A stretch of 64,000 nt of DNA, from positions 1 through 64,000 of the forward strand of contig MGTV01000028.1 in assembly GCA_001799635.1 (NCBI GenBank). Reading direction: 5' to 3'. The notes under the pieces are model-generated. The model had not been told where the DNA came from, did not search any database, and saw only the letters and a program-made list of their open reading frames with translations. Of the stretch, positions 1 through 64,000 are shown piece by piece. Source of the DNA: Elusimicrobia bacterium GWA2_62_23 (GTDB taxonomy: Bacteria; Elusimicrobiota; Elusimicrobia; Elusimicrobiales; UBA9959). Within the stretch, counting starts at the first letter, position 1. Every line of letters begins with the position of its first letter. The position numbers and the translations under genes are program-made.

Positions 1-841
1 GTGACGGCGTGGTGTGCGTATGAGAGATAATAGCATCCGCTTGTTTTGCGCCGACAGGCGCGGCGTTGCCGCCGGCGGCGCGGATAAAAGAGCCATCGGA
101 CATATTGGGAAGCAGGAAATTGTTCCCACTCCCCCCATAAAGATATCCAATTTGAGCGAACAACCCTGGGTAATCAGAAACCGGGCGCGCGGAGCCATCA
201 AGACGCAGCCACCCGGCAGGGCAGGCTGCGCCGGCAAAGAACATTACCGCGCCGACCAGATTCCCGGCGGAGATAGCACCGGAAACTTCCATGTCTCCGG
301 CTACACTTAATTTTTTTGCAGGAGTGCTGGTCCCCACGCCTACATTGCCGTTGTTGAGGATGGTCAGGCGGTCGGTATTGCCTGTCTTCATGGCGATAAG
401 GCCGGAACCCAGGCTCTGGCTGTCGCTTTGTATGAGCACATCCGTCTTGCCGGAAACCCTGTCGGCGGAAGAGAACGGGGAGCGCAGCAGCGGCTGGCGG
501 GGGACAAGCGGCGCTTCGCTGCCCACCTTTATTTCGACATAAGCCGCCTCCAGGTCCTTCACGGCGGTTTCAAGCTGCGCTGAATTATCTCCCTGCCCCT
601 GGAGGATCACCTGGAAATTCCCGTTCTTCACGGTCACGGCCGTAAGGTTCTTTTCCCAGACCGGGGAACCGCCCATGTCGGCGGAGTAAACCGAGAATTT
701 TATCTGGAAAGTCCCGTCTTTGTTGACGCCGTTGGCATCGGTGAGGCGCCCCTGGATGTTAAAGCCGGCCGGTATGGCCCACAGGAATGTTTTCGTGAAG
801 AGAAGAACCGCCACCCACGCGACAAGCTTCAGGTTTTTCAT
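1..841 (-). CDS. Secreted tail-collar domain protein (C-terminus cut by window edge)
   Basis: I read this gene directly from the minus strand: ATG at 841-839, open for 280 codons to the window edge, so the C-terminus is missing. A signal peptide (about residues 1-22, ending LWA) is followed by a domain beginning FNIQGRLTDANG, of a type seen at the N-terminus of large secreted proteins from uncultured bacteria. Next come a GNVGVGTSTP segment typical of tail-fibre-like proteins and a phage tail-collar-type domain (CPAGWLRLDG, then YLYGGSG and FLLPNMSDG). Such proteins are usually surface or fibre components; here the signal peptide argues for export rather than for a phage. A strong promoter precedes it. 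Exact role unknown. Confidence 0.75.
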   Translation of the reverse strand, partial: MKNLKLVAWVAVLLFTKTFLWAIPAGFNIQGRLTDANGVNKDGTFQIKFSVYSADMGGSPVWEKNLTAVTVKNGNFQVILQGQGDNSAQLETAVKDLEAAYVEIKVGSEAPLVPRQPLLRSPFSSADRVSGKTDVLIQSDSQSLGSGLIAMKTGNTDRLTILNNGNVGVGTSTPAKKLSVAGDMEVSGAISAGNLVGAVMFFAGAACPAGWLRLDGSARPVSDYPGLFAQIGYLYGGSGNNFLLPNMSDGSFIRAAGGNAAPVGAKQADAIISHTHTTPS

Positions 842-888
842 AATTTTCCCCGGAACCGCCAAACAGGTAAATGCCGACTCCCGGCAAT

Positions 889-917
889 AGTATAAGGGAG
901 CCACAGGAGATTGTCAA
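889..917 (-). promoter_or_regulatory. Sigma-70-type promoter for the tail-collar gene
   Basis: On the minus strand, a perfect TTGACA (917-912) is separated by 17 bases from TATACT (894-889). The start codon of the tail-collar gene lies about 48 bases downstream. Confidence 0.75.
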
Positions 918-952
918 TTACAGGGGTGTAAGTATTCGCAGGCGAGCGGGTA

Positions 953-1657
953 TCAGGAGGATTTTTCGACGGGGCCCGGAGGGACATAGGCCCAGCCGGC
1001 GCCGCGCCGGTTCTGTATGCGCTCCGCGAGCGGCCCAAGGTCCTGGCGCAGCCTATGCAGCAGTACTTGTACGCAGTTGCGCTTCTCGGGAGCTATTTCC
1101 GGGGAATAGAAACGGGCGGCGATTTCTTCCTCGCTGAGCACGGCTGGCGCCTTCTCCACAAGCATGGCGAACAACCGGAACCGTTCGGGGGAGAGGGTGA
1201 GCAGCGGCCGAGAGTCCTTAAAAACCTGGCAGGTCATGGTTTCAAGGCGGATGTCGTCTTTTTCCACTATGCCGCAATCCAGGTAGACGCGGCGCTTGAG
1301 GCCGCGCATTATCTTCTCGATGGTGGCGTATTGCGCCGGCTTGAGTATAAAGTGGTCCGCCTGGCATTCGGCGTAGGCCGCTTCGCGCATGGTTTCGTCG
1401 GCGCTGACTACCAGGATCAGGGCTTTTTTCAAGGTTTCGTCCGCCCTTATGGCGCCGGCCACTTCTACCGCGCAGCCGTCATTGAGATGATAATCCAGCA
1501 GGACATAATCCGGCTTTATCCTGGCGGCAAGGCTTATGGCCTCCGCGCAGCTTGCCGCAGCGTAGGTTTTATAGCTGGAAAACCGGGAAAAATAGTCGGC
1601 GGTGGAATTTCTCCAAAGCCGGTCGTCGTCAACCACAAGAAGCGTATCGCCTATCAT
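953..1657 (-). CDS. OmpR-type response regulator
   Basis: A 234-residue two-component regulator. The receiver domain (about 1-120) has the acidic pair D10-D11, the phosphoacceptor D55 in LLDYHL, a switch Ser in VVSAD and the conserved Lys in ILKPAQ. The C-terminal part (about 135-230) looks like a winged helix of the OmpR/PhoB type (LSPERFRLFAMLV, then VQVLLHRLRQDLG and GAGWAYV). It should bind DNA when phosphorylated. No histidine kinase is adjacent. Its receiver resembles the stand-alone receiver at 57808-58203 (both contain YAAASCA and LD-x-HL-x-DG-x-AV). Partner and targets unknown. Confidence 0.85.
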   Translation of the reverse strand: MIGDTLLVVDDDRLWRNSTADYFSRFSSYKTYAAASCAEAISLAARIKPDYVLLDYHLNDGCAVEVAGAIRADETLKKALILVVSADETMREAAYAECQADHFILKPAQYATIEKIMRGLKRRVYLDCGIVEKDDIRLETMTCQVFKDSRPLLTLSPERFRLFAMLVEKAPAVLSEEEIAARFYSPEIAPEKRNCVQVLLHRLRQDLGPLAERIQNRRGAGWAYVPPGPVEKSS

Positions 1658-1755
1658 GTTCCAAACCCCTGAAGCAAGTTGTCGTCCAATTATACCAGAA
1701 TAACGGCACCAACAAAAAAACGGGCTGGCGCTTCCTTTTTCATATAATTGACGGC

Positions 1756-2451
1756 ATGGAAAGCCCCGCGGAAAACCCGGATTCGATTAAATGCCCCTAC
1801 TGCGGGGCGGGCAACGGGCTCGAAAGCGAGTTCTGCGGGGCGTGCTACAAGAAACTGCTGATACCCGGTGAAGTGAGGGCGGAAGCCAAGGCGCAGCGTA
1901 TCCTGGCCAAGGCCTCGCCGGCGGCCGGAGAGGACACCCGCCCCGCCTACCGGCTCTGGGGCCGGGCGGCCATTATTGCCGGCCTGTTCTTCTTCTATAC
2001 CCGCTGGCTGGGCGCCGGGAACTATTTTTCCCTGCTGGACTACGTGAACCTGGCCTTCCACGAGGCGGGCCATATTTTCCTCGGTTTCTTCGGCCGGTTC
2101 ATAAACATACTGGGCGGCTCCCTGTTCCAGCTGCTCATCCCCGCCCTTTGCCTGGTTCACCTGCTGCGGCGCGGGGCCAACCTGGGCTGGCAGCTGTGCC
2201 TGTTCTGGATAGGGCAGAACCTGCTGAACATCAGCATCTACGCCGGCGACGCCATACGCCAGGAACTGCCGCTGGTAGGCGGCGGCGTGCACGACTGGAC
2301 TTACTTGCTGACCGAACTGGGCCTGATAGCGCACCCCGACGGCGTGCGGAAATTTATTTTCTTGTGCGGTTCGGTTGTGATCTTCTGGAGCTTTTACCTG
2401 ATAGCGCGGGACGCCGTTAAGCGCGAACCTATAGAACTTGGACAACACTGA
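1756..2451 (+). CDS. Zinc-ribbon membrane protein with M50-like HEAGH motif
   Basis: The ORF is open further upstream, but I chose the ATG at 1756 because the protein then begins with a plausible short lead into a zinc ribbon. Product is 231 residues: CxxC pairs at C13/C16 and C27/C30, then a hydrophobic segment (about 70-85), then HEAGH at 102-106, and several more hydrophobic helices. HExxH in a membrane context resembles M50 (site-2) peptidases, but I do not see a clear second NxxPxxD-type ligand motif, so catalysis is unproven. It overlaps the start of the next gene by one base (TGATG), so the two are probably co-translated. Confidence 0.6.
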   Translation: MESPAENPDSIKCPYCGAGNGLESEFCGACYKKLLIPGEVRAEAKAQRILAKASPAAGEDTRPAYRLWGRAAIIAGLFFFYTRWLGAGNYFSLLDYVNLAFHEAGHIFLGFFGRFINILGGSLFQLLIPALCLVHLLRRGANLGWQLCLFWIGQNLLNISIYAGDAIRQELPLVGGGVHDWTYLLTELGLIAHPDGVRKFIFLCGSVVIFWSFYLIARDAVKREPIELGQH

Positions 2452-3332
2452 TGAAAAAACTGATACTGCTGACGCTGGTCCTGGCCCCGCTCCCCGCCGC
2501 CGCGCAAGGCGGCCGCCCGCCAGCACCCGCGGCCTCCCTGACGGCCAATTTCAGTTACGCCACTCCCGACGGCCTGATAAGCAGGCGCGCCGGCCTGCTC
2601 GGCGAGGCCGCCCTTGGAGAACTGGCCGGGCTGAAACTGCGCCTGGCGGCCGAAGGCGCCCACCTGCGCTCTCTGGGCCCGGACCATTTCCCGGAGGAGC
2701 TCTACAAAACGGACCTGCGTTTGAGCGCCGAAGATAAAAAAACGCGCCTGAGCCTGAACCTCGGTTCCAACTCGGACCGGCCCTTCCACTCCCCCTCCGA
2801 AACCGACCTGGGCGTGAACTTCGCGCGCACCTTCTCCGAAAAAGGACCGCATGCCTGGCTGTGGGGCCTGAATTATTCCACCCGCCGCACCTTCCTGCGC
2901 GGTATGCCCATGCCTTTCATAGGCTACCGCTATACCACGCCCACGCTCACCATAGTGGCGCCTTTCATGGCCCGCTGGCAGGCCTTCAAAACCGTCTCTT
3001 TCTCCGCCTCCTACCTGCCGGTGCGCAATTTCCGACTTGCGGCGAATTGGCGCCCGCTGCCTTACTTCAGCGCGGAACTCGAGGGCGGTTCTGTGCTGGA
3101 GCAGTTCCTGCTGGCCGGCCGCTCCGACAAGGGCGAGGCCTTCTTCTATGAGGCTCAGTACATAACGCTGAAGCCTTCCCTGTCGCTGTCGCGGCGCCTG
3201 CAGATCACCCCCTCGCTCGGCTGGCAGCTGAAAGGCGTTTACTATGACGGCTCCAGCTACGATACCCACCACGGCAAGAAACGCCTTGGCGGCGGCCCTT
3301 CCCTGGGCTTGGGCGTCAAATACAATTTCTAA
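2451..3332 (+). CDS. Outer-membrane beta-barrel protein
   Basis: A 293-residue protein with a clear signal peptide (MKKLILLTLVLAPLPAAAQ), followed by alternating hydrophobic/polar stretches typical of beta strands, such as TDLRLSAEDKKTRLSLNLG and KLRLAAEGAHL. It ends in Phe (GVKYNF), the usual outer-membrane barrel C-terminal signature recognised by the BAM machinery. I do not recognise a specific family. Translation is probably coupled to the upstream M50-like gene through TGATG. Confidence 0.7.
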   Translation: MKKLILLTLVLAPLPAAAQGGRPPAPAASLTANFSYATPDGLISRRAGLLGEAALGELAGLKLRLAAEGAHLRSLGPDHFPEELYKTDLRLSAEDKKTRLSLNLGSNSDRPFHSPSETDLGVNFARTFSEKGPHAWLWGLNYSTRRTFLRGMPMPFIGYRYTTPTLTIVAPFMARWQAFKTVSFSASYLPVRNFRLAANWRPLPYFSAELEGGSVLEQFLLAGRSDKGEAFFYEAQYITLKPSLSLSRRLQITPSLGWQLKGVYYDGSSYDTHHGKKRLGGGPSLGLGVKYNF

Positions 3333-3369
3333 CCTGAACCTTTTTCGCCCCCAACGCTACTATTCCCAT

Positions 3370-3403
3370 AGGACCCACTTTTTTCAGGGCATATAGGCCC
3401 TGC
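3370..3403 (+). promoter_or_regulatory. Upstream motif shared with the clostripain gene
   Basis: AGGACCCA (3370-3377) and ATAGGCCCTGC (3393-3403) lie 15 bases apart upstream of the secreted protein at 3430. The same two words occur 17 bases apart upstream of the clostripain-like gene (24697-24704 and 24722-24732). Possible common regulator site; function is inferred only. Confidence 0.3.
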
Positions 3404-3429
3404 CGCGGGTAACGGGTTCCTGCCATAAT

Positions 3430-4185
3430 ATGACTATGCTTAAGAGCGCGTTGGTACTGCTGTTGGCCGCCGCCCCGGTATTCGCCGAGGGCCTGCCGGA
3501 TTTTAACCTGAACCGCCTGCGCGCCAAGGACTTGCTGGAAAAACGCTCCGTCAACCCCGACATGATACAGGGCATAATGGAGTATGACCGCATTCCCGGC
3601 GCGCCCCAGCCGGTCTGCGTGCGGGCCGACGGCAAGCCCATGCCCAAATTCAGGGCCGTTGAAAGCTACAGGCTCTTCGACCCGGCCGCGCCTTTCATGC
3701 TTTCGCGCAACGGTTATGTGCAGATAAATTCTTCCACCAAGATAAAGGTGAACAAGGAAAAGGGCGAACTGAACGTCTATTTCCCCGACGTGGAATTCGG
3801 CGGCAGCGCCATGTTCGAGGGCCGCTCGGACCTGTTCGTGCGCATGACCGGCACCGACGAGGCGCCGGCCATCTCCTGGGCCGCGGTAGTCTGCAGCAAA
3901 GGCGCCTTCCTGGGCTACAAGGGCGCCACTTTCGATTTTCCGCAGCGCAGCGGCTCTTACTCCATAAGCGAGACTTTCGCCATGGGAGCTCCCAAGACCC
4001 TAATCTCCCGCACGCACCGCTGGCTGGCAGGCGACCTGGTGTCGCTCTCCGACCTCTGCACCGAGGAATTCAAGGAAAAGATGAGGGACTCGCGCGCCGA
4101 GACGCTGCCGGAGCGGCTGGGCAAGTATAATTTCGACTACAGCGAAAGAAAGAACGCCCTGAAGGTGACCTGGGACAATAAGTAA
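3430..4185 (+). CDS. Secreted protein of unknown function
   Basis: A 251-residue protein with a signal peptide (cleavage probably after VFA, about residue 19). The second ATG, two codons in, is an equally good start. Just after cleavage it carries DFNLNRLRAKDLL, which resembles DFNLNSISAADIK at the mature N-terminus of the clostripain-like protease at 24786. The rest holds no motif I recognise. It contains several aromatic/charged repeats of beta character and two Cys. It is monocistronic, converging on the PorV-like gene. It could be a partner or inhibitor of the protease, but that is speculation. Confidence 0.6.
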   Translation: MTMLKSALVLLLAAAPVFAEGLPDFNLNRLRAKDLLEKRSVNPDMIQGIMEYDRIPGAPQPVCVRADGKPMPKFRAVESYRLFDPAAPFMLSRNGYVQINSSTKIKVNKEKGELNVYFPDVEFGGSAMFEGRSDLFVRMTGTDEAPAISWAAVVCSKGAFLGYKGATFDFPQRSGSYSISETFAMGAPKTLISRTHRWLAGDLVSLSDLCTEEFKEKMRDSRAETLPERLGKYNFDYSERKNALKVTWDNK

Positions 4186-4240
4186 TGGACGGCAGTTACC
4201 ACCATCGCCCAAACCTGCTTACACCCACAGGAAGTACGCG

Positions 4241-5128
4241 TTAAAATTTCTTTTTTACCGTGATTCGCTGCACGCTGCCAAGCCCCGTCTCTGGGGAAAC
4301 GGCGTAATCCAGTTGCGCGCCCAGGGCCATCACCCCGGCGCCCACGCAAAGGCCGCTCTTCTCATTGTTCTGCGTAAGCCCGCTCAGCCCGTAGCCTCCG
4401 CGCAGCGCGAACCCGGCCCCGCCTATCAGCATAGCGTACTCCGTGCCGGCCGAGAACACCGTCTGCTTGTCGTAAACCAGCCGTTTCACGTCGAGCGACA
4501 GCCCCATGCCGGGCAGAACCACAAACGTGAACCCCGCATTGACGCTCAGCGGCAGATTGTCCCGCTGGGAAAGATACTTTATCCCTGTCCCCAGGTTCTG
4601 CACACCTATGCCAAAGGTGACCGGCAGCCTACTTATTTTTTGTTTTGCCCCCAAGTCCACGGCAAAGGCTTGCGCCTTTACGCCCGCTATACTGCTCTGG
4701 ATGTATTTCACGGCACCGCCGACGCTCTTGAAGCCGAACCCAAGGCTTACCGCCTGGTCATAGGCACTGTAGCCGCCGTTGGCAGTTCCGTCGTCGGCAC
4801 GGCCTTCCATTTTCGAATTGGACAGCCGCGTCACACCAAGGGCCAGGGCCAGCTTCTTTACAGGCATCCCGAAGCCTATAAAGTCATGGGTGGAATCCAT
4901 CAGCCATTGGCTGTGGCTGAAGGCCGCCTCCGGCCCGGTCATGGCGGCAAGGCCAGCCGGGTTATAGTTCAGCGCGCTAACGCCCAGCGCCGAAGCCACG
5001 CCCGCCGAAGCCATGCCGCCAAGCCGCGCGTCCGTATCTATCTTAAGGAACTGCGCGCCCGTCTGCGCGGCGTTGGCCGCGGCGGAAACCAGCAGGAGCA
5101 GGGAAAATATTTTCATGCTGTTTTTCAT
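4241..5128 (-). CDS. PorV/PorQ-family outer-membrane protein (locus A)
   Basis: A 295-residue protein with signal peptide MKNSMKIFSLLLLVSAAANA. The family hallmark follows: GAQFLKIDTDARLGGMASAG, then SALNYNPAGLA. It ends in a basic/aromatic KKKF. In Bacteroidota, PorV shuttles type IX secretion cargo to the surface attachment complex; PorQ is related. Start chosen at 5128 because AAGGA lies about 7 bases upstream. It sits 9 bases downstream of the giant TIG-repeat gene and is paralogous to 59622-60593, which occupies the same position beside a second giant protein. I infer a dedicated export or anchoring role for the neighbour. Confidence 0.85.
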   Translation of the reverse strand: MKNSMKIFSLLLLVSAAANAAQTGAQFLKIDTDARLGGMASAGVASALGVSALNYNPAGLAAMTGPEAAFSHSQWLMDSTHDFIGFGMPVKKLALALGVTRLSNSKMEGRADDGTANGGYSAYDQAVSLGFGFKSVGGAVKYIQSSIAGVKAQAFAVDLGAKQKISRLPVTFGIGVQNLGTGIKYLSQRDNLPLSVNAGFTFVVLPGMGLSLDVKRLVYDKQTVFSAGTEYAMLIGGAGFALRGGYGLSGLTQNNEKSGLCVGAGVMALGAQLDYAVSPETGLGSVQRITVKKKF

Positions 5129-5137
5129 ATTTTCCTT

Positions 5138-8100
5138 TTACCTCACCACCGCGAAGCGGCCTTTAGCTCTCAACTTCTTTCCCGATCTCTCGGCCTCGAT
5201 GGTGTAATAGTAGACGCCGCTGGCTATGCGGCCTGTCCAGGGGTACTCGTAGGCATAGGTTGAACCCACGGCCTGCGGATTGCCCGCCAGAGTAGTCTCA
5301 TGCGCAAGTTGCCCCGCCACGGTGAAGACTTTTATCTTCACACTATCTGCAGTGCCTACCTCTATGTGGAAGGTGGGCACTTTTCCGGCCTTGGCCGGGT
5401 CCGGGTAGACGTAGACCTCGCCCAGCTTGAACTCCAAGGCGGCAGGCATTGCCACAAGCCGCATCATCGACGGGGTGTAGCCGCCGGGGATGTAGAACTC
5501 AAGGTTATTAGAGACCGCCTGACCGCGCATGGCAACCACTGTGTGGGTGCCGTAACTCAGGCCCGAAGGAACCGTTCCCCTTATCTGTGTGTCCGTCCAC
5601 AGGCTCAAGGCGCACTGTACGCCGCCCATGAGCACCTTGGCTATTGTGGCGTCATAAGGCCCGAAGCCCGTGCCATAGAGGCTAAACACGGTCCCGACCG
5701 CGCCGCTTACCGGCGTCATGCTGGATATGACAGGCGCCTCTACGTTTATGTAGGCCGTGGCGCTTTCGGCCAGGCCGCCGTTGAGATACCTCTGCACCTG
5801 CACGGGATAATTACCAGCCAGCAGGAACGGCAGTTTGCCCTGTATCTTGGTGTCGGTCCACAGGGTAAGCGGACAGGTGGTCCCGTTGATGAGCACCTTG
5901 GTGTAGTTGGCCACGTAGTTGCCGAAGTTGTAGCCCGTTATGGTGAACGGCGCTATGACCGCGGCGGTGGAAGGGCTGACGCTGCCCAAGGTGGGGGTCC
6001 CGACGGTGAAACCGAGCGTGCCGCTCCTGGCAATGCCGCCGTTGAGACTGCGCTCGACGTACAGCTCGTGATCCCCGGCGGCGAGGGCGCCGGGAATGGT
6101 GCCTTGTATCTTGGCATCGGTCCACAAGGTCAGCGGGGCCGTGGCGCCGCCTATTAGCACCTTGGTGTAGTTGGCCACGTAATTACCGAAGCCGGCGCCC
6201 GTTATGGTGAACGGCAGGCCTATCGGGCCCGACGAAGGCGCAAGCGTGTAGGCCACAGGCGTGGTAACGATGAAGGCCAACGGCAGCGACTGCACCTGGC
6301 CGCCATTGAGATTCCTCTCCACGATTACCTGGTATTCTCCTACGGTCAGGCTGCCCGGCACGGTGCCCTGTATTTTAGTGTCTGTCCACAGGGTAAGCGG
6401 ACAGGTGGCGCCGCCTATCAAGACCTTGGTATACCCTGCTGAGTAGTTCCCGAAGCTGCCGCCATAGATCGTGAACGGCATACCTATAGGGCCGGCCACG
6501 GGCGTCATGCTAGCCACATTTATACCTACCACCTCGAAGCTAAGCGCGCCGCTCTGCACCGCGCCGCCGTCGGCGGTTCTGCGGTCAACCACCACCGGGT
6601 ACTGGCCGGGGGCCAGGCTGCCGGGGATGGTCCCTTTTATCTGCGTGTCGGTCCATAGCGTAAGAGGCACGGTGGCCCCGTTAATCAGCACACCCGTGTA
6701 GGCCGCCGAGTAATTACCGAAGTTAGCGCCGTTAATGGTGAACGGCAGGCCTATGGGGCCCGACGATGGGACCATGTTATAGGCCGTGGGGGCGCTGACC
6801 ATAAAGGCCAGCGCCGAAGACTGCGCAATACCACCGTTGAGCTCGCGCTCGACGACGACAGTGTACTCGCCTGAACCTAAGGCTCCGGGAATAGTGCCCT
6901 GTATCTTGTCGGCGGTCCACAGCGTTAGGGGCGCGGTAGTGCCGCCTATCAGCACGCGGGTGAATCCCACAACATAGTTGCCAAAGTTGGCGCCATAGAT
7001 GGTAAACGGCAGGCCTATGGGCCCCGCCACGGGCGTCATGCTGGCTACATCCACCGTGACCACTTCAAAGGTCATGGGCGAGGTCTGCATTATGCCGCCA
7101 TCCGACGTGCGGCGCTCCACCAGCACCGGGTGTTGGCCGGAGGCCAGGCTACCGGGGATGGTGCCCTGTATCTTGCTGTCGGTCCACAATGTAAGCGGTG
7201 CTGTGGTATCCCCTATCAACACGTGGGTATAGACCGAAGAATAATTCCCGAAACCTATCCCCGTGATGGTGAACGGCATACCTATAGGCCCCGACGACGG
7301 CGCCAGCCAGTAGGCCTCCATGTCGCGCAGGCTGAAAGCGGCGGTGGAACTACGGACCACGCCCCCGTTAAGGGCGCGCTCCACCAGCAGCTCATAGTCG
7401 CCCACCGGCAGAGTGCCGGGGATAGTTCCTTGGATCTTCGTATCGGTCCAGAGGGTGAGGGGCATTGTGGCCCCGCCCAGCAACACCCGCGTAAAGCCCG
7501 CCACATAGTTGCCGAAGCTCTCGCCCGTTATAGTGAACGGTACGCCGATGGCTCCGGACGACGGGGAAACTTCCAGCAATACAGGCTGCGTAACAGTGAA
7601 CGGCGCCGCGGTAGCAAGCACCTCGGCCCCACGCATTACCGCCACAGCATGTTCCCCGGCCGCAAGCGCGCCAGGCACCGTACCTTTTATGGTATCAGTG
7701 CTCCAGAGTGTAAGCGGCGCGGTGGCCCCGCCTATCAGTACCGTGGTCAGTCCGGCGGAGTAGGTCCCGAAGCCGGCCCCTGTTATAGTGAACGGCAACC
7801 CGATAGGCCCGGAAGAGACCGACAGTACAGCCGTATAGCCCGGCTGGCCGCCCACATTGATGTAGGCCATCGCCACGTCACTGAAGTTGAACGCGTTGTC
7901 TACCGCCTGATAATAGATGGTGTGCGTACCTTCGGCCAGCGAGAATGGACTTTCGTAAAGCGTCTCGTCGGAGAACTCCGGGTCGGTAGCATAAACTATC
8001 TCTCTGATCCCCGCATAGCCCACGTCCTCGGCGGTTATGGTCACAAGATCGGAGGGGGCAATGTTGATGGCCTCACCGTCGCCCACAACTACGCCGTTGA

Positions 8101-11100
8101 CCGACAACTGCGCCACCGGGGCCGCATAATCTCCCGGCTCGCCCAGTATGGCGAAAACCCGCGCTACGCCAAAAATACGAGCGCGTATCCGGTTATTGTT
8201 CTCGTCGGTCTCCTGGTCCTCCATATAAACCCAGCCGTTCTCGTCGTCGTACTCGAAGAGGTAGATAGCCGACGGGTCCAGGTCCTGCGTGTAGACGGTT
8301 TCGGTGGAATAAGTGAGGGTTATCTGAGCCGGTAGAGGAAGTTCACCGGAACCGGAAGCCACCGCGTAGAACGTAGTTACGGAAAGTAGCCCGGCGTCCG
8401 AGACAGCGGCTAACGCCGTCGCATAAGTTTCCGGCGTCACAGGCGCTATAGTAACGTCTTCGCCGATGGAATCCACACTGGCCAAGCCATCCTCAGACAC
8501 CACAGAGGCCATCGGTGCGTAGCGAGAGAGGGAAATAGCCGAACCATTGGAGAATGCCACATCCAGCTTGCCGGCATTGGCAAGCGAGATAGATATTGTC
8601 CTGCTCAGCCAGCTTGCCCCGATATCGAGGTAGGCTGGCTCCCAGACATAGGCGTTATCTGTGCTGATTTTCACTATGGATTGGTCGTTCGTTTCCGGAT
8701 TCTCGGCCACGGCCAGGATACTGCCCTCACTGTCCACAACAAAGGAAGAGTAGTTATCAATTTTTACCAGGTTTGGGGCGCTAAAGCCCGAGTCGGTGAT
8801 ACGCCAGAAGACGCCGCTGTTGTATATTGCCACGCCGCCGCGCGGGTCCGCGGCTGTGGGCATATAGACCCCGTCATGGTCGCTATCATAAAGTTCCGTC
8901 GCCTGGGAGAACACGGTGGCGGCGGAAAGATCAGCGGTGTAGCGGTACGCCAATAACCTGTCTTCCAGGTCCGACCCGGTCATCCAAAGCGTGCCGGCAC
9001 CGTCCACCACTATGCTGCCGACGAGCGGCATCCCGGGATTATCCACGTAATTAGTGAGGTTCAAAGAGGTGTCATAAGCGGAAAGCCGGTAGTCCGGCCA
9101 CACCTCAGAATACACATAAACTCGCCCAAGGGCGCTGTTCACCGCCAGATTCGAGGTGCGGTAACTCTCATAAGAATAAGAACCGTACTCGCCCACAGTG
9201 ACGCTGGTCCTTCCACCCTCCGGGGTAAATTTATGCAGCTGCCCCATAGCCAGCACATAGGCGTTGCCCGAGGTGTCCGTCTCTAATCCGTCTATTGTAG
9301 AGTACCACTCCCAATGATAGCTCCACGCCAGGGCGCCTTCCGCAGTTACTTTAAGAAGATAGCTGCCCTCCCAGGTTTTATTGACCCCGAGATAGCGGCT
9401 GCCATCCGGCAGGGTGCGGATAAACTCGACGCTGCCGTAGGATGCCGGCCCGCTGCCTGGCATTGGGATAAGCGCAGGCTCGCCCTCAAGCATGGGCTGA
9501 GTCTTGCCGTAGGAATCAGGCGCAGCCCCGGTCACCCAGAAGAATTTACTCTCGGAATTGCCGGCGCGGTCGTAAACCCAGACCGCGTAAGCCCCTACGG
9601 AAAGCCCGGAGAACTCCGCCTCCGCCGTCTGGGCTCCGCTGAAAGTGCGGGTAGAGCCAGTCGGCCCGTCCAAGACTATTCTGTCTATCCCGGAGCCATA
9701 ATCCTCGGCCTGCACCGTTACGGAGGTCTCCGTGGTGGCCGCGGCGGCCATGCCGGGGAGAGACACCCATGGAGCAGTCAGGTCATTGGTGAAGGACAAG
9801 GAATTGAGCTGGTTGTCCTCCGCGTCATATGCAGAAATAGTGTAGAGGCCCTCGTACAGCGGAGAGAAAGTTGCGGCGATGCTGTCCCCGATTGAAAACG
9901 TCGCCTCCTGCTGTGACGGGCCAGATAAAACAATCCTTGCGGCATTATATGGCCCCGTGACGAAAACTCCCTCCGCGCTGGCAAACCCGTCAGACAGAAT
10001 TTCTCTGCCGGTATTATCTGTAACGGTGAACACGTTTGAAATTATAAAATTGATTGACTGGTCTACAGCCCCTTCAGCAGAAAATCCATCGCCATCCGTA
10101 TCCAGCTCCTGATTGGAAAGATCCAATCCGGACGCGGAAACTCTTTTTGCCCGCACAGAGATTCTAGTCTCACCGTCGGGGAAGGTTGACGGGATGGAAA
10201 CAGTACTGCTCCAAGTATCATTGGTGATAGCAGAAGAGCTCCAACTTACAGCACTACTCGGAATAGAAATCGTTGTGCCATCAGACCCGATAAGATTGAC
10301 AGAGAAATCCGGGAAAGCCTTGTCCATAGGTTCTGAAAAGCGAAGCGAGGCACGCACAGGACTTCGTGATCCAACAGCACTGGAATAGCTGCCTCCCGAG
10401 GGATAATCCGTGACGTTCCCGGGGTTGTACGGATATCCTCCACCTGCATCAAATGAGTAGACGGGGCGCTCATAAATCCCATCCATATCCTGGTCCAGCT
10501 CTACCCCTGCTTTCACAATACGTGGGGAATTGTATAGTCGAAGATTCCCGGCACTTGGTGCCGAACTATCAAAAACCAGCCTCGCATCATACACAACCTC
10601 TTGCGCATACGGAAATACTGTCGCTATGGATTGGTTTGAATAGGTCCCGCCATCATTGCGAGACCCCGCCATGTCGTTAAAAATGACTTCGCCGATTTCT
10701 CTTCCATCAGAGAACCAGTCGATACCAGCACGCCCAAGAATGCCGATAAAGTCCCTAACCTGATGATTTTCGTTCACAAACGCATTGCTCAAAGCTGCGG
10801 AATAACAGGCAGCGATAAAAACAATTGCGTGGGGCGAGACTTTCCTCTGAAAAAAAGAAGAGGTAACGTTGAGAACATTATAATCACCGGCCTGGCCGAC
10901 ATATATTTCAGAAGAATCGATGACGCCTGATTCCACATATTCTTCCTTTGCTGTTAGAGCTGCTAAACGGCCGTCATCTCCAGCGGGATATGCCTCAACA
11001 GCAATATATCCGCCATAGGTTGAATCTTCTCCACCATGGGTGCTTATAAACAGGATCCCTGCCGGTGTCTGAAGAAAAGCGAGCAATCTCTGAAGAGTCG

Positions 11101-11344
11101 CAAAAGGCGCAACCCCAACCGCTGGGGCTGCCGTTTGCATAATTATTCCGACTTCTTTATACCCCAGCAGATGGGGCCCCTCATATGAGAAAACATTTTC
11201 CCCATTGTCGTTGAACTGAAAATAGAAAGGCGAAAACACCTGAAAGGTTCTGGCCATTGGGATTTCAGGCGGGACTGCTGCAAAGCCCCAAAGCGGAACA
11301 GATACAAGCAGACCGACAAAAACATCTCGGAAGGGAAATCTCAT
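5138..11344 (-). CDS. Giant surface protein: caspase-like domain, propeller, nine TIG domains, FlgD-like C-terminus
   Basis: 2068 residues. A signal peptide (about 1-24) is followed by an N-terminal domain with the clan CD cysteine-peptidase signature: hydrophobic strand then STHGG (H103-G104), and IVFIAACYS (C180). Ig-like modules follow, then a region of propeller-like repeats (about 610-900), then nine IPT/TIG domains (about 1172-1950; PFTITG and PLTLWTDTKIQGTIPG). The C-terminus (about 1965-2068) is FlgD/T9SS-like, beginning LGEVYVYPDPA and ending KGRFAVVR. The ATG overlaps the stop of the upstream gene (ATGA). The N-terminal coding third looks lower in GC than the TIG part, suggesting a mosaic origin. 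Probably surface-exposed; whether the dyad is active is unknown. Confidence 0.85.
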   Translation of the reverse strand: MRFPFRDVFVGLLVSVPLWGFAAVPPEIPMARTFQVFSPFYFQFNDNGENVFSYEGPHLLGYKEVGIIMQTAAPAVGVAPFATLQRLLAFLQTPAGILFISTHGGEDSTYGGYIAVEAYPAGDDGRLAALTAKEEYVESGVIDSSEIYVGQAGDYNVLNVTSSFFQRKVSPHAIVFIAACYSAALSNAFVNENHQVRDFIGILGRAGIDWFSDGREIGEVIFNDMAGSRNDGGTYSNQSIATVFPYAQEVVYDARLVFDSSAPSAGNLRLYNSPRIVKAGVELDQDMDGIYERPVYSFDAGGGYPYNPGNVTDYPSGGSYSSAVGSRSPVRASLRFSEPMDKAFPDFSVNLIGSDGTTISIPSSAVSWSSSAITNDTWSSTVSIPSTFPDGETRISVRAKRVSASGLDLSNQELDTDGDGFSAEGAVDQSINFIISNVFTVTDNTGREILSDGFASAEGVFVTGPYNAARIVLSGPSQQEATFSIGDSIAATFSPLYEGLYTISAYDAEDNQLNSLSFTNDLTAPWVSLPGMAAAATTETSVTVQAEDYGSGIDRIVLDGPTGSTRTFSGAQTAEAEFSGLSVGAYAVWVYDRAGNSESKFFWVTGAAPDSYGKTQPMLEGEPALIPMPGSGPASYGSVEFIRTLPDGSRYLGVNKTWEGSYLLKVTAEGALAWSYHWEWYSTIDGLETDTSGNAYVLAMGQLHKFTPEGGRTSVTVGEYGSYSYESYRTSNLAVNSALGRVYVYSEVWPDYRLSAYDTSLNLTNYVDNPGMPLVGSIVVDGAGTLWMTGSDLEDRLLAYRYTADLSAATVFSQATELYDSDHDGVYMPTAADPRGGVAIYNSGVFWRITDSGFSAPNLVKIDNYSSFVVDSEGSILAVAENPETNDQSIVKISTDNAYVWEPAYLDIGASWLSRTISISLANAGKLDVAFSNGSAISLSRYAPMASVVSEDGLASVDSIGEDVTIAPVTPETYATALAAVSDAGLLSVTTFYAVASGSGELPLPAQITLTYSTETVYTQDLDPSAIYLFEYDDENGWVYMEDQETDENNNRIRARIFGVARVFAILGEPGDYAAPVAQLSVNGVVVGDGEAINIAPSDLVTITAEDVGYAGIREIVYATDPEFSDETLYESPFSLAEGTHTIYYQAVDNAFNFSDVAMAYINVGGQPGYTAVLSVSSGPIGLPFTITGAGFGTYSAGLTTVLIGGATAPLTLWSTDTIKGTVPGALAAGEHAVAVMRGAEVLATAAPFTVTQPVLLEVSPSSGAIGVPFTITGESFGNYVAGFTRVLLGGATMPLTLWTDTKIQGTIPGTLPVGDYELLVERALNGGVVRSSTAAFSLRDMEAYWLAPSSGPIGMPFTITGIGFGNYSSVYTHVLIGDTTAPLTLWTDSKIQGTIPGSLASGQHPVLVERRTSDGGIMQTSPMTFEVVTVDVASMTPVAGPIGLPFTIYGANFGNYVVGFTRVLIGGTTAPLTLWTADKIQGTIPGALGSGEYTVVVERELNGGIAQSSALAFMVSAPTAYNMVPSSGPIGLPFTINGANFGNYSAAYTGVLINGATVPLTLWTDTQIKGTIPGSLAPGQYPVVVDRRTADGGAVQSGALSFEVVGINVASMTPVAGPIGMPFTIYGGSFGNYSAGYTKVLIGGATCPLTLWTDTKIQGTVPGSLTVGEYQVIVERNLNGGQVQSLPLAFIVTTPVAYTLAPSSGPIGLPFTITGAGFGNYVANYTKVLIGGATAPLTLWTDAKIQGTIPGALAAGDHELYVERSLNGGIARSGTLGFTVGTPTLGSVSPSTAAVIAPFTITGYNFGNYVANYTKVLINGTTCPLTLWTDTKIQGKLPFLLAGNYPVQVQRYLNGGLAESATAYINVEAPVISSMTPVSGAVGTVFSLYGTGFGPYDATIAKVLMGGVQCALSLWTDTQIRGTVPSGLSYGTHTVVAMRGQAVSNNLEFYIPGGYTPSMMRLVAMPAALEFKLGEVYVYPDPAKAGKVPTFHIEVGTADSVKIKVFTVAGQLAHETTLAGNPQAVGSTYAYEYPWTGRIASGVYYYTIEAERSGKKLRAKGRFAVVR
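5493..7830 (-). repeat. Nine tandem TIG-domain coding repeats
   Basis: Nine consecutive units of about 260 bases encode TIG domains with a near-invariant core: GPIG-x-PFTI-x-G, GNY, then VLIGG-x-T-x-PLTLWTD-x-KIQGT-x-PG. Units 2-8 are most alike and are partly alternating in type: SGP-type units with RRTxDGG linkers and AGP-type units with ERxLNGG linkers. Units 1 and 9 lack the LNGG/DGG linker and are more diverged. The similarity suggests recent expansion or homogenisation. Confidence 0.85.
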
Positions 11345-12201
11345 TTCTGTTCCCCATTAGTCTTCCACTCTGCATGGTCATAGTTGTCAACTATATCCAT
11401 TGCGACCTCAAAATTTCCCCACTTGGACAAGCGATTAATCTTTTCCTCTTTCGACAGATTTGCATTCTGCATTATCTCGTTAACCGTATCTTTGCGACCA
11501 CAACCAGGCGTAATGCCTCCATTGGAATCTATAAGGATACAACCGCTTTTTATGCCTTTTGAAATGTATTCAACAATAGCTTTACCAGTCTCTTCCTTCC
11601 TGCTTGGCCAAGGCTTATCCGGAGTTGTGCCTTTAAGATTAAGCATACTTCCCCCGCCAACCTTATAGTCGAGCACCAGCATATCCTTACCCCAGCGAGC
11701 ATCTTTCACCAAAGTATTCTTCTTTGCAAACGCCAAAATCTCAGCCTGAAGTGTTGTGCGGTCTTTGTAAGAAACCTGGGAGTAGTATATCTTTGAAATC
11801 TCCTTCTCAAACTGAATCATTTTTAAGTATCTAGCCTTCTTTTCTTCAGGGATTTCAATTGGCTTCGAATCACGCTGAACAAGAAGCGAAGGCACCACTT
11901 GGATTCCGTTTATTAAAACTTTTTCTCCGACATTTTCCACTTTATACGGGGGAAAAAGCGAATGGCCATAAACGACAACGATTCCAGAGGCAATTCCATC
12001 CCGCTCCTTTATTGGCGTGATATCAATTTTGCGGTTTCCTTTAATGCGAGACATTTTACGCGCTTTTTCTAGCGGCGCAAGAGAATCCGAACTTGCACGG
12101 TGCTCGGATTTCATGTCAACTTCTGACGAATCCATTTTGGCGTATCCGATTTCAGGAAACAGAAACAGCAAACTAACGGAACAAATTTTAAATATCTTCA
12201 T
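11341..12201 (-). CDS. Secreted YGH-motif protein, paralog 2 (AT-rich)
   Basis: 286 residues from the ATG at 12201, chosen because AAGGAG sits 7 bases upstream and it gives a clean signal peptide (MKIFKICSVSLLFLFPEIGYA). A conserved block contains SGIVVVYGHSLFPPYKV and KVLINGIQVVP. It aligns along its length with the next gene upstream (12241-13047), including AEILAFAKK/DEILALFKQ and a C-terminal helical segment. I do not recognise a family. The coding sequence is visibly more AT-rich than almost everything else here. It overlaps the giant-protein start by 4 bases, so it is co-translated with it and probably acts in the same surface system. Confidence 0.6.
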   Translation of the reverse strand: MKIFKICSVSLLFLFPEIGYAKMDSSEVDMKSEHRASSDSLAPLEKARKMSRIKGNRKIDITPIKERDGIASGIVVVYGHSLFPPYKVENVGEKVLINGIQVVPSLLVQRDSKPIEIPEEKKARYLKMIQFEKEISKIYYSQVSYKDRTTLQAEILAFAKKNTLVKDARWGKDMLVLDYKVGGGSMLNLKGTTPDKPWPSRKEETGKAIVEYISKGIKSGCILIDSNGGITPGCGRKDTVNEIMQNANLSKEEKINRLSKWGNFEVAMDIVDNYDHAEWKTNGEQK

Positions 12202-12240
12202 GGCAATCTCCTTAATGAAGCTCAACACCGGATTCCCGAA

Positions 12241-13047
12241 CTAATTTTCGTAGTTACTTAAAATCTCCCTGGCTGCGTGGCCACGGAAACCGAGGGATTC
12301 CAGTTTTTCGGTAACGCCCTTGCGGTCCAGCGTGTTATCCTTCATGACGGCCTCTAGTTTGCCATCGGTCCCGACCGGCATAGCCATTGTCTTGCCGTCC
12401 GATCCGAAGAACAGCAGCCTGCCCTCCTCCAGCGCGCGCCTGAAAGCGCGGGCGTGCTTTTCGCCGTCACGTGTTTGTCTTGCGGCACGGGCTGCCTCAG
12501 GTCCGGCACCTCTCGCGCAGGCTTTCCCGGAGAACCGCACATCCGACTGCCTGACGCCGCGCTTCCAGTAGACCAGCAGTGTAGTCTCCGGAGGGGTGCC
12601 AGTATTGTTCCATCGGGCGTTTATTACCGTGTCAGATGACTGCTTGAACAGGGCCAGTATCTCATCGGCCAGGGCGGAAGCGCTCTTCTTGCCGTTCCCG
12701 TCGCAGAACATCTTCTCCGCCTTCACGCGCAGCGCAGAGGCGCTCTCCGTGAGGACGTCGCCCTCGGTGGTTCCGGGGCCGACAGGAACCTCATTGATGA
12801 GCACTTTGTTATCCGCCACCCGCACCTGGTACGGCGACTTTACGGGGTGGCCATAGATGATAACGGCCCCACTCCTTATACCGCTCTTCTGCGCCACCGG
12901 CTTGATGTCCGTAGGGTCGGGCTTGCCGTCAGTCCTGACGCCTTTTTTAATGTGGCGGGGAAGGTGGACAGTAGAATTATCCGGCCCGGCCGCCAGGCAA
13001 TTGCCGCAGACAACCACCAAAGAGAGGATCACACCGAGTATTTTCAT
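12241..13047 (-). CDS. Secreted YGH-motif protein, paralog 1
   Basis: 268 residues starting at ATG 13047 (AGGAG 7 bases upstream; signal peptide MKILGVILSLVVVCGNCLAA). The open frame extends 31 codons further upstream but without a signal sequence. It shares with its neighbour the block SGAVIIYGHPVKSPYQV and KVLINEVPVGP, and the C-terminal segment LDRKGVTEKLESLGF. GC content is normal for the window, unlike its paralog. It is the first gene of locus A (this gene, paralog 2, giant protein, PorV), behind a strong promoter. Function unknown. Confidence 0.6.
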   Translation of the reverse strand: MKILGVILSLVVVCGNCLAAGPDNSTVHLPRHIKKGVRTDGKPDPTDIKPVAQKSGIRSGAVIIYGHPVKSPYQVRVADNKVLINEVPVGPGTTEGDVLTESASALRVKAEKMFCDGNGKKSASALADEILALFKQSSDTVINARWNNTGTPPETTLLVYWKRGVRQSDVRFSGKACARGAGPEAARAARQTRDGEKHARAFRRALEEGRLLFFGSDGKTMAMPVGTDGKLEAVMKDNTLDRKGVTEKLESLGFRGHAAREILSNYEN

Positions 13048-13156
13048 TGGTTTACTCCTGAGATATGAAATACCGGCACTACGGCTACAGCCGCTGCCGA
13101 TACCCATTTTATATACAAAAAGCCAAACGCCCCTGAACACGAACTATTACACGCAA

Positions 13157-13185
13157 ATCCTATACAATTGCCAAAGGAGTGTCAA
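13157..13185 (-). promoter_or_regulatory. Promoter of surface locus A
   Basis: On the minus strand, perfect TTGACA (13185-13180), 17-base spacer, then TAGGAT (13162-13157). It lies about 110 bases upstream of the first gene of locus A, leaving a long leader. No other obvious promoter precedes the four-gene run. Confidence 0.65.
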
Positions 13186-13236
13186 TTTAGGCCCCGGCGC
13201 ATTCCAAACGAGCATATACAGCAAAAACTACGGCCC

Positions 13237-13695
13237 CTATTCTTTTTTGCCGGTCTGGCGCAGGGCCTCGTAGAGGGCCACGCCGGCGGAGGTGGAAAGG
13301 TTGAGCGAGCGCACCCGGTCCGACCACATAGGGATGCGGTAAAGCCGGTCGGCGTACTTCTCGTAGATCTCATCGGGAAAGCCCGCAGTTTCGGCGCCGA
13401 AGACCAGGCAGGAATCCTCCCGGTAAGGCGCCTCCCAGTAGGACTTGCCGCCGCGCGTGGAGAAGAAGATGAGCGACGGGTCGGGCGGGAGAGTGGCGAA
13501 GAAAGCGTCCCAGTCCTTGTGCACCGAATATTTCAGGAACTGCCAGTAATCCAGCCCCGAGCGGCGTATCTCCTTGTCGCTCAGGTTGAACCCCATCTTC
13601 CCCACAAAAGCCAGCTCCGTATTGGTGGCCACGCACGAGCGACCGATGTTTCCGGCATTCCAGGGTATATCGGGATTAAGCAGAACGATTTTCAC
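13237..13695 (-). CDS. trmL: tRNA (cytidine/uridine-34 2'-O)-methyltransferase TrmL
   Basis: 152 residues, the normal length for TrmL, a SpoU/SPOUT methyltransferase that 2'-O-methylates the wobble base of certain tRNAs using SAM. Family motifs are visible: NPDIPWNAGNIGRSC at the N-terminus, LVFGAETAGFP in the middle, and IPMWSDRVRSLNLSTSAGV forming the C-terminal knot. The start is GTG and overlaps the asnB stop (GTGA), so translation is coupled to asnB. Confidence 0.92.
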   Translation of the reverse strand: MKIVLLNPDIPWNAGNIGRSCVATNTELAFVGKMGFNLSDKEIRRSGLDYWQFLKYSVHKDWDAFFATLPPDPSLIFFSTRGGKSYWEAPYREDSCLVFGAETAGFPDEIYEKYADRLYRIPMWSDRVRSLNLSTSAGVALYEALRQTGKKE

Positions 13696-15599
13696 AACTT
13701 AAAATCGGGGGCGAACTGGCGGTGCCAGAGTTCCAGCATCAGGAGCGCCCACAGGCGGTAACCGTGGTCGCGCGCGCCGCGCTGGTGCTCGTCCCACAGG
13801 CGGTACAGCTCCTCGCGCTTGAAATAGTTGCGGTCCAGCGCCTTCTGCGACAGGCAGGCGCCCGCCCAGTAGTCCTTCAGCTCGCCTCGGAACCACGGCC
13901 CCAGCGGTATACCAAAGCCCATCTTGCCGCGCTTGTAGATGCGGCGCGGCAGCATGTCTTTGAAAGCTTCCTTCAAGATCCACTTGGTGCCGGTAAAGCC
14001 GCGCAGCTTCATATTGTCGGGCAGCAGGTGCGCGAACTCCACCACCTTGTGGTCGAGTATCGGCGAGCGCGTCTCCAGCGAATTGGCCATGGACGCTATG
14101 TCCATCTTGGTCATGAGACATTCCGGCAGGTAGGAGCGCAGGTCCGTGTACATGATCTTCTCGGTGAGCGAACCCTGCCCCTCGTTGAAGAGCTTGCTTA
14201 TGTAGCGCTCCGGGTAATTGATGTCGCGGCCCAGCGCGTTCACGAAGGCCGGCGAGAGTAGGCGCTCTTTCTCGTCTGTCTTGAAGTAGGAGACCGTGGA
14301 GAGATAGGTCATGGCGAGGTCCCGCTGCGAGACCGCCTGCAGGAATTTGCGCAGCCGCCACACGGTATTGAACGGCGCGGTCTTCTCCGGGAAAGGCTCC
14401 ATGGCCCCGAGCGCCGCTTTTTTAGCCCAGTCCGGCATGGCCGTGAAATAGCCGGCCACTTTCATGGCCTGGTAGCGGATATAACCGCCGAAATTCTCGT
14501 CGCCGCCGTCGCCGTTCAGGGCCACGGTGACCTCTTTGCGCGTCTCGCGCGAAACGAAATAGGAAGGCAGGGCGCTGGAGTCGGCGTAGGGCTCGGAATA
14601 ATGCCAGGCCAGCTTCTCCAGCACCGAGGCCATATTGGCCTCCACCAGGAATTCGGTGTGCTTGGTGCCGTACATCTCGGCCACCTGCCGGGCGTAACCG
14701 AGTTCGGAGAATTCGGCTTCTTTGAAACCTATGGAAAAAGTTTTAACCGGCTCCGCCGAGGCCTTGGCCATAAGGGCCACTATCACGGAAGAATCTATGC
14801 CGCCGGAGAGGAAAGCGCCGAGCGGCACTTCCGAGATAAGGCGTATCTTCACGGCTTCAGCCAGTTCCGCGCGCAGGCGCTCTTTGAGCTCTTCCACCGG
14901 TGTGCCGTCCAGCTTGCGTTCGCCCAGCGGCAGGTTCCAGTATTTTTTAGTCTCTAATTTCCCGTCTTCGAACACCAGCGTGCTCGCGGGCTCCAGCTTG
15001 CGCGCGGCCTTGAACACGCTCATGGGGCTGGGGATATACTGCAAGGTCAGGTAGGTATCTACGGCCTTCAGGTCAATGTCGCGCGGCAGGCCGGGCACGG
15101 CCAGCAGGGCGCGCAACTCCGAGGCGAAAGCGATGAAAGAAGGCGTGACCGCGTAATACAACGGCTTCTTGCCCATGCGGTCGCGGGCGAGCGTCAGGCG
15201 TTTTTTGCGCTTGTCCCAGATGGCCACGGCGAACATGCCGCGCAGCTCTTTGGGGAAGTCCTCGCCTTTCTCCTCGTAGAGATGGAGGATGACCTCGGTG
15301 TCGCTCTTGGTCTTGAACTTGTGGCCGCGGGCGAGCAGCCCCTGGCGCAGTTCCTGGAAATTGTAGATCTCTCCGTTAAAAACGATGTACAGCGAGTCGT
15401 CCTCGTTGGAGATAGGCTGGTGGCCGGTGGAAATGTCTATGATGGACAGGCGGCGCATGGCCAGCCCGACGTTCTCGTGCGTGAAATAGCCCTCGTCGTC
15501 CGGGCCGCGGTGGACTATGAGGTCGTTCATGGCCTTCAGGGCCTCCCGCGTAACGGGCAGCCCCGAGCCGTAATTATAGATGCCTACTATGCCGCACAT
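13692..15599 (-). CDS. asnB: Asparagine synthase (glutamine-hydrolysing)
   Basis: 635 residues. Begins MCGIVGIYNYG, so Cys2 is free to act as the glutaminase nucleophile. An N-terminal Ntn glutamine amidotransferase domain (about 1-215; RGPDDEG, NGEIYNF) is followed by the synthetase domain with the PPi-loop SGGIDSS. It converts Asp, Gln and ATP to Asn and Glu. Members of this size near glycosyltransferases can instead amidate sugars or peptides in surface polymers. The gene lies between a GT4 glycosyltransferase and trmL in a translationally coupled run, so an envelope role is possible. Confidence 0.88.
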   Translation of the reverse strand: MCGIVGIYNYGSGLPVTREALKAMNDLIVHRGPDDEGYFTHENVGLAMRRLSIIDISTGHQPISNEDDSLYIVFNGEIYNFQELRQGLLARGHKFKTKSDTEVILHLYEEKGEDFPKELRGMFAVAIWDKRKKRLTLARDRMGKKPLYYAVTPSFIAFASELRALLAVPGLPRDIDLKAVDTYLTLQYIPSPMSVFKAARKLEPASTLVFEDGKLETKKYWNLPLGERKLDGTPVEELKERLRAELAEAVKIRLISEVPLGAFLSGGIDSSVIVALMAKASAEPVKTFSIGFKEAEFSELGYARQVAEMYGTKHTEFLVEANMASVLEKLAWHYSEPYADSSALPSYFVSRETRKEVTVALNGDGGDENFGGYIRYQAMKVAGYFTAMPDWAKKAALGAMEPFPEKTAPFNTVWRLRKFLQAVSQRDLAMTYLSTVSYFKTDEKERLLSPAFVNALGRDINYPERYISKLFNEGQGSLTEKIMYTDLRSYLPECLMTKMDIASMANSLETRSPILDHKVVEFAHLLPDNMKLRGFTGTKWILKEAFKDMLPRRIYKRGKMGFGIPLGPWFRGELKDYWAGACLSQKALDRNYFKREELYRLWDEHQRGARDHGYRLWALLMLELWHRQFAPDFKL

Positions 15600-15600
15600 A

Positions 15601-16755
15601 TCAGCCTTCCCCGTACATGGCCAGCAGCTCGTCGGCCACGCGCGCCATGGAATATTTCTCCACCACGGTCTTGCGCGCCTGCTCGCCCAGCTTGAGCGGC
15701 AGCGTCCTGTCCCCTATGAAGCCGCGCACGCAAGCCTTGAGCTCCACCCGGTTGAGCGGGTCGAACAGGCAGCCGCTCACTCCGGGCGTTATGGCCTCCC
15801 TGGCGCCGCCTACGCGGCTGGCCATTATGGCCACGCCGCAGGCCATGGCCTCCAGCATGGAATTGGACAGCCCCTCGGAAATGGACGGAAGAATGAAGAC
15901 GTCGGCCGCGCGGTACCAGGGCAGCAGGTCGTCCTCGGGGCCGGTCAGCCGGACGGTGCCAGCCAGGTCCAGGTCGGCCACGGCCTTGCGCAGGGCCGCT
16001 TCTTCCGGCCCGCCGCCCACTATCACCAGGCGGATGTGGGGCCGCTCGCGCTCTTCGGCGAAGATCTCGGCCCAGGCCTCCACGAATTCCTTCACGCGTT
16101 TCTCGGGCGAGAGCCGCCCCACGAACAGGAAAGTGGTGAGGTTCTCGAGGCCGACCGCGGCTTTGGCGGCTATCTTCTCGTGGTAGAGCGGCGGGGTATA
16201 GCGGCCGGTGTCCACGCCGTTGCGGAACTGGCGCAGCTTAAGCCCTGCGTAGCGCGGGGTTTCCCGCAGCCAGCTGTAAACCTCGGCGTTCATCACCAGC
16301 AGTTCGGGCGCGGCCAGTTTGAAGAAAGCGAGCTTCAGCCGCCCGGCAAAAGTCTTTTCGGACAGGGAGATCTCATCCACGCCTTTGCCGCCGCCCAGTT
16401 TCACCACCACGCGCCGCCCCGTGAGCCTGCCGGCCAGCACCGCCGCCACGGCGGGCGAGGAGGCCAGGTGCACGTGCACCGCGTCGTAAGCCTCCTTGTT
16501 GGCCAGCAGCCAAAAGAAACTCTTGAGCATGAATACCGCGGAATTAAAAGAGCCGGAACCCGGGCAGGCCAGCCGTTTTATGAACACGCCGTCCACGGTC
16601 TCTTCGGAGGGCAGGCCGGGGCGCAGGCGCGTGAGGGCCGTAACCTTAACGCCGCGCTTAACGAGGGCCTTGGAAATTTCCAGCGCCTGCTTCTCCGCCC
16701 CGCCTATGACGGGGTGGAAGGTCTGGCTGAGCATCAGCACGGAAGTTATCTTCAC
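15601..16755 (-). CDS. Glycosyltransferase family 4 (GT-B fold)
   Basis: 384 residues from a GTG at 16755, chosen because it overlaps the upstream stop (GTGA) and leads straight into the first GT-B strand (VKITSVLMLSQTFHPVIGG). The frame is open 12 codons further upstream. The C-terminal nucleotide-sugar domain shows FVGRLSPEKRV, the DVFILPS...EGLSNSMLEAMACG motif with its Glu, and CLFDPLN. It should transfer a sugar from an activated donor to a lipid or glycan at the cytoplasmic membrane. It lies one base from asnB and is coupled to a flippase-like gene; the set may build or modify a surface glycan. Confidence 0.85.
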   Translation of the reverse strand: MKITSVLMLSQTFHPVIGGAEKQALEISKALVKRGVKVTALTRLRPGLPSEETVDGVFIKRLACPGSGSFNSAVFMLKSFFWLLANKEAYDAVHVHLASSPAVAAVLAGRLTGRRVVVKLGGGKGVDEISLSEKTFAGRLKLAFFKLAAPELLVMNAEVYSWLRETPRYAGLKLRQFRNGVDTGRYTPPLYHEKIAAKAAVGLENLTTFLFVGRLSPEKRVKEFVEAWAEIFAEERERPHIRLVIVGGGPEEAALRKAVADLDLAGTVRLTGPEDDLLPWYRAADVFILPSISEGLSNSMLEAMACGVAIMASRVGGAREAITPGVSGCLFDPLNRVELKACVRGFIGDRTLPLKLGEQARKTVVEKYSMARVADELLAMYGEG

Positions 16756-17744
16756 GCTGGTTCCTTCCCGCCGCCCGAAAAATCGCTCCACACCTTCCCC
16801 AGGGACTGCCCCATCTGGTAGACGAAGACCACGCCGATGAGGGTGATGAGGATATAGCCGGCCACGTGGCAGTAGGAGGCGAAAGCGAAGCCCACGTCCT
16901 TGGGCACGCCCCAGGCGGCCATGACGCGGCTGAGGGTGAATTCGAAATTGCCGAAGTAGCCTGGCATGCCGGGCACCGAGGCCGCCACCGCCCCGCTGAA
17001 CACCAGCGCCACGCAGCGGGCGAAGTTAAGAGTGCCCTCCAGGCCGAAGGCGATGGCCATCCAGTAGTAGTTCAGGGCGTCCAGCAGCCACTGGGCCGCG
17101 GCGAACAGGAAGATGAGCAGGCCGCTCTTAAAGGAGTGGAAACCGCGCACGCCCATGGCCACCCGCTCGAAAACGGAGCGCAGCCGCGGGAACCGGGCGA
17201 AGAAGCCGGAGAACCAGTGGTGGGAGATGATCTCGTCGGAGAAGACCAGCGCCAGCAGGCCGGCTATCAGCCCGCCGAACAGCACCCACAGCAGCTTGTT
17301 GTAGTGCATGAAGCCGCCGGTGATATTGCCGGTGTAGGCGGCCGCGGCGAACAGCAGGAACAGCACCAGCACGTCCAGCGCCCGTTCCACCAAAATGGTG
17401 GCGAAGACGGTGAGCATGGGGATGCCGAAGAGCTTGGCGCCGAAAGTGCCGCGCGCGATCTCGCCCAGGCGCATGGGCAGGATATTGCTCAGCGCCAGCC
17501 CCGCGGCCTGCAGGCGGAAGGCGTCCCAGAGGCGCACCGGGCCCGAAGGCAGCAGCAGCAGGCGCCAGCGCAGGGCGCGCATGAGCAGCTCCACCAGCGC
17601 CGTCAGGGCGAACGGCACCAGGAACAGCGGGTTCACGTGGGAATAGATCTCCAGCAGGGTCTTAAAGTCCAGGTTCCGGAAGGCGAGGTACAGCAGTACC
17701 GCGCCTACCAGGAAACCCGTGATGATGGAGATCTTGGCTTTCAC
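16752..17744 (-). CDS. Flippase-like membrane protein (LPG-synthase TM / UPF0104 family)
   Basis: 330 residues with about eight hydrophobic helices and the family pattern LMRALRWRLLL followed by LSNILPMRLGEIARG, and AASVPGMPGYFGNFE near the C-terminus. This is the membrane domain found in lysylphosphatidylglycerol synthases and in stand-alone proteins (YbhN/AglD type) linked to glycolipid biosynthesis. It lacks the cytosolic aminoacyl-transfer domain. Coupling to the GT4 gene (4-base overlap) and a 6-base gap from the M3 peptidase gene point to one transcript. Confidence 0.8.
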   Translation of the reverse strand: MKAKISIITGFLVGAVLLYLAFRNLDFKTLLEIYSHVNPLFLVPFALTALVELLMRALRWRLLLLPSGPVRLWDAFRLQAAGLALSNILPMRLGEIARGTFGAKLFGIPMLTVFATILVERALDVLVLFLLFAAAAYTGNITGGFMHYNKLLWVLFGGLIAGLLALVFSDEIISHHWFSGFFARFPRLRSVFERVAMGVRGFHSFKSGLLIFLFAAAQWLLDALNYYWMAIAFGLEGTLNFARCVALVFSGAVAASVPGMPGYFGNFEFTLSRVMAAWGVPKDVGFAFASYCHVAGYILITLIGVVFVYQMGQSLGKVWSDFSGGGKEPA

Positions 17745-17750
17745 AGGTTT

Positions 17751-19697
17751 TTATGCCGCCCCTATGCTCTTGAGGAAAGCGTCCTCGCCGGCGGGCCGGC
17801 CAAGGAACTTGGCCACCTGCGCGGCCTCGTCGTAGCTGCGGCCCGGCGCCAGGATAAGGTCCCGGTATTTTTTCCCGGTCTCGGGGTTCATCACGCCCGA
17901 CGCCTCGAAGGCGCCGAACAGGTCCTGCGCTATCACCTCGCTCCAGAGATAGCTGTAGTAGCCGGCCTCGTAGCCGCCCATGAGGTGGCCGAAGCTGGCC
18001 TGCGGGTGGGTGCCGGGGCTCATGGGAATGAGCGAGATCTTCTTCATGAGCTTCTCGTACACCTTGGTGGTGTCCACCTTGCCCTTGGCGGTGTGGTACT
18101 TCATGTCCAGCACGCTGAAGAAGATCTGGCGCAGGTAGCCCATGCCGGAGTCCATGTTCTTGGCGTCTATGAGCTTCTTGATGAGCTTCTCGGGCAGCTT
18201 CTCCGACGGGTTCCTGTAGTGACCGGAGATGCGGCGCAGCACTTCGGGCGAGTAGGCCCAGTTCTCGAGCATCTTGGAGGGCACCTCCACGAAGTCGCGC
18301 GACACGCTGGTGCCGGAGAATTTACCGTACTTGGCCCGGGTGAAGATATTGTGCGTGACGTGGCCGAACTCATGGAACAGCGTCACCACCTCGTCGAACT
18401 TGAGCAGCGGCGGAACGTCGCCCGAAGGCGGCGAGAAGTTGGAAATGATGGCGGCGGCCGGCAGTTCGTAGGAGCCGTCGGCCAGCTCGCGGCCGTGGCG
18501 CACCCCGAAGCAGGCGGCGTGCTTATACTTGCCGTCGCGCGGGAACAGGTCCAGGTAGAAGTAGGCGGCCACGGAGCCGTCGGCGTTCTTCACCTCGTAG
18601 GCGCGGGCGTCCTTGTGCCACACGGGCAGCTGCGCCGGCACGAACGAGGCCGCGAACACTTCGCCGAACACCTCGAACATGCCCTTGAGCACGGTCTCTA
18701 GCGGGAAGTATTCCTTGATCTTCTCGTGGTCGATGGAATACTTGGTCTTCTTGAGCAGGTTGTTGTAGTAGCCGGTCTCCCAGGCGTCCAGGGTCTTGCC
18801 GCCGTTGCCCTTGAGCTTCAGCCGGGCGCGCAGTTCCTTGCGGCCTTTGCGCTTGAGCTTGGCCTGGGTGCGGTCCATGAACTCGAAGACGGTCTCGCTG
18901 GTCTTGGCCATACGGTCGGCCAGCACGTAGTCGGCGAAGGTGGGGTAGCCCAGGAGCTTGGCGATCTTGCGGCGCAGGGCTATGGCGTCTTCCATGAGCT
19001 TGATGTTGGCGCCGGCGCAGCGGTTGTTGAAAAGCAGTTCCAGCCGGCGGCGGGCGTCGGCGTTCTCGGCGTTCTGCATGAACGGCACATAGTCCGGGTA
19101 ATTCAGCGTGACCAGGCGGTTGCCGTTGTCGGTCTTCTTGAGGCGGCCAGTGAAATCCTCGGGCAGGCCTTTCAGCTCGGCCTCGGTAACCTCAAGGGTG
19201 TCGTTCACTTCGCGCAGGTTCTTGGAGAACTGCAGCTCTATGCCAATGAGCTCCTTCATGAGCTTCTTGATCTTGTTCTTCTTGCGCGGCTCCAGGCCCA
19301 GGCCGTTGCGCTTGAAGTCCAGCAGGGTCTTTTCCAGAAGGCGGCCTTCCACCTCGCCCAGCTTCTCCCCCTTGGCGGCGTATTCGTTGAGGGCGTTGAA
19401 GAGGTCCTCGCGGGTCATGAGGTCCACGGAGTACTGGCTGATCTTGAGCTCCAGCTCCTGGCCGGCCTTGCGCAGGTCGGCATTGTCGGACACGTAGGCG
19501 AGCATGATGGGCACCTGCACGGCTTCGCCGAAATCGCTGGTGGCGGTTTCGAAGGCGAGCATGGTGTTCTTGAAAGTGCGCTGGGCGGCCGGGATGGCCA
19601 CCACTTCTTTGAGCCTGGCCTCCAGGTCCTCGATGGCGGTTTCGGACAGGCTCTTCACCTGCTCGGGGGTATATGAAAAATCGGGCGCTTTAGACAT
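17751..19697 (-). CDS. M3-family zinc metallopeptidase (oligopeptidase)
   Basis: 648 residues. The zinc site HEFGH is at 442-446, followed downstream by FVEVPSKMLENW, which supplies the third ligand as in thimet oligopeptidase/Dcp-type M3 enzymes. No signal peptide is seen, so it is probably cytoplasmic, trimming peptides. A mostly helical N-terminal half is normal for the family. A tyrosine-rich GGYEAGYYSYLWSEV near the C-terminus matches the substrate-contacting region of M3 peptidases. It is the first gene of a run continuing through trmL, although function does not obviously link it with the glycan genes. Confidence 0.88.
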   Translation of the reverse strand: MSKAPDFSYTPEQVKSLSETAIEDLEARLKEVVAIPAAQRTFKNTMLAFETATSDFGEAVQVPIMLAYVSDNADLRKAGQELELKISQYSVDLMTREDLFNALNEYAAKGEKLGEVEGRLLEKTLLDFKRNGLGLEPRKKNKIKKLMKELIGIELQFSKNLREVNDTLEVTEAELKGLPEDFTGRLKKTDNGNRLVTLNYPDYVPFMQNAENADARRRLELLFNNRCAGANIKLMEDAIALRRKIAKLLGYPTFADYVLADRMAKTSETVFEFMDRTQAKLKRKGRKELRARLKLKGNGGKTLDAWETGYYNNLLKKTKYSIDHEKIKEYFPLETVLKGMFEVFGEVFAASFVPAQLPVWHKDARAYEVKNADGSVAAYFYLDLFPRDGKYKHAACFGVRHGRELADGSYELPAAAIISNFSPPSGDVPPLLKFDEVVTLFHEFGHVTHNIFTRAKYGKFSGTSVSRDFVEVPSKMLENWAYSPEVLRRISGHYRNPSEKLPEKLIKKLIDAKNMDSGMGYLRQIFFSVLDMKYHTAKGKVDTTKVYEKLMKKISLIPMSPGTHPQASFGHLMGGYEAGYYSYLWSEVIAQDLFGAFEASGVMNPETGKKYRDLILAPGRSYDEAAQVAKFLGRPAGEDAFLKSIGAA

Positions 19698-19756
19698 AGA
19701 GCCTCCTGCGAAAGCTGAATGATTTCTTTATTATAGCAAGTTGAAGGACGGGGACC

Positions 19757-21700
19757 TTACCGGCCGGCAAGCGGGAGGGTGAAGTAGAACGTGGCGCCGC
19801 GCCCGGGCTCGCTCTCGGCCCAGATACGGCCGCGGTGCAGGGAAACCAGCTCTTTTACTATGGCCAGCCCCAGCCCCACGCCCTCGCGGGGTTCCCCGGT
19901 ATCCACCTGCACGAACTTTTCGAAGATCTTATTGAGGTCCTCTTTGGCTATGCCCTTGCCGGTGTCGCGCACACCTATTATCACGCCGGGCTCCGGGTCG
20001 GCCACGCGTGAGGAGGCTATGAGCACCGTCCCGCCGGCCGGCGTGGATTTGATGGCGTTGGAGACCAGGTTGGTGAGCACCTGCACCACCCGCTTGGCGT
20101 CGGCCAGCACGGTCTCGTCCGGGACCGGGACCCGCACGGTGAGGCGGAGCCCCTTGGTTTTGGCCCAGGGCAGCAGGCCCTCCACGGCCTCGTTGAGCAT
20201 GGAACTGAGCAGGACCGGCTCCGGATTGACGGTCAGCCGGCCCGACTGCAGCTTGGAAAAATCCAGGATACTGCGTATCATTTCGCTGAGGCGGCGGCTG
20301 TTGCGCATGCTGATGGTCAGGAACTTGTTCTCGTCGGAGTCCAGCTTGCCGGCGGCCGTGTCGGTGAGCATCTCCAGAGCGGAACTTATGGAGGACAGCG
20401 GCGACTGCAGCTCGTGCGTGATCTTGGAGAGGAACTCCTCCTGCAGGCGCTGGGCCTCCTTGAACTTGGCCACGTCGGGCAGGGTGGCGTAAGCGCCCAC
20501 CACGCGGCCTTCGTCGTCCTCCAGCAGGGCCATGGAGCGGCGCAGGGCGCGGCCCACCTGCTCGTCCCCCGCCACGCTAACCCGCCCGGAGACGGGCCCG
20601 CCGCCGGACAGGTCCATGTCCCCGGAAATGGTCAGGATATGCTCGCCGGGGTTGAGGTGCTCGCTCACGTGGGTACCGGCCACCTCGGCCAGGCGCTTGC
20701 CCGAGATCTCCTCGGCCGCGGGGTTCATCATCAGGATGCGGCCTTCCTTGTCCACTATGACCTTGCCTTCGGCCACCTTGGACAGGACCTTTTCCGTGCG
20801 GGTGCGGGTATTGATGATACGTTCGTTCTCTTCGGCCAGTTCCTTGGTGGCCTCCGCCACCTGCTGGTCCAGGCTTTCCTTTATCATCTTTAAAGCGTCC
20901 TCGTAAACGCGCACTCTCTCCTTGGGGTTCTTTACCGCGGACTCCACGAGTTTAGTCAAAAGCGCGCCCAGGTTCACGCCGGCGGTAGAGTCCCCCCCGG
21001 CGCCCCCTGCCCCGGGTTCCGGTTCCGGAACCGGCGCAGGCGGCGGAGCGCGTTTTACCGGCGCCGGAGCCGCTTTGGGAACAGTACGGGCCCCGGGCGC
21101 CGCCGGCCGGCCCGGCATTCCAGGGGCAGGAATGACGGCCGGCCGGGGCGCTGCTGCTGCAACGGGCTTCGCCGCCCTGGCTGGTGCTCGTTCGGTCTCT
21201 TTTACGTAGCTGTCGGTCTCCGGGGTTATGGCCGTTACGCTGCGTTGCGCCAGGAATTCCCGGAAGTAGCCTTCCGGCTGGTTCTTTACCTGGGTGCCCA
21301 GGTATTCGCAGAGCGCCCCTATTTCGAACGAACGCGTGCCGTCGAGAAAATTCACGCCGCGCAGGCCGTGCGCCTTGAACATGGCCGCCAGGTTCTGCGC
21401 CTCCTGCGTGACGGCCGGCACGGGGACCCCGTTGAAGAGCCAGGAGTCTCCGGTGAAGGACAGCGAGAGGGAGGCGGCCTGCCTGGCCGCCAGCACCTGT
21501 TCCAGCAGCCCGAAGGCCCTGGTCACGGACTCTATCACCACCGGATGCTTGAGGGTATAAAGAGCCGCGCTCCTGGCGGATTTGGAAAGGGCCGCCGCGA
21601 ATTCGGAACAAAGTTCGGGGTAGGAAGGGGCGTAGGTCCCGCGCCCCCAGATCTGGGAGTTCAGGAAGTCGTCCATTTTTTCCGGCGTCATTCTTTCCAT
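19757..21700 (-). CDS. PAS-domain sensor histidine kinase
   Basis: 647 residues, no transmembrane segment seen, so soluble. Residues 1-150 form a helical domain I do not recognise. A Pro/Ala-rich linker (about 165-235) follows, then a coiled coil, then a PAS domain (about 300-410; GRILMMNPAAEEISG). HisKA carries H429 in ITHELQSP. The HATPase domain shows N-box NLVSNAIKST, DTGKGI and GLGLAIV. Only 4 bases separate it from the receiver-PilB fusion upstream, so it may signal to that receiver or to the AraC-type regulator further up. Confidence 0.9.
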   Translation of the reverse strand: MERMTPEKMDDFLNSQIWGRGTYAPSYPELCSEFAAALSKSARSAALYTLKHPVVIESVTRAFGLLEQVLAARQAASLSLSFTGDSWLFNGVPVPAVTQEAQNLAAMFKAHGLRGVNFLDGTRSFEIGALCEYLGTQVKNQPEGYFREFLAQRSVTAITPETDSYVKETERAPARAAKPVAAAAPRPAVIPAPGMPGRPAAPGARTVPKAAPAPVKRAPPPAPVPEPEPGAGGAGGDSTAGVNLGALLTKLVESAVKNPKERVRVYEDALKMIKESLDQQVAEATKELAEENERIINTRTRTEKVLSKVAEGKVIVDKEGRILMMNPAAEEISGKRLAEVAGTHVSEHLNPGEHILTISGDMDLSGGGPVSGRVSVAGDEQVGRALRRSMALLEDDEGRVVGAYATLPDVAKFKEAQRLQEEFLSKITHELQSPLSSISSALEMLTDTAAGKLDSDENKFLTISMRNSRRLSEMIRSILDFSKLQSGRLTVNPEPVLLSSMLNEAVEGLLPWAKTKGLRLTVRVPVPDETVLADAKRVVQVLTNLVSNAIKSTPAGGTVLIASSRVADPEPGVIIGVRDTGKGIAKEDLNKIFEKFVQVDTGEPREGVGLGLAIVKELVSLHRGRIWAESEPGRGATFYFTLPLAGR

Positions 21701-21704
21701 AACG

Positions 21705-23720
21705 CTACCCCATCATTATCTTCAGCGCTTCCTGCATGGAGGTGCCGCCCTGCGCCACGGCGGTAAGGGCCGCCTCGCGCAGCGTGGTCATGCCTTCCTT
21801 GATGGCCAGCGCGCTCAACTGGTCCGCGTTGGAATTGGAGGTGATGAGCTGGCGCATCTCCGAGCTCTGCACCGGCATCACTTCGAAAAGCGGCATGCGG
21901 CCAGTATAGCCGCTGTTGTGGCAGTGCTGGCAGCCGGCCGAATGATAGACCGTCTTGAGCTTTATTATCTCCTCGTCGGTCAGGAACTTGCGGTCTTCGG
22001 GCGACAGGGCCACCGGCGTGCGGCAGTACGGGCACAGGGTGCGCACCAGACGCTGGGCTATGACCATCTTCACGCTGGCGGCCACCATGTACGGCGCCAC
22101 GCCCATATGGGTGAGGCGCACTACCGTGCCGGGGGCGCTGTTGGTATGCAGCGTGGAGAAGACCAGGTGGCCGGTGATGGAGGCCTTTATGGCTATCTCC
22201 GCCGTCTCCAGGTCGCGGATCTCGCCTACCAGCATGATGTCCGGGTCCTGGCGCAGGAAAGCGCGCAGGGTGGATTCGAAAGTAAGGCCCACGGCGGGAC
22301 GGATCTTCACCTGGTTGACGTTGGGCACCTCGTACTCCACAGGGTCCTCGGCCGTCATTATGTTCACGTCCGGCTTGTTGAGCACGTTGATCATGGTATA
22401 AAGCGTGGTGGTCTTGCCGCTGCCTGTGGGGCCGGTCACCAGTATGAGCCCGTGCGGGCTTTTCAGCACGCCGTCCACGTTCTTGAGCTCGCGGGGGGTC
22501 AGTTTAAGGGAGGTCAGGTCGGAGTTCAGCTTGCTCTGGCCCAGCACGCGCATCACTATCTTCTCGCCTTTTATGCAGGGCAGGGTGCTCACGCGGAACT
22601 CTATCTTCTGGCCCCTTATCTGCACGCGGAACTGGCCGTCCTGCGGAATGCGGCGCTCCGTTATCACCAGGCTGCTCATGATCTTTATCCGGGCGGTAAG
22701 GCGAGGATGTATCGAAATGGGCAGGGTGGTAAGGTTGCGCAGCACGCCGTCCACGCGCACGCGCACCACCACGCGGCTCTCGTTGGGCTCCATGTGGATG
22801 TCGGAAGCGCGCAATTCCACGGCGCGCATGAGGATCTTGTTGACCATCTGGATTAGCGGGGAGTCCATCTTGATGTTCTCCAGCCCGGCCGCTTCCTGTG
22901 CCTCCTCTTTTTTCTCGGCGGCGCTGTCTATCAGCTCCAGGTCGCTGGTGTCCTCGTTAAAAACCTCCTCTATCTCCGGCACCTGCTCCTCGGGCGGAGC
23001 GGCGGGCGGCAGGGCGGCCTCCTGCGGCAGTTCTATGGGCTCCTGCGCAACGGGAGCCGGCTCTTCCGGCACGACCGGCGCCGTCTGCAGGGCCACCCCG
23101 CCCGGCTCCGGCTCGGGCGCCAGGGCGCCGCCGGCCGCGGGGTCGCCCCCAAAACGCTCTATTTCTATGACCTGCGGAACGCTCTCCCCGGGGTCCGCCG
23201 GCCGGGGCGCTGGCCTGGCCGGCGCGGGGGCCGGCGCAGGGGCGCGGGTCCCGCCAAAAGCCTTGGAGACGCTCTCGAGCAGTTTCGCGTTGGAGACCGG
23301 CTTCTCCAGGAAATCCGAGATGTCCATGTTGAGGGTCTTAAGATGCTGGCGGTTGGAGGCGCCGGTGAACATTATTATGCGCAGTTTGCGGGTATCGTAG
23401 TTGCTGCGCAGTTCCTGTATCAACTCATACCCGTTCATCTTGGGCATGTTGAAATCCACCAGGACCAGGTCCGGGATCTGTTTGTTTATAACCTCCAGGG
23501 CCTCGGCCCCGTTGGACGCCTCCATGATGCTGTAGTGATTTACCGACAGCAGGTGCTTTACCAGGTCCCTGTAGTCTTTATTGTCGTCCACCACCAGCAC
23601 GGTGCGGTTCTCCGGCCGGGCGGAAGGCGGGACCTTGCCCAGCGGGGAATGAGCGCCCTTGAACTCCCTGAACATCGCGTCAAGGTTCTCTTTGAAATTT
23701 ACCGTCGCCTGCTTTTCCAT
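21705..23720 (-). CDS. Receiver-domain fused to PilB/GspE-type pilus ATPase
   Basis: 671 residues. Residues about 39-160 are a complete receiver domain (D45-D46, phosphoacceptor D89 in VLVDFNMP, switch Thr in MFTGAS, Lys in LEKPV). After a Pro/Ala-rich linker (about 165-265) comes a type II/IV secretion ATPase: N2-like segment ASDIHMEP, Walker A GPTGSGKTT (430-438), Asp box EDPVEYEV, Walker B-type DIMLVGEIRD, His box, and a zinc-binding CPYC...CQHC pair. The usual PilB N1 domain is replaced by the receiver. Such an enzyme powers pilus extension; phosphorylation from the co-encoded kinase could gate it. Confidence 0.9.
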   Translation of the reverse strand: MEKQATVNFKENLDAMFREFKGAHSPLGKVPPSARPENRTVLVVDDNKDYRDLVKHLLSVNHYSIMEASNGAEALEVINKQIPDLVLVDFNMPKMNGYELIQELRSNYDTRKLRIIMFTGASNRQHLKTLNMDISDFLEKPVSNAKLLESVSKAFGGTRAPAPAPAPARPAPRPADPGESVPQVIEIERFGGDPAAGGALAPEPEPGGVALQTAPVVPEEPAPVAQEPIELPQEAALPPAAPPEEQVPEIEEVFNEDTSDLELIDSAAEKKEEAQEAAGLENIKMDSPLIQMVNKILMRAVELRASDIHMEPNESRVVVRVRVDGVLRNLTTLPISIHPRLTARIKIMSSLVITERRIPQDGQFRVQIRGQKIEFRVSTLPCIKGEKIVMRVLGQSKLNSDLTSLKLTPRELKNVDGVLKSPHGLILVTGPTGSGKTTTLYTMINVLNKPDVNIMTAEDPVEYEVPNVNQVKIRPAVGLTFESTLRAFLRQDPDIMLVGEIRDLETAEIAIKASITGHLVFSTLHTNSAPGTVVRLTHMGVAPYMVAASVKMVIAQRLVRTLCPYCRTPVALSPEDRKFLTDEEIIKLKTVYHSAGCQHCHNSGYTGRMPLFEVMPVQSSEMRQLITSNSNADQLSALAIKEGMTTLREAALTAVAQGGTSMQEALKIMMG

Positions 23721-23885
23721 AGCGCATCACCGCCCCTCTGAAACGCCAGCCCCTTGGAAGTTAGTTCCTGCGACCGTCACGCTGACGACTCACTGCCTAC
23801 GCCAATAGTATAGCCCCCGGAAGGACCGGCTACCATTGGCGGATTCCGCTTTTTATTGACTTTTTTCCACTATCGGGACGGCGGC

Positions 23886-24623
23886 TCAGGCGCGCTTTTT
23901 AAGGCGCGGGGCGGGGCAATGCCCAGCCTCCCGGAAGGAGGAAGGCACACAGCCGGCTATCTTTTTGAACTGCCTGATGAAGGATTCGGTATTGGCATAA
24001 CCCAGCCGCGAGGAGATCTGTTTTATGGTGCTGGCCCCGGACCTGAGTATCGCCTGCGCCTGCTCTACCTTGACCTTCAGCCGGTACTCGGTGAAGCCCA
24101 GCCCGGTCCGCTCCCTGAAAGCCCGGCTCAGGTATTTTGGGGAAAGGTAGACCGCCGCCGCGGCGTCCTTCAGGGAGACCTTCTTGAAGCAATTGGCCTC
24201 TATGAAGCCCTTCACGTGGGCCATCTTGGCGTCCAGGTCCCCGTCCGCGGGAGAGCCGCCGGGGCGGCCGGCCAGCTCTTTCTCTATGGCGGCGCGCATT
24301 TCCTTGAGGGCGAAGGGCTTTTCCACGTAGCCGGAAGCGCGGCCTTTAAGGGCTTTTATGGCCACGTCCTTGGTGCTGAAACCGGTCATCATGATGACAC
24401 CGGTATCCGGCGCCAGGGCCTTTATCCGCTCCAGGGCGGCCAGCCCCCCCATGCCGGGCAGCTGCACGTCCAGGAGAATGAGGTCTATTTCATTGGGCCT
24501 GGCGAGGACGGCCAGGGCCTCCTCCGCGGTGGACGCGGAGGTTATGTCGTAATCTTCGAACCAGAGCTTGAAGTCGGCGCAAAGGTCCCTGTTATCATCC
24601 ACAAAAAGTATCTTTTTCCTCAT
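23886..24623 (-). CDS. Response regulator with AraC-type DNA-binding domain
   Basis: 245 residues from the ATG at 24623 (GGAAGG upstream); the frame continues 20 codons upstream without support. Receiver domain about 1-120: D9-D10, phosphoacceptor D52 in LLDVQLPG, MMTGFS, YVEKPF. C-terminal AraC/XylS helix-turn-helix pair about 145-240: VSLKDAAAAVYLSPKYLSR and IKQISSRLGYANTESF followed by FKKIAG. A transcription factor switched by phosphorylation. It lies 165 bases upstream of receiver-PilB and the kinase on the same strand and may regulate them. Confidence 0.88.
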   Translation of the reverse strand: MRKKILFVDDNRDLCADFKLWFEDYDITSASTAEEALAVLARPNEIDLILLDVQLPGMGGLAALERIKALAPDTGVIMMTGFSTKDVAIKALKGRASGYVEKPFALKEMRAAIEKELAGRPGGSPADGDLDAKMAHVKGFIEANCFKKVSLKDAAAAVYLSPKYLSRAFRERTGLGFTEYRLKVKVEQAQAILRSGASTIKQISSRLGYANTESFIRQFKKIAGCVPSSFREAGHCPAPRLKKRA

Positions 24624-24677
24624 TAGGCCGCCTTCCGGTATCTTACAATGCTTACGCCTCCACCGCAATAGGGAAAG

Positions 24678-24732
24678 CCCCACTTCCCCCGCCCCAAGGA
24701 CCCAGTGGGGCCTAGGCCCTAATAGGCCCTGC
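24678..24732 (+). promoter_or_regulatory. Palindromic region upstream of the clostripain-like gene
   Basis: CCCCACT (24678-24684) can pair with AGTGGGG (24704-24710), and GGGCCTAGGCCC (24708-24719) is a perfect 12-base palindrome. AGGACCCA (24697) and ATAGGCCCTGC (24722) recur upstream of the secreted protein at 3430. The region lies between divergent genes (AraC-type regulator and protease), so it is a candidate regulator-binding site. Confidence 0.35.
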
Positions 24733-24785
24733 GGTTGGGCCCTATGCCTCTAACGAAAAGGCGGATTAAACACTAAACTATAAGT

Positions 24786-26204
24786 ATGAAAACCAATAAC
24801 CTTAAGTTCCTTACCGCTGCACTCTCCCTGATGGCGTTCGGCTCCCAGGCCTTCGCCCAGGACTTCAACCTCAATTCCATAAGCGCCGCCGACATCAAGG
24901 CGATGCAGGCCGACAAGGGCATTTTCGATTTCATCAAGCCCGACAAGCCGCAGCCCATGGGCCAGAAAGAGTGGACCATCATGGTGTTCATGAACGCCAA
25001 GAACGACCTCAGCGACAGCCAGCTGATGGGCCTGGTGGGCAAATGGGCCGAGAAAGATATTAAGGAAATGAAAGAGATCGGCACCACCGACAAGGTCAAC
25101 ATAGTGGTGGAACACGGCGCCAAGGGCAAGGGCTCCAAGCGCATGCTGATCACCAAGAAGAACGGCGTGCTCTCCTCCGGCGAGAAGGTGTACGGCGAGT
25201 ACCCCGACTCCGACATGGGCGATTATAAGCGCGTCGTCGAGTTCGCCAAGTGGGCCAAGACCACCTTCCCCGCCAAGAAGACCATGCTGGTGCTCTGGAA
25301 CCACGGCCTGGGCTGGATAGACCCCAAGATGGAGCAGGCGCCCGCCGGCACCGGCACCTCCGCCAAGGGCATCCTCTTCGACGACGAGACCAAGAACTAT
25401 CTCCGCACCGCGCAGATGAAAGAAATGATGCGCCAGATCGGCTACACCGACATCGTCATGCAGAACGCCTGCCTGCAGCAGATGGCCGAAGTGCTCTACG
25501 AGATGAAAGACTACGCCGGCCTGTTCGTGGGCTCGGAAGAGACCATGCTGGCGCAGGGCTTCGATTATACCGGCCTGCTCAACTTCATGAACGCCAACCC
25601 CGGCTTCACGCACGACCAGCTGGGAGAATACCTGGTGACCTGGTACAAGGCCTTCTACGCCGCCGGCATGAGCGTGGGCCCCATGACCATGCCCCTGGAC
25701 GATATGGGCGCCACCCTCTCCCTGGTGCGCCCGGCCGCCCTTAGCGAGCTGCCCGTGTACCTGGACGCCTTCGCCGGCGCCGCCATGCGCAACAACGAGG
25801 AAGCCGCCGCCATAGTGGCCATAGAAAAAGTCATCCGCTTCACCAGCCTGGACCCCGCGAACGACAAGAAGAAGCAGATAGCCGCCTACGCCGACCTCGC
25901 GGACTTCGCCGCCATCTTCGGCGCCACCGCCCGCTCGCAGGAAACCAAGCAGGCCGCCCAGAACCTGGTCTCCTTCATAAAGACCCGCCTGGTCCTGCGC
26001 AACGTGGGCATCAACGGCGACAAGGCCAACGGCTACGACTACACCAAGGTGGGCGGCATCGCCATCAACACCACCATGAAGATCAAGAAAGTTCCCCCGC
26101 AGCTCGAGCAGATCTTCGAGACCAAGTACAGCGACCTCGGGCTCTCCAAGGCTTCGCAGTGGGACGAGTTCCTGACCTGGACCGACAACGTCTGGCGCAA
26201 GTAA
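24786..26204 (+). CDS. Clostripain-family (C11) cysteine protease, secreted
   Basis: 472 residues with signal peptide MKTNNLKFLTAALSLMAFGSQAFA. Catalytic dyad of clan CD peptidases: H173 in LWNHGLGW and C229 in MQNACLQQ, each after a hydrophobic strand. The start of the peptidase domain, WTIMVFMNAKNDL, is characteristic of C11. Clostripain-type enzymes cleave after Arg/Lys and are often self-processed. The mature N-terminus (DFNLNSISAADIK) resembles that of the protein at 3430. Single gene with its own terminator. Likely an extracellular or periplasmic protease. Confidence 0.9.
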   Translation: MKTNNLKFLTAALSLMAFGSQAFAQDFNLNSISAADIKAMQADKGIFDFIKPDKPQPMGQKEWTIMVFMNAKNDLSDSQLMGLVGKWAEKDIKEMKEIGTTDKVNIVVEHGAKGKGSKRMLITKKNGVLSSGEKVYGEYPDSDMGDYKRVVEFAKWAKTTFPAKKTMLVLWNHGLGWIDPKMEQAPAGTGTSAKGILFDDETKNYLRTAQMKEMMRQIGYTDIVMQNACLQQMAEVLYEMKDYAGLFVGSEETMLAQGFDYTGLLNFMNANPGFTHDQLGEYLVTWYKAFYAAGMSVGPMTMPLDDMGATLSLVRPAALSELPVYLDAFAGAAMRNNEEAAAIVAIEKVIRFTSLDPANDKKKQIAAYADLADFAAIFGATARSQETKQAAQNLVSFIKTRLVLRNVGINGDKANGYDYTKVGGIAINTTMKIKKVPPQLEQIFETKYSDLGLSKASQWDEFLTWTDNVWRK

Positions 26205-26233
26205 TTATCAAGGCTTCGCCTCGATAACGGATA

Positions 26234-26270
26234 AAGGAACCCGGGGAAAGTCTCCCCGGGTTCCTTATTT
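26234..26270 (+). terminator. Rho-independent terminator after the C11 protease gene
   Basis: A 14-base perfect stem (26234-26247 with 26253-26266, GC core) with loop AAGTC, followed by ATTT. It lies 30 bases after the protease stop codon. Confidence 0.85.
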
Positions 26271-26280
26271 ACATTTCATG

Positions 26281-26286
26281 TATAAT
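26281..26286 (+). promoter_or_regulatory. -10 element of the hybrid kinase operon
   Basis: TATAAT just after the preceding terminator and 47 bases before the kinase ATG. No convincing -35 box is visible. CCCC-TTACA-GGGG immediately downstream (26288-26300) could form a small leader hairpin. Confidence 0.45.
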
Positions 26287-26333
26287 ACCCCTTACAGGGG
26301 GAGCTGGCGCCACATTTTTACCCCCAGGATATT

Positions 26334-28946
26334 ATGCTTATAAAAAACCCCGCCCGTATCACCCGGATACTGCTGTTCTCAGCCATCGGTCTTCATATTC
26401 TAATGGTGGGCCGGGCCCTGAGCATAATGATGGCCCTGCGTGAAATAAGTTCAAGGGCCGCCGCCGAACACGTCAAGCTCAGCCGGACGCTGGACCTGAC
26501 CAATGCCGTAAGACAGGCGGAGGAAAGGATACGGGATTGCTCCCTCCGGCCGGACCCTGCCGGCAGGGCCGCCTATTGCCAAGCCCTCACGGAATCAGAT
26601 AAAGCCGCCGCTGCTGCCGCGGACGCGGATATTTTCTCGCCCGAATTCTCTAAAGCCGACCTGGCCGGCCTGAGAGAAAAGCTAGGGCAGCACCTGAGCT
26701 GCTGCGCCGCCACCGGAACCGCGATGGATAAGAAAGCGGCCCTGGAAGAATTTTCGCATTTTTACTCTACAGCTTCTGACCTGAGACGAAAACTCACCGC
26801 CCACTCCCGGGTAAAACTGGAGTCCACCGTGAAACTTTCGCGGGACGCGAAAAGAGCCACCATCGGCCTGGTGGTCTCCAGCTCGGCCATCGCCACCTTC
26901 ATCCTCCTGCTCATGGCGTGGATAGTTTACCGCCTGCGCGCCCTCAACCGCGCGGTGAGTGAACAACGCGACGAGATCCTGGTCCTGAAAAGCGGCATAG
27001 AGGAATCCCCGTTGGGCGTAGTATTGACCGACACCGCGGGCGTCATAGAGTACGTGAACCCGGCTTTTACCCTGATGCACGGTTACTCCCCGCAGGAAGC
27101 CCTGGGCAAAACGCCCCGGATACTTAAATCCGGGGAAATGCCGGACGAACTTTACCAGAGCATGTGGAAAACGCTGCTCGGCGGACGCTCCTGGAACGGA
27201 GAGCTGCGCAACAAGACCAAATCCGGGGACCTTATCTGGATCAGGGCCAGTATTTCCCCCATCCGCGACAGCGAAGGCAGGCTGACCCATTTCATGGCCC
27301 TGCACAAAGACATTACGCTTGAAAAACAGCTGATGCTGGACGTGGTCAAAGCCAAACAAGAGGCCGAGCATGCCAACCAGGCGAAGAGCGATTTCCTCGC
27401 CTCCATGAGCCACGAGATCCGCACCCCTCTCAACGCCATAGTTGGCATGTCGGAACTTATAGACGAAAGCGCCCTGAACAAGGAACAGGCGCAGTACCTG
27501 GGCATCATGCGCAACGCCAGCGACACGCTCCTTTCCCTCATAAACGATATCCTGGACATTTCAAAGATAGAGGCCGGGAAAGTGGAGATAGAGAAAGCTC
27601 CTTTCAACCTGGAAGATCTTGTTTCCCAGGTTTCCGACCTCATCGCGGTGCGGGCCGCCAAAAAGAACGTGGAGGTCAACTGCAAACTGGAAGCCGACGT
27701 CCCGGTATTCGTAGAAGGCGACGCCACGCGCCTGAAACAGGTGCTGATGAACCTGATGGGCAACGCCGTGAAATTCGTGGAGAAAGGCTGGGTCTCCCTG
27801 AACGTGAAGAAGGTGAAGAGCGACGCCGACTGCCTGGAGCTGCTCTTCTCGGTGAAAGATACCGGCATCGGTATCCCGACCGACAAGGCCGGGGCCGTTT
27901 TCGAAAAATTCACGCAGGCGGATTCTTCCACTACCCGCAAGTACGGGGGTACCGGGCTGGGGCTGCCCATCTCCAAAATGCTGATAGAGTTAATGGGCGG
28001 CAAGATCTGGCTTGAGAGCGAGCCCGGGGTCGGCACGGTCTTCTTCTTCACTGTTTCTCTCTGCCCACAGAAGGACCGCAGCGAAGTTTACCTCCCCAAG
28101 GCCGACATAAAAGAACTGAAAGACCGCAGGTTCCTGGTGGTGGACGACAACCTGGTCAACCGCATCATAACCAGGGAAATAACGCAAAGCTGGGGCGCCC
28201 GCTGCGAGGGCGCGGCCGACGCTCAGGCCGGCCTGGGGAGGGTCCTGGAGGAGCAGCTGGCCGGCTCGCCTTTCCACGGCGTCTTCGTGGATTTCAACAT
28301 GCCCGGCATGGACGGCCTGGAATTCTGCCGGCGCCTGATCAACGACCCCGCCATTGATCCCAAACCCGCGCTGGCCGTGATCACCTCGGACACCGTGCGG
28401 CTGAAGAAGGAGGAATTCCGCGCCATCGGCGTTAAAACCCACCTGATGAAGCCGGTCAAGAAAAAGGAGCTCCTGGACGCCGCCCTGGAAATGCTGGCCG
28501 CGGACAGGCCGGCGGAGGCCGCCGCGCCGCAAAAGCCGGCCGGCTGCTCCAAGGAAGACCTTCCGCCGCTCTCCATACTGATAGCGGATGACGCGGCGGA
28601 CAACCGCATCCTCATGGCCGCCATGCTGAAGGGTTCGAAGGTCAGGTTGGACCTCGCCGTGGACGGACTGGAGGCGCTGGAAAAATTCAGGACCGGAGCC
28701 TACGACGTGGTTTTCATGGACATGCAGATGCCGGGCATGGACGGCTACGAGGCCACGGGGAAGATCCGCGAATTGGAAAAGACGGAAGGCAGGAGCCGGA
28801 CCCGGGTAGTGGCCCTGACGGCGCTGGCCACCCGGGAAGACGCGGATAAGGCCATAAAGGCCGGCTGTGACGATTACCTCAGCAAGCCTATCCGCAAGAA
28901 CACCTTTTACACCTACCTGGTGAACTTCGCGGCAAAAAAACAATAG
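26334..28946 (+). CDS. Hybrid sensor histidine kinase with two receiver domains
   Basis: 870 residues. Two membrane helices (about 11-33 and 178-201) flank a periplasmic sensor region. A PAS domain (about 220-335; YVNPAFTLMHGYSPQEALG) is followed by HisKA with H360 in SHEIRTPLN and a HATPase domain (DTGIGIP, GTGLGLPISK). Two receiver domains follow: D653 in FVDFNMPGMD and D796 in FMDMQMPGMDG. It lacks an Hpt domain, so phosphotransfer probably goes through a separate protein or to the CheY-like protein encoded 20 bases downstream. Signal sensed unknown. Confidence 0.92.
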   Translation: MLIKNPARITRILLFSAIGLHILMVGRALSIMMALREISSRAAAEHVKLSRTLDLTNAVRQAEERIRDCSLRPDPAGRAAYCQALTESDKAAAAAADADIFSPEFSKADLAGLREKLGQHLSCCAATGTAMDKKAALEEFSHFYSTASDLRRKLTAHSRVKLESTVKLSRDAKRATIGLVVSSSAIATFILLLMAWIVYRLRALNRAVSEQRDEILVLKSGIEESPLGVVLTDTAGVIEYVNPAFTLMHGYSPQEALGKTPRILKSGEMPDELYQSMWKTLLGGRSWNGELRNKTKSGDLIWIRASISPIRDSEGRLTHFMALHKDITLEKQLMLDVVKAKQEAEHANQAKSDFLASMSHEIRTPLNAIVGMSELIDESALNKEQAQYLGIMRNASDTLLSLINDILDISKIEAGKVEIEKAPFNLEDLVSQVSDLIAVRAAKKNVEVNCKLEADVPVFVEGDATRLKQVLMNLMGNAVKFVEKGWVSLNVKKVKSDADCLELLFSVKDTGIGIPTDKAGAVFEKFTQADSSTTRKYGGTGLGLPISKMLIELMGGKIWLESEPGVGTVFFFTVSLCPQKDRSEVYLPKADIKELKDRRFLVVDDNLVNRIITREITQSWGARCEGAADAQAGLGRVLEEQLAGSPFHGVFVDFNMPGMDGLEFCRRLINDPAIDPKPALAVITSDTVRLKKEEFRAIGVKTHLMKPVKKKELLDAALEMLAADRPAEAAAPQKPAGCSKEDLPPLSILIADDAADNRILMAAMLKGSKVRLDLAVDGLEALEKFRTGAYDVVFMDMQMPGMDGYEATGKIRELEKTEGRSRTRVVALTALATREDADKAIKAGCDDYLSKPIRKNTFYTYLVNFAAKKQ

Positions 28947-28966
28947 CCAAAAGGACCAAGACTGCC

Positions 28967-29341
28967 ATGAGCGGGAAAATATTAATAGCGGACGACCAGC
29001 AGGAAATAGTCAGCGCGCTTTCCATGGTGCTGGCCGGTTACGAACTGGAGGAAGCCAACGACGGGAACGCCGCGCTCTCCCTGGCCGTATCCGAACAGCC
29101 TGACCTGGTGCTGCTGGACGTGGACATGCCCGGGATGAGCGGCATAGAGGTGCTCAAGAAACTCATGACCCGGCCGCGACACCCACTGGTGATCATGCTC
29201 ACGGCCGACGGCTCTCCCGAAACGGTCTCGAAGGTCATGCAAGCCGGAGTGTTCGCCTATATCATAAAGCCTTTCGAAAAAGCGGAAGTCCTGGAGCAGG
29301 TGCAGCGGGCTTTTAAATTCATGGAAAGCTCCCGGAGCTAA
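28967..29341 (+). CDS. Single-domain CheY-like response regulator
   Basis: 124 residues, receiver only: D9-D10, phosphoacceptor D51 in LLDVDMPG, switch Thr in MLTADG, Lys in IIKPFEK. No output domain, so it acts through protein contacts or as a phosphorelay step. Its position directly after the hybrid kinase, before a shared terminator, makes that kinase its likely partner. Confidence 0.9.
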   Translation: MSGKILIADDQQEIVSALSMVLAGYELEEANDGNAALSLAVSEQPDLVLLDVDMPGMSGIEVLKKLMTRPRHPLVIMLTADGSPETVSKVMQAGVFAYIIKPFEKAEVLEQVQRAFKFMESSRS

Positions 29342-29353
29342 TTTGGGAGAAAC

Positions 29354-29386
29354 AAAAAAACCCCGGGACGGCCCGGGGTTTTTTGT
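29354..29386. terminator. Bidirectional terminator between response regulator and uridine kinase
   Basis: An A-run, CCCCGGG, loop ACGG, CCCGGGG and a T-run form a symmetric terminator, serving the two convergent genes on either side. Confidence 0.85.
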
Positions 29387-29399
29387 TTGGCGGCTGCGC

Positions 29400-30041
29400 C
29401 TAGCGAAAGTGGTCGCGCATCATGCGCACCAGGCCCTCGGTGGCCTTGCCGGGGATCTCCTCGCCTTCCCAGTTGATGGAGAAGTGGGCGTTCTTCTGCG
29501 TGGGCTTCACGTAAGTTTCGTACATGGGCAGCACGGTGGCCAGGATCTGGTGCTTGATGCCCTCTATGTCGCGGCCGCGCTCGCTGATGTCGCGCTGCAC
29601 GCGGCGCAGCACGGCGGTCACCATGCCGGTGGACACGAAGATCTTGAAGTCGCACTGGTTGGCGAGTTTGGGAAAATGCAGCGCGTAGAGGCCTTCCACC
29701 ACTATCAGCTGGGTGGGCTTGCAGGGCAGGCACTCCTTCTCGCGGGTATGCTGCTTGAAGTCGTAAACCGGCTGCTGGATGGTCTTGCCGGCTATCAGCT
29801 CGTTGAGCTGCTTGGCGGCGAGCGAAGCGTCTATGGCGTCGGGATGGTCGAAGTTGTAGGTCTTTCTTTCCTCGAAAGTCAGGTGGTCGAGCGGCTGGTA
29901 GTAATTGTCCAGGGAGAAGAGCTGACCGGTGATGCCGATCTTTTCGCACTGGTGCACGAGCTTGGCGGCGAGGGTGGTCTTGCCGGAGCCGGAACCGCCC
30001 GCTATACCTATTATGAACCTGGATTTTTTTGTGTTGTCCAT
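29400..30041 (-). CDS. udk: Uridine kinase
   Basis: 213 residues from ATG 30041; a TTG 13 codons upstream also keeps the frame open but adds no family residues. P-loop GIAGGSGSGKTT at the N-terminus, then DNYYQPLDHL (substrate-binding Asp/Tyr), NFDHPDAID and VVEGLYAL, all typical of Udk. It phosphorylates uridine or cytidine to UMP/CMP in pyrimidine salvage. No clear Shine-Dalgarno is seen before the chosen start. Confidence 0.88.
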   Translation of the reverse strand: MDNTKKSRFIIGIAGGSGSGKTTLAAKLVHQCEKIGITGQLFSLDNYYQPLDHLTFEERKTYNFDHPDAIDASLAAKQLNELIAGKTIQQPVYDFKQHTREKECLPCKPTQLIVVEGLYALHFPKLANQCDFKIFVSTGMVTAVLRRVQRDISERGRDIEGIKHQILATVLPMYETYVKPTQKNAHFSINWEGEEIPGKATEGLVRMMRDHFR

Positions 30042-30113
30042 TTTATCAGCGGCCGCGATCCGGCCATGGTTATGATACAAAAAAAGACGGGCCCCGGAAC
30101 CGCCGCCCGACGT

Positions 30114-31094
30114 TCAATCCAGCAGACCGGTGGTCCTTATCTCCAGCTGCACCCGGCGGCCCAGCCGCTCCTGTTCGGCGACGAAGGCGTTGAAGAGCTT
30201 CAGACAGCCGGGGCGCAGCTTCACGCAGCCGTCGGTGTCGCGCCAGCGGAAATCCGCCGGCTCAAGCCGGCCGGCAGCGGAAGGTTCGGCCAGGCGGGCC
30301 GGGTCTTCCCAGCGGTCCGTATGCACGGCGAAACCCGCGCGCCCATAGGGGCCGAAATAATATTTAGGGTTGTGAGCAAGCTGCTTGCCCTGCCTTACGC
30401 GGGAGGCTTCGCCCGACGGCTCCGGCCGCCGCTCGAAATAAGAAACGCCCTCTCCCTGCGTGCCTGCCTGCCAGCCTTCGGCCCACATCAGGTCCACGGC
30501 CATTACGCCCGTTCCCGCCGGGAACCAATCGCGGAAGGCCGCGGAAAAATATTTTTTCTTCGCCGCCGGGTCGTAGTTCTTTCCTAAAGTGTCCGCCGCG
30601 GCCTCGGGGGGCACACCGCGCCCCAGCAGGTCTATTTCATAGGTCTCGGGCGAGATATTGCGCAAGTCGTAAACGCCGGGCACAGTGGCGCCGTTGGTCT
30701 GGTCCGGCGGCAGGTAATAGACGGTGGCGCCGCCTATCATGCCGCTGGGCCAGCCGGCCGAGGGAGAGGTGGAGGTGACGCCGCGGCCCAGGGCCTCGCA
30801 CTGGTAAACCCCGGCCAGCTTTCCCTTTTCCAGCTCGAAATTAATAACTCCCGGGCGGGAGCGGTCGTTAGGCAGCAGCAGCAGGGCGCGCGAGACGGTA
30901 CCGGAGGAGCTCTTTACCCCGTTGAGCCCGAGGGTTTTCACTTTCGCCCGCAGCTTAGCCGTCAGTTCGGGCTGTGCGGGGCGGTCATACGGGATATTCG
31001 CCGGGACAAGCGTTTCCGGTTTCACTGCGCGGTCCTTGGCGAAAACCGGCGCGGCGCAGACAACAAGAACGAGCAGGAGAGAGAGCTTTTTCAT
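30114..31094 (-). CDS. L,D-transpeptidase-like secreted protein
   Basis: 326 residues with signal peptide (MKKLSLLLVLVVCAAPVFA). The C-terminal third contains AGFAVHTDRW and, further on, RDTDGCVKLRPGCLKLFN, matching the His...S/T-x-G-C-x-R/K catalytic pattern of YkuD-type L,D-transpeptidases (here TDGCVK). These enzymes cross-link or anchor to peptidoglycan in the periplasm. The N-terminal half has no motif I recognise. The stop of the upstream EamA gene lies two bases away, so the two are probably co-transcribed. Confidence 0.72.
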   Translation of the reverse strand: MKKLSLLLVLVVCAAPVFAKDRAVKPETLVPANIPYDRPAQPELTAKLRAKVKTLGLNGVKSSSGTVSRALLLLPNDRSRPGVINFELEKGKLAGVYQCEALGRGVTSTSPSAGWPSGMIGGATVYYLPPDQTNGATVPGVYDLRNISPETYEIDLLGRGVPPEAAADTLGKNYDPAAKKKYFSAAFRDWFPAGTGVMAVDLMWAEGWQAGTQGEGVSYFERRPEPSGEASRVRQGKQLAHNPKYYFGPYGRAGFAVHTDRWEDPARLAEPSAAGRLEPADFRWRDTDGCVKLRPGCLKLFNAFVAEQERLGRRVQLEIRTTGLLD

Positions 31095-31095
31095 A

Positions 31096-31971
31096 TCAGA
31101 ACAAAAACAGCATGCCTCCCAGGAAGACCGCGAACGAAGCCAGCAGGTATTTGGACGGCGCCTTGCGCTCTATGACGCATTCGAAAGCCGAAGAGAAGAT
31201 GGTGCCGGTAATGGCGATGCCCGACACCGTGGCGAGCGCGCCGGAATAACGGATGGCGGTTAGGTAGAACATCAGCGACAGGTACGTGCCGGCCACCGAG
31301 CCCAGCGTTATCCACATGAGGTTGCGCGGGCCGAGTTCGCGCAGCTTGGCCAGGAAATGGAACGGCTTCACCCGGGACGCCAGCGCGAACATCAGCAGGG
31401 CCCCGAGGGCCCGGTACAGGTTGCCTTCAGTGGTGCCTATGCCGGAGGAATTGTTGAAGGCGTAGCGCGTCACCAGCACGCCCAGGCCGTCCAGGGTTAC
31501 GCCGGCCAGCGCGAAGACCATGGCCCTGATATTCCAGTGGCCGTGCTTGCGGAAGGATTCCAGCGAAAAGATGAACAGGCAGACTATGAAGAACAGGATG
31601 GCTATCAGGCTGCGCGCGTCCACCGCCTGGCCGAAGGCGAAATAGCTTATTACGCCTATTATGAGCGGCTGGAAACCGAAGATGAGCAGCGTGCGGCCGG
31701 GGCCCATCAGCGAGAAAGCCTCTATCAGGAAGACGTCGGCGAGGCCCAGGCCGATGGCGCCGGAGAAGAGGAAGAGGCCCGCGCAGGCCGGCGTTATGGC
31801 GTGGAACCCACCCTGCAGCAGCACCGTCACCGCGAACAGCGCCGTTGCCACCAGGCCCTTGAAGCAGTTCACCCACAGGCTGGAGACGCGGCGGGCGTAA
31901 TGCGTGAAGAACTGCACGCCGATGGCGAAGCTCAGGTTGGCCGCGACCGCGTAAATATAGACTTTTTCCAT
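31096..31971 (-). CDS. EamA/DMT-superfamily permease
   Basis: 291 residues from ATG 31971, which begins in the first membrane helix region; an in-frame TTG 13 codons earlier is less likely. About ten hydrophobic helices arranged as two five-helix halves, the drug/metabolite transporter layout. Substrate cannot be read from the sequence. Lies between the purine permease and the L,D-transpeptidase-like gene on the same strand. Confidence 0.82.
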   Translation of the reverse strand: MEKVYIYAVAANLSFAIGVQFFTHYARRVSSLWVNCFKGLVATALFAVTVLLQGGFHAITPACAGLFLFSGAIGLGLADVFLIEAFSLMGPGRTLLIFGFQPLIIGVISYFAFGQAVDARSLIAILFFIVCLFIFSLESFRKHGHWNIRAMVFALAGVTLDGLGVLVTRYAFNNSSGIGTTEGNLYRALGALLMFALASRVKPFHFLAKLRELGPRNLMWITLGSVAGTYLSLMFYLTAIRYSGALATVSGIAITGTIFSSAFECVIERKAPSKYLLASFAVFLGGMLFLF

Positions 31972-32032
31972 AGTTGCACGCACGGAGAAGCGAAGGAACC
32001 GCGTCTGCAAAAACCGGGCCGGGGCCTGGCGG

Positions 32033-33457
32033 CTATTTAGACGCCAGCACGAAGGAGAGCAGGAAGGCCGCGCTGACCACGTACATGAGCGGGTGGATAT
32101 CGGCGAACTTTCGCCGCGCCAGCTTGATGGCCGTATAGGTGATGAAGCCGAAGCCTATGCCGTAGCTGATATTGTAGGTGAGCGGGATGCCTATCATGGT
32201 AAGGAAGGCCGGCAGGGCCTCGTCGAATTTATCCCAGTCTATTTCCCGCACCGTTTTCATGAGCAGCGAACCCACTATTATCAGCGCGCCCGCCGTGATG
32301 GGATACACGAAATAATCCCCGCAGCCGGGCGGTATCACGTCGGCCGGCGGCGTGAAGCCGCTGTTGACCAGCAGGCAGTAATGCTTGGAATTGGGCAGGC
32401 GGTAGCCGCCGCCCACCATCTGGATGACCGGCGAGAAGAAGGCGCACAGCCCGAACAACAGGCCGGTGATAATTGCGGAAAGTCCGGTGCGGCCGCCCTC
32501 GGCCACGCCGGCCGCGGATTCTATGTAGGTGGTGATGGAACTGGCGCCGAACAGGCCGCCGGCGGCCGCGGCGCCCGAGTCCACCAGCAGGATTCGCTTG
32601 ATGTCGCGCACGGTGCCGTCCTTATTTACGAAGCCGGCCTGTTCGCCCACGGCCACTACGGTGCCCATGGTGTCGAAGAAGTCAGTGAGCATGATGGCGA
32701 AGATGGTGAAGCCCAGGGCCGGCGTGAGCGCGTGCAGCAGCGCTATTTTGCCGTTTACCTGCTGGAAAGGCGCCCAGAAGGTGGAGAAATCGGGAGCTGC
32801 GAAGGCGGCCTGCGGGACGCTCGTCACGCCGAACAGCAGGGCGGCCGCGGTGGCGGCCAATATGCCCCACAAGATGTCGCCCTTCACCTTCGCGGCCATG
32901 AAGAAGGCCGCGACAAAAAAGCCGATGAGCGTAACCCAGACATAAGGCTGGGAGAAATCGCCGAGCGAGACCAGCGTGATGGGCGCCGGGCGGATGACGC
33001 CGCCCTCGTTGAGGCCGATAACGGTGATGAACAGGCCTATCCCCACGCCTATGGCGCGCTTGAGGTTGAGCGGGATGGAATTCATCACGGCCTCGCGAAA
33101 ACCCGTGACCACCAGGGCCAGGATGAGCAGGCCTTCCACGAAGATGACGCTCATGCCCACCTGCCAGGGCACGTTGGCCTGCTGGAAGCCTATGACGGAG
33201 AAGGTGAGCACGGCGTTGATGCCCATGCCGCTGGCGAGCGCGAGCGGCCGGTTGGCCATCACGCCCATGAGCACGCTCATCACGGCCGCGCCCAGCGCGG
33301 TGGCGGTGACGGCGCCCGCGAAAGGCACGCCGGCCGCGGACAGGATGCCCGGGTTGACGAAGATGATATAGGCCATGGTCAGGAACGTGGCCGTTCCCGA
33401 CAGGACCTCGGTCCTTAAATTGGTCCCGCGCTCCGCGAATTTAAAAAAACCGGTCAT
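32033..33457 (-). CDS. NCS2-family purine permease (AzgA type)
   Basis: 474 residues, about 12-14 membrane helices. Family features: N-terminal RTEVLSGTATFLTMAYIIFVNP, then ALASGMGINAVLTFSV, and DFFDTMGTVVAVGEQAGFV in the middle, all characteristic of the AzgA/PbuG branch that imports guanine, hypoxanthine or adenine by proton symport. Inner membrane. It and uridine kinase on the same strand suggest a nucleobase/nucleoside salvage theme. Confidence 0.9.
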   Translation of the reverse strand: MTGFFKFAERGTNLRTEVLSGTATFLTMAYIIFVNPGILSAAGVPFAGAVTATALGAAVMSVLMGVMANRPLALASGMGINAVLTFSVIGFQQANVPWQVGMSVIFVEGLLILALVVTGFREAVMNSIPLNLKRAIGVGIGLFITVIGLNEGGVIRPAPITLVSLGDFSQPYVWVTLIGFFVAAFFMAAKVKGDILWGILAATAAALLFGVTSVPQAAFAAPDFSTFWAPFQQVNGKIALLHALTPALGFTIFAIMLTDFFDTMGTVVAVGEQAGFVNKDGTVRDIKRILLVDSGAAAAGGLFGASSITTYIESAAGVAEGGRTGLSAIITGLLFGLCAFFSPVIQMVGGGYRLPNSKHYCLLVNSGFTPPADVIPPGCGDYFVYPITAGALIIVGSLLMKTVREIDWDKFDEALPAFLTMIGIPLTYNISYGIGFGFITYTAIKLARRKFADIHPLMYVVSAAFLLSFVLASK

Positions 33458-33468
33458 CTTCCGCCCCG

Positions 33469-34539
33469 TTATTTTATGATCTTCCGGAAACTTGCGGCCT
33501 CTATGGGCCGGGGCTCGGAATCCCCTTCGGTCCGGACGGCCAGGCGCAGCTCTTTGGCCTGCACCGCGGCGAGCGCCGCGTACTGCGCCTGCACGGGTGA
33601 AAGAATGAGGCGCACCAGACCCTGCCCGGAGGCGTCGGCTTTACCCACGTACATGACGGGCGCGGCCTGGATGATGGTGGCGGTTATAAGTTCTTTGGCG
33701 CCGGCGGCGGCGGTGTTCTCATAGGTGACCATCAGGTCCACCCGGTCGCCGCGCTTCACGCCTTCCAGCTGCCAGGCCGGGAAGGACATGGGCACCAGGC
33801 GGCTGCCTGCCTGGGGCCGGGGGGCCGCGAAATAGTCGGCGGAGAAGACGCCGTTTTCCGACCGCCTGGCTGGGGCGTCGGTGAACAGGGCCGCCAGGGC
33901 TTCCTCCTGGTTGCGCAGCACGGCCGCGGCTTTTTCATAGAAGGTCACCGGGCTGCCCACGTCGTAAGTTTTTTCCAGCGCGTCCAGCTCGGCCAGCGCC
34001 TTGGCGAAGCTGGCGAAAACCGCGTCCCCGCGCCCGCCGAAAGAGCCGGCCAGCCGCTCGCGCCTCAGCGCCGCCAGCGCCTTGTCCAGGCGCGTCAGAG
34101 CGGCGGTGCAGGCCGGGTATACGAATTTGTGGGGCAGGCCCAGGCCGCCGGTTTTGGCCGGGCGCGTTTTGCGCACCAGCTCGGAGAACTCGTCGAGGGC
34201 CGCGAGCGGCTCCCGCCAGAGGCGGGCCTCGTTCCAGGTCTCCTTGTTGAACTGCACCTCGCGCGCGGTCATGGAGGAAACCTCCCCCGCCAGCCAGGCA
34301 GGGGCGGTGATGATCTCCCTGCCCCTGGCGCAGCGGAACTTGTACACGGCGGGGACGCCGCCCTTAAGGTATTCGAAGAACAGCTCGCCTTTCCGGGAGT
34401 AGCAGTCTATCTCCTCGAGCAGGGCCTCGGTGCGGTTCTGCGCGGCCTTGGCTTCGGCGGCCTCTTCGTCGGCCGCCCTCAGCGGGGCGGCCAGGCAGGC
34501 GAGCGCCGCCAGCAGCAGGGTCAGTTTGGATATTTTCAT
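33469..34539 (-). CDS. Secreted protein with CpaB/RcpC-like C-terminal domain
   Basis: 356 residues with signal peptide MKISKLTLLLAALACLAAPLRA. The middle is helical. The last 110 residues resemble the CpaB/RcpC pilus-assembly domain: VKRGDRVDLMVTYEN, ITATIIQAAPVMYVG, then LILSPVQAQYAALAAVQAKEL. CpaB acts in the periplasm in Flp/Tad pilus assembly, but no other tad genes are nearby. The start overlaps the coaD stop (ATGA). Moderate confidence on the domain, low on the role. Confidence 0.55.
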   Translation of the reverse strand: MKISKLTLLLAALACLAAPLRAADEEAAEAKAAQNRTEALLEEIDCYSRKGELFFEYLKGGVPAVYKFRCARGREIITAPAWLAGEVSSMTAREVQFNKETWNEARLWREPLAALDEFSELVRKTRPAKTGGLGLPHKFVYPACTAALTRLDKALAALRRERLAGSFGGRGDAVFASFAKALAELDALEKTYDVGSPVTFYEKAAAVLRNQEEALAALFTDAPARRSENGVFSADYFAAPRPQAGSRLVPMSFPAWQLEGVKRGDRVDLMVTYENTAAAGAKELITATIIQAAPVMYVGKADASGQGLVRLILSPVQAQYAALAAVQAKELRLAVRTEGDSEPRPIEAASFRKIIK

Positions 34540-35021
34540 TTTTTATTCCTCGCGGCCACGGCTTTGGCGACGTGGACCGGCACCAGTTTGGAAACGTCCC
34601 CCTTGAAGTGGGCGATGTCGCGTACCACGCTGGAGGAGAGGTAAGAGTAGCGCACCCGCGGCATGAAGAACACCGTCTCGATGTGCCGGTAGAGCGTGCG
34701 GTTGATGGCGGCCATCTGGAACTCGTACTCCAGGTCGGAGATGGCGCGCAGGCCGCGGATCACCACGTCGGTCTTCTTCTTTTTCACGTAGTCCGTAAGC
34801 AGGCCCTCGAAGCAGTCCACGCTGACGTTCTTGCGGCCTTTCAGCGCCCGCCGCAGCATGGCCACGCGCTCTTCCACGGTAAACATATGTTTCTTGCCGC
34901 TGTGGACGAACACGGAGACTATGACGTGGTCGAATATCTTTGAAGCGCGCTCGATAATGTCGAGGTGGCCGAAGGTGACCGGGTCGAAGCTCCCGGGGTA
35001 AACCGCTATGCGTTTTTTCAT
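34536..35021 (-). CDS. coaD: Phosphopantetheine adenylyltransferase
   Basis: 161 residues, standard length. Nucleotidyltransferase motif YPGSFDPVTFGHLDII at the N-terminus, then VIRGLRAISDLEYE, and SYLSSSVVRDIA near the C-terminus, all CoaD hallmarks. It makes dephospho-CoA from 4'-phosphopantetheine and ATP, the penultimate step of CoA synthesis. Translationally coupled to the CpaB-like gene downstream. Confidence 0.96.
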   Translation of the reverse strand: MKKRIAVYPGSFDPVTFGHLDIIERASKIFDHVIVSVFVHSGKKHMFTVEERVAMLRRALKGRKNVSVDCFEGLLTDYVKKKKTDVVIRGLRAISDLEYEFQMAAINRTLYRHIETVFFMPRVRYSYLSSSVVRDIAHFKGDVSKLVPVHVAKAVAARNKK

Positions 35022-35096
35022 TATTTTCTCCCGGGATTATTATACAAAAGGGCACGCGGCTTTAACCGGGCAGGACTGAAGTGGTATCATTAAAGC

Positions 35097-36053
35097 GTGA
35101 AACCGACGCTCTTACTGCTGTTCCTCTTCTGTTCCCCGCTCGGGGCGCAGGAACTTATCCCTTATAACGCGGGCAAGAAATGGGGCTACGCGGCGCCCGG
35201 CGGAAAACTGGTGCTCCAGCCGCGCTACGATTCGGCCGAACCCTTCAGCGAAGGGCTGGCGCTGGTGCGGCAGGGCTCCTCCTACGGCTTCATAGACAAG
35301 GCCGGCAAAAAGGTCATCCCTTTCAAATACCAGTCGGCCGGCTCCTTCTCCGAGGGGTGCGCGCCGGCCAAGACCCGCGGCCTCTGGGGCTGCGTGAGCC
35401 GCGACGGAAAGGCGCAGGTGCCTTTCGAATACGAGCTGCTGCTGCCTTTCAGGGAGGGCGCCGCGCCCGCCAAAAAGAACGGCCGCTGGGGCCTGCTGCT
35501 CAAGGACTCTCGCGAGTTCCGCGGCGGCATCTACGAGGAGATCTACCCGGTCAGCGAAGGCCTCGCCCGCGTGCGGGTGGGCGGCAAATACGGCTACATA
35601 GACCCTTCGGGCCGCGAGGCGCTGCCGCCGGTCTACGCCGAGGCCTTTCCTTTCGCCGGCGGCTTCGCCACGGCCAGGCTGGGCGACAAGTACGGCTTCA
35701 TCAGCCGCGCCACGCTCGGCTTCAAAGAAAAACCCTATTTGGGCATAGGCCCGTACTCCGGCGGCCTGGCGCACGCGCAGAGCCTGGCGGCCGAAGGCCG
35801 CTGCGGCTACATAGACGCGGAAGGCCGGGAGAAGGTCCCGTTCGATTTCACCATGTGCGCCTCCTTTGACGAGGGGCTGGCGCCTGTAATGAAGGACTTC
35901 AAGGACGGGTGGGGCTACGTAGACGCGGCCGGCAGGGTGGTCATCTACTTCAAGTACGACCAGGTTACCGGCTTCCGCGGCGGCCTGGCCAAAGTCGCGC
36001 TGAAAGGCCGCTCCTTCTATATAGACGCCAAGGGTTTCGAGTACAGGAAATAA
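35097..36053 (+). CDS. Secreted WG-repeat protein
   Basis: 318 residues with a GTG start and signal peptide (MKPTLLLLFLFCSPLGAQ). About nine WG-type repeats follow, each with a pattern like WGYAAPGGKLVLQPRYDSAEPF (shortened forms: YGFIDKAGKKVIPFKY, YGYIDPSGREALPPVY, WGYVDAAGRVVIYFKY). WG repeats form small beta units, probably for binding. No enzyme domain. Periplasmic or surface location. Divergent from coaD. Confidence 0.85.
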   Translation: MKPTLLLLFLFCSPLGAQELIPYNAGKKWGYAAPGGKLVLQPRYDSAEPFSEGLALVRQGSSYGFIDKAGKKVIPFKYQSAGSFSEGCAPAKTRGLWGCVSRDGKAQVPFEYELLLPFREGAAPAKKNGRWGLLLKDSREFRGGIYEEIYPVSEGLARVRVGGKYGYIDPSGREALPPVYAEAFPFAGGFATARLGDKYGFISRATLGFKEKPYLGIGPYSGGLAHAQSLAAEGRCGYIDAEGREKVPFDFTMCASFDEGLAPVMKDFKDGWGYVDAAGRVVIYFKYDQVTGFRGGLAKVALKGRSFYIDAKGFEYRK

Positions 36054-36055
36054 GG

Positions 36056-36104
36056 CAAAAAGAAAGGGCCCGCGAGAAACCCACTAAGAGGGGCCGCGGG
36101 CCCA
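36056..36104 (-). ncRNA. Small hairpin RNA, copy 1
   Basis: On the minus strand, a consensus promoter (36137-36110) is followed within a few bases by a 9-base perfect stem (36103-36095 with 36074-36066) enclosing a 20-base loop, then TTTCTTTTT. The predicted transcript of about 48 bases is little more than this hairpin plus a U tail. Copy 2 (38433-38480) keeps the loop (18 of 20 bases) and tail, while two stem pairs change on both sides. No ORF fits. Function unknown. Confidence 0.65.
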
Positions 36105-36109
36105 TCCAT

Positions 36110-36137
36110 ATTATAGCAGACCCTATTGACTTGTCAA
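36110..36137 (-). promoter_or_regulatory. Promoter of small RNA copy 1
   Basis: Minus strand: TTGACA (36137-36132), 16-base spacer, TATAAT (36115-36110). Both boxes are perfect. The only thing downstream before the U-run is the hairpin. Confidence 0.8.
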
Positions 36138-36144
36138 GGGGGGT

Positions 36145-36984
36145 CTAATCGCGCGCCATGTGCCGCCAGGTCTGCGTCTGCCAGGCAGGCGCGCCGAACA
36201 GCCGCACCTGCTCCTGCGCCGCGTTCATGGCGCCTTCAGTCTCCGCCAGTTCCGGGGCCAGGATGCTGGAGATGGTTATTTCGGAATTATCCTCGCTCAG
36301 AGAGCCCCTGAACCTGATCGGGCTGCGCGTGCCCACCCCGGTGCCGGACATGCCGCCCGGTGAACTGCCCCGAAAACTGCGCCCGTTCACCTTGCCGGTA
36401 CCATAAACGGCCCGGGGAAAGTCCCAGCAGTGCATGGTGATGGTCAGGTCGTCGCCGCGTATTTCGAATTCATAGCGCCAGCAGTCCAGCCCGCCGCCCC
36501 AGTTCCCACGATAATCGGCCGTGCCGTGCTTCTTCGACGGCGCCAGTTCCTCGGGCTTGGGCTTGCCGGCCCTGGCCGCCATGTAAAAGCGTTTATCCTC
36601 GGCCGCCTCTTCGTAGCGGTGGGCGGCTTCCAGCGCGTTGGAGCGGTTGAAATAGCACTGCGTCCACCAGGGGGCTATCTTTATGGCTTCCTGGTACATG
36701 CGGGCCGCCTTGTCAAAATCAGAATCATTTACGGCGTCCAGGTGCACCGCCATGGCCCGGATAAAATGCTTTTTCGCCTCGGTCGGTATCTTGGGCTTGG
36801 CCGACATGTTATTGGCGAAGCGTATCAGTTCCTCCCGCAATGGCGGGTTGTCCGGATCCTCGCTTACCCTGGTCAGGAGGGTCAGGAAGCGCTCCTGTTC
36901 CTTGACGTAAGCAGGGTCCAGCGCCAGCGCGCGCGGCGCGGCGGAAACCAGCATCAATACGGCCAAAACGAAGCTTTTTCGCAT
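36145..36984 (-). CDS. Secreted TPR-like protein of unknown function
   Basis: 279 residues with signal peptide MRKSFVLAVLMLVSAAPRALA. The N-terminal half is helical with a TPR-like unit (FDKAARMYQEAIKIAPWW...CYFNRSNALEAAHRYEEAAED). The C-terminal half is beta-rich (YEFEIRGDDLTITMHCWDF, VNGRSFRGSSPGG), resembling a small lipocalin/META-like module, family not recognised. Its stop lies 7 bases from the -35 box of small RNA copy 1. Confidence 0.6.
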   Translation of the reverse strand: MRKSFVLAVLMLVSAAPRALALDPAYVKEQERFLTLLTRVSEDPDNPPLREELIRFANNMSAKPKIPTEAKKHFIRAMAVHLDAVNDSDFDKAARMYQEAIKIAPWWTQCYFNRSNALEAAHRYEEAAEDKRFYMAARAGKPKPEELAPSKKHGTADYRGNWGGGLDCWRYEFEIRGDDLTITMHCWDFPRAVYGTGKVNGRSFRGSSPGGMSGTGVGTRSPIRFRGSLSEDNSEITISSILAPELAETEGAMNAAQEQVRLFGAPAWQTQTWRHMARD

Positions 36985-37005
36985 AAAAGAGAAAACCGCG
37001 GGCGA

Positions 37006-37022
37006 GGACGGCGACGCCGTCC
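37006..37022. promoter_or_regulatory. Palindrome in the divergent TPR/S1 intergenic region
   Basis: GGACGGCGACGCCGTCC is a perfect 17-base palindrome 22 bases upstream of the TPR-like gene start. A minus-strand TTGACA at 37094-37089 may be the -35 of that gene, although a good -10 is not obvious. Either a leader hairpin or a protein-binding site. Confidence 0.35.
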
Positions 37023-37107
37023 CGGTAACTCCACGAAATTGTGTTTAACTTCCCCCTTACCTAGGGTTTATCATTTCGATCCGAAGGGTGTCAATAGAGC
37101 CCGCAAT

Positions 37108-37137
37108 TTGCCGGGGACCCCCGGGTAAAGTTATAAT
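37108..37137 (+). promoter_or_regulatory. Promoter of the S1-like gene
   Basis: TTGCCG (37108-37113), 18-base spacer, perfect TATAAT (37132-37137). The start codon is at 37182, leaving a leader of about 38 bases. Confidence 0.6.
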
Positions 37138-37181
37138 GTATATATCAGCAGCCGCAGCAACCCCTATCCCAAGAGGCACAC

Positions 37182-38381
37182 ATGCACACCAACGATACCC
37201 ACGCTACCGAGCACGAAGAAAATTTCGCGGAGATGTTCGAACAGAGCTATAAAGAACCCTCCAGGCTGGAGCCCGGCCACAAAGTAGAAGCCCCCATAGT
37301 GAAGCTGACCCCCGAGTGGGCCCTTATCGAAGTGGGCGGCAAAGGCGAAGGCTACGTGGACATCAACGAGCTCAAGGACGCCGAAGGCAATTTAATAGCC
37401 CGCGAGGGCGACCGGCTGCGCGCGTATTTCCTGCGCTCCGAGGAAGGCGAGATGCGCTTCACCACCCGCATCGGCTCCGGCCCCGCGGCCCGCGCCCAGA
37501 TAGAGGACTCCTTCAAGAACCACATCCCCGTGGAAGGCACCATCTCCCGCGAGATCAAGGGCGGTTTCGAAGTTTCCATAGGCGCCGTGCGCGCTTTCTG
37601 CCCGTTCTCCCTGATGGGCGCCCGCCGCGACGAGGACAAGGCCGCCTACGTGGGCCGCGCCCTTTGGTTCGAGGTCATAGAATTCACCGGCCGCAACGTG
37701 GTGCTGTCCCGCAAGAACATCGTGGAGGCCGAGCGCCGGGAGCGCACCGCCGCGCTGCGCGAAACCCTGCACGAGGGCGACCGCGTCAAGGGCGTGGTCA
37801 CCTCCCTGCAGAAGTTCGGCGCCTTCGTGGACATCGGCGGCATAGAAGGCCTGCTGCCCGTTTCCGAAATGGCCTGGGGCCGCACCGAAAAAGTCTCCGA
37901 CCTGCTCAGCGTGGGCCAGCCCGTGGAAGTGCTGCTCAAGCGCCTGGACTGGGACAACGAGCGGATCTCCCTCAGCCTCAAGGACGTGCTGCCCAACCCG
38001 TGGGACACCGCCGACCAGAACTGGCCGAACGGCTCCTACCACACCGGCCGCGTCTCCCGCCTGACCACTTTCGGGGCTTTCATCAGCCTCGGCGAGGGCG
38101 TGGACGGGCTCATCCATATTTCCCGCCTCGGCAACGGCGAGAAGCGCATCGGCCACCCCGAAGAAGTGCTCAAGGTGGGCCAGGAGATAGAAGTGAAGGT
38201 GGAATCCGTGGACACCGCGGCCAGGAAGATCTCCCTGGTGCCGGCCTCCATCAGCCGCGCCGAAGACGAGCACACCGAGACCCTGTCCAAGTACCGCGGC
38301 CAGACGGAAACCGGCTCGCAGGCCATGGGCTCCCTGGGCGAGACGCTCAAGAAGGCCCTGGAGAACAAGGGCAAGCTCTGA
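37182..38381 (+). CDS. rpsA: 30S ribosomal protein S1-like, four S1 domains
   Basis: 399 residues. Four S1 (OB-fold RNA-binding) domains: about 25-90 (VEAPIVKLTPEWALIEVGGK), 110-180 (VEGTISREIKGGFEVSIG), 195-270 (VKGVVTSLQKFGAFVDIGG) and 280-360 (HTGRVSRLTTFGAFISLGEG). The third and fourth are closest to the RNA-binding consensus (FGAFV-x-IGG-x-EGLLP). E. coli S1 has six domains; four- to five-domain forms are common in other phyla. It should bind mRNA at the 30S subunit. Followed by a strong terminator, and flanked by the two small RNA copies. Confidence 0.88.
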   Translation: MHTNDTHATEHEENFAEMFEQSYKEPSRLEPGHKVEAPIVKLTPEWALIEVGGKGEGYVDINELKDAEGNLIAREGDRLRAYFLRSEEGEMRFTTRIGSGPAARAQIEDSFKNHIPVEGTISREIKGGFEVSIGAVRAFCPFSLMGARRDEDKAAYVGRALWFEVIEFTGRNVVLSRKNIVEAERRERTAALRETLHEGDRVKGVVTSLQKFGAFVDIGGIEGLLPVSEMAWGRTEKVSDLLSVGQPVEVLLKRLDWDNERISLSLKDVLPNPWDTADQNWPNGSYHTGRVSRLTTFGAFISLGEGVDGLIHISRLGNGEKRIGHPEEVLKVGQEIEVKVESVDTAARKISLVPASISRAEDEHTETLSKYRGQTETGSQAMGSLGETLKKALENKGKL

Positions 38382-38390
38382 GCCGCCCGT

Positions 38391-38428
38391 AAAAAAGGCC
38401 CGGCTTCGAAAGAGGCCGGGCTTTTTTA
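38391..38428. terminator. Terminator after the S1-like gene
   Basis: AAAAAAG, stem GCCCGGC/GCCGGGC, loop of 10 bases, CTTTTTT. The flanking A and T runs also pair, so it could stop transcription from both sides. Confidence 0.85.
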
Positions 38429-38432
38429 TTCC

Positions 38433-38480
38433 AAAAAGAAAGTGCCCGTGAGAAACCCACTGAAAGGGGCCACGGGCACA
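38433..38480 (-). ncRNA. Small hairpin RNA, copy 2
   Basis: Same design and strand as copy 1: promoter, then a 9-base perfect stem (38479-38471 with 38450-38442), 20-base loop, TTTCTTTTT. Compared with copy 1, a G-C pair has become T-A and a C-G pair has become T-A, so both stems remain perfect. This compensatory change argues that the RNA fold is selected. Lies in the convergent gap after the S1-like gene. Confidence 0.65.
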
Positions 38481-38485
38481 TCCAT

Positions 38486-38513
38486 AGTATAGCAGGCCTA
38501 TTTCAGGTGTCAA
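38486..38513 (-). promoter_or_regulatory. Promoter of small RNA copy 2
   Basis: Minus strand: TTGACA (38513-38508), 16-base spacer, TATACT (38491-38486), matching copy 1 in spacing. Confidence 0.75.
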
Positions 38514-38538
38514 GACCCAAAAAGGTCCTACTCAAAAA

Positions 38539-38600
38539 TAGGGACAGACACCAATTTCCAAAGCCTGCCTTACCCGCAAGCAAATAGGTGTCTGTCCCTA
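38539..38600. repeat. REP/MITE-like palindromic element (GGGACAGACACC type)
   Basis: TAGGGACAGACACC (38539-38552) and its exact reverse complement (38587-38600) enclose 34 bases. Inverted GGGACAGACAC-type repeats are, from memory, frequent in genomes carrying Y1 (REP-associated tyrosine) transposases; no transposase is present here, so this would be a non-autonomous copy. It abuts the stop codon of the MetH activation gene. Confidence 0.55.
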
Positions 38601-38602
38601 AT

Positions 38603-39390
38603 TTAAATGCCGAAGTAGACGGCTTTGGGGTTGTGGAAGACTATGGCGGACACGGAGGCCTCGGGGTCCATCATGAAGCCGTCGGTGAGCTTTATGCCGG
38701 CGTCGGCCTCGGGCCGCAGCAGGCGGAACAGGTGCTCCTGGTTGGCCAGGTCCGGGCAGACCGGGTAGCCGAAAGAGTACCGCTTCCCCTGGTACTTCCC
38801 TTTATGCAGCGGCAGGGCCGGCTGCGCCTCGGCTATCCCCCACTCCTTGCGGATGCGGTAATGCAGCACTTCGGCGAAAGCTTCGGCCAGCATCAGGGCC
38901 AGGGCCTGCACCAGGTAAGACCTGACATAATTACCCGCCGCCTTCTCGCGCGCGGCCAGCTCCATAACGCCTTCGCCGCAAGTGACGGCGAGCAGCGCGG
39001 CGTAATCCCTGCGCCCCCCGGAAACGGGGGCCGCAAAATCCGCCAGGCACAGCTTGCCCCCCGCGGCCTGCCGCGGGAAGGCGAAGCCGGCCAGCTGGGC
39101 TTCGCCGGGGCCGTAAAAGATAAGGTTGTCGCCAGCCGCGTTCACCGGAAAGGTCTGGTAAACGCCGCGGGCTTTGATCAGGCCTTTGGAAATTATCTCG
39201 CCCTTTATCGCCGCCAGGAGGACGGCCGTCTCACGGGCTTTCTCCTCCTGGCCTTTCTTGAGCTTCAGGAAGCGCAGGTTGAAGAGCCCCTCGTCGATAT
39301 TATCGAACAGCTCGGGCAGCGCCTGCTCCACGTAACGCCGCTCCAGGCTTGCCGGTGAAGGAATGGCGTCCGGGCGGAAAAGCTCGCTCA

Positions 39391-39391
<1 letters not shown>
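38603..39391 (-). CDS. MetH reactivation domain as a separate protein
   Basis: 262 residues. The C-terminal half carries the MetH activation-domain signature GKRYSFGYPVCPDLANQEHLF and LTDGFMMDPEASVSA, where SAM binds to re-methylate oxidised cobalamin. It starts at the last base of metH (TAATG), so the two are co-translated. Together they equal a full-length methionine synthase cut between the cobalamin and activation domains, an arrangement known from some bacteria such as Thermotoga. Confidence 0.88.
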
Positions 39392-41907
<2,516 letters not shown>

Positions 41908-41916
41908 GTCTTTACC

Positions 41917-42717
41917 CTAGAACGTGCCGAATAATTCGAAAGCGTTGGCCGTGGTCTTGTCCGCCAGCTGCCCGTTGCTGAGCCCCAGGTGGCCGGCCAC
42001 CATGGCCGCGATCTCGGGGATAAAGGCCGGGTCGTTGCGCTGGCCGCGCGATCCCTGCGGCGGCAGGTACGGGCAGTCGGTCTCGAGCACCAGCTTATCC
42101 GGGCCGGCCTTTTTGGCGATCTCCCGCAGGTCTTCGTTCTTCTTATAGGTGAAGGTGCCGTTCACGCCGAGCGCCAGGCCCAGGTCCAGCCCGGCGCGGG
42201 CGTCGTCCCAGTTGCCGGAGAAGCAGTGCAGCACCCCGCGGAACTTCCGCGCGGGGCCGTAATTCCATTTCCTGAGGGCCTCCAGCAGGTCGGCGTAAGC
42301 GTTCTGCGCCGGGGTTTTGCCGTTGCGGGCGTGGAACACCGCGGGCCGATTAAATTTCGAACAGAGCGGCAGCTGGGCGTTCAGCAGGGCCAGCTGCTCT
42401 TCTTTGGTGCCGATATCCCACCAATAATCTATACCGACCTCCCCAAGCGCTACGGCGCAGGGTTTGGCCATGAAAGTTTCGAGCCGGCCGAACACGTCGG
42501 GAGGCAGGGTTTTGGTGTATTCCGGGTGCGCGCCGAAGGCGCAGACTATTTTGCCGGGGTACCTGGCGCAGAGCTCTTCGCCCTGCTGCCACTCATTGGG
42601 CTGGCAGGCTATCTCCACCACCTTGGCCACCCCGGCCGCGAAGACGCGCGTGAGCACTTCGGCGCGGTCGGCGTCGAAGGCCTTGTCATTGAGATGCGTG
42701 TGGGTGTCTATCAGCAA
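41917..42717 (-). CDS. TatD-family metal-dependent hydrolase/DNase
   Basis: 266 residues. Metal ligands in IDTHTHLND (H6, H8), LGEVGIDYWW, FHARNG, LHCFSGNW and LETDCPYLPPQG match the TatD family. Members are DNases/exonucleases or act on D-aminoacyl-tRNA and related substrates; a precise substrate cannot be read here. Located 9 bases after metH on the same strand. Confidence 0.92.
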   Translation of the reverse strand: MLIDTHTHLNDKAFDADRAEVLTRVFAAGVAKVVEIACQPNEWQQGEELCARYPGKIVCAFGAHPEYTKTLPPDVFGRLETFMAKPCAVALGEVGIDYWWDIGTKEEQLALLNAQLPLCSKFNRPAVFHARNGKTPAQNAYADLLEALRKWNYGPARKFRGVLHCFSGNWDDARAGLDLGLALGVNGTFTYKKNEDLREIAKKAGPDKLVLETDCPYLPPQGSRGQRNDPAFIPEIAAMVAGHLGLSNGQLADKTTANAFELFGTF

Positions 42718-42729
42718 GCTTTACCCGCT

Positions 42730-43875
42730 TTAATCTTCGCTGCTGACGTTGCGTTTCTTCCGGCCCCCGGCTACCCAGGAGAGGTAGGAATGCATGTAGG
42801 GGTCCAGGTCGCCGTCCATCACGGCGTCTATCTGGGAGGTTTCCTGCCCGGTGCGCAGGTCTTTCACCATCTGGTAGGGCATGAACACGTAGGACCGGAT
42901 CTGGTGGCCCCAGCCTATGTCGCCCTTCGCGTCGTAATGGCGCTCCATCTCCGTGCGCTTCTTGTCCATCTCTATCTCGTAAAGTTTAGCCTTGAGCATC
43001 TTCATGGCCGTTTCGCGGTTCTGGTGCTGGGAGCGCTCTATCTGGCAGGCCACCACCACGCCCGACGGGGCGTGGGTGATGCGGACCGCGGTCTCCACCT
43101 TGTTCACGTTCTGGCCGCCGGCACCGCCGGAGCGGAAGGTGTCCACGCTGATGTCCTTGTCCTCTATCTTTATCTCTATCGTGTCGTCGATGTCGGCCAG
43201 CACGTCTATGGAGGCGAAGGAGGTGTGGCGGCGCTTGTTGGCGTCGAACGGCGAGATGCGCACCAGCCGGTGCACGCCGATCTCGCTCTTGAGGTAGCCG
43301 AAGGCGTACTTGCCGCGCACGAAGGCGGTGACGCTGCGCACGCCGGCCTCTTCGCCGGAAAGCATGTCGGTGATGGCGAAACTGAAACCTTTCTTCTCGG
43401 CCCAGCGGGTGTACATGCGCAGCAGCATCTGGGCCCAGTCGCAGGCCTCGGTGCCGCCGGCGCCGGCGTGGATGCTGATGATGGCGTCCAGCTTGTCGTT
43501 GGGGTCGGACAGCTTCAGCTCGAAATCCATGACGCTCAGGCGCTTCTCTATGCCGCCGAGCCCGGCCATGATCACCGGCAGCTCGCTCATGTCGCCGGCG
43601 TCCTTGGCCAGGTCGAAGTGCACCTTAAAATCCTCTATCTCGCGCGCCACCCCGTCGAGCAGGTCCACGCCTTTCTTCAGGTCGTTGAGCTCCTTCATGT
43701 GGGCCTGCGCTTTCTGCGCGTCGTTCCAGAAGTCCCCGGAACCGGACACGGCCTCTTTTTCGCGCAGTTGGGCCTTCTTCTTGTCCAGGTCGAAAAGCCT
43801 GGAGGCCTCGGCGAAAGCCGATTCCAGAAAAGCCAGTTTATTGGCGACGTCCTTGAGTTCCAGTGTTCCAGCCAT
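42730..43875 (-). CDS. prfB: Peptide chain release factor 2
   Basis: 381 residues. RF2 identity from the SPF anticodon-like tripeptide (208-210, [15 protein letters not shown]) and the catalytic GGQ (253-255, [11 protein letters not shown]). It terminates translation at UGA/UAA. Many bacterial prfB genes need a +1 frameshift at an in-frame UGA near codon 25; here the aligned region ([13 protein letters not shown]) reads straight through with no UGA, so that autoregulation is absent. A palindromic REP-like element sits 8 bases upstream of the start. Confidence 0.95.
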
Positions 43876-43882
43876 GATTTTA

Positions 43883-43959
43883 GGGGACGCTGTTGACTAT
43901 TTGACTATCGCGACGGCGCTGCGGTTTTCAGGAATAGTCAAATAGTCAACAACGTCCCC
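43883..43959. repeat. REP/MITE-like palindromic element (TTGACTATTTGACTA type)
   Basis: Two 25-base arms (43883-43907 and 43935-43959) are reverse complements with one mismatch, enclosing 27 bases. The outer ends are GGGGACG...CGTCCCC. I associate such elements with Y1/REP transposase families; no transposase is in the window. It fills most of the gap between the divergent prfB and chorismate mutase genes, so it may displace or supply promoters there. Confidence 0.6.
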
Positions 43960-44008
43960 ATTATTTTACAATTTTATTTCGGGCAGTATTTTAATAGAAT
44001 TCTATATT

Positions 44009-44260
44009 ATGCCGAACAAGCTCTCCGCCGCCCGGGCGAGAATAGACCTGCTGGACAGGCGCATAGCCGCCCTGCTCTCGCGGCGCTTCGACCTGGCCCG
44101 GCCGCTGGCCGCCCTGAAAAAGAAGCCGCGGGACCCGGCGCGCGAACGGCAAGTGCTGGCCAACGCGGCGGCCGCGGTAAAAAAGCCCTACTCCCGGGCC
44201 ACGCGCGAAATTTTTTCCGAGATCATCCGCCAATCCATAAGGCTGCAAAAGACAAAATGA
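44009..44260 (+). CDS. Chorismate mutase (AroQ class)
   Basis: 83 residues, all-helical, with the AroQ pattern R-x-x-IDLLDRRIAALLSRRFDLA, K in LAALKKK, RDPARERQVL, and the C-terminal SEIIRQSIRLQ. It would rearrange chorismate to prephenate, the first step to Phe/Tyr. First gene of the shikimate operon, overlapping the DAHP synthase gene by 4 bases, so product-end and entry enzymes are co-translated. It may also bind and regulate DAHP synthase as in some bacteria (inference). Confidence 0.85.
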   Translation: MPNKLSAARARIDLLDRRIAALLSRRFDLARPLAALKKKPRDPARERQVLANAAAAVKKPYSRATREIFSEIIRQSIRLQKTK

Positions 44261-45243
44261 TAATTAAAACCGAAAAGGGTCTTTCCCGGGACGCGCTGCG
44301 CCTGCTCCTGGAAAAGCTGGCGGCCAGGCTGCCAGGCTGCCGCGTAATCCGCGCCGCCGGCTCGCTCAAGGTCTCCCTAGGGGCCCCCGGCAAGGCGGGC
44401 GGCGCCCTGGCCCTGGTGGAGAACCTGCCCGGGGTGGCGTCAGTTTCCCTCTCCGACCTGGAACTCTGCCCGCTGGCCTGCGCCCGGGGCAAAAAAACTT
44501 TCCGCGGGCCGTTCGACTTCTCCGCCGGGCCCGTCTTTATAGCCGGCCCCTGCGCCGTAGAGGACGAGCGGCTCTACCTGGACTCCGCCGCGGCACTCAA
44601 GGCCGCCGGCGCGCACGGCCTGCGCGCGGCGCTGTTCAAGCCCCGCTCCTCGCCTTACGCTTTCCAGGGCATCGGCTGGCCCGGACTTAAAATAATCGCG
44701 AAGGCCAAAAAACTCACCGGCCTGCCGCTGGTGACCGAGGCCGTGGACACCCGCCAGGTGGAACGCCTGGCGGCCGTGTGCGACGTGCTCCAGATAGGCG
44801 CGCGCAACATGCGCAACTACGAACTGCTCAAGGAAACGGCCGCCAGCGGCCTGACCGTGCTGCTCAAGCGCGGCATGCGCGCGACCCTGCGGGAATGGCT
44901 GCTCTCCGCCGAATACCTTTTCAAGTACGGGGCGAAAAAAGTGATCCTCTGCGAGCGCGGGGATTCGCTGAACTCCCCCGGCGCGCCCCTGCTGGACCTG
45001 AAACTGCTGGCCGCCGCCAAGAAGCTTACCGGCCTGCCGGTGCTGGCCGATCCCAGCCACGCCTCCCGGGACCGGCGGGTGGCCGCCGAGCTGGCCGTGA
45101 AGGCCCTCAAGGCGGGCGCCGACGGCCTGCTCATGGAGGCCAGCCTGGACCCGATGAAGGCCAGGGTAGACGGCCGCCAGACCGTCACCGTGGACGTCTT
45201 CCGTGCCATAGCGGGGAAATTCCAGTGCAGGCCCCGTTCATAA
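44257..45243 (+). CDS. aroF: 3-deoxy-7-phosphoheptulonate (DAHP) synthase, type I-beta
   Basis: 328 residues. An N-terminal ferredoxin-like regulatory domain (about 1-75, MIIKTEKGLSRDALRLLLEK) precedes the barrel, the layout of Thermotoga-type DAHP synthase. Active-site motifs: FIAGPCAVED, LFKPRSSPYAFQGIG, LVTEAVDT, LQIGARNMRN, LLKRGM, and ADPSHASRDR near the C-terminus. It condenses phosphoenolpyruvate and erythrose 4-phosphate. The symbol covers the activity, not orthology to E. coli AroF. Confidence 0.92.
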   Translation: MIIKTEKGLSRDALRLLLEKLAARLPGCRVIRAAGSLKVSLGAPGKAGGALALVENLPGVASVSLSDLELCPLACARGKKTFRGPFDFSAGPVFIAGPCAVEDERLYLDSAAALKAAGAHGLRAALFKPRSSPYAFQGIGWPGLKIIAKAKKLTGLPLVTEAVDTRQVERLAAVCDVLQIGARNMRNYELLKETAASGLTVLLKRGMRATLREWLLSAEYLFKYGAKKVILCERGDSLNSPGAPLLDLKLLAAAKKLTGLPVLADPSHASRDRRVAAELAVKALKAGADGLLMEASLDPMKARVDGRQTVTVDVFRAIAGKFQCRPRS

Positions 45244-46073
45244 AAGCCGGCCTCTTCGGCCGGCCCCTCTCCAAGTCCCTCTCCCCTGAGATCTTCAGGA
45301 CCTTCGCCTCGCTGGCGGGCGTGAAGATCTCCTACGAACTGCGCGACGTGCCGCGCGAAGAACTGCGCCACGCCCTGGACGCCGCACGGGCCGAAGGCTG
45401 GGCCGGCTTCAATGTAACCCTTCCCTATAAAAGCGAAGTCTGCAAGCTGCTGGCCCTGGCCGATCCCGCCGCGAAAGCCGCCGGCGCCGTGAACGCGGTC
45501 CGCTTCGGCAAGGTCGGGCTGGAAGGCCTCAACACCGACGCCAGGGCCCTGCTGCGGGCGCTGGAAGAGAGCGGCTTCTCCACGGCCGGCAAGCGGGCGG
45601 CGGTATTCGGTTCCGGCGGGGCCGCCGCCTCTTCTGGCTGGGCCCTCGGCCGCTCGCGCGCGGCCGGTGTGACATTTTACGCCCGGAACGGGGAAGCCGC
45701 CCGGGCCCTGGCCGCCAGGCTCGCGGCCGTTTTTCCCGAAACCTCTTTTTCCGCCGCTCCTTTCGGGCCGCCCGCCGGCGGCACGGAGATCTTCGTGAAC
45801 GCCACCCCGCTCGGCATGTACCAGCCGGGCCAACCGCCCTGCGCCCCGGGCACCGGCCAGCTCTGCGCCGACCTGGCCTACGCCCCGGAAGGAACCGACT
45901 TCTCGCGGGCCGCCGCGGCGGCGGGGGCCGCCGTAATAGACGGCCTGTCCCTCCTGGTCTGGCAGGCGGCGCTCTCGCTGCAATTCTGGGCGGGCCTGCC
46001 CACCGGCGATATAGTAAAATTTAAGCGGGACGCCCTCGCCGCGCTGACGGCCGGGTTCAAAGGGGAACACTGA
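45225..46073 (+). CDS. aroE: Shikimate dehydrogenase
   Basis: 282 residues from a GTG at 45225 (GGGGA 8 bases upstream), overlapping DAHP synthase by 19 bases. The frame is open much further upstream, but only as an artefact of the preceding gene. N-terminal substrate site GRPLSKSLSPEIF, catalytic Lys in GFNVTLPYKSEV, NTDA, dinucleotide motif VFGSGGAAASSGWAL, and NATPLGMYQ. It reduces 3-dehydroshikimate with NADPH. Confidence 0.92.
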   Translation: MQAPFIKAGLFGRPLSKSLSPEIFRTFASLAGVKISYELRDVPREELRHALDAARAEGWAGFNVTLPYKSEVCKLLALADPAAKAAGAVNAVRFGKVGLEGLNTDARALLRALEESGFSTAGKRAAVFGSGGAAASSGWALGRSRAAGVTFYARNGEAARALAARLAAVFPETSFSAAPFGPPAGGTEIFVNATPLGMYQPGQPPCAPGTGQLCADLAYAPEGTDFSRAAAAAGAAVIDGLSLLVWQAALSLQFWAGLPTGDIVKFKRDALAALTAGFKGEH

Positions 46074-47095
46074 TGCTCAGGTATCTTACCGCAGGCGAAT
46101 CGCACGGCGAATATCTTTCCGGCATACTCGAAGGCTTCCCCTCAGGGGTGAAGATAAAGCGCGACTACATCGCCGCGCAGCTCAACCGCCGCCGCACGGC
46201 CCCCGGCCGCAGCGCCAGACAGGGTGTGGAGACCGACGATTTCCGCGTCATTTCCGGCCTGGCCGGCGACGTGACCACCGGCGCGCCCATAGCGGTGCTG
46301 ATAAAGAACCAGTCCCGCAAAGTTCCGCCCCCCTCCAGCCTGCCGCGCCCCGGCCACGCCGATCTGCCCGGCATGCTGAAATACGACACCCTCAACGCGG
46401 CCCTGATCCGGGAGCGGGCCAGCGCGCGGGAGACCGCCATGCGCACCGCGCTGGGAGCTTTCGCCATGCGCCTCAACGAACTGCTAGGCGTAGAGGTCAA
46501 TTCCCGCGTCACCAACCTGGGCGGCCTTTGCGGCCTTACGGCGCAGAGCGCGGCCGCCGAACTGGTCCGGGCCCGCAAGGCCGGCGACACGCTGGGCGGG
46601 GAGTTCGAACTCACCTTCGAGAACGTGCCCGCCGGCCTCGGCAGCTTCGAGCAGCCGGACCGGCGCCTGGGCGCGCGGCTGGCCGCGGCCCTGCTCTCCG
46701 TGAACGGGGTGAAAGGTTTCGAGATAGGCGGCGGCTTCGCCCTGGCCGCCATGGGCGGCAAGGAAGCCGCGGCCGACGCGGCCCTGTCCGGCGGCCTCGA
46801 CGGCGGCATGACCAACGGCCGCGACCTGGTGCTGCGCTGCGCCGTAAAGCCGGTGCCCGGACTGCCCGGCGGCGCCCTCTCCACGGACCTGCGCACCTTC
46901 AAAAAGAAACTTTCGGTTTCAGCCACTTCCGACACCACGGCGGTCTTCGCCGCGGCGGTAGTGGCCGAGCACGCGGCCTCGCTGGAGCTGGCCTCGGCGC
47001 TGCTGGAGAAATTCGGCGGCGACTCACTGGGCGAACTGCTGCCCCGCGTTGACGAATGGCGAAAAAGAACGAAAAAAATAATTTCGAGGCTCTAG
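46073..47095 (+). CDS. aroC: Chorismate synthase
   Basis: 340 residues, slightly shorter than the usual 350-390. Family motifs GESHG near the start (LTAGESHGEY), RRRTAPGRSARQGVETDDF, RPGHADLPGMLKY, and RASARETAMRTALGAFA. FMN-dependent removal of phosphate from EPSP to make chorismate. It shares one base with aroE and overlaps aroK by 40 bases. Confidence 0.95.
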   Translation: MLRYLTAGESHGEYLSGILEGFPSGVKIKRDYIAAQLNRRRTAPGRSARQGVETDDFRVISGLAGDVTTGAPIAVLIKNQSRKVPPPSSLPRPGHADLPGMLKYDTLNAALIRERASARETAMRTALGAFAMRLNELLGVEVNSRVTNLGGLCGLTAQSAAAELVRARKAGDTLGGEFELTFENVPAGLGSFEQPDRRLGARLAAALLSVNGVKGFEIGGGFALAAMGGKEAAADAALSGGLDGGMTNGRDLVLRCAVKPVPGLPGGALSTDLRTFKKKLSVSATSDTTAVFAAAVVAEHAASLELASALLEKFGGDSLGELLPRVDEWRKRTKKIISRL

Positions 47096-47598
47096 GCAAC
47101 GTCTACCTGGCGGGTTTCATGTGCGCGGGCAAGACCTCCGCGGGCAGGGTGCTGGCCAAAAAGCTGGGCCGGCGCTTCGCCGACAGCGATGCGCTCGTGG
47201 AGAAGCGCGGCAAGCGCTCCGTGGCGGAGCTGGTAAGGACCCGCGGCCTGGGCGGCTTCCGCCGCCTGGAAGCGGAGGTGGTCCGCGGGCTCGCGGCGCG
47301 CCGGGGCCTGGTAGTGGCGCTCGGCGGCGGGGTGTACCCGTCGCGCCGCTGGCGCGGCCTGCTGGAGCGCACCGGCGTCACGGTGTTCCTGGCCTGCGGC
47401 TGGCCGGAACTGGAGCGGCGCCTTTCGAAGGCGGCCGGCCCGAGGCCGCTGCTGGCGGGTCCGGCGAAAGCCGCCCTGGCCAGGGCTAAGAAAATTTACG
47501 CCAGGCGCCTGCCTTTCTACCGGCGGGCCGGGCTTTCGGTAGACGTCACCCGGGCCACCCCGGCGGGGACGGCGGAACTCATCAGGAAAAAACTATGA
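47056..47598 (+). CDS. aroK: Shikimate kinase
   Basis: 180 residues. P-loop GFMCAGKTS, then FADSDALVEKRGKRSVAEL (Asp binding shikimate), ALGGGVYPS and RPLLAG in the lid region. The start lies 40 bases inside aroC, an unusually long overlap, but no later start precedes the first strand of the P-loop domain. It phosphorylates shikimate. Confidence 0.92.
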   Translation: MAKKNEKNNFEALGNVYLAGFMCAGKTSAGRVLAKKLGRRFADSDALVEKRGKRSVAELVRTRGLGGFRRLEAEVVRGLAARRGLVVALGGGVYPSRRWRGLLERTGVTVFLACGWPELERRLSKAAGPRPLLAGPAKAALARAKKIYARRLPFYRRAGLSVDVTRATPAGTAELIRKKL

Positions 47599-48686
47599 AG
47601 ACCTTCAGTTTCAACGTAAAGACCTCCCGCACGGTAAAAGCCGCTCTGGGCCGCGGCATGGAGAACGTTCCGGCGCAGTTCCCGGCCCTGTTCGCCGGGG
47701 CCGACAAGCTCTGCCTGGTCACCGGCTCCGACGCGCCGCCCAGCCTCCGGGCCCGCGCGCTGAGCCTTTTCCCCGAGGGGAAAACCCCGCACCTGTATTT
47801 CTGGCTGCCGCCTTCGGAGAAGGCCAAGACGCTGGAAGAGGCGGGCAGGCTCTGCGCCTTCCTTTTCGACAACGGCTTTTCGCGCAACTCCCTGCTGATA
47901 GCGGCCGGCGGCGGCGCGGTCACGGACCTGGCCGGCTTCGCGGCCTCCATCTACATGCGCGGCGTGAACTGGGTGAGCGTGCCCACCACTTTCCTCGGCC
48001 AGATAGACGCCGGCCTGGGCGGCAAGACCGCCGTGAACCTGGGCGGGGCCAAGAACATAGCCGGCACCTTCCACCAGCCTGCGCTCGCGGTCTGTGACAC
48101 GGCCTTCCTGGACTCGCTGCCGCACGCCGAGCTGCGCTCCGGGGCGGGCGAGCTGGTTAAATACGCCATGATAGGCCCCGCCGGGCTGCGCTCCGAACTG
48201 CTCAAGCACCTGCCCAGGGCGGTGTCCGGCGACAAGACCGCGCTGACGGCCTGCGTAAGCGCCTGCGCGGCGTACAAGCTCAAGCTGGTGGCGAAAGACG
48301 AAAAGGACGAGACCGGCCTGCGCGAAGTGCTGAATTTCGGCCACACCGTGGGCCACGCGCTGGAAGCGCTGGCCGGGGGCCGCCTGCCTCACGGCGAGGC
48401 CGTGGCCCGCGGCGCGCGCGCCGCGCTGCTGATCTCCAGGGAGACCCGCAGCCTCAGCGCGGCCGATCACCGGAAGCTTTATTCCATGCTCGACGCCCTG
48501 CGCCTGCCGCCGGCCAGGGGCGTGCGCCGTGACTTCAAGAAGTTCCTCTCGCTGGTCTCCAAGGACAAAAAAGCCCGCGGAGCCGAGAACCGCTTCATCC
48601 TGCTGGAAGGCCCCGGCCGGCCTTTCGCGGCCGAGAACATAAAACCCGCCCTCCTCAGGAAGGCTTTCGCGGAGGCGCTGAAATGA
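47595..48686 (+). CDS. aroB: 3-dehydroquinate synthase
   Basis: 363 residues. NAD-binding segment LLIAAGGGAVTDLAGFAAS, then VPTTFLGQIDAGLGGKTAVN, GAGELVKYAMIG, and the zinc ligands in NFGHTVGHALEA. Converts DAHP to 3-dehydroquinate. Overlaps its neighbours by 4 bases on both sides. Confidence 0.95.
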   Translation: MKTFSFNVKTSRTVKAALGRGMENVPAQFPALFAGADKLCLVTGSDAPPSLRARALSLFPEGKTPHLYFWLPPSEKAKTLEEAGRLCAFLFDNGFSRNSLLIAAGGGAVTDLAGFAASIYMRGVNWVSVPTTFLGQIDAGLGGKTAVNLGGAKNIAGTFHQPALAVCDTAFLDSLPHAELRSGAGELVKYAMIGPAGLRSELLKHLPRAVSGDKTALTACVSACAAYKLKLVAKDEKDETGLREVLNFGHTVGHALEALAGGRLPHGEAVARGARAALLISRETRSLSAADHRKLYSMLDALRLPPARGVRRDFKKFLSLVSKDKKARGAENRFILLEGPGRPFAAENIKPALLRKAFAEALK

Positions 48687-49117
48687 ACCTCCTCGTGATC
48701 CACGGGCCCAACCTGCACCTGCTCGGCCGGCGCAAGCCCGCCGTCTACGGCACCGCCACCATGGCGCAGCTCAACGCGGCCATCCGCAAGCGCGCCGCCG
48801 CCCTTGGCTTCAAGGTGCGCGTCTTCCAGAGCAACAGCGAAGGCCGCATCATAGACCTGCTCACCGCCAACGCCGGCTGGGCCGACGCACTGGTGATAAA
48901 CCCTGCCGCCTATACGCATTACAGCTACGCCATCCGCGACGCCATAGAGGCGCTGGAACTGCCCGCCGTGGAAGTGCACCTCAGCGACATCGCGAAGAGG
49001 GAAAGTTTCCGCCGCGTCTCCGTGATAAAGCCGGTCTGCCTGGCCCAGTTCAAGGGCGAAGGCGCCGGCTCCTATATGAAAGCGCTGGACTACTGCGCCT
49101 CCATAAAGAGAAAATGA
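48683..49117 (+). CDS. aroQ: 3-dehydroquinate dehydratase, type II
   Basis: 144 residues, the normal size for the dodecameric type II enzyme. IHGPNLHLLGRRKPAVYG at the start (family: NGPNLNLLGxRxPxxYG), SNSEGRIIDLL, INPAAYTHYSYAIRDA and VEVHLSDIAKRESFR. The catalytic Tyr after the first loop (AVYG) and the His of VEVHLS are present. Confidence 0.94.
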   Translation: MNLLVIHGPNLHLLGRRKPAVYGTATMAQLNAAIRKRAAALGFKVRVFQSNSEGRIIDLLTANAGWADALVINPAAYTHYSYAIRDAIEALELPAVEVHLSDIAKRESFRRVSVIKPVCLAQFKGEGAGSYMKALDYCASIKRK

Positions 49118-50352
49118 AGTCCTTCACGCCGCCGCCGGATAAATCCATAACCATAAGGGCCCTACTGCTGGGCGCCATAGCCCACGGCCAGGCCAGGATA
49201 GAGAACCCGCTGGAGTGCGAAGACACAGAGGCCGCGCTGGAATGCCTGGCCGCCCTGGGCGTGAAGTTCTGCCGCGACGGCGGCGCGCTGGTGCTGGAAG
49301 GGCGGGGCCTGAAAGGGCTGGCCAGGCCGGCCAAGCCGCTCAACGCCGGCGAGTCAGGCGCGCTGGCGCGCCTGCTGGCAGGGATCCTGGCCGGGCAGAA
49401 CTTTTCCTCCACGCTGACCGGGCGCGGCTCCCTGCTGAAAAGGCCCATGGCCCCCCTGGCCGCGGTCCTGAAGAAACTGGGCGCCAAGGCAACCGCCAAA
49501 AGCGGGCGGCTGCCGCTCGCCGTAAAGCCCGCGAAGCTCAAGGGAGCGCGGCTGACCGGCGTGGATAGCGCCCAGCTAAAGTCCGCGGCCCTGCTAGCCG
49601 GGCTTTACGCCGGCAAACCGGTGTTTATAAAAGAAAAGGCCCCGTCGCGGGACCACACCGAACGCCTGCTGGCCCTCATGGGGGCGCGGCTGGCCAAGAA
49701 CGGACCGGAGATCTGCCTGGAACCCGGGCCGCTGACCGCTAGGCCCGTGCGGGTGCCCGGCGACATTTCCGCCGCGGCGCCGTTCCTGGCCGGCGCGCTC
49801 CTCGCGGGAGCGGAACTGGAGATAACAGGCTGCGGCCTCAACCCTACCCGCACCGGCTTCGTCCTGGCGCTTCAAAAGATGGGCGCGAAGCTGGAACTGA
49901 AAGCGGCCGCTTCCTTCCCCGAGCCCGACGGCTCCATAACCGTTCGCCCATCCCGGCTGAAGGGCGCCGCCTTCTCCGCCGCCGACGTGCCCGGCATGAT
50001 AGACGAGATCCCGCTGCTGGCGGTCTGCGCCGCCGCGGCCGCGGGCGTCACCACGCTGCGCGGCATAGAGGCCCTGCGTTCCAAAGAATCCGACCGCGTG
50101 GAAGCCACCCTGGCCCTGCTGCGCGCGCTCGGAGTAAAAGCCTCCTACTCCGGCGGCGTGATGCGGATCACCGGCGGGAAGTTCAAGGCCCTCGCCCCCG
50201 CGGAAACCTTCAACGACCACCGCATAGCCATGGCTGCCGCCGCGGCCGCCCTGCGCTGCCCGGGCCTGGAAATAAGAAACCCGGGCTGCGTGAACAAGTC
50301 ATACCCGGGTTTCTGGAAAGATTTCGTTAAGGTCTTCAGCTCTTCTTTTTAG
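49114..50352 (+). CDS. aroA: 5-enolpyruvylshikimate-3-phosphate (EPSP) synthase
   Basis: 412 residues. Substrate-site motif PPPDKSITIRALLLGA, the phosphoenolpyruvate-site loop in the form NAGESGALARLL (family: NAGT/GNSGTxxR), DIPLL-type motif as MIDEIPLLAVCAA, RGIEALRSKESDR, and FNDHRIAMA. The sequence is somewhat divergent at the PEP loop. Last gene of the shikimate operon; its 3' end overlaps the convergent heme-binding-like gene by 17 bases. Confidence 0.92.
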   Translation: MKSFTPPPDKSITIRALLLGAIAHGQARIENPLECEDTEAALECLAALGVKFCRDGGALVLEGRGLKGLARPAKPLNAGESGALARLLAGILAGQNFSSTLTGRGSLLKRPMAPLAAVLKKLGAKATAKSGRLPLAVKPAKLKGARLTGVDSAQLKSAALLAGLYAGKPVFIKEKAPSRDHTERLLALMGARLAKNGPEICLEPGPLTARPVRVPGDISAAAPFLAGALLAGAELEITGCGLNPTRTGFVLALQKMGAKLELKAAASFPEPDGSITVRPSRLKGAAFSAADVPGMIDEIPLLAVCAAAAAGVTTLRGIEALRSKESDRVEATLALLRALGVKASYSGGVMRITGGKFKALAPAETFNDHRIAMAAAAAALRCPGLEIRNPGCVNKSYPGFWKDFVKVFSSSF

Positions 50353-50920
50353 TGAACAGCCCCTTCAGCTTCTCCGTTACGCCGCCCATGTACTTATCCG
50401 GCGCGGCTTTGAACGACTCCAGCGCCGCTTCCCCGGAGAAATAATAGGTCTTACCCTTGAAATCCAGCGCCGGGGTCTTTTCCGACACCGTCAGTTTGGC
50501 GCGCGTGACGGGGCAGACCGCGGGCTTGCCTACCTCGGCCGCGGCCACCTTATGCAAGGCCACCGCCGGCTTGGCCACGGCGGTCTCTTTCATGACGCCC
50601 ACCTTGGGCATCCCTTCCAGGATCTTCCCGTCTCGGTGGATGGACTTGGGCGCCTTGTTGTGGATGTCCGTGCTCAGGTCCGCGCCGGCGTCGTGCATCT
50701 TCATGTGGCGGCCGCTCTTCCAGTATTTGGAACCGGACAGGTCATAGACGATGCCGTCCACGGCCACGTAAACGGGCCGCCCGTCCTTGCCGTCGTACTG
50801 CTTCAGTTCCTCCGCGGTGAAGACCCTGGTCTTCCACGCGTCGGCGGCGGGCTTCGATTCGGCGGCCAGCGCCGGAGCGGCCAGCGCCGCGGAAATGATG
50901 ATAGCGTTCAATAGTTTCAT
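50336..50920 (-). CDS. Secreted cytochrome b5-like/YHS-like two-domain protein
   Basis: 194 residues from ATG 50920 (AGGAGG upstream), giving signal peptide MKLLNAIIISAALAAPALAA. Residues 33-107 resemble the predicted heme/steroid-binding (cytochrome b5-like) family: FTAEELKQYDGKDGRPVYVAVDG, VYDLSGSKYWKSGRH, MHDAGADLS. Residues 134-178 look YHS-like: CPVTRAKLTV, LDFKGKTYYFSGEAALESF. Possible heme and metal binding in the periplasm. Last gene of the six-gene operon with the U32 pairs and the DJ-1-like gene. Heme ligation is inferred. Confidence 0.7.
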   Translation of the reverse strand: MKLLNAIIISAALAAPALAAESKPAADAWKTRVFTAEELKQYDGKDGRPVYVAVDGIVYDLSGSKYWKSGRHMKMHDAGADLSTDIHNKAPKSIHRDGKILEGMPKVGVMKETAVAKPAVALHKVAAAEVGKPAVCPVTRAKLTVSEKTPALDFKGKTYYFSGEAALESFKAAPDKYMGGVTEKLKGLFTKKKS

Positions 50921-50931
50921 GTTCCCTCCTG

Positions 50932-51441
50932 TTATTTTAAAGCCTCGGCCAGCGCCTGGCCGTATTTCTTCGCCGGCAGGGGCCCGCTGGCGGTTATGAG
51001 CCGGCCGTCCGTCTCCAGTTCCGAACCGGTATATTTTCCGCCGCCCTTCTCCACCTCTGCGGCCCCGTCTGGCCAGCAAGTGACGGTGCGGCCCTTGAGC
51101 AGGCCGGCGTGCGCCAGCGCCACGGGCGAAATACAGATGGCGCCTATCACCTTGCCGAGCTCCATGCCCCTGCGGAACAGGGCGTGCACCGCCTGCGTGT
51201 CCAGGTGCTCCAGCGCGCCGGGCCCGCCCACCAGCGTCAGCGCGTCGTAATCGGCGGGGTTTATCTCGTCCACGGTCTTGTCCACCTGCGCGGTCACGCG
51301 GAACTTACCGCGCGCCTCGCCTTTGGCGGTGGAAACCGTGGTTACCTGGTGGCCGGCGGCCTCCAGGGCCTTCTTGGGTTCCACGTATTCTTCGTCGCGG
51401 AAACCCTTGAAGGCTATGAACATCGCTATCTTTTTACCCAT
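50932..51441 (-). CDS. DJ-1/PfpI-family protein
   Basis: 169 residues. Class I glutaminase-like fold: FIAFKGFRDEEYVEPKKALEA, LVGGPGALEHL, nucleophile-elbow Cys C103 in GAICISPVALA, and the acidic residue at 17-18. The usual ICHGP/ACHGP is ICISP, so the His seen in PfpI proteases is absent and protease activity is doubtful. Family members act in glyoxal/oxidative stress defence or as chaperones. The 9-base gap from the upstream gene places it in the U32 operon. Confidence 0.85.
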   Translation of the reverse strand: MGKKIAMFIAFKGFRDEEYVEPKKALEAAGHQVTTVSTAKGEARGKFRVTAQVDKTVDEINPADYDALTLVGGPGALEHLDTQAVHALFRRGMELGKVIGAICISPVALAHAGLLKGRTVTCWPDGAAEVEKGGGKYTGSELETDGRLITASGPLPAKKYGQALAEALK

Positions 51442-51450
51442 GGCCCCCCC

Positions 51451-52134
51451 CTAAACAGAGGTTTTGACGAGCCGCTTGATGAGCAGGCTCTTGAGCGGTT
51501 TATTCGGGATGAAATAGGCGTTGCCCTGCATGTAGATGGGCTCCGGGATGGCCTTGCTGGAAAGGCGCACGAAGGCGGGGCCGCATTCCAGGCCGCAGGC
51601 GGCGGAATTGAAGTCGCGGATATAGGAACAGTAGCGGGTGACGGACTTGAAACGGAACGGATAGTGGAAATGCACCGGACCGCTCACGCCCTTCAGCTTT
51701 TCAAGTATTTCCCCGTTGTCGGTCTCCACGCCGGCCACGCGGTATTCGCGGCAGAAGGCGTTAAGGAAAGGCTTGTCCATTTCGCCTATCTCCCACATGA
51801 GCAGGCGGCCGAGCACGGGCCGCACGGCCCTGTTCTTCTTGAGCAGGCGCAGCAGGCCCCAGTCGTTCACCACTATTTCCAGCGGTTTTTTACGCTTCAC
51901 CGCGGTGAGCGCTTTTACCAGCGTCATGGCCTGGTCCAGGCCGCCGTCGGTAAGCAGCGGCGTGGCCAGCGTCACCGGCCCTTTGAACATTTTCTCGAGT
52001 TTGAGGAAAGCGGCCGCGGTGGGCAGCCGGTTCTGGCAGAATTCGCTGCCGATATAGACGCGGTCAAAGCCTTTCAGCGCCGCGGGCTTCAGGCCCGCCA
52101 GCTCAGAAACGCTTAACGATATAGCGTTTTCCAT
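51451..52134 (-). CDS. UbiV-like U32-related protein A2
   Basis: 227 residues. RVYIGSEFCQNRLP (C33), LATPLLTDGG, EIVVNDWGLLRLLKK and the cysteines C169, C180, C184 match the pattern of UbiV of E. coli, whose 4Fe-4S cluster uses a Cys in a GEAVC motif and three Cys near position 180-197. The barrel is shorter than UbiV (about 290). It starts 32 bases inside the U32 gene upstream, as expected for a stoichiometric partner. A second copy is at 53051-53719. Fe-S binding and the heterodimer are inferred. Confidence 0.7.
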   Translation of the reverse strand: MENAISLSVSELAGLKPAALKGFDRVYIGSEFCQNRLPTAAAFLKLEKMFKGPVTLATPLLTDGGLDQAMTLVKALTAVKRKKPLEIVVNDWGLLRLLKKNRAVRPVLGRLLMWEIGEMDKPFLNAFCREYRVAGVETDNGEILEKLKGVSGPVHFHYPFRFKSVTRYCSYIRDFNSAACGLECGPAFVRLSSKAIPEPIYMQGNAYFIPNKPLKSLLIKRLVKTSV

Positions 52135-53029
52135 AGTTTTGAGAGGAACTCGCGATCTTTTTGCCTTCGTGCACGAAAGCCGCGCGCGACACGCCTTTCT
52201 CCAGCAGGCGCGTGAGCAGGAGCGACTTGTAGAACAACTCTATCACCTCTTCGCCGTTGGGGCCGCGGGCCACCTTCATGCATTTGGCGCCCAGGTGGTA
52301 GTAGTCGTAGAAATAGTTCAGCAGCGTCTCGCTGTTTGGCATGGGCATGGTGTAGAAGCCGCCGTCATCCGAGCGCTTCAGCGCCGAGAGGCAGGTGTAG
52401 GCCTTCTGCAGTTTGGGATCGGTGACGGCCTCCTGCGAGCACGGGCAGGACAGCGAGCACAGCGAATTGATGTTCACCTCGTAGAACAGCGGCAGGCAGA
52501 ACACCTCTATGTCCATGCCCAGCTTTTTGTCGAACATGGGGGCGGCTTCCGCCGGGGAAAGATGCTGCGGCAGCACTATGCGCGCCACGCCGCGTTCCTT
52601 GAAGAACTTCAGCGCCTCGCGGTTGAAACACAGGCCCAGGGTACTGAGGGTGAAATAGGTCTTGAGCTTGTGTTTCCTGAAATACTCCAGCAGGGCCATG
52701 TCGCGGATAATGACGCCGCTGGCGCCGTAGCGCACCAGTTCGGCCACCTTGGCGGCCGCCCTGGGGAACACCGCCGCCGGGAAAACGTCGTTGGCCACAA
52801 TGAAGACCTGCTTGCCGAGTTTTTTGGCCAGGTCTATGGTGGCCTTCAGCTCTTTCTCTGAGGAAAAATTCTCGGCCGTCACGCCGTGGTTGGGGATCTC
52901 GGGCAGGCCGCAATAAACCTCGTCGGCGCCGCGCGTCAGGAAGAATTCGGCTTCGTTGAGCGTGCGCACGCCCACCAGGACGCGCATCTTGTGCTTTTTA
53001 GCCGCGGAAGTTTTTTTGATGGCTGGCAT
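52103..53029 (-). CDS. U32-family (UbiU-like) protein A1
   Basis: 308 residues. TIM-barrel U32 core: ADEVYCGLPEIPNHG, VANDVFP, GVIIRDMALLEYF, TLSTLGLCFNREAL, RIVLPQHLSP. The cysteines C191, C195, C213 and C250 match the spacing of the four cluster ligands of UbiU (169, 176, 193, 232). It lacks the typical HGALC/GRC peptidase-annotation motif spelling, having NSLCSLSCPC instead. U32 proteins hydroxylate quinone precursors or RNA without O2. Start has GAGG upstream. Forms a pair with 51451-52134. Confidence 0.8.
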   Translation of the reverse strand: MPAIKKTSAAKKHKMRVLVGVRTLNEAEFFLTRGADEVYCGLPEIPNHGVTAENFSSEKELKATIDLAKKLGKQVFIVANDVFPAAVFPRAAAKVAELVRYGASGVIIRDMALLEYFRKHKLKTYFTLSTLGLCFNREALKFFKERGVARIVLPQHLSPAEAAPMFDKKLGMDIEVFCLPLFYEVNINSLCSLSCPCSQEAVTDPKLQKAYTCLSALKRSDDGGFYTMPMPNSETLLNYFYDYYHLGAKCMKVARGPNGEEVIELFYKSLLLTRLLEKGVSRAAFVHEGKKIASSSQNYGKRYIVKRF

Positions 53030-53050
53030 AACTACCTCTATTCCATCTTA

Positions 53051-53719
53051 TTAAAAACCCTTGCCCCTTACAACCAGACGGGAGATACCGGCCGGCGGCT
53101 TGACCGAAGCGTCCGGCGTAAGATAAACCTTCTCGACCAACAGCAGCGGTTTTTTTAAGTGCGGGTTCTTCAGCTTGAGAGCCCGGCCCTCGCAGGAGAA
53201 CCCGCACTTGGCCTTGAAATGCTTTTCGAAAGGACAATAGGTGGTGACCGCCTTGAAGGCATGCGGCGCGTGCCAGGAGATCTCCAGCCCCAGCGCTTTC
53301 AGCCGCTCCGCCATCTTCTTATCGTCGGTCTCGGCGGAGGTTATACCGTATTCCAGGAGGAATTTTTTAGTCCAGCCGGGCTCGGCAACGGACAATTCCA
53401 CGCACAGCAGGCGCCCGGCGGACAAGGCGAGGCCGGTCAGCTTCTTAAGCGGCTGGAGCAGGCCCCAGTCGTTCACTATGACTTCGTCTATCAGGTCGCG
53501 CCGGAAAGCGGCGGAGATCAGCGCCGAAACCGCGGCAAGGCCTTCGTCCGTGAGAATGGATGTGGCCAGCGTCACCGGGGCGCGGCGGCGCAGCGCGGCG
53601 AGCGTCTTGAGGTCGGGCAGCTTGTTCTGGCAGTATTCGCTGCCGGCCACAAGCCGCGTAAAACCTTTAAGCGCGGCGGGAGGCGGGGCCAGCCGGCCTG
53701 AAAGTAAAGCTTTTTCCAT
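53051..53719 (-). CDS. UbiV-like U32-related protein B2
   Basis: 222 residues, paralog of 51451-52134: LVAGSEYCQNKLP (C30), LATSILTDEG, EVIVNDWGLLQPLKK, and C162, C172, C176 (TYCPFEKHFKAKCGFSC). The four-cysteine pattern is kept although most other residues differ, which suggests that it binds a cluster. It overlaps the upstream U32 gene by 53 bases. The pairing order is identical in both copies. Confidence 0.7.
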   Translation of the reverse strand: MEKALLSGRLAPPPAALKGFTRLVAGSEYCQNKLPDLKTLAALRRRAPVTLATSILTDEGLAAVSALISAAFRRDLIDEVIVNDWGLLQPLKKLTGLALSAGRLLCVELSVAEPGWTKKFLLEYGITSAETDDKKMAERLKALGLEISWHAPHAFKAVTTYCPFEKHFKAKCGFSCEGRALKLKNPHLKKPLLLVEKVYLTPDASVKPPAGISRLVVRGKGF

Positions 53720-54554
53720 ATTCCAGCGGTTTCGAATCTATCTTAAGACCTTCGTGCACGAAAAGTTTACGGGACGCGCCCTTCTCCAGCAGCTTCACCA
53801 GATAGCGCACCTTGTGGAACAGGTCCGCCTGCCGCAGGGTATTGGGCCAGCGCGCTATCTTCACGTAGTCCGCGCAGCCGTGGTAAAAATCGTAGAAGGC
53901 GTTCATCATGTATTCCGGCCCGGGCATGGGCATGCGGAACTCCCCGCCGCGGCATTTGAAAGGCAGCAGGCAGGTGAAGTCCGGGAACTTGCGGCTGCCG
54001 CTCTCGGCGGTCTGCGGGCAGGGCAGGAAACACATGGAGTCCACATTCACGCCGTAATAGAGCCGCTGGCAGAACACCTCGGTCTCTATGCCGAACTTGT
54101 TCTTCAGCAGCGACCCGGCGTTCTCCGGCATCAGCTGCATGGGCAGCACCAGGCGGTTTATGCCCAGCCGCCCGAAGAACTCCAGCGCGCCGCGGTTAAA
54201 GCACAGCGCCAGCGTGCTCAGCGTCACGTACAGGCTGAATTTTTCAGCGCGCAGGAAGGCGAGGAAAGCCGGGTCGCGCAGGATCACGCCGAACAGGCCG
54301 CGCCGCCGGAGACCTTTTAAAATATCCAGCGCCGGGCCGTAGAGCTTGGCGGGCACTATCTCGTTCACGGCCAGGAACACGCGCTTTTTGCCCGCGAGCC
54401 GTATTATTTCCTCCGCTCCGGAGACTCCGGGCAGGTTCTCGCGCGGCAGGCGGTTGTTGAGCAGACCAGCCAGGCCGCAATACAGCTCGTCCGCGCCGTT
54501 CTCCAGGAAATAACGCGCTTCGTCGGCCGATTTTACGCCCACCGTGAACTTCAT
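53667..54554 (-). CDS. U32-family (UbiU-like) protein B1
   Basis: 295 residues, paralog of 52103-53029: ADELYCGLAGLLNNRLP, LAVNEIVPA, GVILRDPAFLAFL, TLSTLALCFNRGALEFF, RLVLPMQL. Cluster-type cysteines C175, C179, C195, C227 keep the UbiU-like spacing, with further Cys at 162 and 201. First gene of the six-gene operon; no strong Shine-Dalgarno is visible before the ATG. Divergent from the barstar-like gene. Confidence 0.8.
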   Translation of the reverse strand: MKFTVGVKSADEARYFLENGADELYCGLAGLLNNRLPRENLPGVSGAEEIIRLAGKKRVFLAVNEIVPAKLYGPALDILKGLRRRGLFGVILRDPAFLAFLRAEKFSLYVTLSTLALCFNRGALEFFGRLGINRLVLPMQLMPENAGSLLKNKFGIETEVFCQRLYYGVNVDSMCFLPCPQTAESGSRKFPDFTCLLPFKCRGGEFRMPMPGPEYMMNAFYDFYHGCADYVKIARWPNTLRQADLFHKVRYLVKLLEKGASRKLFVHEGLKIDSKPLEYGKSFTFRPAGPASRRA

Positions 54555-54589
54555 ATAGTTAAACTACCAAATTGGGCCGGGCCGTTCAA

Positions 54590-54619
54590 TTGGACCGGCC
54601 AAACCGGATCTGCTATAAT
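54590..54619 (+). promoter_or_regulatory. Promoter of the barstar-like gene
   Basis: TTGGAC (54590-54595), 18-base spacer, perfect TATAAT (54614-54619). The start codon is 207 bases downstream, so the transcript should carry a leader of about 200 bases. Confidence 0.65.
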
Positions 54620-54625
54620 AGTGTT

Positions 54626-54825
54626 ACTGCATCTCGTAAGTCCGCAACGTCGTACCGTATCTTACAAGCCGCCCGGTATCCAAAAATCACCAAAACTACC
54701 GGCTCCGGCGATGTCCTTCCAGGCTAATAACAGGAAGGCGCGTTAAGTTTCCCCCCACCTAAATCGGGACTTAGCACAAAGTATCGGGAATATAGAAACT
54801 TATATTCTGGAGGCTACTGCTATCT
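54626..54825 (+). promoter_or_regulatory. Long structured 5' leader of the barstar-like gene
   Basis: Between promoter and ATG I see three possible stems: CCGGTA (54674) with TACCGG (about 54698), CCTTCC with GGAAGG enclosing AGGCTAATAACA (about 54715-54738), and GAATATA-GAAACT-TATATTC just before the CTGGAGG ribosome-binding site. No known riboswitch core was recognised. A regulatory leader is possible. Confidence 0.4.
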
Positions 54826-55368
54826 ATGAAGAACATATCCAAGGTTATCGCCGTCTCTCTGTTCCTGTCCGCCCCGGCTTTCGCCGGCGGTGACAATTCC
54901 GCCCTGAACGGCCTGCTGGCCGCTTCGGCCGGCTTCTCCGCGCCTGCCGCCCCCGCGGCCGCCCCGGCCAACGAGGCCGCCGACCGCGCCCTCGCGTCCG
55001 ACGTGCTGGACCTCGGCGCTTCCAACGCCGACTTCCTGGCCTCTTACGCCCAGGGCCTCGGCTATAAAGTATTCGAGCTGGACGGCGGCAAGATGCTGAC
55101 CAAGCCCGCCCTCCTGTCCCACACCACGCAGGTACTGCGCTTTCCCGGCATCCCCGAGAACTGGGACGCCATGATAGACTTCATCGGCGACCTGTCGGGC
55201 ATACACCGCAACAACCACATCCTCATAGTGGTGCGCGGTTCCTCCAAGATCAGCCTCAAGGACAAGGGGCTCTACGCGGACTTCCGGGAAGTGGCCGAAT
55301 TCGCCTGCCGCAACGCCCGCGAGTGGAGCAAAGGCGACATCACCATGAAGTTCGCCTTCGTTCCCTAG
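54826..55368 (+). CDS. Secreted barstar-like protein
   Basis: 180 residues with signal peptide MKNISKVIAVSLFLSAPAFA and an Ala/Pro-rich linker (to about 55). The rest resembles the barstar (barnase inhibitor) fold: GYKVFELDGGKMLTK, LRFPGIPENWDAMIDFIGDL (barstar: FPxxxGxNWDALxDxLxDL), and HILIVVRG. Classical barstars stay in the cytoplasm to neutralise the cell's own RNase; an exported one would act in the periplasm or outside. No RNase gene lies next to it. Good ribosome-binding site CTGGAGG. Confidence 0.65.
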   Translation: MKNISKVIAVSLFLSAPAFAGGDNSALNGLLAASAGFSAPAAPAAAPANEAADRALASDVLDLGASNADFLASYAQGLGYKVFELDGGKMLTKPALLSHTTQVLRFPGIPENWDAMIDFIGDLSGIHRNNHILIVVRGSSKISLKDKGLYADFREVAEFACRNAREWSKGDITMKFAFVP

Positions 55369-55414
55369 CCGCGTAGCGGCGCGGCGGCCAAAAGTCTTAT
55401 AATGTCTTGAAGTC

Positions 55415-55487
55415 GCCGACTTAGCTCAGCTGGTAGAGCAGCTGTTTTGTAAACAGCAGGTCATCGGTTCAAATCCGATAGTCGGCT
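55415..55487 (+). tRNA. tRNA-Thr (anticodon TGT)
   Basis: Acceptor GCCGACT (55415-55421) pairs with AGTCGGC (55480-55486). D-arm with AGCTCAGCTGGTAGAGC, anticodon stem CTGTT/AACAG with loop TTTGTAA giving anticodon TGT, T-arm GGTTCAAATCC. CCA is not encoded. TATAAT lies 11 bases upstream (55398-55403). Confidence 0.95.
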
Positions 55488-55533
55488 CTCTTTTTTGCCC
55501 AAATAGCCGCTATTTGGTAAAATATTGACTTAC

Positions 55534-55609
55534 GGCCCCTTCGTCTAGCGGTTAGGACGCTGCCCTCTCAAGGCAGAGATCACGGGTTCGAATCCCGTAG
55601 GGGCCGCCA
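55534..55609 (+). tRNA. tRNA-Glu (anticodon CTC)
   Basis: Acceptor GGCCCCT (55534-55540) pairs with AGGGGCC (55599-55605), discriminator G, and CCA is encoded (55607-55609). Anticodon stem CTGCC/GGCAG with loop CTCTCAA gives anticodon CTC. T-arm CGGGTTCGAATCCCG. The 3' end lies inside the recombinase ORF on the other strand. Confidence 0.95.
55580..55609. other. Probable attachment site in the tRNA-Glu 3' end
   Basis: The last 10 codons and stop of the serine recombinase on the minus strand are made of tRNA-Glu sequence (reading WRPLRDSNP). Recombinases or integrases whose ends run into a tRNA 3' half mark integration at that tRNA. I did not find a second copy of the T-arm/acceptor sequence in the rest of the window, so the other boundary is unknown or lost. 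Confidence 0.5.
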
Positions 55610-57100
55610 ATTTACGCTGTCGCAGAAATCCGCGCTGCCGAACCCCGGCAGCGCGTGCAGTTTCTCCGTTTCTGCCGCCGGAAAATTAAATTTTAAATTT
55701 ATTTTCTTCCCGCCAATAATTAAGTTCGAACCGATATTTTTCAATTTTTGCAGGTTATCGGCCGAACTTCCAGAGACCGCGGACTCCCCGACGTCAACAC
55801 AGAGCTCATAGAACCGTTTCAGCGGTTCGAACCTTTTTGACCCCTGCCGCGCAAAAGCGGCGAGTTTGTTTTCAATTTCTTTTTTTTCGTTGACCAATTG
55901 GGCCTTTTTGCCGAGGTATTCGGACTGCGTGAGAGAGCCCTGCAGCACCATATCCAGCAACTGGCCCAATTGGTCTGTAAGGATAACCAATTTATCTCGC
56001 AGATTTTGGGCGGCTCTTTCCCCGGCCTGGGCCGCCTCCAATTCTTCCGCTTTTATGTTATCAAGAGCCTCGGCGGCCAGGGCCGGGGGTAAGGAAACTC
56101 CTTTCAATAAGTCGCGTACCTGCCTATCCACTTCCTCTTCCCGGACAAAAGGCTCAGAGCAAGGCTGCTTGCGCTTGGTGCAATGCAGGTAGTTATGGCC
56201 CTTTTGCGTCTCGGTAGTTATGAAGCAGCCGCAAGAGGCGCAGCGGAAAGCGCCCCGGTAGACGAAAGGCTTCATGGTTTTGCCTTTCTTGGTCTGAGGC
56301 TTACTTTTACGCTTAAGCATCTCCTGGCACAGATCAAACAAGGCTTTGGTTATGAGCGGCTTATGCTTGCCCTCATAAAGCTCACCCCGGAACCGCATAA
56401 GCCCGTAATATATGGGGTTCTGCAGCACATACTGATAGTTGGAAACGGAAAGCGCGCCGCGCTGCCTGCCGCCTATAAGGCCTACGCCGTTCATTGTGCG
56501 GCGCAACTCAGCCAGGGAATAATTGCCCGAGGCGTATAGTTCAAAGGTTTTTCGGACAAAGGCAACCCGGTCTTTGTCCGGCGCGATGGTCTTGGTTTCC
56601 AGGTCGTTTATATAGCCGAGCGGAGCGCGGCCCGGCCAGGTACCGTTGCGAAGCTTCTGCCTGAGGCCGCGGTGCACGTTTTCAGAAAGGTTATCAACAT
56701 AGTATTTGCTCTGGCCAAAGGCGATGGACAGCATGAACTTGCCCTGTGGCGTGGGGTCGAACCAGAAGGTAGGGAACTTCAAGGCCGTTATCTTGCCGAT
56801 GTCCACCAGGTAGATAAGCCGCCCGCCGTCTATGGAGTTGCGGGCCAGCCGGTCAGGATGCCAGGCCACTATACCTTGGGCCGCGCCTTGCTCAAGGCCA
56901 GCCACCATGTCGTTGAATATCTCGCGGCCCGGCTCCTTGGCGGTCTTGCTCTCAATGAACTCACGGACTATCGGGAGGCCGTTCTTTTGGGCGTAGTCCC
57001 GCAGCTCAGCGAGCTGCGCCTCTATGGACAGGATCTGCCGGTCCGGCTCGTCGGTGGACTTGCGAGCGTATAAGAAATACCGCATTGTAAGATTCTGCAT
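55580..57100 (-). CDS. Large serine recombinase
   Basis: 506 residues, good ribosome-binding site (GGAGG and AAGG) before ATG 57100. Resolvase catalytic domain with S15 in FLYARKSTDE, R in PDRLARNSIDGG, then the recombinase domain (TWPGRAPLGYIND, LAELRRTMN), zinc ribbon CASCG...YLHC...PC, and a coiled-coil region (about 345-430). C-terminus GGKKINLKFNFPA, then tRNA-derived WRPLRDSNP. It should integrate or excise a mobile element through a 2-bp staggered Ser-DNA intermediate. A degraded inverted copy of its C-terminal coding end lies upstream. Confidence 0.92.
   Translation of the reverse strand: MQNLTMRYFLYARKSTDEPDRQILSIEAQLAELRDYAQKNGLPIVREFIESKTAKEPGREIFNDMVAGLEQGAAQGIVAWHPDRLARNSIDGGRLIYLVDIGKITALKFPTFWFDPTPQGKFMLSIAFGQSKYYVDNLSENVHRGLRQKLRNGTWPGRAPLGYINDLETKTIAPDKDRVAFVRKTFELYASGNYSLAELRRTMNGVGLIGGRQRGALSVSNYQYVLQNPIYYGLMRFRGELYEGKHKPLITKALFDLCQEMLKRKSKPQTKKGKTMKPFVYRGAFRCASCGCFITTETQKGHNYLHCTKRKQPCSEPFVREEEVDRQVRDLLKGVSLPPALAAEALDNIKAEELEAAQAGERAAQNLRDKLVILTDQLGQLLDMVLQGSLTQSEYLGKKAQLVNEKKEIENKLAAFARQGSKRFEPLKRFYELCVDVGESAVSGSSADNLQKLKNIGSNLIIGGKKINLKFNFPAAETEKLHALPGFGSADFCDSVNWRPLRDSNP
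55675..55733 (-). repeat. Inverted repeat, left copy (inside recombinase 3' end)
   Basis: These 59 bases match the reverse complement of 57251-57308 at about 90 percent by eye, including a run of 28 identical bases in the AT-rich centre. In both places the sequence encodes GGKKINLKF, in opposite orientations. Confidence 0.75.
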
Positions 57101-57117
57101 ACCTTGCCTCCCCCGCT

Positions 57118-57161
57118 CTTAATTCCGGCTTTGCCCCAGCAGGGGCTAAGACGGAATTAAG
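57118..57161. repeat. Long palindrome upstream of the recombinase
   Basis: CTTAATTCCG (57118-57127) and CGGAATTAAG (57152-57161) are exact inverted copies, and the interior forms a second stem GCCCC-AGCA-GGGGC (57133-57146). A cruciform-type structure 18 bases upstream of the recombinase start: candidate recombinase-binding or regulatory site, or a terminator. Confidence 0.5.
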
Positions 57162-57238
57162 TGCTGTTCTTCAACTCTGCGCCGCGGGTAAGGCCGGCCA
57201 GGCGCACCAGCGCTGGGCCGGCCGCACCTGCGGCCATA

Positions 57239-57436
57239 AGGACAATAATTCGGTTCGCATTTAATCATGGCGGGAAGAAAATAAATTTAAAATTTATTTT
57301 TCCGGCGGAGAAACTGCGGGAAATGCGCAAGCTAGCGGATACTTCTTGCGCCGATTTTTCCCGCGGAAAAATTTGGCGGTGTTTTCAGGATGAAGTTCGA
57401 AACTACTTTGCGCAACATCCCGAGGTAACTTTATAA
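57239..57436 (+). pseudogene. Degraded C-terminal fragment of a second serine recombinase
   Basis: In frame on the plus strand: HGGKKINLKFIFPAEKL, then SCADFS, matching IGGKKINLKFNFPAAET and SADFC at the C-terminus of the intact recombinase. Nothing upstream of it resembles a recombinase, so only the tail is left. It includes the right copy of the inverted repeat (57251-57308). The frame then runs on through unrelated sequence to a stop at 57436. Confidence 0.5.
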
Positions 57437-57437
57437 A

Positions 57438-57807
57438 TACCGCTGATAAGCCGTGATATCAGCGGTAGGCGGATCTTATCCGCGAGAAGCCGTCGCGGGC
57501 GCGGCCACTTCGCGGCCGCACACCGCTCCTCGCCGCGAGAAGGAGGGTCCGCAGGCTCGCCCACACGCCGGCCGCTTTTGGCGGCCGGCTGCGGGCTCGC
57601 TCTGCTCCACCATAAGGTGCCCCGCTCTTATTACAGAACAGAAAATTATTCCCCGCGCGCATCAACTCCGGGCTGTTATAAGGCGCAGAACACCTTTCGT
57701 GCGGGATCCTATGGAGCAAATTAAGGGCGGACGGCCTTCCTGTGGGTTGGGGTAGGGGTTGGGATGAAAAGCCGCCCGCCGCTATCTGTAAGCGCCACCC
57801 TCCAGAG
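57438..57807. repeat. Gene-free region with a cluster of hairpins
   Basis: No supportable gene. Four stems are visible in the first half: TACCGCTGATA/TATCAGCGGTA (57438-57448 and 57457-57467, exact), GCGGAT-CTT-ATCCGC (57469-57483), GCGGCC/GGCCGC (near 57500), and GCCGGCCGC/GCGGCCGGC (near 57570-57595). The second half (57610-57807) shows nothing I recognise. The first stem may end the relic frame or be an operator; the rest look like remnants of an intergenic repeat. Confidence 0.4.
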
Positions 57808-58203
57808 TCAGGACTCCCTGGGCTCCGAAACGGTGGACGCCAAAATATCTTTTATGGCCACACACACCCCGGCCATAACCCCCGCGCCTTTATGAAGGAA
57901 TCCGTTGGCCCGGCAGGAAGAATACGCCTCTATCTCCGCCGCGAGGTCGGAACTGAATATCAGTATGGGCGTCCTGCCGATAGCCCTGTTGCCGCGTATA
58001 GCCGTGCAGACGCTCACCGCGTCGCCGTCCTGCAGGTGAAAATCCAGCACTATGCAGTCGGGGTGCACCTCACCGGCAAGCCGGATACCGTCCGCGCAGG
58101 AGGCGGCGGCGTAAACCAGATACCCCAACGGGCAGAGAAGCTTCTCCAACAGTCTGTGCCAGATTACCTCATCATCAATAACTAATATTTTCTTCTGTGG
58201 CAT
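57808..58203 (-). CDS. Stand-alone receiver-domain protein
   Basis: 131 residues from ATG 58203; earlier in-frame starts exist but add only a few non-family residues. D10-D11, phosphoacceptor D54 in VLDFHLQDG, switch Ser in IFSSD, and K in FLHKGAG. No output domain. Closest in this window to the receiver of the regulator at 953-1657. Divergent from the XRE regulator, with which it may share a control region. Confidence 0.82.
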   Translation of the reverse strand: MPQKKILVIDDEVIWHRLLEKLLCPLGYLVYAAASCADGIRLAGEVHPDCIVLDFHLQDGDAVSVCTAIRGNRAIGRTPILIFSSDLAAEIEAYSSCRANGFLHKGAGVMAGVCVAIKDILASTVSEPRES

Positions 58204-58279
58204 AATCACCATATCCCAACACCGCCAAAGGCCGCTTACCACGCAAAAACACTGCTATTTACGGCAAAACCGTCAACCC

Positions 58280-58295
58280 GGTCGCGAAAGCGACC
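58280..58295. promoter_or_regulatory. Short hairpin between receiver and XRE genes
   Basis: GGTCGC-GAAA-GCGACC: a six-base stem with a GNRA-type loop on the plus strand. In the leader of the minus-strand receiver gene it would have a TTTC loop. Confidence 0.35.
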
Positions 58296-58356
58296 GCGCT
58301 CCAATAATCTTGAACAGGATGCCTTAAAGTCCCCCAACCACTACCATATTTTACAT

Positions 58357-58389
58357 GGGTTTATAAACCCTGTCAATAGGGCCTATAAT
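58357..58389 (+). promoter_or_regulatory. XRE gene promoter with a perfect palindrome
   Basis: GGGTTTATAAACCC (58357-58370) is a 14-base perfect palindrome that covers the -35 position (TTATAA at 58361). TATAAT lies 17 bases on (58384-58389). The start codon is at 58429. The placement suits an operator bound by the XRE protein itself. Confidence 0.5.
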
Positions 58390-58428
58390 ATCTTCCGGCG
58401 GCGGCAAAAATGTCTTTCAATTGTATCT

Positions 58429-58761
58429 ATGGACAGTTTCTATTCGGAAATCGGCGGACGCATGAAATCCGTCAGGAAAGCAATGCGCATGACCCAGGCC
58501 CAGGTTGCGGAAAAGGCCGGGATAGATATGTCATTTTACGGGCAGATCGAGCGCGGGGCCAATGTCCCGAGCCTCAAGACTTTCGCCGCCATCGCAAAAG
58601 CGCTCAAAACCAGCCCGGGGGACCTGTTCCAGACATCCCCTCATGGGAAAGAGCGCCTTTACGAGACTGCCGTGGAAAACCTAATCAGCGGGTTGGACAC
58701 AAAGCGCAAAGCCCTGGTCCTTGGCCTGGTAAAAGATATCGTCTCTCATTACAAAAAGTAA
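58429..58761 (+). CDS. XRE-family helix-turn-helix regulator
   Basis: 110 residues. HTH_3 domain about 8-65: GGRMKSVRKAMRMTQAQVAEKAGID, then FYGQIERGANVPSLKTFAAIAKAL. A short C-terminal helix (about 75-110) could dimerise. Located within 1.4 kb of the serine recombinase and beside a perfect palindrome, so it may control the element or itself. The sequence alone does not distinguish a phage-type repressor from a chromosomal regulator. Confidence 0.88.
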   Translation: MDSFYSEIGGRMKSVRKAMRMTQAQVAEKAGIDMSFYGQIERGANVPSLKTFAAIAKALKTSPGDLFQTSPHGKERLYETAVENLISGLDTKRKALVLGLVKDIVSHYKK

Positions 58762-58762
58762 A

Positions 58763-58787
58763 ACCGGGCTTGCCTGCCAAGCCCGGT
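58763..58787 (+). terminator. Hairpin after the XRE gene
   Basis: ACCGGGCTTG, loop CCTGC, CAAGCCCGGT: ten perfect pairs one base after the stop codon, but no T-run follows, so termination is likely but not certain. Confidence 0.5.
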
Positions 58788-58818
58788 CCGCTATCCCGCA
58801 AATCCGATAATTCAGTTT

Positions 58819-59613
58819 CTATTCCCGCTTCCCCCCGGCGCCAACCGGCTTTTTTCCCAACAGTACAGGAAGGGTGTCATTTATAAATTTAATAAAGTCC
58901 GTATTCTCGCTGTCCTCCCGCATGGCCATAAGCGTTTGCGCCGCACGGCCCACGCGAAGCTCCTGCACCTTTAGAATTGCGGTGAAGCGCTCATTATAAG
59001 TCCCATTCAAGAGCCGATCGATGAACAGGTCGATTTTGGCCTTCGTAAGCGGCAATTTCACATACGCAAGGCACATCTGACGCACATGGGAACTTGGGTG
59101 CGCCACGGCCTCCCTTATCAGGAACTTCTGCGCGGCACTGGACTTGCACCGCCCCAGCGCCCCGGCCATATCGGCGCCCCACCTTGAACCCCAAAGCCAC
59201 ATCAGCGCCCGGGCCGCACCGCCGGTGCCTATGTCGCCCAGATTTTTATATACCCGCAACGGAGGAGGATCATCCGCTTCCGAGGCGCGGCGTTCACAGA
59301 GTTCAAGTACGCGGCCCACGGCGCACGGATGCAAGAGCAGGGCCATTATGTCCCCGACCAATTCGCGCACTTCCGAGGGCGGATCATAACGGACAATTGT
59401 CGTCAACTGATCAAAGAGCTGGCGGCCAACAACCCCGCGGAATTCCCGCCATGGTTTGTCACCCGGGACTACCCCATAATCGTCAGAAGGAGCATCGGCT
59501 TTGGCGCGGCTCTGCTCTGCCAGCGCGAAGAGCTCCCGAAGCGCCGCAAGCTTTTCTTCCTGGCTGCCGCTACTGAGGGTTTGCGGCACATGGGTTAATT
59601 TTATTTCAGCCAT
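58819..59613 (-). CDS. Hypothetical HEAT-like helical protein
   Basis: 264 residues from ATG 59613 (GAGG 7 bases upstream; the longer TTG start is less likely). No signal peptide. Mostly helical with weakly repeated units (LFDQLTTIVRYDPPSEVRELVGDIM, shortened; HPSSHVRQMCLAYVK; NERFTAILKVQEL), suggesting an HEAT-type solenoid for protein contacts. Family not recognised. It lies 8 bases after the PorV-like gene, as the last gene of surface locus B. Confidence 0.5.
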   Translation of the reverse strand: MAEIKLTHVPQTLSSGSQEEKLAALRELFALAEQSRAKADAPSDDYGVVPGDKPWREFRGVVGRQLFDQLTTIVRYDPPSEVRELVGDIMALLLHPCAVGRVLELCERRASEADDPPPLRVYKNLGDIGTGGAARALMWLWGSRWGADMAGALGRCKSSAAQKFLIREAVAHPSSHVRQMCLAYVKLPLTKAKIDLFIDRLLNGTYNERFTAILKVQELRVGRAAQTLMAMREDSENTDFIKFINDTLPVLLGKKPVGAGGKRE

Positions 59614-59621
59614 ATGCGCCC

Positions 59622-60593
59622 TCAAAATTTCTTCTTCAGCGTAATGCGCTGCGTGCCGCCAAGGCTGCCCTGCGGCGTCATGGCGTAGTCCAGGTCGGTG
59701 TTCATGAACTTGATGCCAGCCCCCGCGCTGAACGCGCCCGCGGCGCCCTGCTCAGGCTGGCCGTTGACGCCGCCGCGCAGGCTTAAGCCGTAGGCGCTGC
59801 TCGCCCCGCCGAACAGGGCGTACTCTGTGCCGAGGCTGTAGGCCGTGTACTTGTCGTAAACATAGCGCTTGGCGTCGAAATTCAGCATCACGCCCGATAT
59901 GGGCATAAACACAACGCCGGCGCTTACGCTCAATGGCAGTTGGTCGCGCTGCGAAATATATTTTATGCCTGGGCCTATATTCTGCACAGCAACACCTATG
60001 CTGACCGGCACCCCCTTAAAGCCGCGCTTTAGGCCCAGGTCCACGGCATAACCCGTGCCCTTGGTCCCTGCTATCGAACTTTCAATGTACTTCACCGCAC
60101 CTCCAGCGCTATAGGCCCCGAATTGCTTTGCCACCGCCAACCCCGCCGCCTGGTCATAGGCACTATAGCCACCGCTTTTACCACGGTCGGCCGTGCGGCC
60201 CTCCATGTCACCGGCTGAAAGCCGCGTGAAACCAAGGCCCAACTTCCAGCCCTTGGCCATGCCGAACCCCGCGCCCACAAAGTCATGCATACTGCCCAGA
60301 TACCAGGCACTGTGGCTTAACGCCGCCTCACCCCTGCTCATAGAGACAAGCCCCGCCGGGTTATAACTTATGGCGCTTATACCCATGGCCGAGGCCGTTC
60401 CGCCCGAAGACATGGCCCCCGCCCGCGCGTCCGTGTCTATACGCAGGAACTCGGCGCCACTTTCCAGCGCCTGGCTTATCATCGCCGAAGGCAGGAGCAC
60501 GAACATCAATAACAAAGCCAGGACCCACGGCCGCGACAAAGCATAGAGCACGCGGTTGACCACATCATGTTGAGGGATATGTTTGTTTTCCAT
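59622..60593 (-). CDS. PorV/PorQ-family outer-membrane protein (locus B)
   Basis: 323 residues. A longer N-terminus than its paralog at 4241-5128: about 20 polar residues precede the hydrophobic signal segment (VLALLLMFVLLPSAMISQA). It then shows ESGAEFLRIDTDARAGAMSS and SAISYNPAGLVSM, and ends ITLKKKF like the other copy (ITVKKKF). The two proteins align over their full length. Located 12 bases after the giant gene, the same order as in locus A. Confidence 0.85.
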   Translation of the reverse strand: MENKHIPQHDVVNRVLYALSRPWVLALLLMFVLLPSAMISQALESGAEFLRIDTDARAGAMSSGGTASAMGISAISYNPAGLVSMSRGEAALSHSAWYLGSMHDFVGAGFGMAKGWKLGLGFTRLSAGDMEGRTADRGKSGGYSAYDQAAGLAVAKQFGAYSAGGAVKYIESSIAGTKGTGYAVDLGLKRGFKGVPVSIGVAVQNIGPGIKYISQRDQLPLSVSAGVVFMPISGVMLNFDAKRYVYDKYTAYSLGTEYALFGGASSAYGLSLRGGVNGQPEQGAAGAFSAGAGIKFMNTDLDYAMTPQGSLGGTQRITLKKKF

Positions 60594-60605
60594 ATTTCCC
60601 CCTCG

Positions 60606-63600
60606 CTAGCGGACCACCCCAAATTTCCCGGTCTTCTTTAATTTCTGTCCTGCGTGCCGCGCCTCCATGGAATACAGGTAAATTCCGCTCGGGATATGCC
60701 CGCGCCAGGAATATTCATACGCATAACTCAAGCCGTTACCATCGTCCAGCGCAACCGGCAGCCCCGTCAAAGTCACCTCATGCGCCTGCCGTCCGCTTAT
60801 GGTGTAGATAGTAATGGTCACGCTATCCGCTATGCCGCATTCAATGTGGAACACCGGGATCTCGGAACGCCTGGCCGGGTCCGGATACACATACACTTCC
60901 CCGAGACGGAATTCCGGGGACGGACCGGCCAATACCCCATAGCTTTGTACCCCGAAAGCGGAGGTCTTCGTTTTCCCGCCTCCGGATTCTGGAGCGACTT
61001 CAGGCAGAACTTCCCCCGCCTGCACTATATTGCCGTTGCCGCTTACCAGCGCCGACCGCACAAAGAAATGTCCACCCAGCAAAGCATTCCCCGCCAGTTT
61101 CATCTGTGTTTTCGGGGCATAGACCCTTGCCACAAGGTTCCCGCCGCCGGTAAAGGTCATCGTGGAAGGGAGATTGATGAGAATGTTTAAATTCGAGGCC
61201 GGCCCCGCGGCATTGAATGAACTGCCGCCGCTAATAAGTACGTCGCCGGACACCAGCATATCCACTTTCCCATCCACAACAATCTCGCTGCCGCCGGAAA
61301 GTTCTACCCCGCTGAAGTAGTATGTCCCGGTCGACAGGACAAGCCTGGCCTGCGAACTCACAACAAGCCTGCCGTCCACCACGTAGCCGGCAGGAACCGT
61401 GCTGGGCTGGACCTCGGGAATGGCTCCAAGATGCAGCGGTTCCGGAGCCAGCGGTTGCGCGCCGCTTATGCGCTGGCCTGTTATCTGGGCTTTTCCGGAA
61501 ACAGTAATTGTGCTGGCCGTCACATCGCCAAGTATACGCGCGCTGCCGCTCACGGAAACTAGCGCGTTGGACCTGACGGCTCCGGAAATATCCGCGCTCC
61601 CGGACATATCCAGGCCGTCCACGGCCTGTAGCGAATCTTTCTGGAAGGCCGCCACTCCAAAGCGAATCTGTTTATAGGTCTCCACATTACCGAGATTATC
61701 GGTCGACCAATAGCGCAAGTCATAGGTCCCCTGCGGCAAAGTGAAAGGTCCGGTATAACTATTGACGGAGGACGCGCCTGTGGCGGCATTCATAGCCTCA
61801 TAGAATATCTGCTTCACCCCTGAAGCCACCCCCGCGGAAACGGCATCCACAGCGCTTAATCCGATAGCGGCCTCCGGAGCGAGGACCGGCAAGCCGAACA
61901 TCTCGAACTTCGGTTCTCCGAGAGTCACCGTTGTAGCCGGAGGGGTGTTATCGACGCTTATTTCCGCCGTCCTCATCTGCTCCGCGTTCATTAGATTGTC
62001 AAAGCTATGGTATTCCAGCTTGTGCAGCCCCTCGGCGGACACGGGAAAGCTGCCGGAGTATATCTGCCACTCTCCCTCGTCCAGACGATATTTTGTCAGC
62101 GCCACACCGGCGGCCACCCCCCCGGAGACGGGGTCCAGAGCGGCAAAGCTTAACAGCGTGCCGGCCGAAACATAGTCCATACCAACGCCGGCATAATGCG
62201 GAGCGCCAAAGCGGCGCGCGGTTTCCGGCGCGGTATTATCTAAAGCAACGCTGCTTACCTTTAGACTCTCGATATTGCCGAGAATATCTTCGGCATTGTA
62301 GCGTAGGAGATAAGTCCCGTCAGGCTCCCCGATGAGCGTGAACGTAGACGTAAAGACGCCGCCCTGAGCCGGGCCCGGATTCTCAAAGACGACGTCTCTT
62401 ACCGTCGTGCTACCTGTTGCCACACCGAGACTCTGCCGCCTCACGCCAAGCCCCGCGCCGTCGCCGCTCTCCACCAGGTCGTCAATACTTGCCAGTTTCA
62501 ACTCTGTCTTCCCGGTTATATATACCGGCCCACCGGTTTCATACAGAGGGCCTCCGGAAACCGTCTGCGTGCTCCTGGGAGACCGCACATCATGTATTAC
62601 CTCGAAAGTCCCACCTTCCAGATACGACTTGTTGCCAGCGGCATCCATGGCGCTCACCGCTAGTTTCCACAACCCGTCGTCTATATCCAGCGGCTCTATT
62701 TCCTGGCCGTTAATTACCGCGACCCTGGCTGGCCTGGTGCCACGCGGGCTGCCGCGGTCCTCCGTCTGGACAAGCTCCGCACTCGTCTTCGGCGCGGCGT
62801 CAAGCGCGTCGGATACGGAGAACAGGGCGATGATTTTTCCTTTAGTGGCAACAAAAACATCGGACGTAGGGGAGGAGATACCTACCACCGGCGCTGTTTT
62901 GTCTATTTTCAATGCCACTTCCATCAGCGAACGGTTGCCGGCTCGGTCCTCGCAGCCCCCGGAAACCCGCACAGTGGCCCCCTCTTCCGCCACCATCTTC
63001 GGAGCGTCGCAGCCGGCCAGGCCTGATACGGCGTCAGTCCCCGAGAAAACAACGTTCACATCCGTATTGTTCCAACCCGCCGCATTGGCAGTCGGAGTGC
63101 TAACCGCCGAGATCTGCGGCCCGTAAAGATCTATTTTTATCTCCGCCGCTTTTTCCTCTTCCCTGTTGCCGACATTATCCACGGCGTAATAGCGCAGGGC
63201 GTGTATTCCTTCGGAACTGATCTCAAGAGGGGAAACATATTTCCTGGTATCGGTCGACGCCCCGCCCGACCAATAAACACCCTCCACCCCGCTGAGGCCG
63301 TCAACGGCCGACAGGGCCACGGTAGCGGCTGAAATATACCAACCCTCCTGCCCAGTGGTTCCGGGAATGAGCGCGGCCGTCTGCGGCGCGGAGGCGTCCA
63401 CATAAACATCCGTGGCCCCGGCAACCTCAAAGTTCCCGGCATGGTCCCAACTGCGGAACTCTATCCGGCGCAAGCCTTCGGACAAGTTGAATGGCGCAGA
63501 GTAGACTACAAAGACGGGTGAAGTGCCGGGGTCGATTCGGTATTCGGTAAAGGCCACTCCGGTGGAAGTGCCGTAGACCACCGGGTCATAAGCCGACAGG

Positions 63601-64000
63601 GTAACGTTGGAGCCGCCGGCAAGGAATATTTTGCCGTCGGCGCGATGATCAGGCCCGAGATAGGAGATCTCCGTCACCGGCGCGGCGCGGTCCTTGACAA
63701 TGCCGAACACGCCGAAAAGCGACGCCACGCGGGATACCGGGACCGTAATTTTATGTGCCGTCGTGTCCAGCGCCTGCCCCGGCAGCTTAACCCATCCTTC
63801 GCCCGCAAAATGCTCGTATATAGCTATGTCCGTTTCCCACAAGCCCAGCGCCGCCAGCGTTGCCGTGGAGTAAGTGAACGTCAGCACGGCCGGCGGATCA
63901 AAAGTGGTTTCCGGGCCTATCTCATACATATTGCCCGCCAGCGTCAACCCGCCTGCAGCGGCGGACGCTATGGCCACGGTCCCCGTAGCGGAAACCGTGC
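60606..64000 (-). CDS. Giant surface protein B: OmpL47-like repeats, bactofilin-like region, FlgD-like C-terminus (N-terminus cut)
   Basis: At least 1131 residues; the frame is open to the window edge, so the start lies outside. Repeated Ig-like/OmpL47-type modules (YRIDPG...FNLSEGLRRIEFRSWDHAGN; YAVDNVGNREE; YHSFDNLMNAE; WSTDNLGNVE) are followed by a polymer-type beta region (SGSARILGDVTASTITVSGKAQITG) and a segment resembling bactofilin/DUF7305-like repeats. The C-terminus (LGEVYVYPDPA...GKFGVVR) is homologous to that of the locus A giant. Probably exported and held at the surface with the PorV-like partner. Confidence 0.8.
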   Translation of the reverse strand, partial: TVSATGTVAIASAAAGGLTLAGNMYEIGPETTFDPPAVLTFTYSTATLAALGLWETDIAIYEHFAGEGWVKLPGQALDTTAHKITVPVSRVASLFGVFGIVKDRAAPVTEISYLGPDHRADGKIFLAGGSNVTLSAYDPVVYGTSTGVAFTEYRIDPGTSPVFVVYSAPFNLSEGLRRIEFRSWDHAGNFEVAGATDVYVDASAPQTAALIPGTTGQEGWYISAATVALSAVDGLSGVEGVYWSGGASTDTRKYVSPLEISSEGIHALRYYAVDNVGNREEEKAAEIKIDLYGPQISAVSTPTANAAGWNNTDVNVVFSGTDAVSGLAGCDAPKMVAEEGATVRVSGGCEDRAGNRSLMEVALKIDKTAPVVGISSPTSDVFVATKGKIIALFSVSDALDAAPKTSAELVQTEDRGSPRGTRPARVAVINGQEIEPLDIDDGLWKLAVSAMDAAGNKSYLEGGTFEVIHDVRSPRSTQTVSGGPLYETGGPVYITGKTELKLASIDDLVESGDGAGLGVRRQSLGVATGSTTVRDVVFENPGPAQGGVFTSTFTLIGEPDGTYLLRYNAEDILGNIESLKVSSVALDNTAPETARRFGAPHYAGVGMDYVSAGTLLSFAALDPVSGGVAAGVALTKYRLDEGEWQIYSGSFPVSAEGLHKLEYHSFDNLMNAEQMRTAEISVDNTPPATTVTLGEPKFEMFGLPVLAPEAAIGLSAVDAVSAGVASGVKQIFYEAMNAATGASSVNSYTGPFTLPQGTYDLRYWSTDNLGNVETYKQIRFGVAAFQKDSLQAVDGLDMSGSADISGAVRSNALVSVSGSARILGDVTASTITVSGKAQITGQRISGAQPLAPEPLHLGAIPEVQPSTVPAGYVVDGRLVVSSQARLVLSTGTYYFSGVELSGGSEIVVDGKVDMLVSGDVLISGGSSFNAAGPASNLNILINLPSTMTFTGGGNLVARVYAPKTQMKLAGNALLGGHFFVRSALVSGNGNIVQAGEVLPEVAPESGGGKTKTSAFGVQSYGVLAGPSPEFRLGEVYVYPDPARRSEIPVFHIECGIADSVTITIYTISGRQAHEVTLTGLPVALDDGNGLSYAYEYSWRGHIPSGIYLYSMEARHAGQKLKKTGKFGVVR

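Follow-up and report, generated by a model that had tools for sequence, protein, structure and literature searches.

Two short units on the minus strand of the window, the 64,000-nucleotide stretch of an Elusimicrobia genome analysed here, run from a strong promoter straight into what looks like a terminator hairpin. Do they encode a tiny RNA, and if so, what could an RNA of this size do? We consider the copies very probably to be real noncoding RNA genes. Our preferred reading, to which as a whole we give a probability of about 0.5, is that they belong to a paralog family of one Elusimicrobiales family and would produce a trans-acting, housekeeping-like hairpin RNA with a protein-bound core, transcription being predicted from the sequence.

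Anatomy of the two window copies

Including the promoter, the units span 36137-36057 and 38513-38433, and both follow the same plan: TTGACA, 16 bases ending in TGC, TATAAT or TATACT, six bases, a 9-bp stem with 20 internal bases, and TTTCTTTTT. The features of the two loci are as follows.

36110..36137, minus strand: promoter of copy 1 (class W); TTGACA at 36137-36132, 16-nt spacer, TG-C-TATAAT with TATAAT at 36115-36110; 12/12 consensus
36126..36137, no strand assigned: palindrome TTGACNNGTCAA overlapping the copy 1 -35, a possible operator; one in the window versus 0.03 expected
36057..36103, minus strand: predicted 47-nt RNA of copy 1; 5' arm 36103-36095, core 36094-36075, 3' arm 36074-36066, U-tract 36065-36057; fold z -4.6, covariation, model match 102 bits
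38486..38513, minus strand: promoter of copy 2 (class S); TTGACA at 38513-38508, 16-nt spacer, TG-C-TATACT with TATACT at 38491-38486; 11/12 consensus
38514..38528, minus strand: GGACCTTTTTGGGTC, directly 5' of the copy 2 -35; kept in S-class copies
38433..38479, minus strand: predicted 47-nt RNA of copy 2; 5' arm 38479-38471, core 38470-38451, 3' arm 38450-38442, U-tract 38441-38433; fold z -3.9, model match 97 bits
36145..36984, minus strand: gene 5' of copy 1 on the same strand, with a weak TPR match; its stop lies 8 bases before the copy 1 -35
35097..36053, plus strand: WG-repeat gene (PF14903), convergent with copy 1; a neighbour that recurs in two other genera
37182..38381, plus strand: S1-domain gene (PF00575), convergent with copy 2; a neighbour, outside the RNA gene

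This plan agrees with the preliminary description, which had reported two minus-strand copies with a consensus promoter, 16-base spacing, a 9-base stem and a U-tail. The copies share 83% identity across 83 nt (E 1.7e-18), so their resemblance is not due to chance. Their stems differ at two pairs, and in each both partners are altered (G-C to U-A and C-G to U-A), as had been described. Both predicted RNAs fold better than shuffled sequence, with the z values listed above. The -35 and the extended -10 are invariant among relatives. The first stem base lies 7 nt past the -10, where the start is expected, and the predicted RNA would thus lack an unpaired 5' tail. The earlier impression of a tiny RNA gene is therefore supported by anatomy and fold, and by the covariation described below, all of it evidence from sequence.

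An inverted repeat, AGGGACAGACACC...GGTGTCTGTCCCT, lies just 5' of copy 2 (38539-38602) and resembles REP-type palindromes. The window also carries a tandem pair of tRNA genes (55415-55487 and 55534-55606); no tRNA or tmRNA gene was found near the copies.

Occurrence and genomic sites of the family

A covariance-model search of relatives, suggested in the preliminary description, found the RNA gene across the window's family. A model built from the window's genus gave strong matches in 32/32 genomes of that genus. With a broadened model, which was partly built from sequences that it then finds, strong matches (E<=2e-7) occur in 54/59 genomes of the family (Elusimicrobiales), spread over 10/13 genera; the genus-only model also finds all 22 out-of-genus genomes among the 54 (E<=1.9e-4). 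Five family genomes have no convincing copy, one of them 98% complete (G034) and four 60-89% complete. The window's genome has four strong copies by covariance model, and genomes across the family have about 1-5.

Outside the family, 295 genomes sampled from the phylum gave few and weak matches (33-45 bits). Promoter-hairpin units of other families (L115-L118 and L120-L123), which fall in this range, are not claimed as homologs; their stems and neighbours are different, and the out-of-family matches were for these reasons left out of the count. A DNA pattern run over 84,980 species genomes matched 21 stretches, of which all with informative titles are Elusimicrobia or Elusimicrobiales, the others being titled just 'bacterium'.

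Other short units of similar build were seen along the way. In the sister family of the same order (L120, L121 and L123, ~3001-3067) a consensus promoter leads into a simple hairpin, TACAAAC...GTTTGTA, with a T-run, which may represent an analogous tiny RNA. A further kind of promoter-hairpin-U-tract unit (L077, at G000:C37:97760-97829, and L126, L127, L130 and L131) is followed by a conserved CCATNGGAT...ATCC(A/G)ATGG hairpin; in L077 and L126 it sits after a radical-SAM-like gene. Just past position 1530 in L024, L026, L027 and L030 there is another conserved, short, transcribed-looking unit (GGACGTCAGCCATAGGCGACCTCCA...) that ends in a terminator-like ACCCGCCAAAAGCGGGT hairpin. It has the same promoter type as the tiny RNA genes and no Rfam match.

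The copies fall into classes by position. Class W, to which copy 1 belongs, adjoins the WG-repeat gene and coaD and is also present in two other genera (L095, L099 and L101). Class S, with copy 2, lies between the S1-domain gene and a methionine synthase activation gene. Class U adjoins rlmB and an MltA-type lytic transglycosylase gene in 30/32 genomes of the genus and in several other genera, and class T adjoins a type II secretion F-protein gene (L075). In other genera, some genomes have one strong copy only, at the rlmB (U), coaD/WG (W) or metK site.

The two window copies do flank the S1-domain gene, as had been pointed out, but this bracketing is incidental, given copies beside rlmB/MltA, the type II secretion F-protein gene and metK. 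S1 autoregulation was rejected as an explanation because most copies lie away from the S1 gene. One copy or more is retained in almost all genomes, though at loci that differ, and the neighbours are different in different genera; both observations argue for action in trans as the most likely mode.

Copies that are several per genome and have a palindromic core, in some genomes in tandem ~125-170 bp apart, could also suggest a promoter-bearing, REP- or MITE-like mobile palindromic element. We find this highly improbable and rejected it on synteny: sites are orthologous across genera (rlmB; coaD/WG), copies per genome are few, the order of promoter and U-tract is constant, and the stem arms diverge with compensation.

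Fold, covariation and the terminator question

All members fold on a shared plan. The outer stem usually has 8-11 bp, and the 3' side alone carries a mostly U-rich bulge about 2-4 bases in size. Next come a CC/GG-type inner stem and an apical loop that is about 8 bases long (UUAUAAAC, UUAUCGAC, AUAUCGAA and similar), and a U-rich tail follows the hairpin. The 20 internal bases of the window copies had been taken for a loop with 18 identical positions. The count is correct, but the loop is not a plain one, since these bases form an inner CC/GG stem with a bulged U, the 3' U-rich bulge and a small apical loop. By eye, the CC-N8-GG core is like helix 69 of 23S rRNA, a likeness that we do not claim as a relationship.

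A DNA search of 60 relatives yielded many full-length copies within the window's genus. In a first structure-blind alignment of 33 copies from this search, 96.5% of the cells are paired and 8/14 pairs have changes on both sides; with the partner slid, pairing is 30-58%. In a structure-blind alignment of 22 distant members, 94% of the cells are paired, while slid controls reach at most 57%. Double-change cells number 49, with no more than 20 in the controls, and the covariation score is 0.507, with at most 0.236 for the controls. In a model-fitted set of 72, which is biased towards structure, 98.1% of the cells are paired and 178 are double-change cells. Together with the conserved bulge, inner stem and loop, the structure-blind covariation supports the earlier proposal that the hairpin fold is under selection.

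Compensatory stem changes alone, however, are what any terminator would show, and selection for a terminator could explain them. The conserved bulge, inner stem and loop, combined with family-wide retention, are stronger evidence. In class U, the near-universal copy, CACCUUAUCGACGGU is identical in 30/30 genomes. Across these 30 genomes, the bits per site are 2.0 for the -35, 1.91 for the extended -10, 1.90 for the 5' arm and 1.88 for the core; spacer and tail reach 0.98 and 1.02, and the flanks about 0.5. A second terminator hairpin lies 3' of the class U RNA gene. The S1 gene's own terminator, which adjoins copy 2, has a loop that varies freely (window, L021 and L040), whereas the bulge, inner stem and loop of the tiny RNA are conserved, which points to selection past the needs of a terminator.

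The surroundings of the copies bear on the same question. A co-directional gene, commonly with its stop within tens of bases, lies upstream of 66/73 copies, and a convergent gene lies opposite 53/73, both counts being from a codon-usage gene caller over loci that are not independent. The hairpin thus probably also terminates the co-directional upstream gene; for copy 1, the gene at 36145..36984 stops so close to the -35 that it probably uses the copy 1 terminator too. It is conceivable, though quite unlikely, that the units are purely cis elements, with the hairpin as terminator of the upstream gene, the promoter as a roadblock to the convergent gene or an insulator from it, and the RNA itself functionless. 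This arrangement of neighbours is what such an element would show. Yet about 1-5 copies per genome are kept in nearly the whole family, the RNA is retained while neighbours change, and bulge, inner stem and loop are conserved past the needs of a terminator, unlike the freely varying loop of the S1-gene terminator.

An RNA gene with its own promoter beside the 3' end of a co-directional gene, as found for those 66/73 non-independent copies, has the position expected of a 3'-UTR-located sRNA. Classical enteric examples of such sRNAs with their own promoter are Hfq-dependent. The tiny RNA is like them in that its promoter directly follows the upstream gene and the terminator is probably common to both, and unlike them in that Hfq is undetected in its family.

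Known RNAs and a possible mode of action

No Rfam 15 family matches the tiny RNAs at its gathering score; there are only weak matches of 11-17 bits, the best being ctRNA_p42d (RF00489) at 16.8 bits versus a cut-off of 50. Scans at gathering and E-value thresholds gave no convincing match, and a known catalogued RNA was therefore rejected. Like ctRNA_p42d, a counter-transcript RNA of repABC plasmids, the tiny RNA is a short single hairpin, but it scores far under the gathering cut-off and has no repABC locus. The chromosomal neighbours across copies (WG repeat, coaD, S1 domain, metH, rlmB and MltA) include none for which the RNA is antisense to a plasmid replication gene. The literature searched holds no described small RNA of Elusimicrobiota.

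Hfq (PF17209) and 6S RNA (RF00013) were each found in 0/41 family genomes (controls 5/14 for both), and CsrA (PF02599) in 2/41, the window's genome not among them. CsrB/RsmZ and 6S are structured trans-acting RNAs that work through protein binding, and the Csr/Rsm system has redundant paralogs. The tiny RNA is far smaller than any of these, in a family nearly without CsrA and with 6S undetected. An identity with 6S was rejected, because RF00013 has no match in the 41 genomes and describes a long rod with a central bubble, compared with 47 nt here. Given how Hfq and CsrA are distributed, neither an Hfq-dependent sRNA nor a CsrB-type sponge is likely.

The preliminary description knew of no RNA family with this design. 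That holds for the family, which has no Rfam match, but the design itself is known from RNAII of plasmid pMV158, a 48-nt antisense RNA in copy-number control whose promoter leads into an intrinsic terminator hairpin (PMC4485353). This G-C-rich hairpin with U-tail is the only structured part of RNAII, a cis counter-transcript of the copG-repB region that requires a 17-nt unpaired 5' tail for function (PMC4485353). Like RNAII, the tiny RNA is about 48 nt long, and its G-C-rich hairpin with U-tail doubles as the intrinsic terminator; it differs in having no 5' tail, in being chromosomal and multi-copy, in its conserved bulge and inner stem, and in being kept family-wide. The novelty lies in a chromosomal family of single-hairpin RNAs that is lineage-wide and has no catalogued relative, not in the promoter-to-terminator-hairpin plan.

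Could the RNA pair with messages? The loop is strongly conserved inside each class, and single-hairpin antisense RNAs are known, as RNAII illustrates and as the plasmid counter-transcript RNA among the weak Rfam matches recalls. In RepG of Helicobacter pylori, the terminator loop is reportedly the active, target-pairing part. This small RNA of an Hfq-less bacterium acts on a G-repeat within the leader of an mRNA (PMC8295292). The tiny RNA resembles it as a small RNA of a host in which Hfq is undetected, here without a known G-repeat target. A trans-acting, Hfq-independent antisense sRNA with the loop as a short mRNA-pairing seed, as in RepG, is nevertheless a rather unlikely alternative. Loops differ between classes and genera, Hfq is undetected, and the 12-nt core CCUUAUCGACGG of the near-universal copy is unique as an exact match in 5/12 genomes when both strands are considered. 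A universal long antisense target is thus unlikely, and a long antisense RNA was rejected for want of a universal complement to this core; seeds of 6-8 nt would be compatible with these results.

In the preferred reading, that of a protein-bound, trans-acting hairpin, a very strong sigma-70-type promoter would start transcription at the first stem base and give an RNA of ~47 nt, whose single hairpin would serve as product and as intrinsic terminator at once. The 5' end inside the stem would make the RNA stable and abundant. The selected part is the core, formed by outer stem, 3' U-rich bulge, CC/GG inner stem and ~8-nt loop. Most likely the RNA acts in trans, in a housekeeping or global role. 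As its mode of action, binding of the core by a protein, which the RNA would titrate or modulate, is more likely than long antisense pairing. Protein binding is preferred mainly by exclusion of alternatives and is the least certain step. Against the reading as a whole stand the loop differences between classes, the position of most copies at gene 3' ends like plain terminators, and the 98% complete G034 without a convincing copy.

The promoters offer a further link. The window's genome has ten occurrences of TTGACNNGTCAA versus two for a control. The palindrome precedes 2/3 of its c-di-GMP-I riboswitches, and the third has a related CTTGA-N4-TCAAG. In L206 (1500-1670), L207 (1985-2273) and L214, c-di-GMP-I riboswitch promoters have TTGACNNGTCAA or the CTTGA-N4-TCAAG palindrome and a CTGCTATAA -10, common to tiny RNA genes. 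In class U a palindrome close to TTGACNNGTCAA lies upstream of the -35 at a nearly fixed distance. The shared palindrome and CTGCTATAA -10 make a regulator common to tiny RNA genes and c-di-GMP-I riboswitches possible. A more specific proposal, which we regard as unlikely, is a lineage-specific housekeeping ribonucleoprotein RNA. In a family with Hfq and 6S undetected and CsrA nearly absent, the 47-nt hairpin would bind a core protein, such as a factor of translation, ribosome assembly or RNA polymerase, and control it globally, and would possibly be co-regulated with c-di-GMP-controlled genes via this palindrome.

Since almost all sequenced members of this poorly studied Elusimicrobia family carry the gene, it probably serves a function common to them. 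Its minimal size, its occurrence in ten genera, a promoter at consensus strength and an unvarying core in 30 genomes suggest that the RNA is probably abundant and its partner important. This previously uncatalogued, very short RNA gene would form a new Rfam family, and it would be a minimal case of a self-terminating RNA working in trans, in bacteria where Hfq is undetected.
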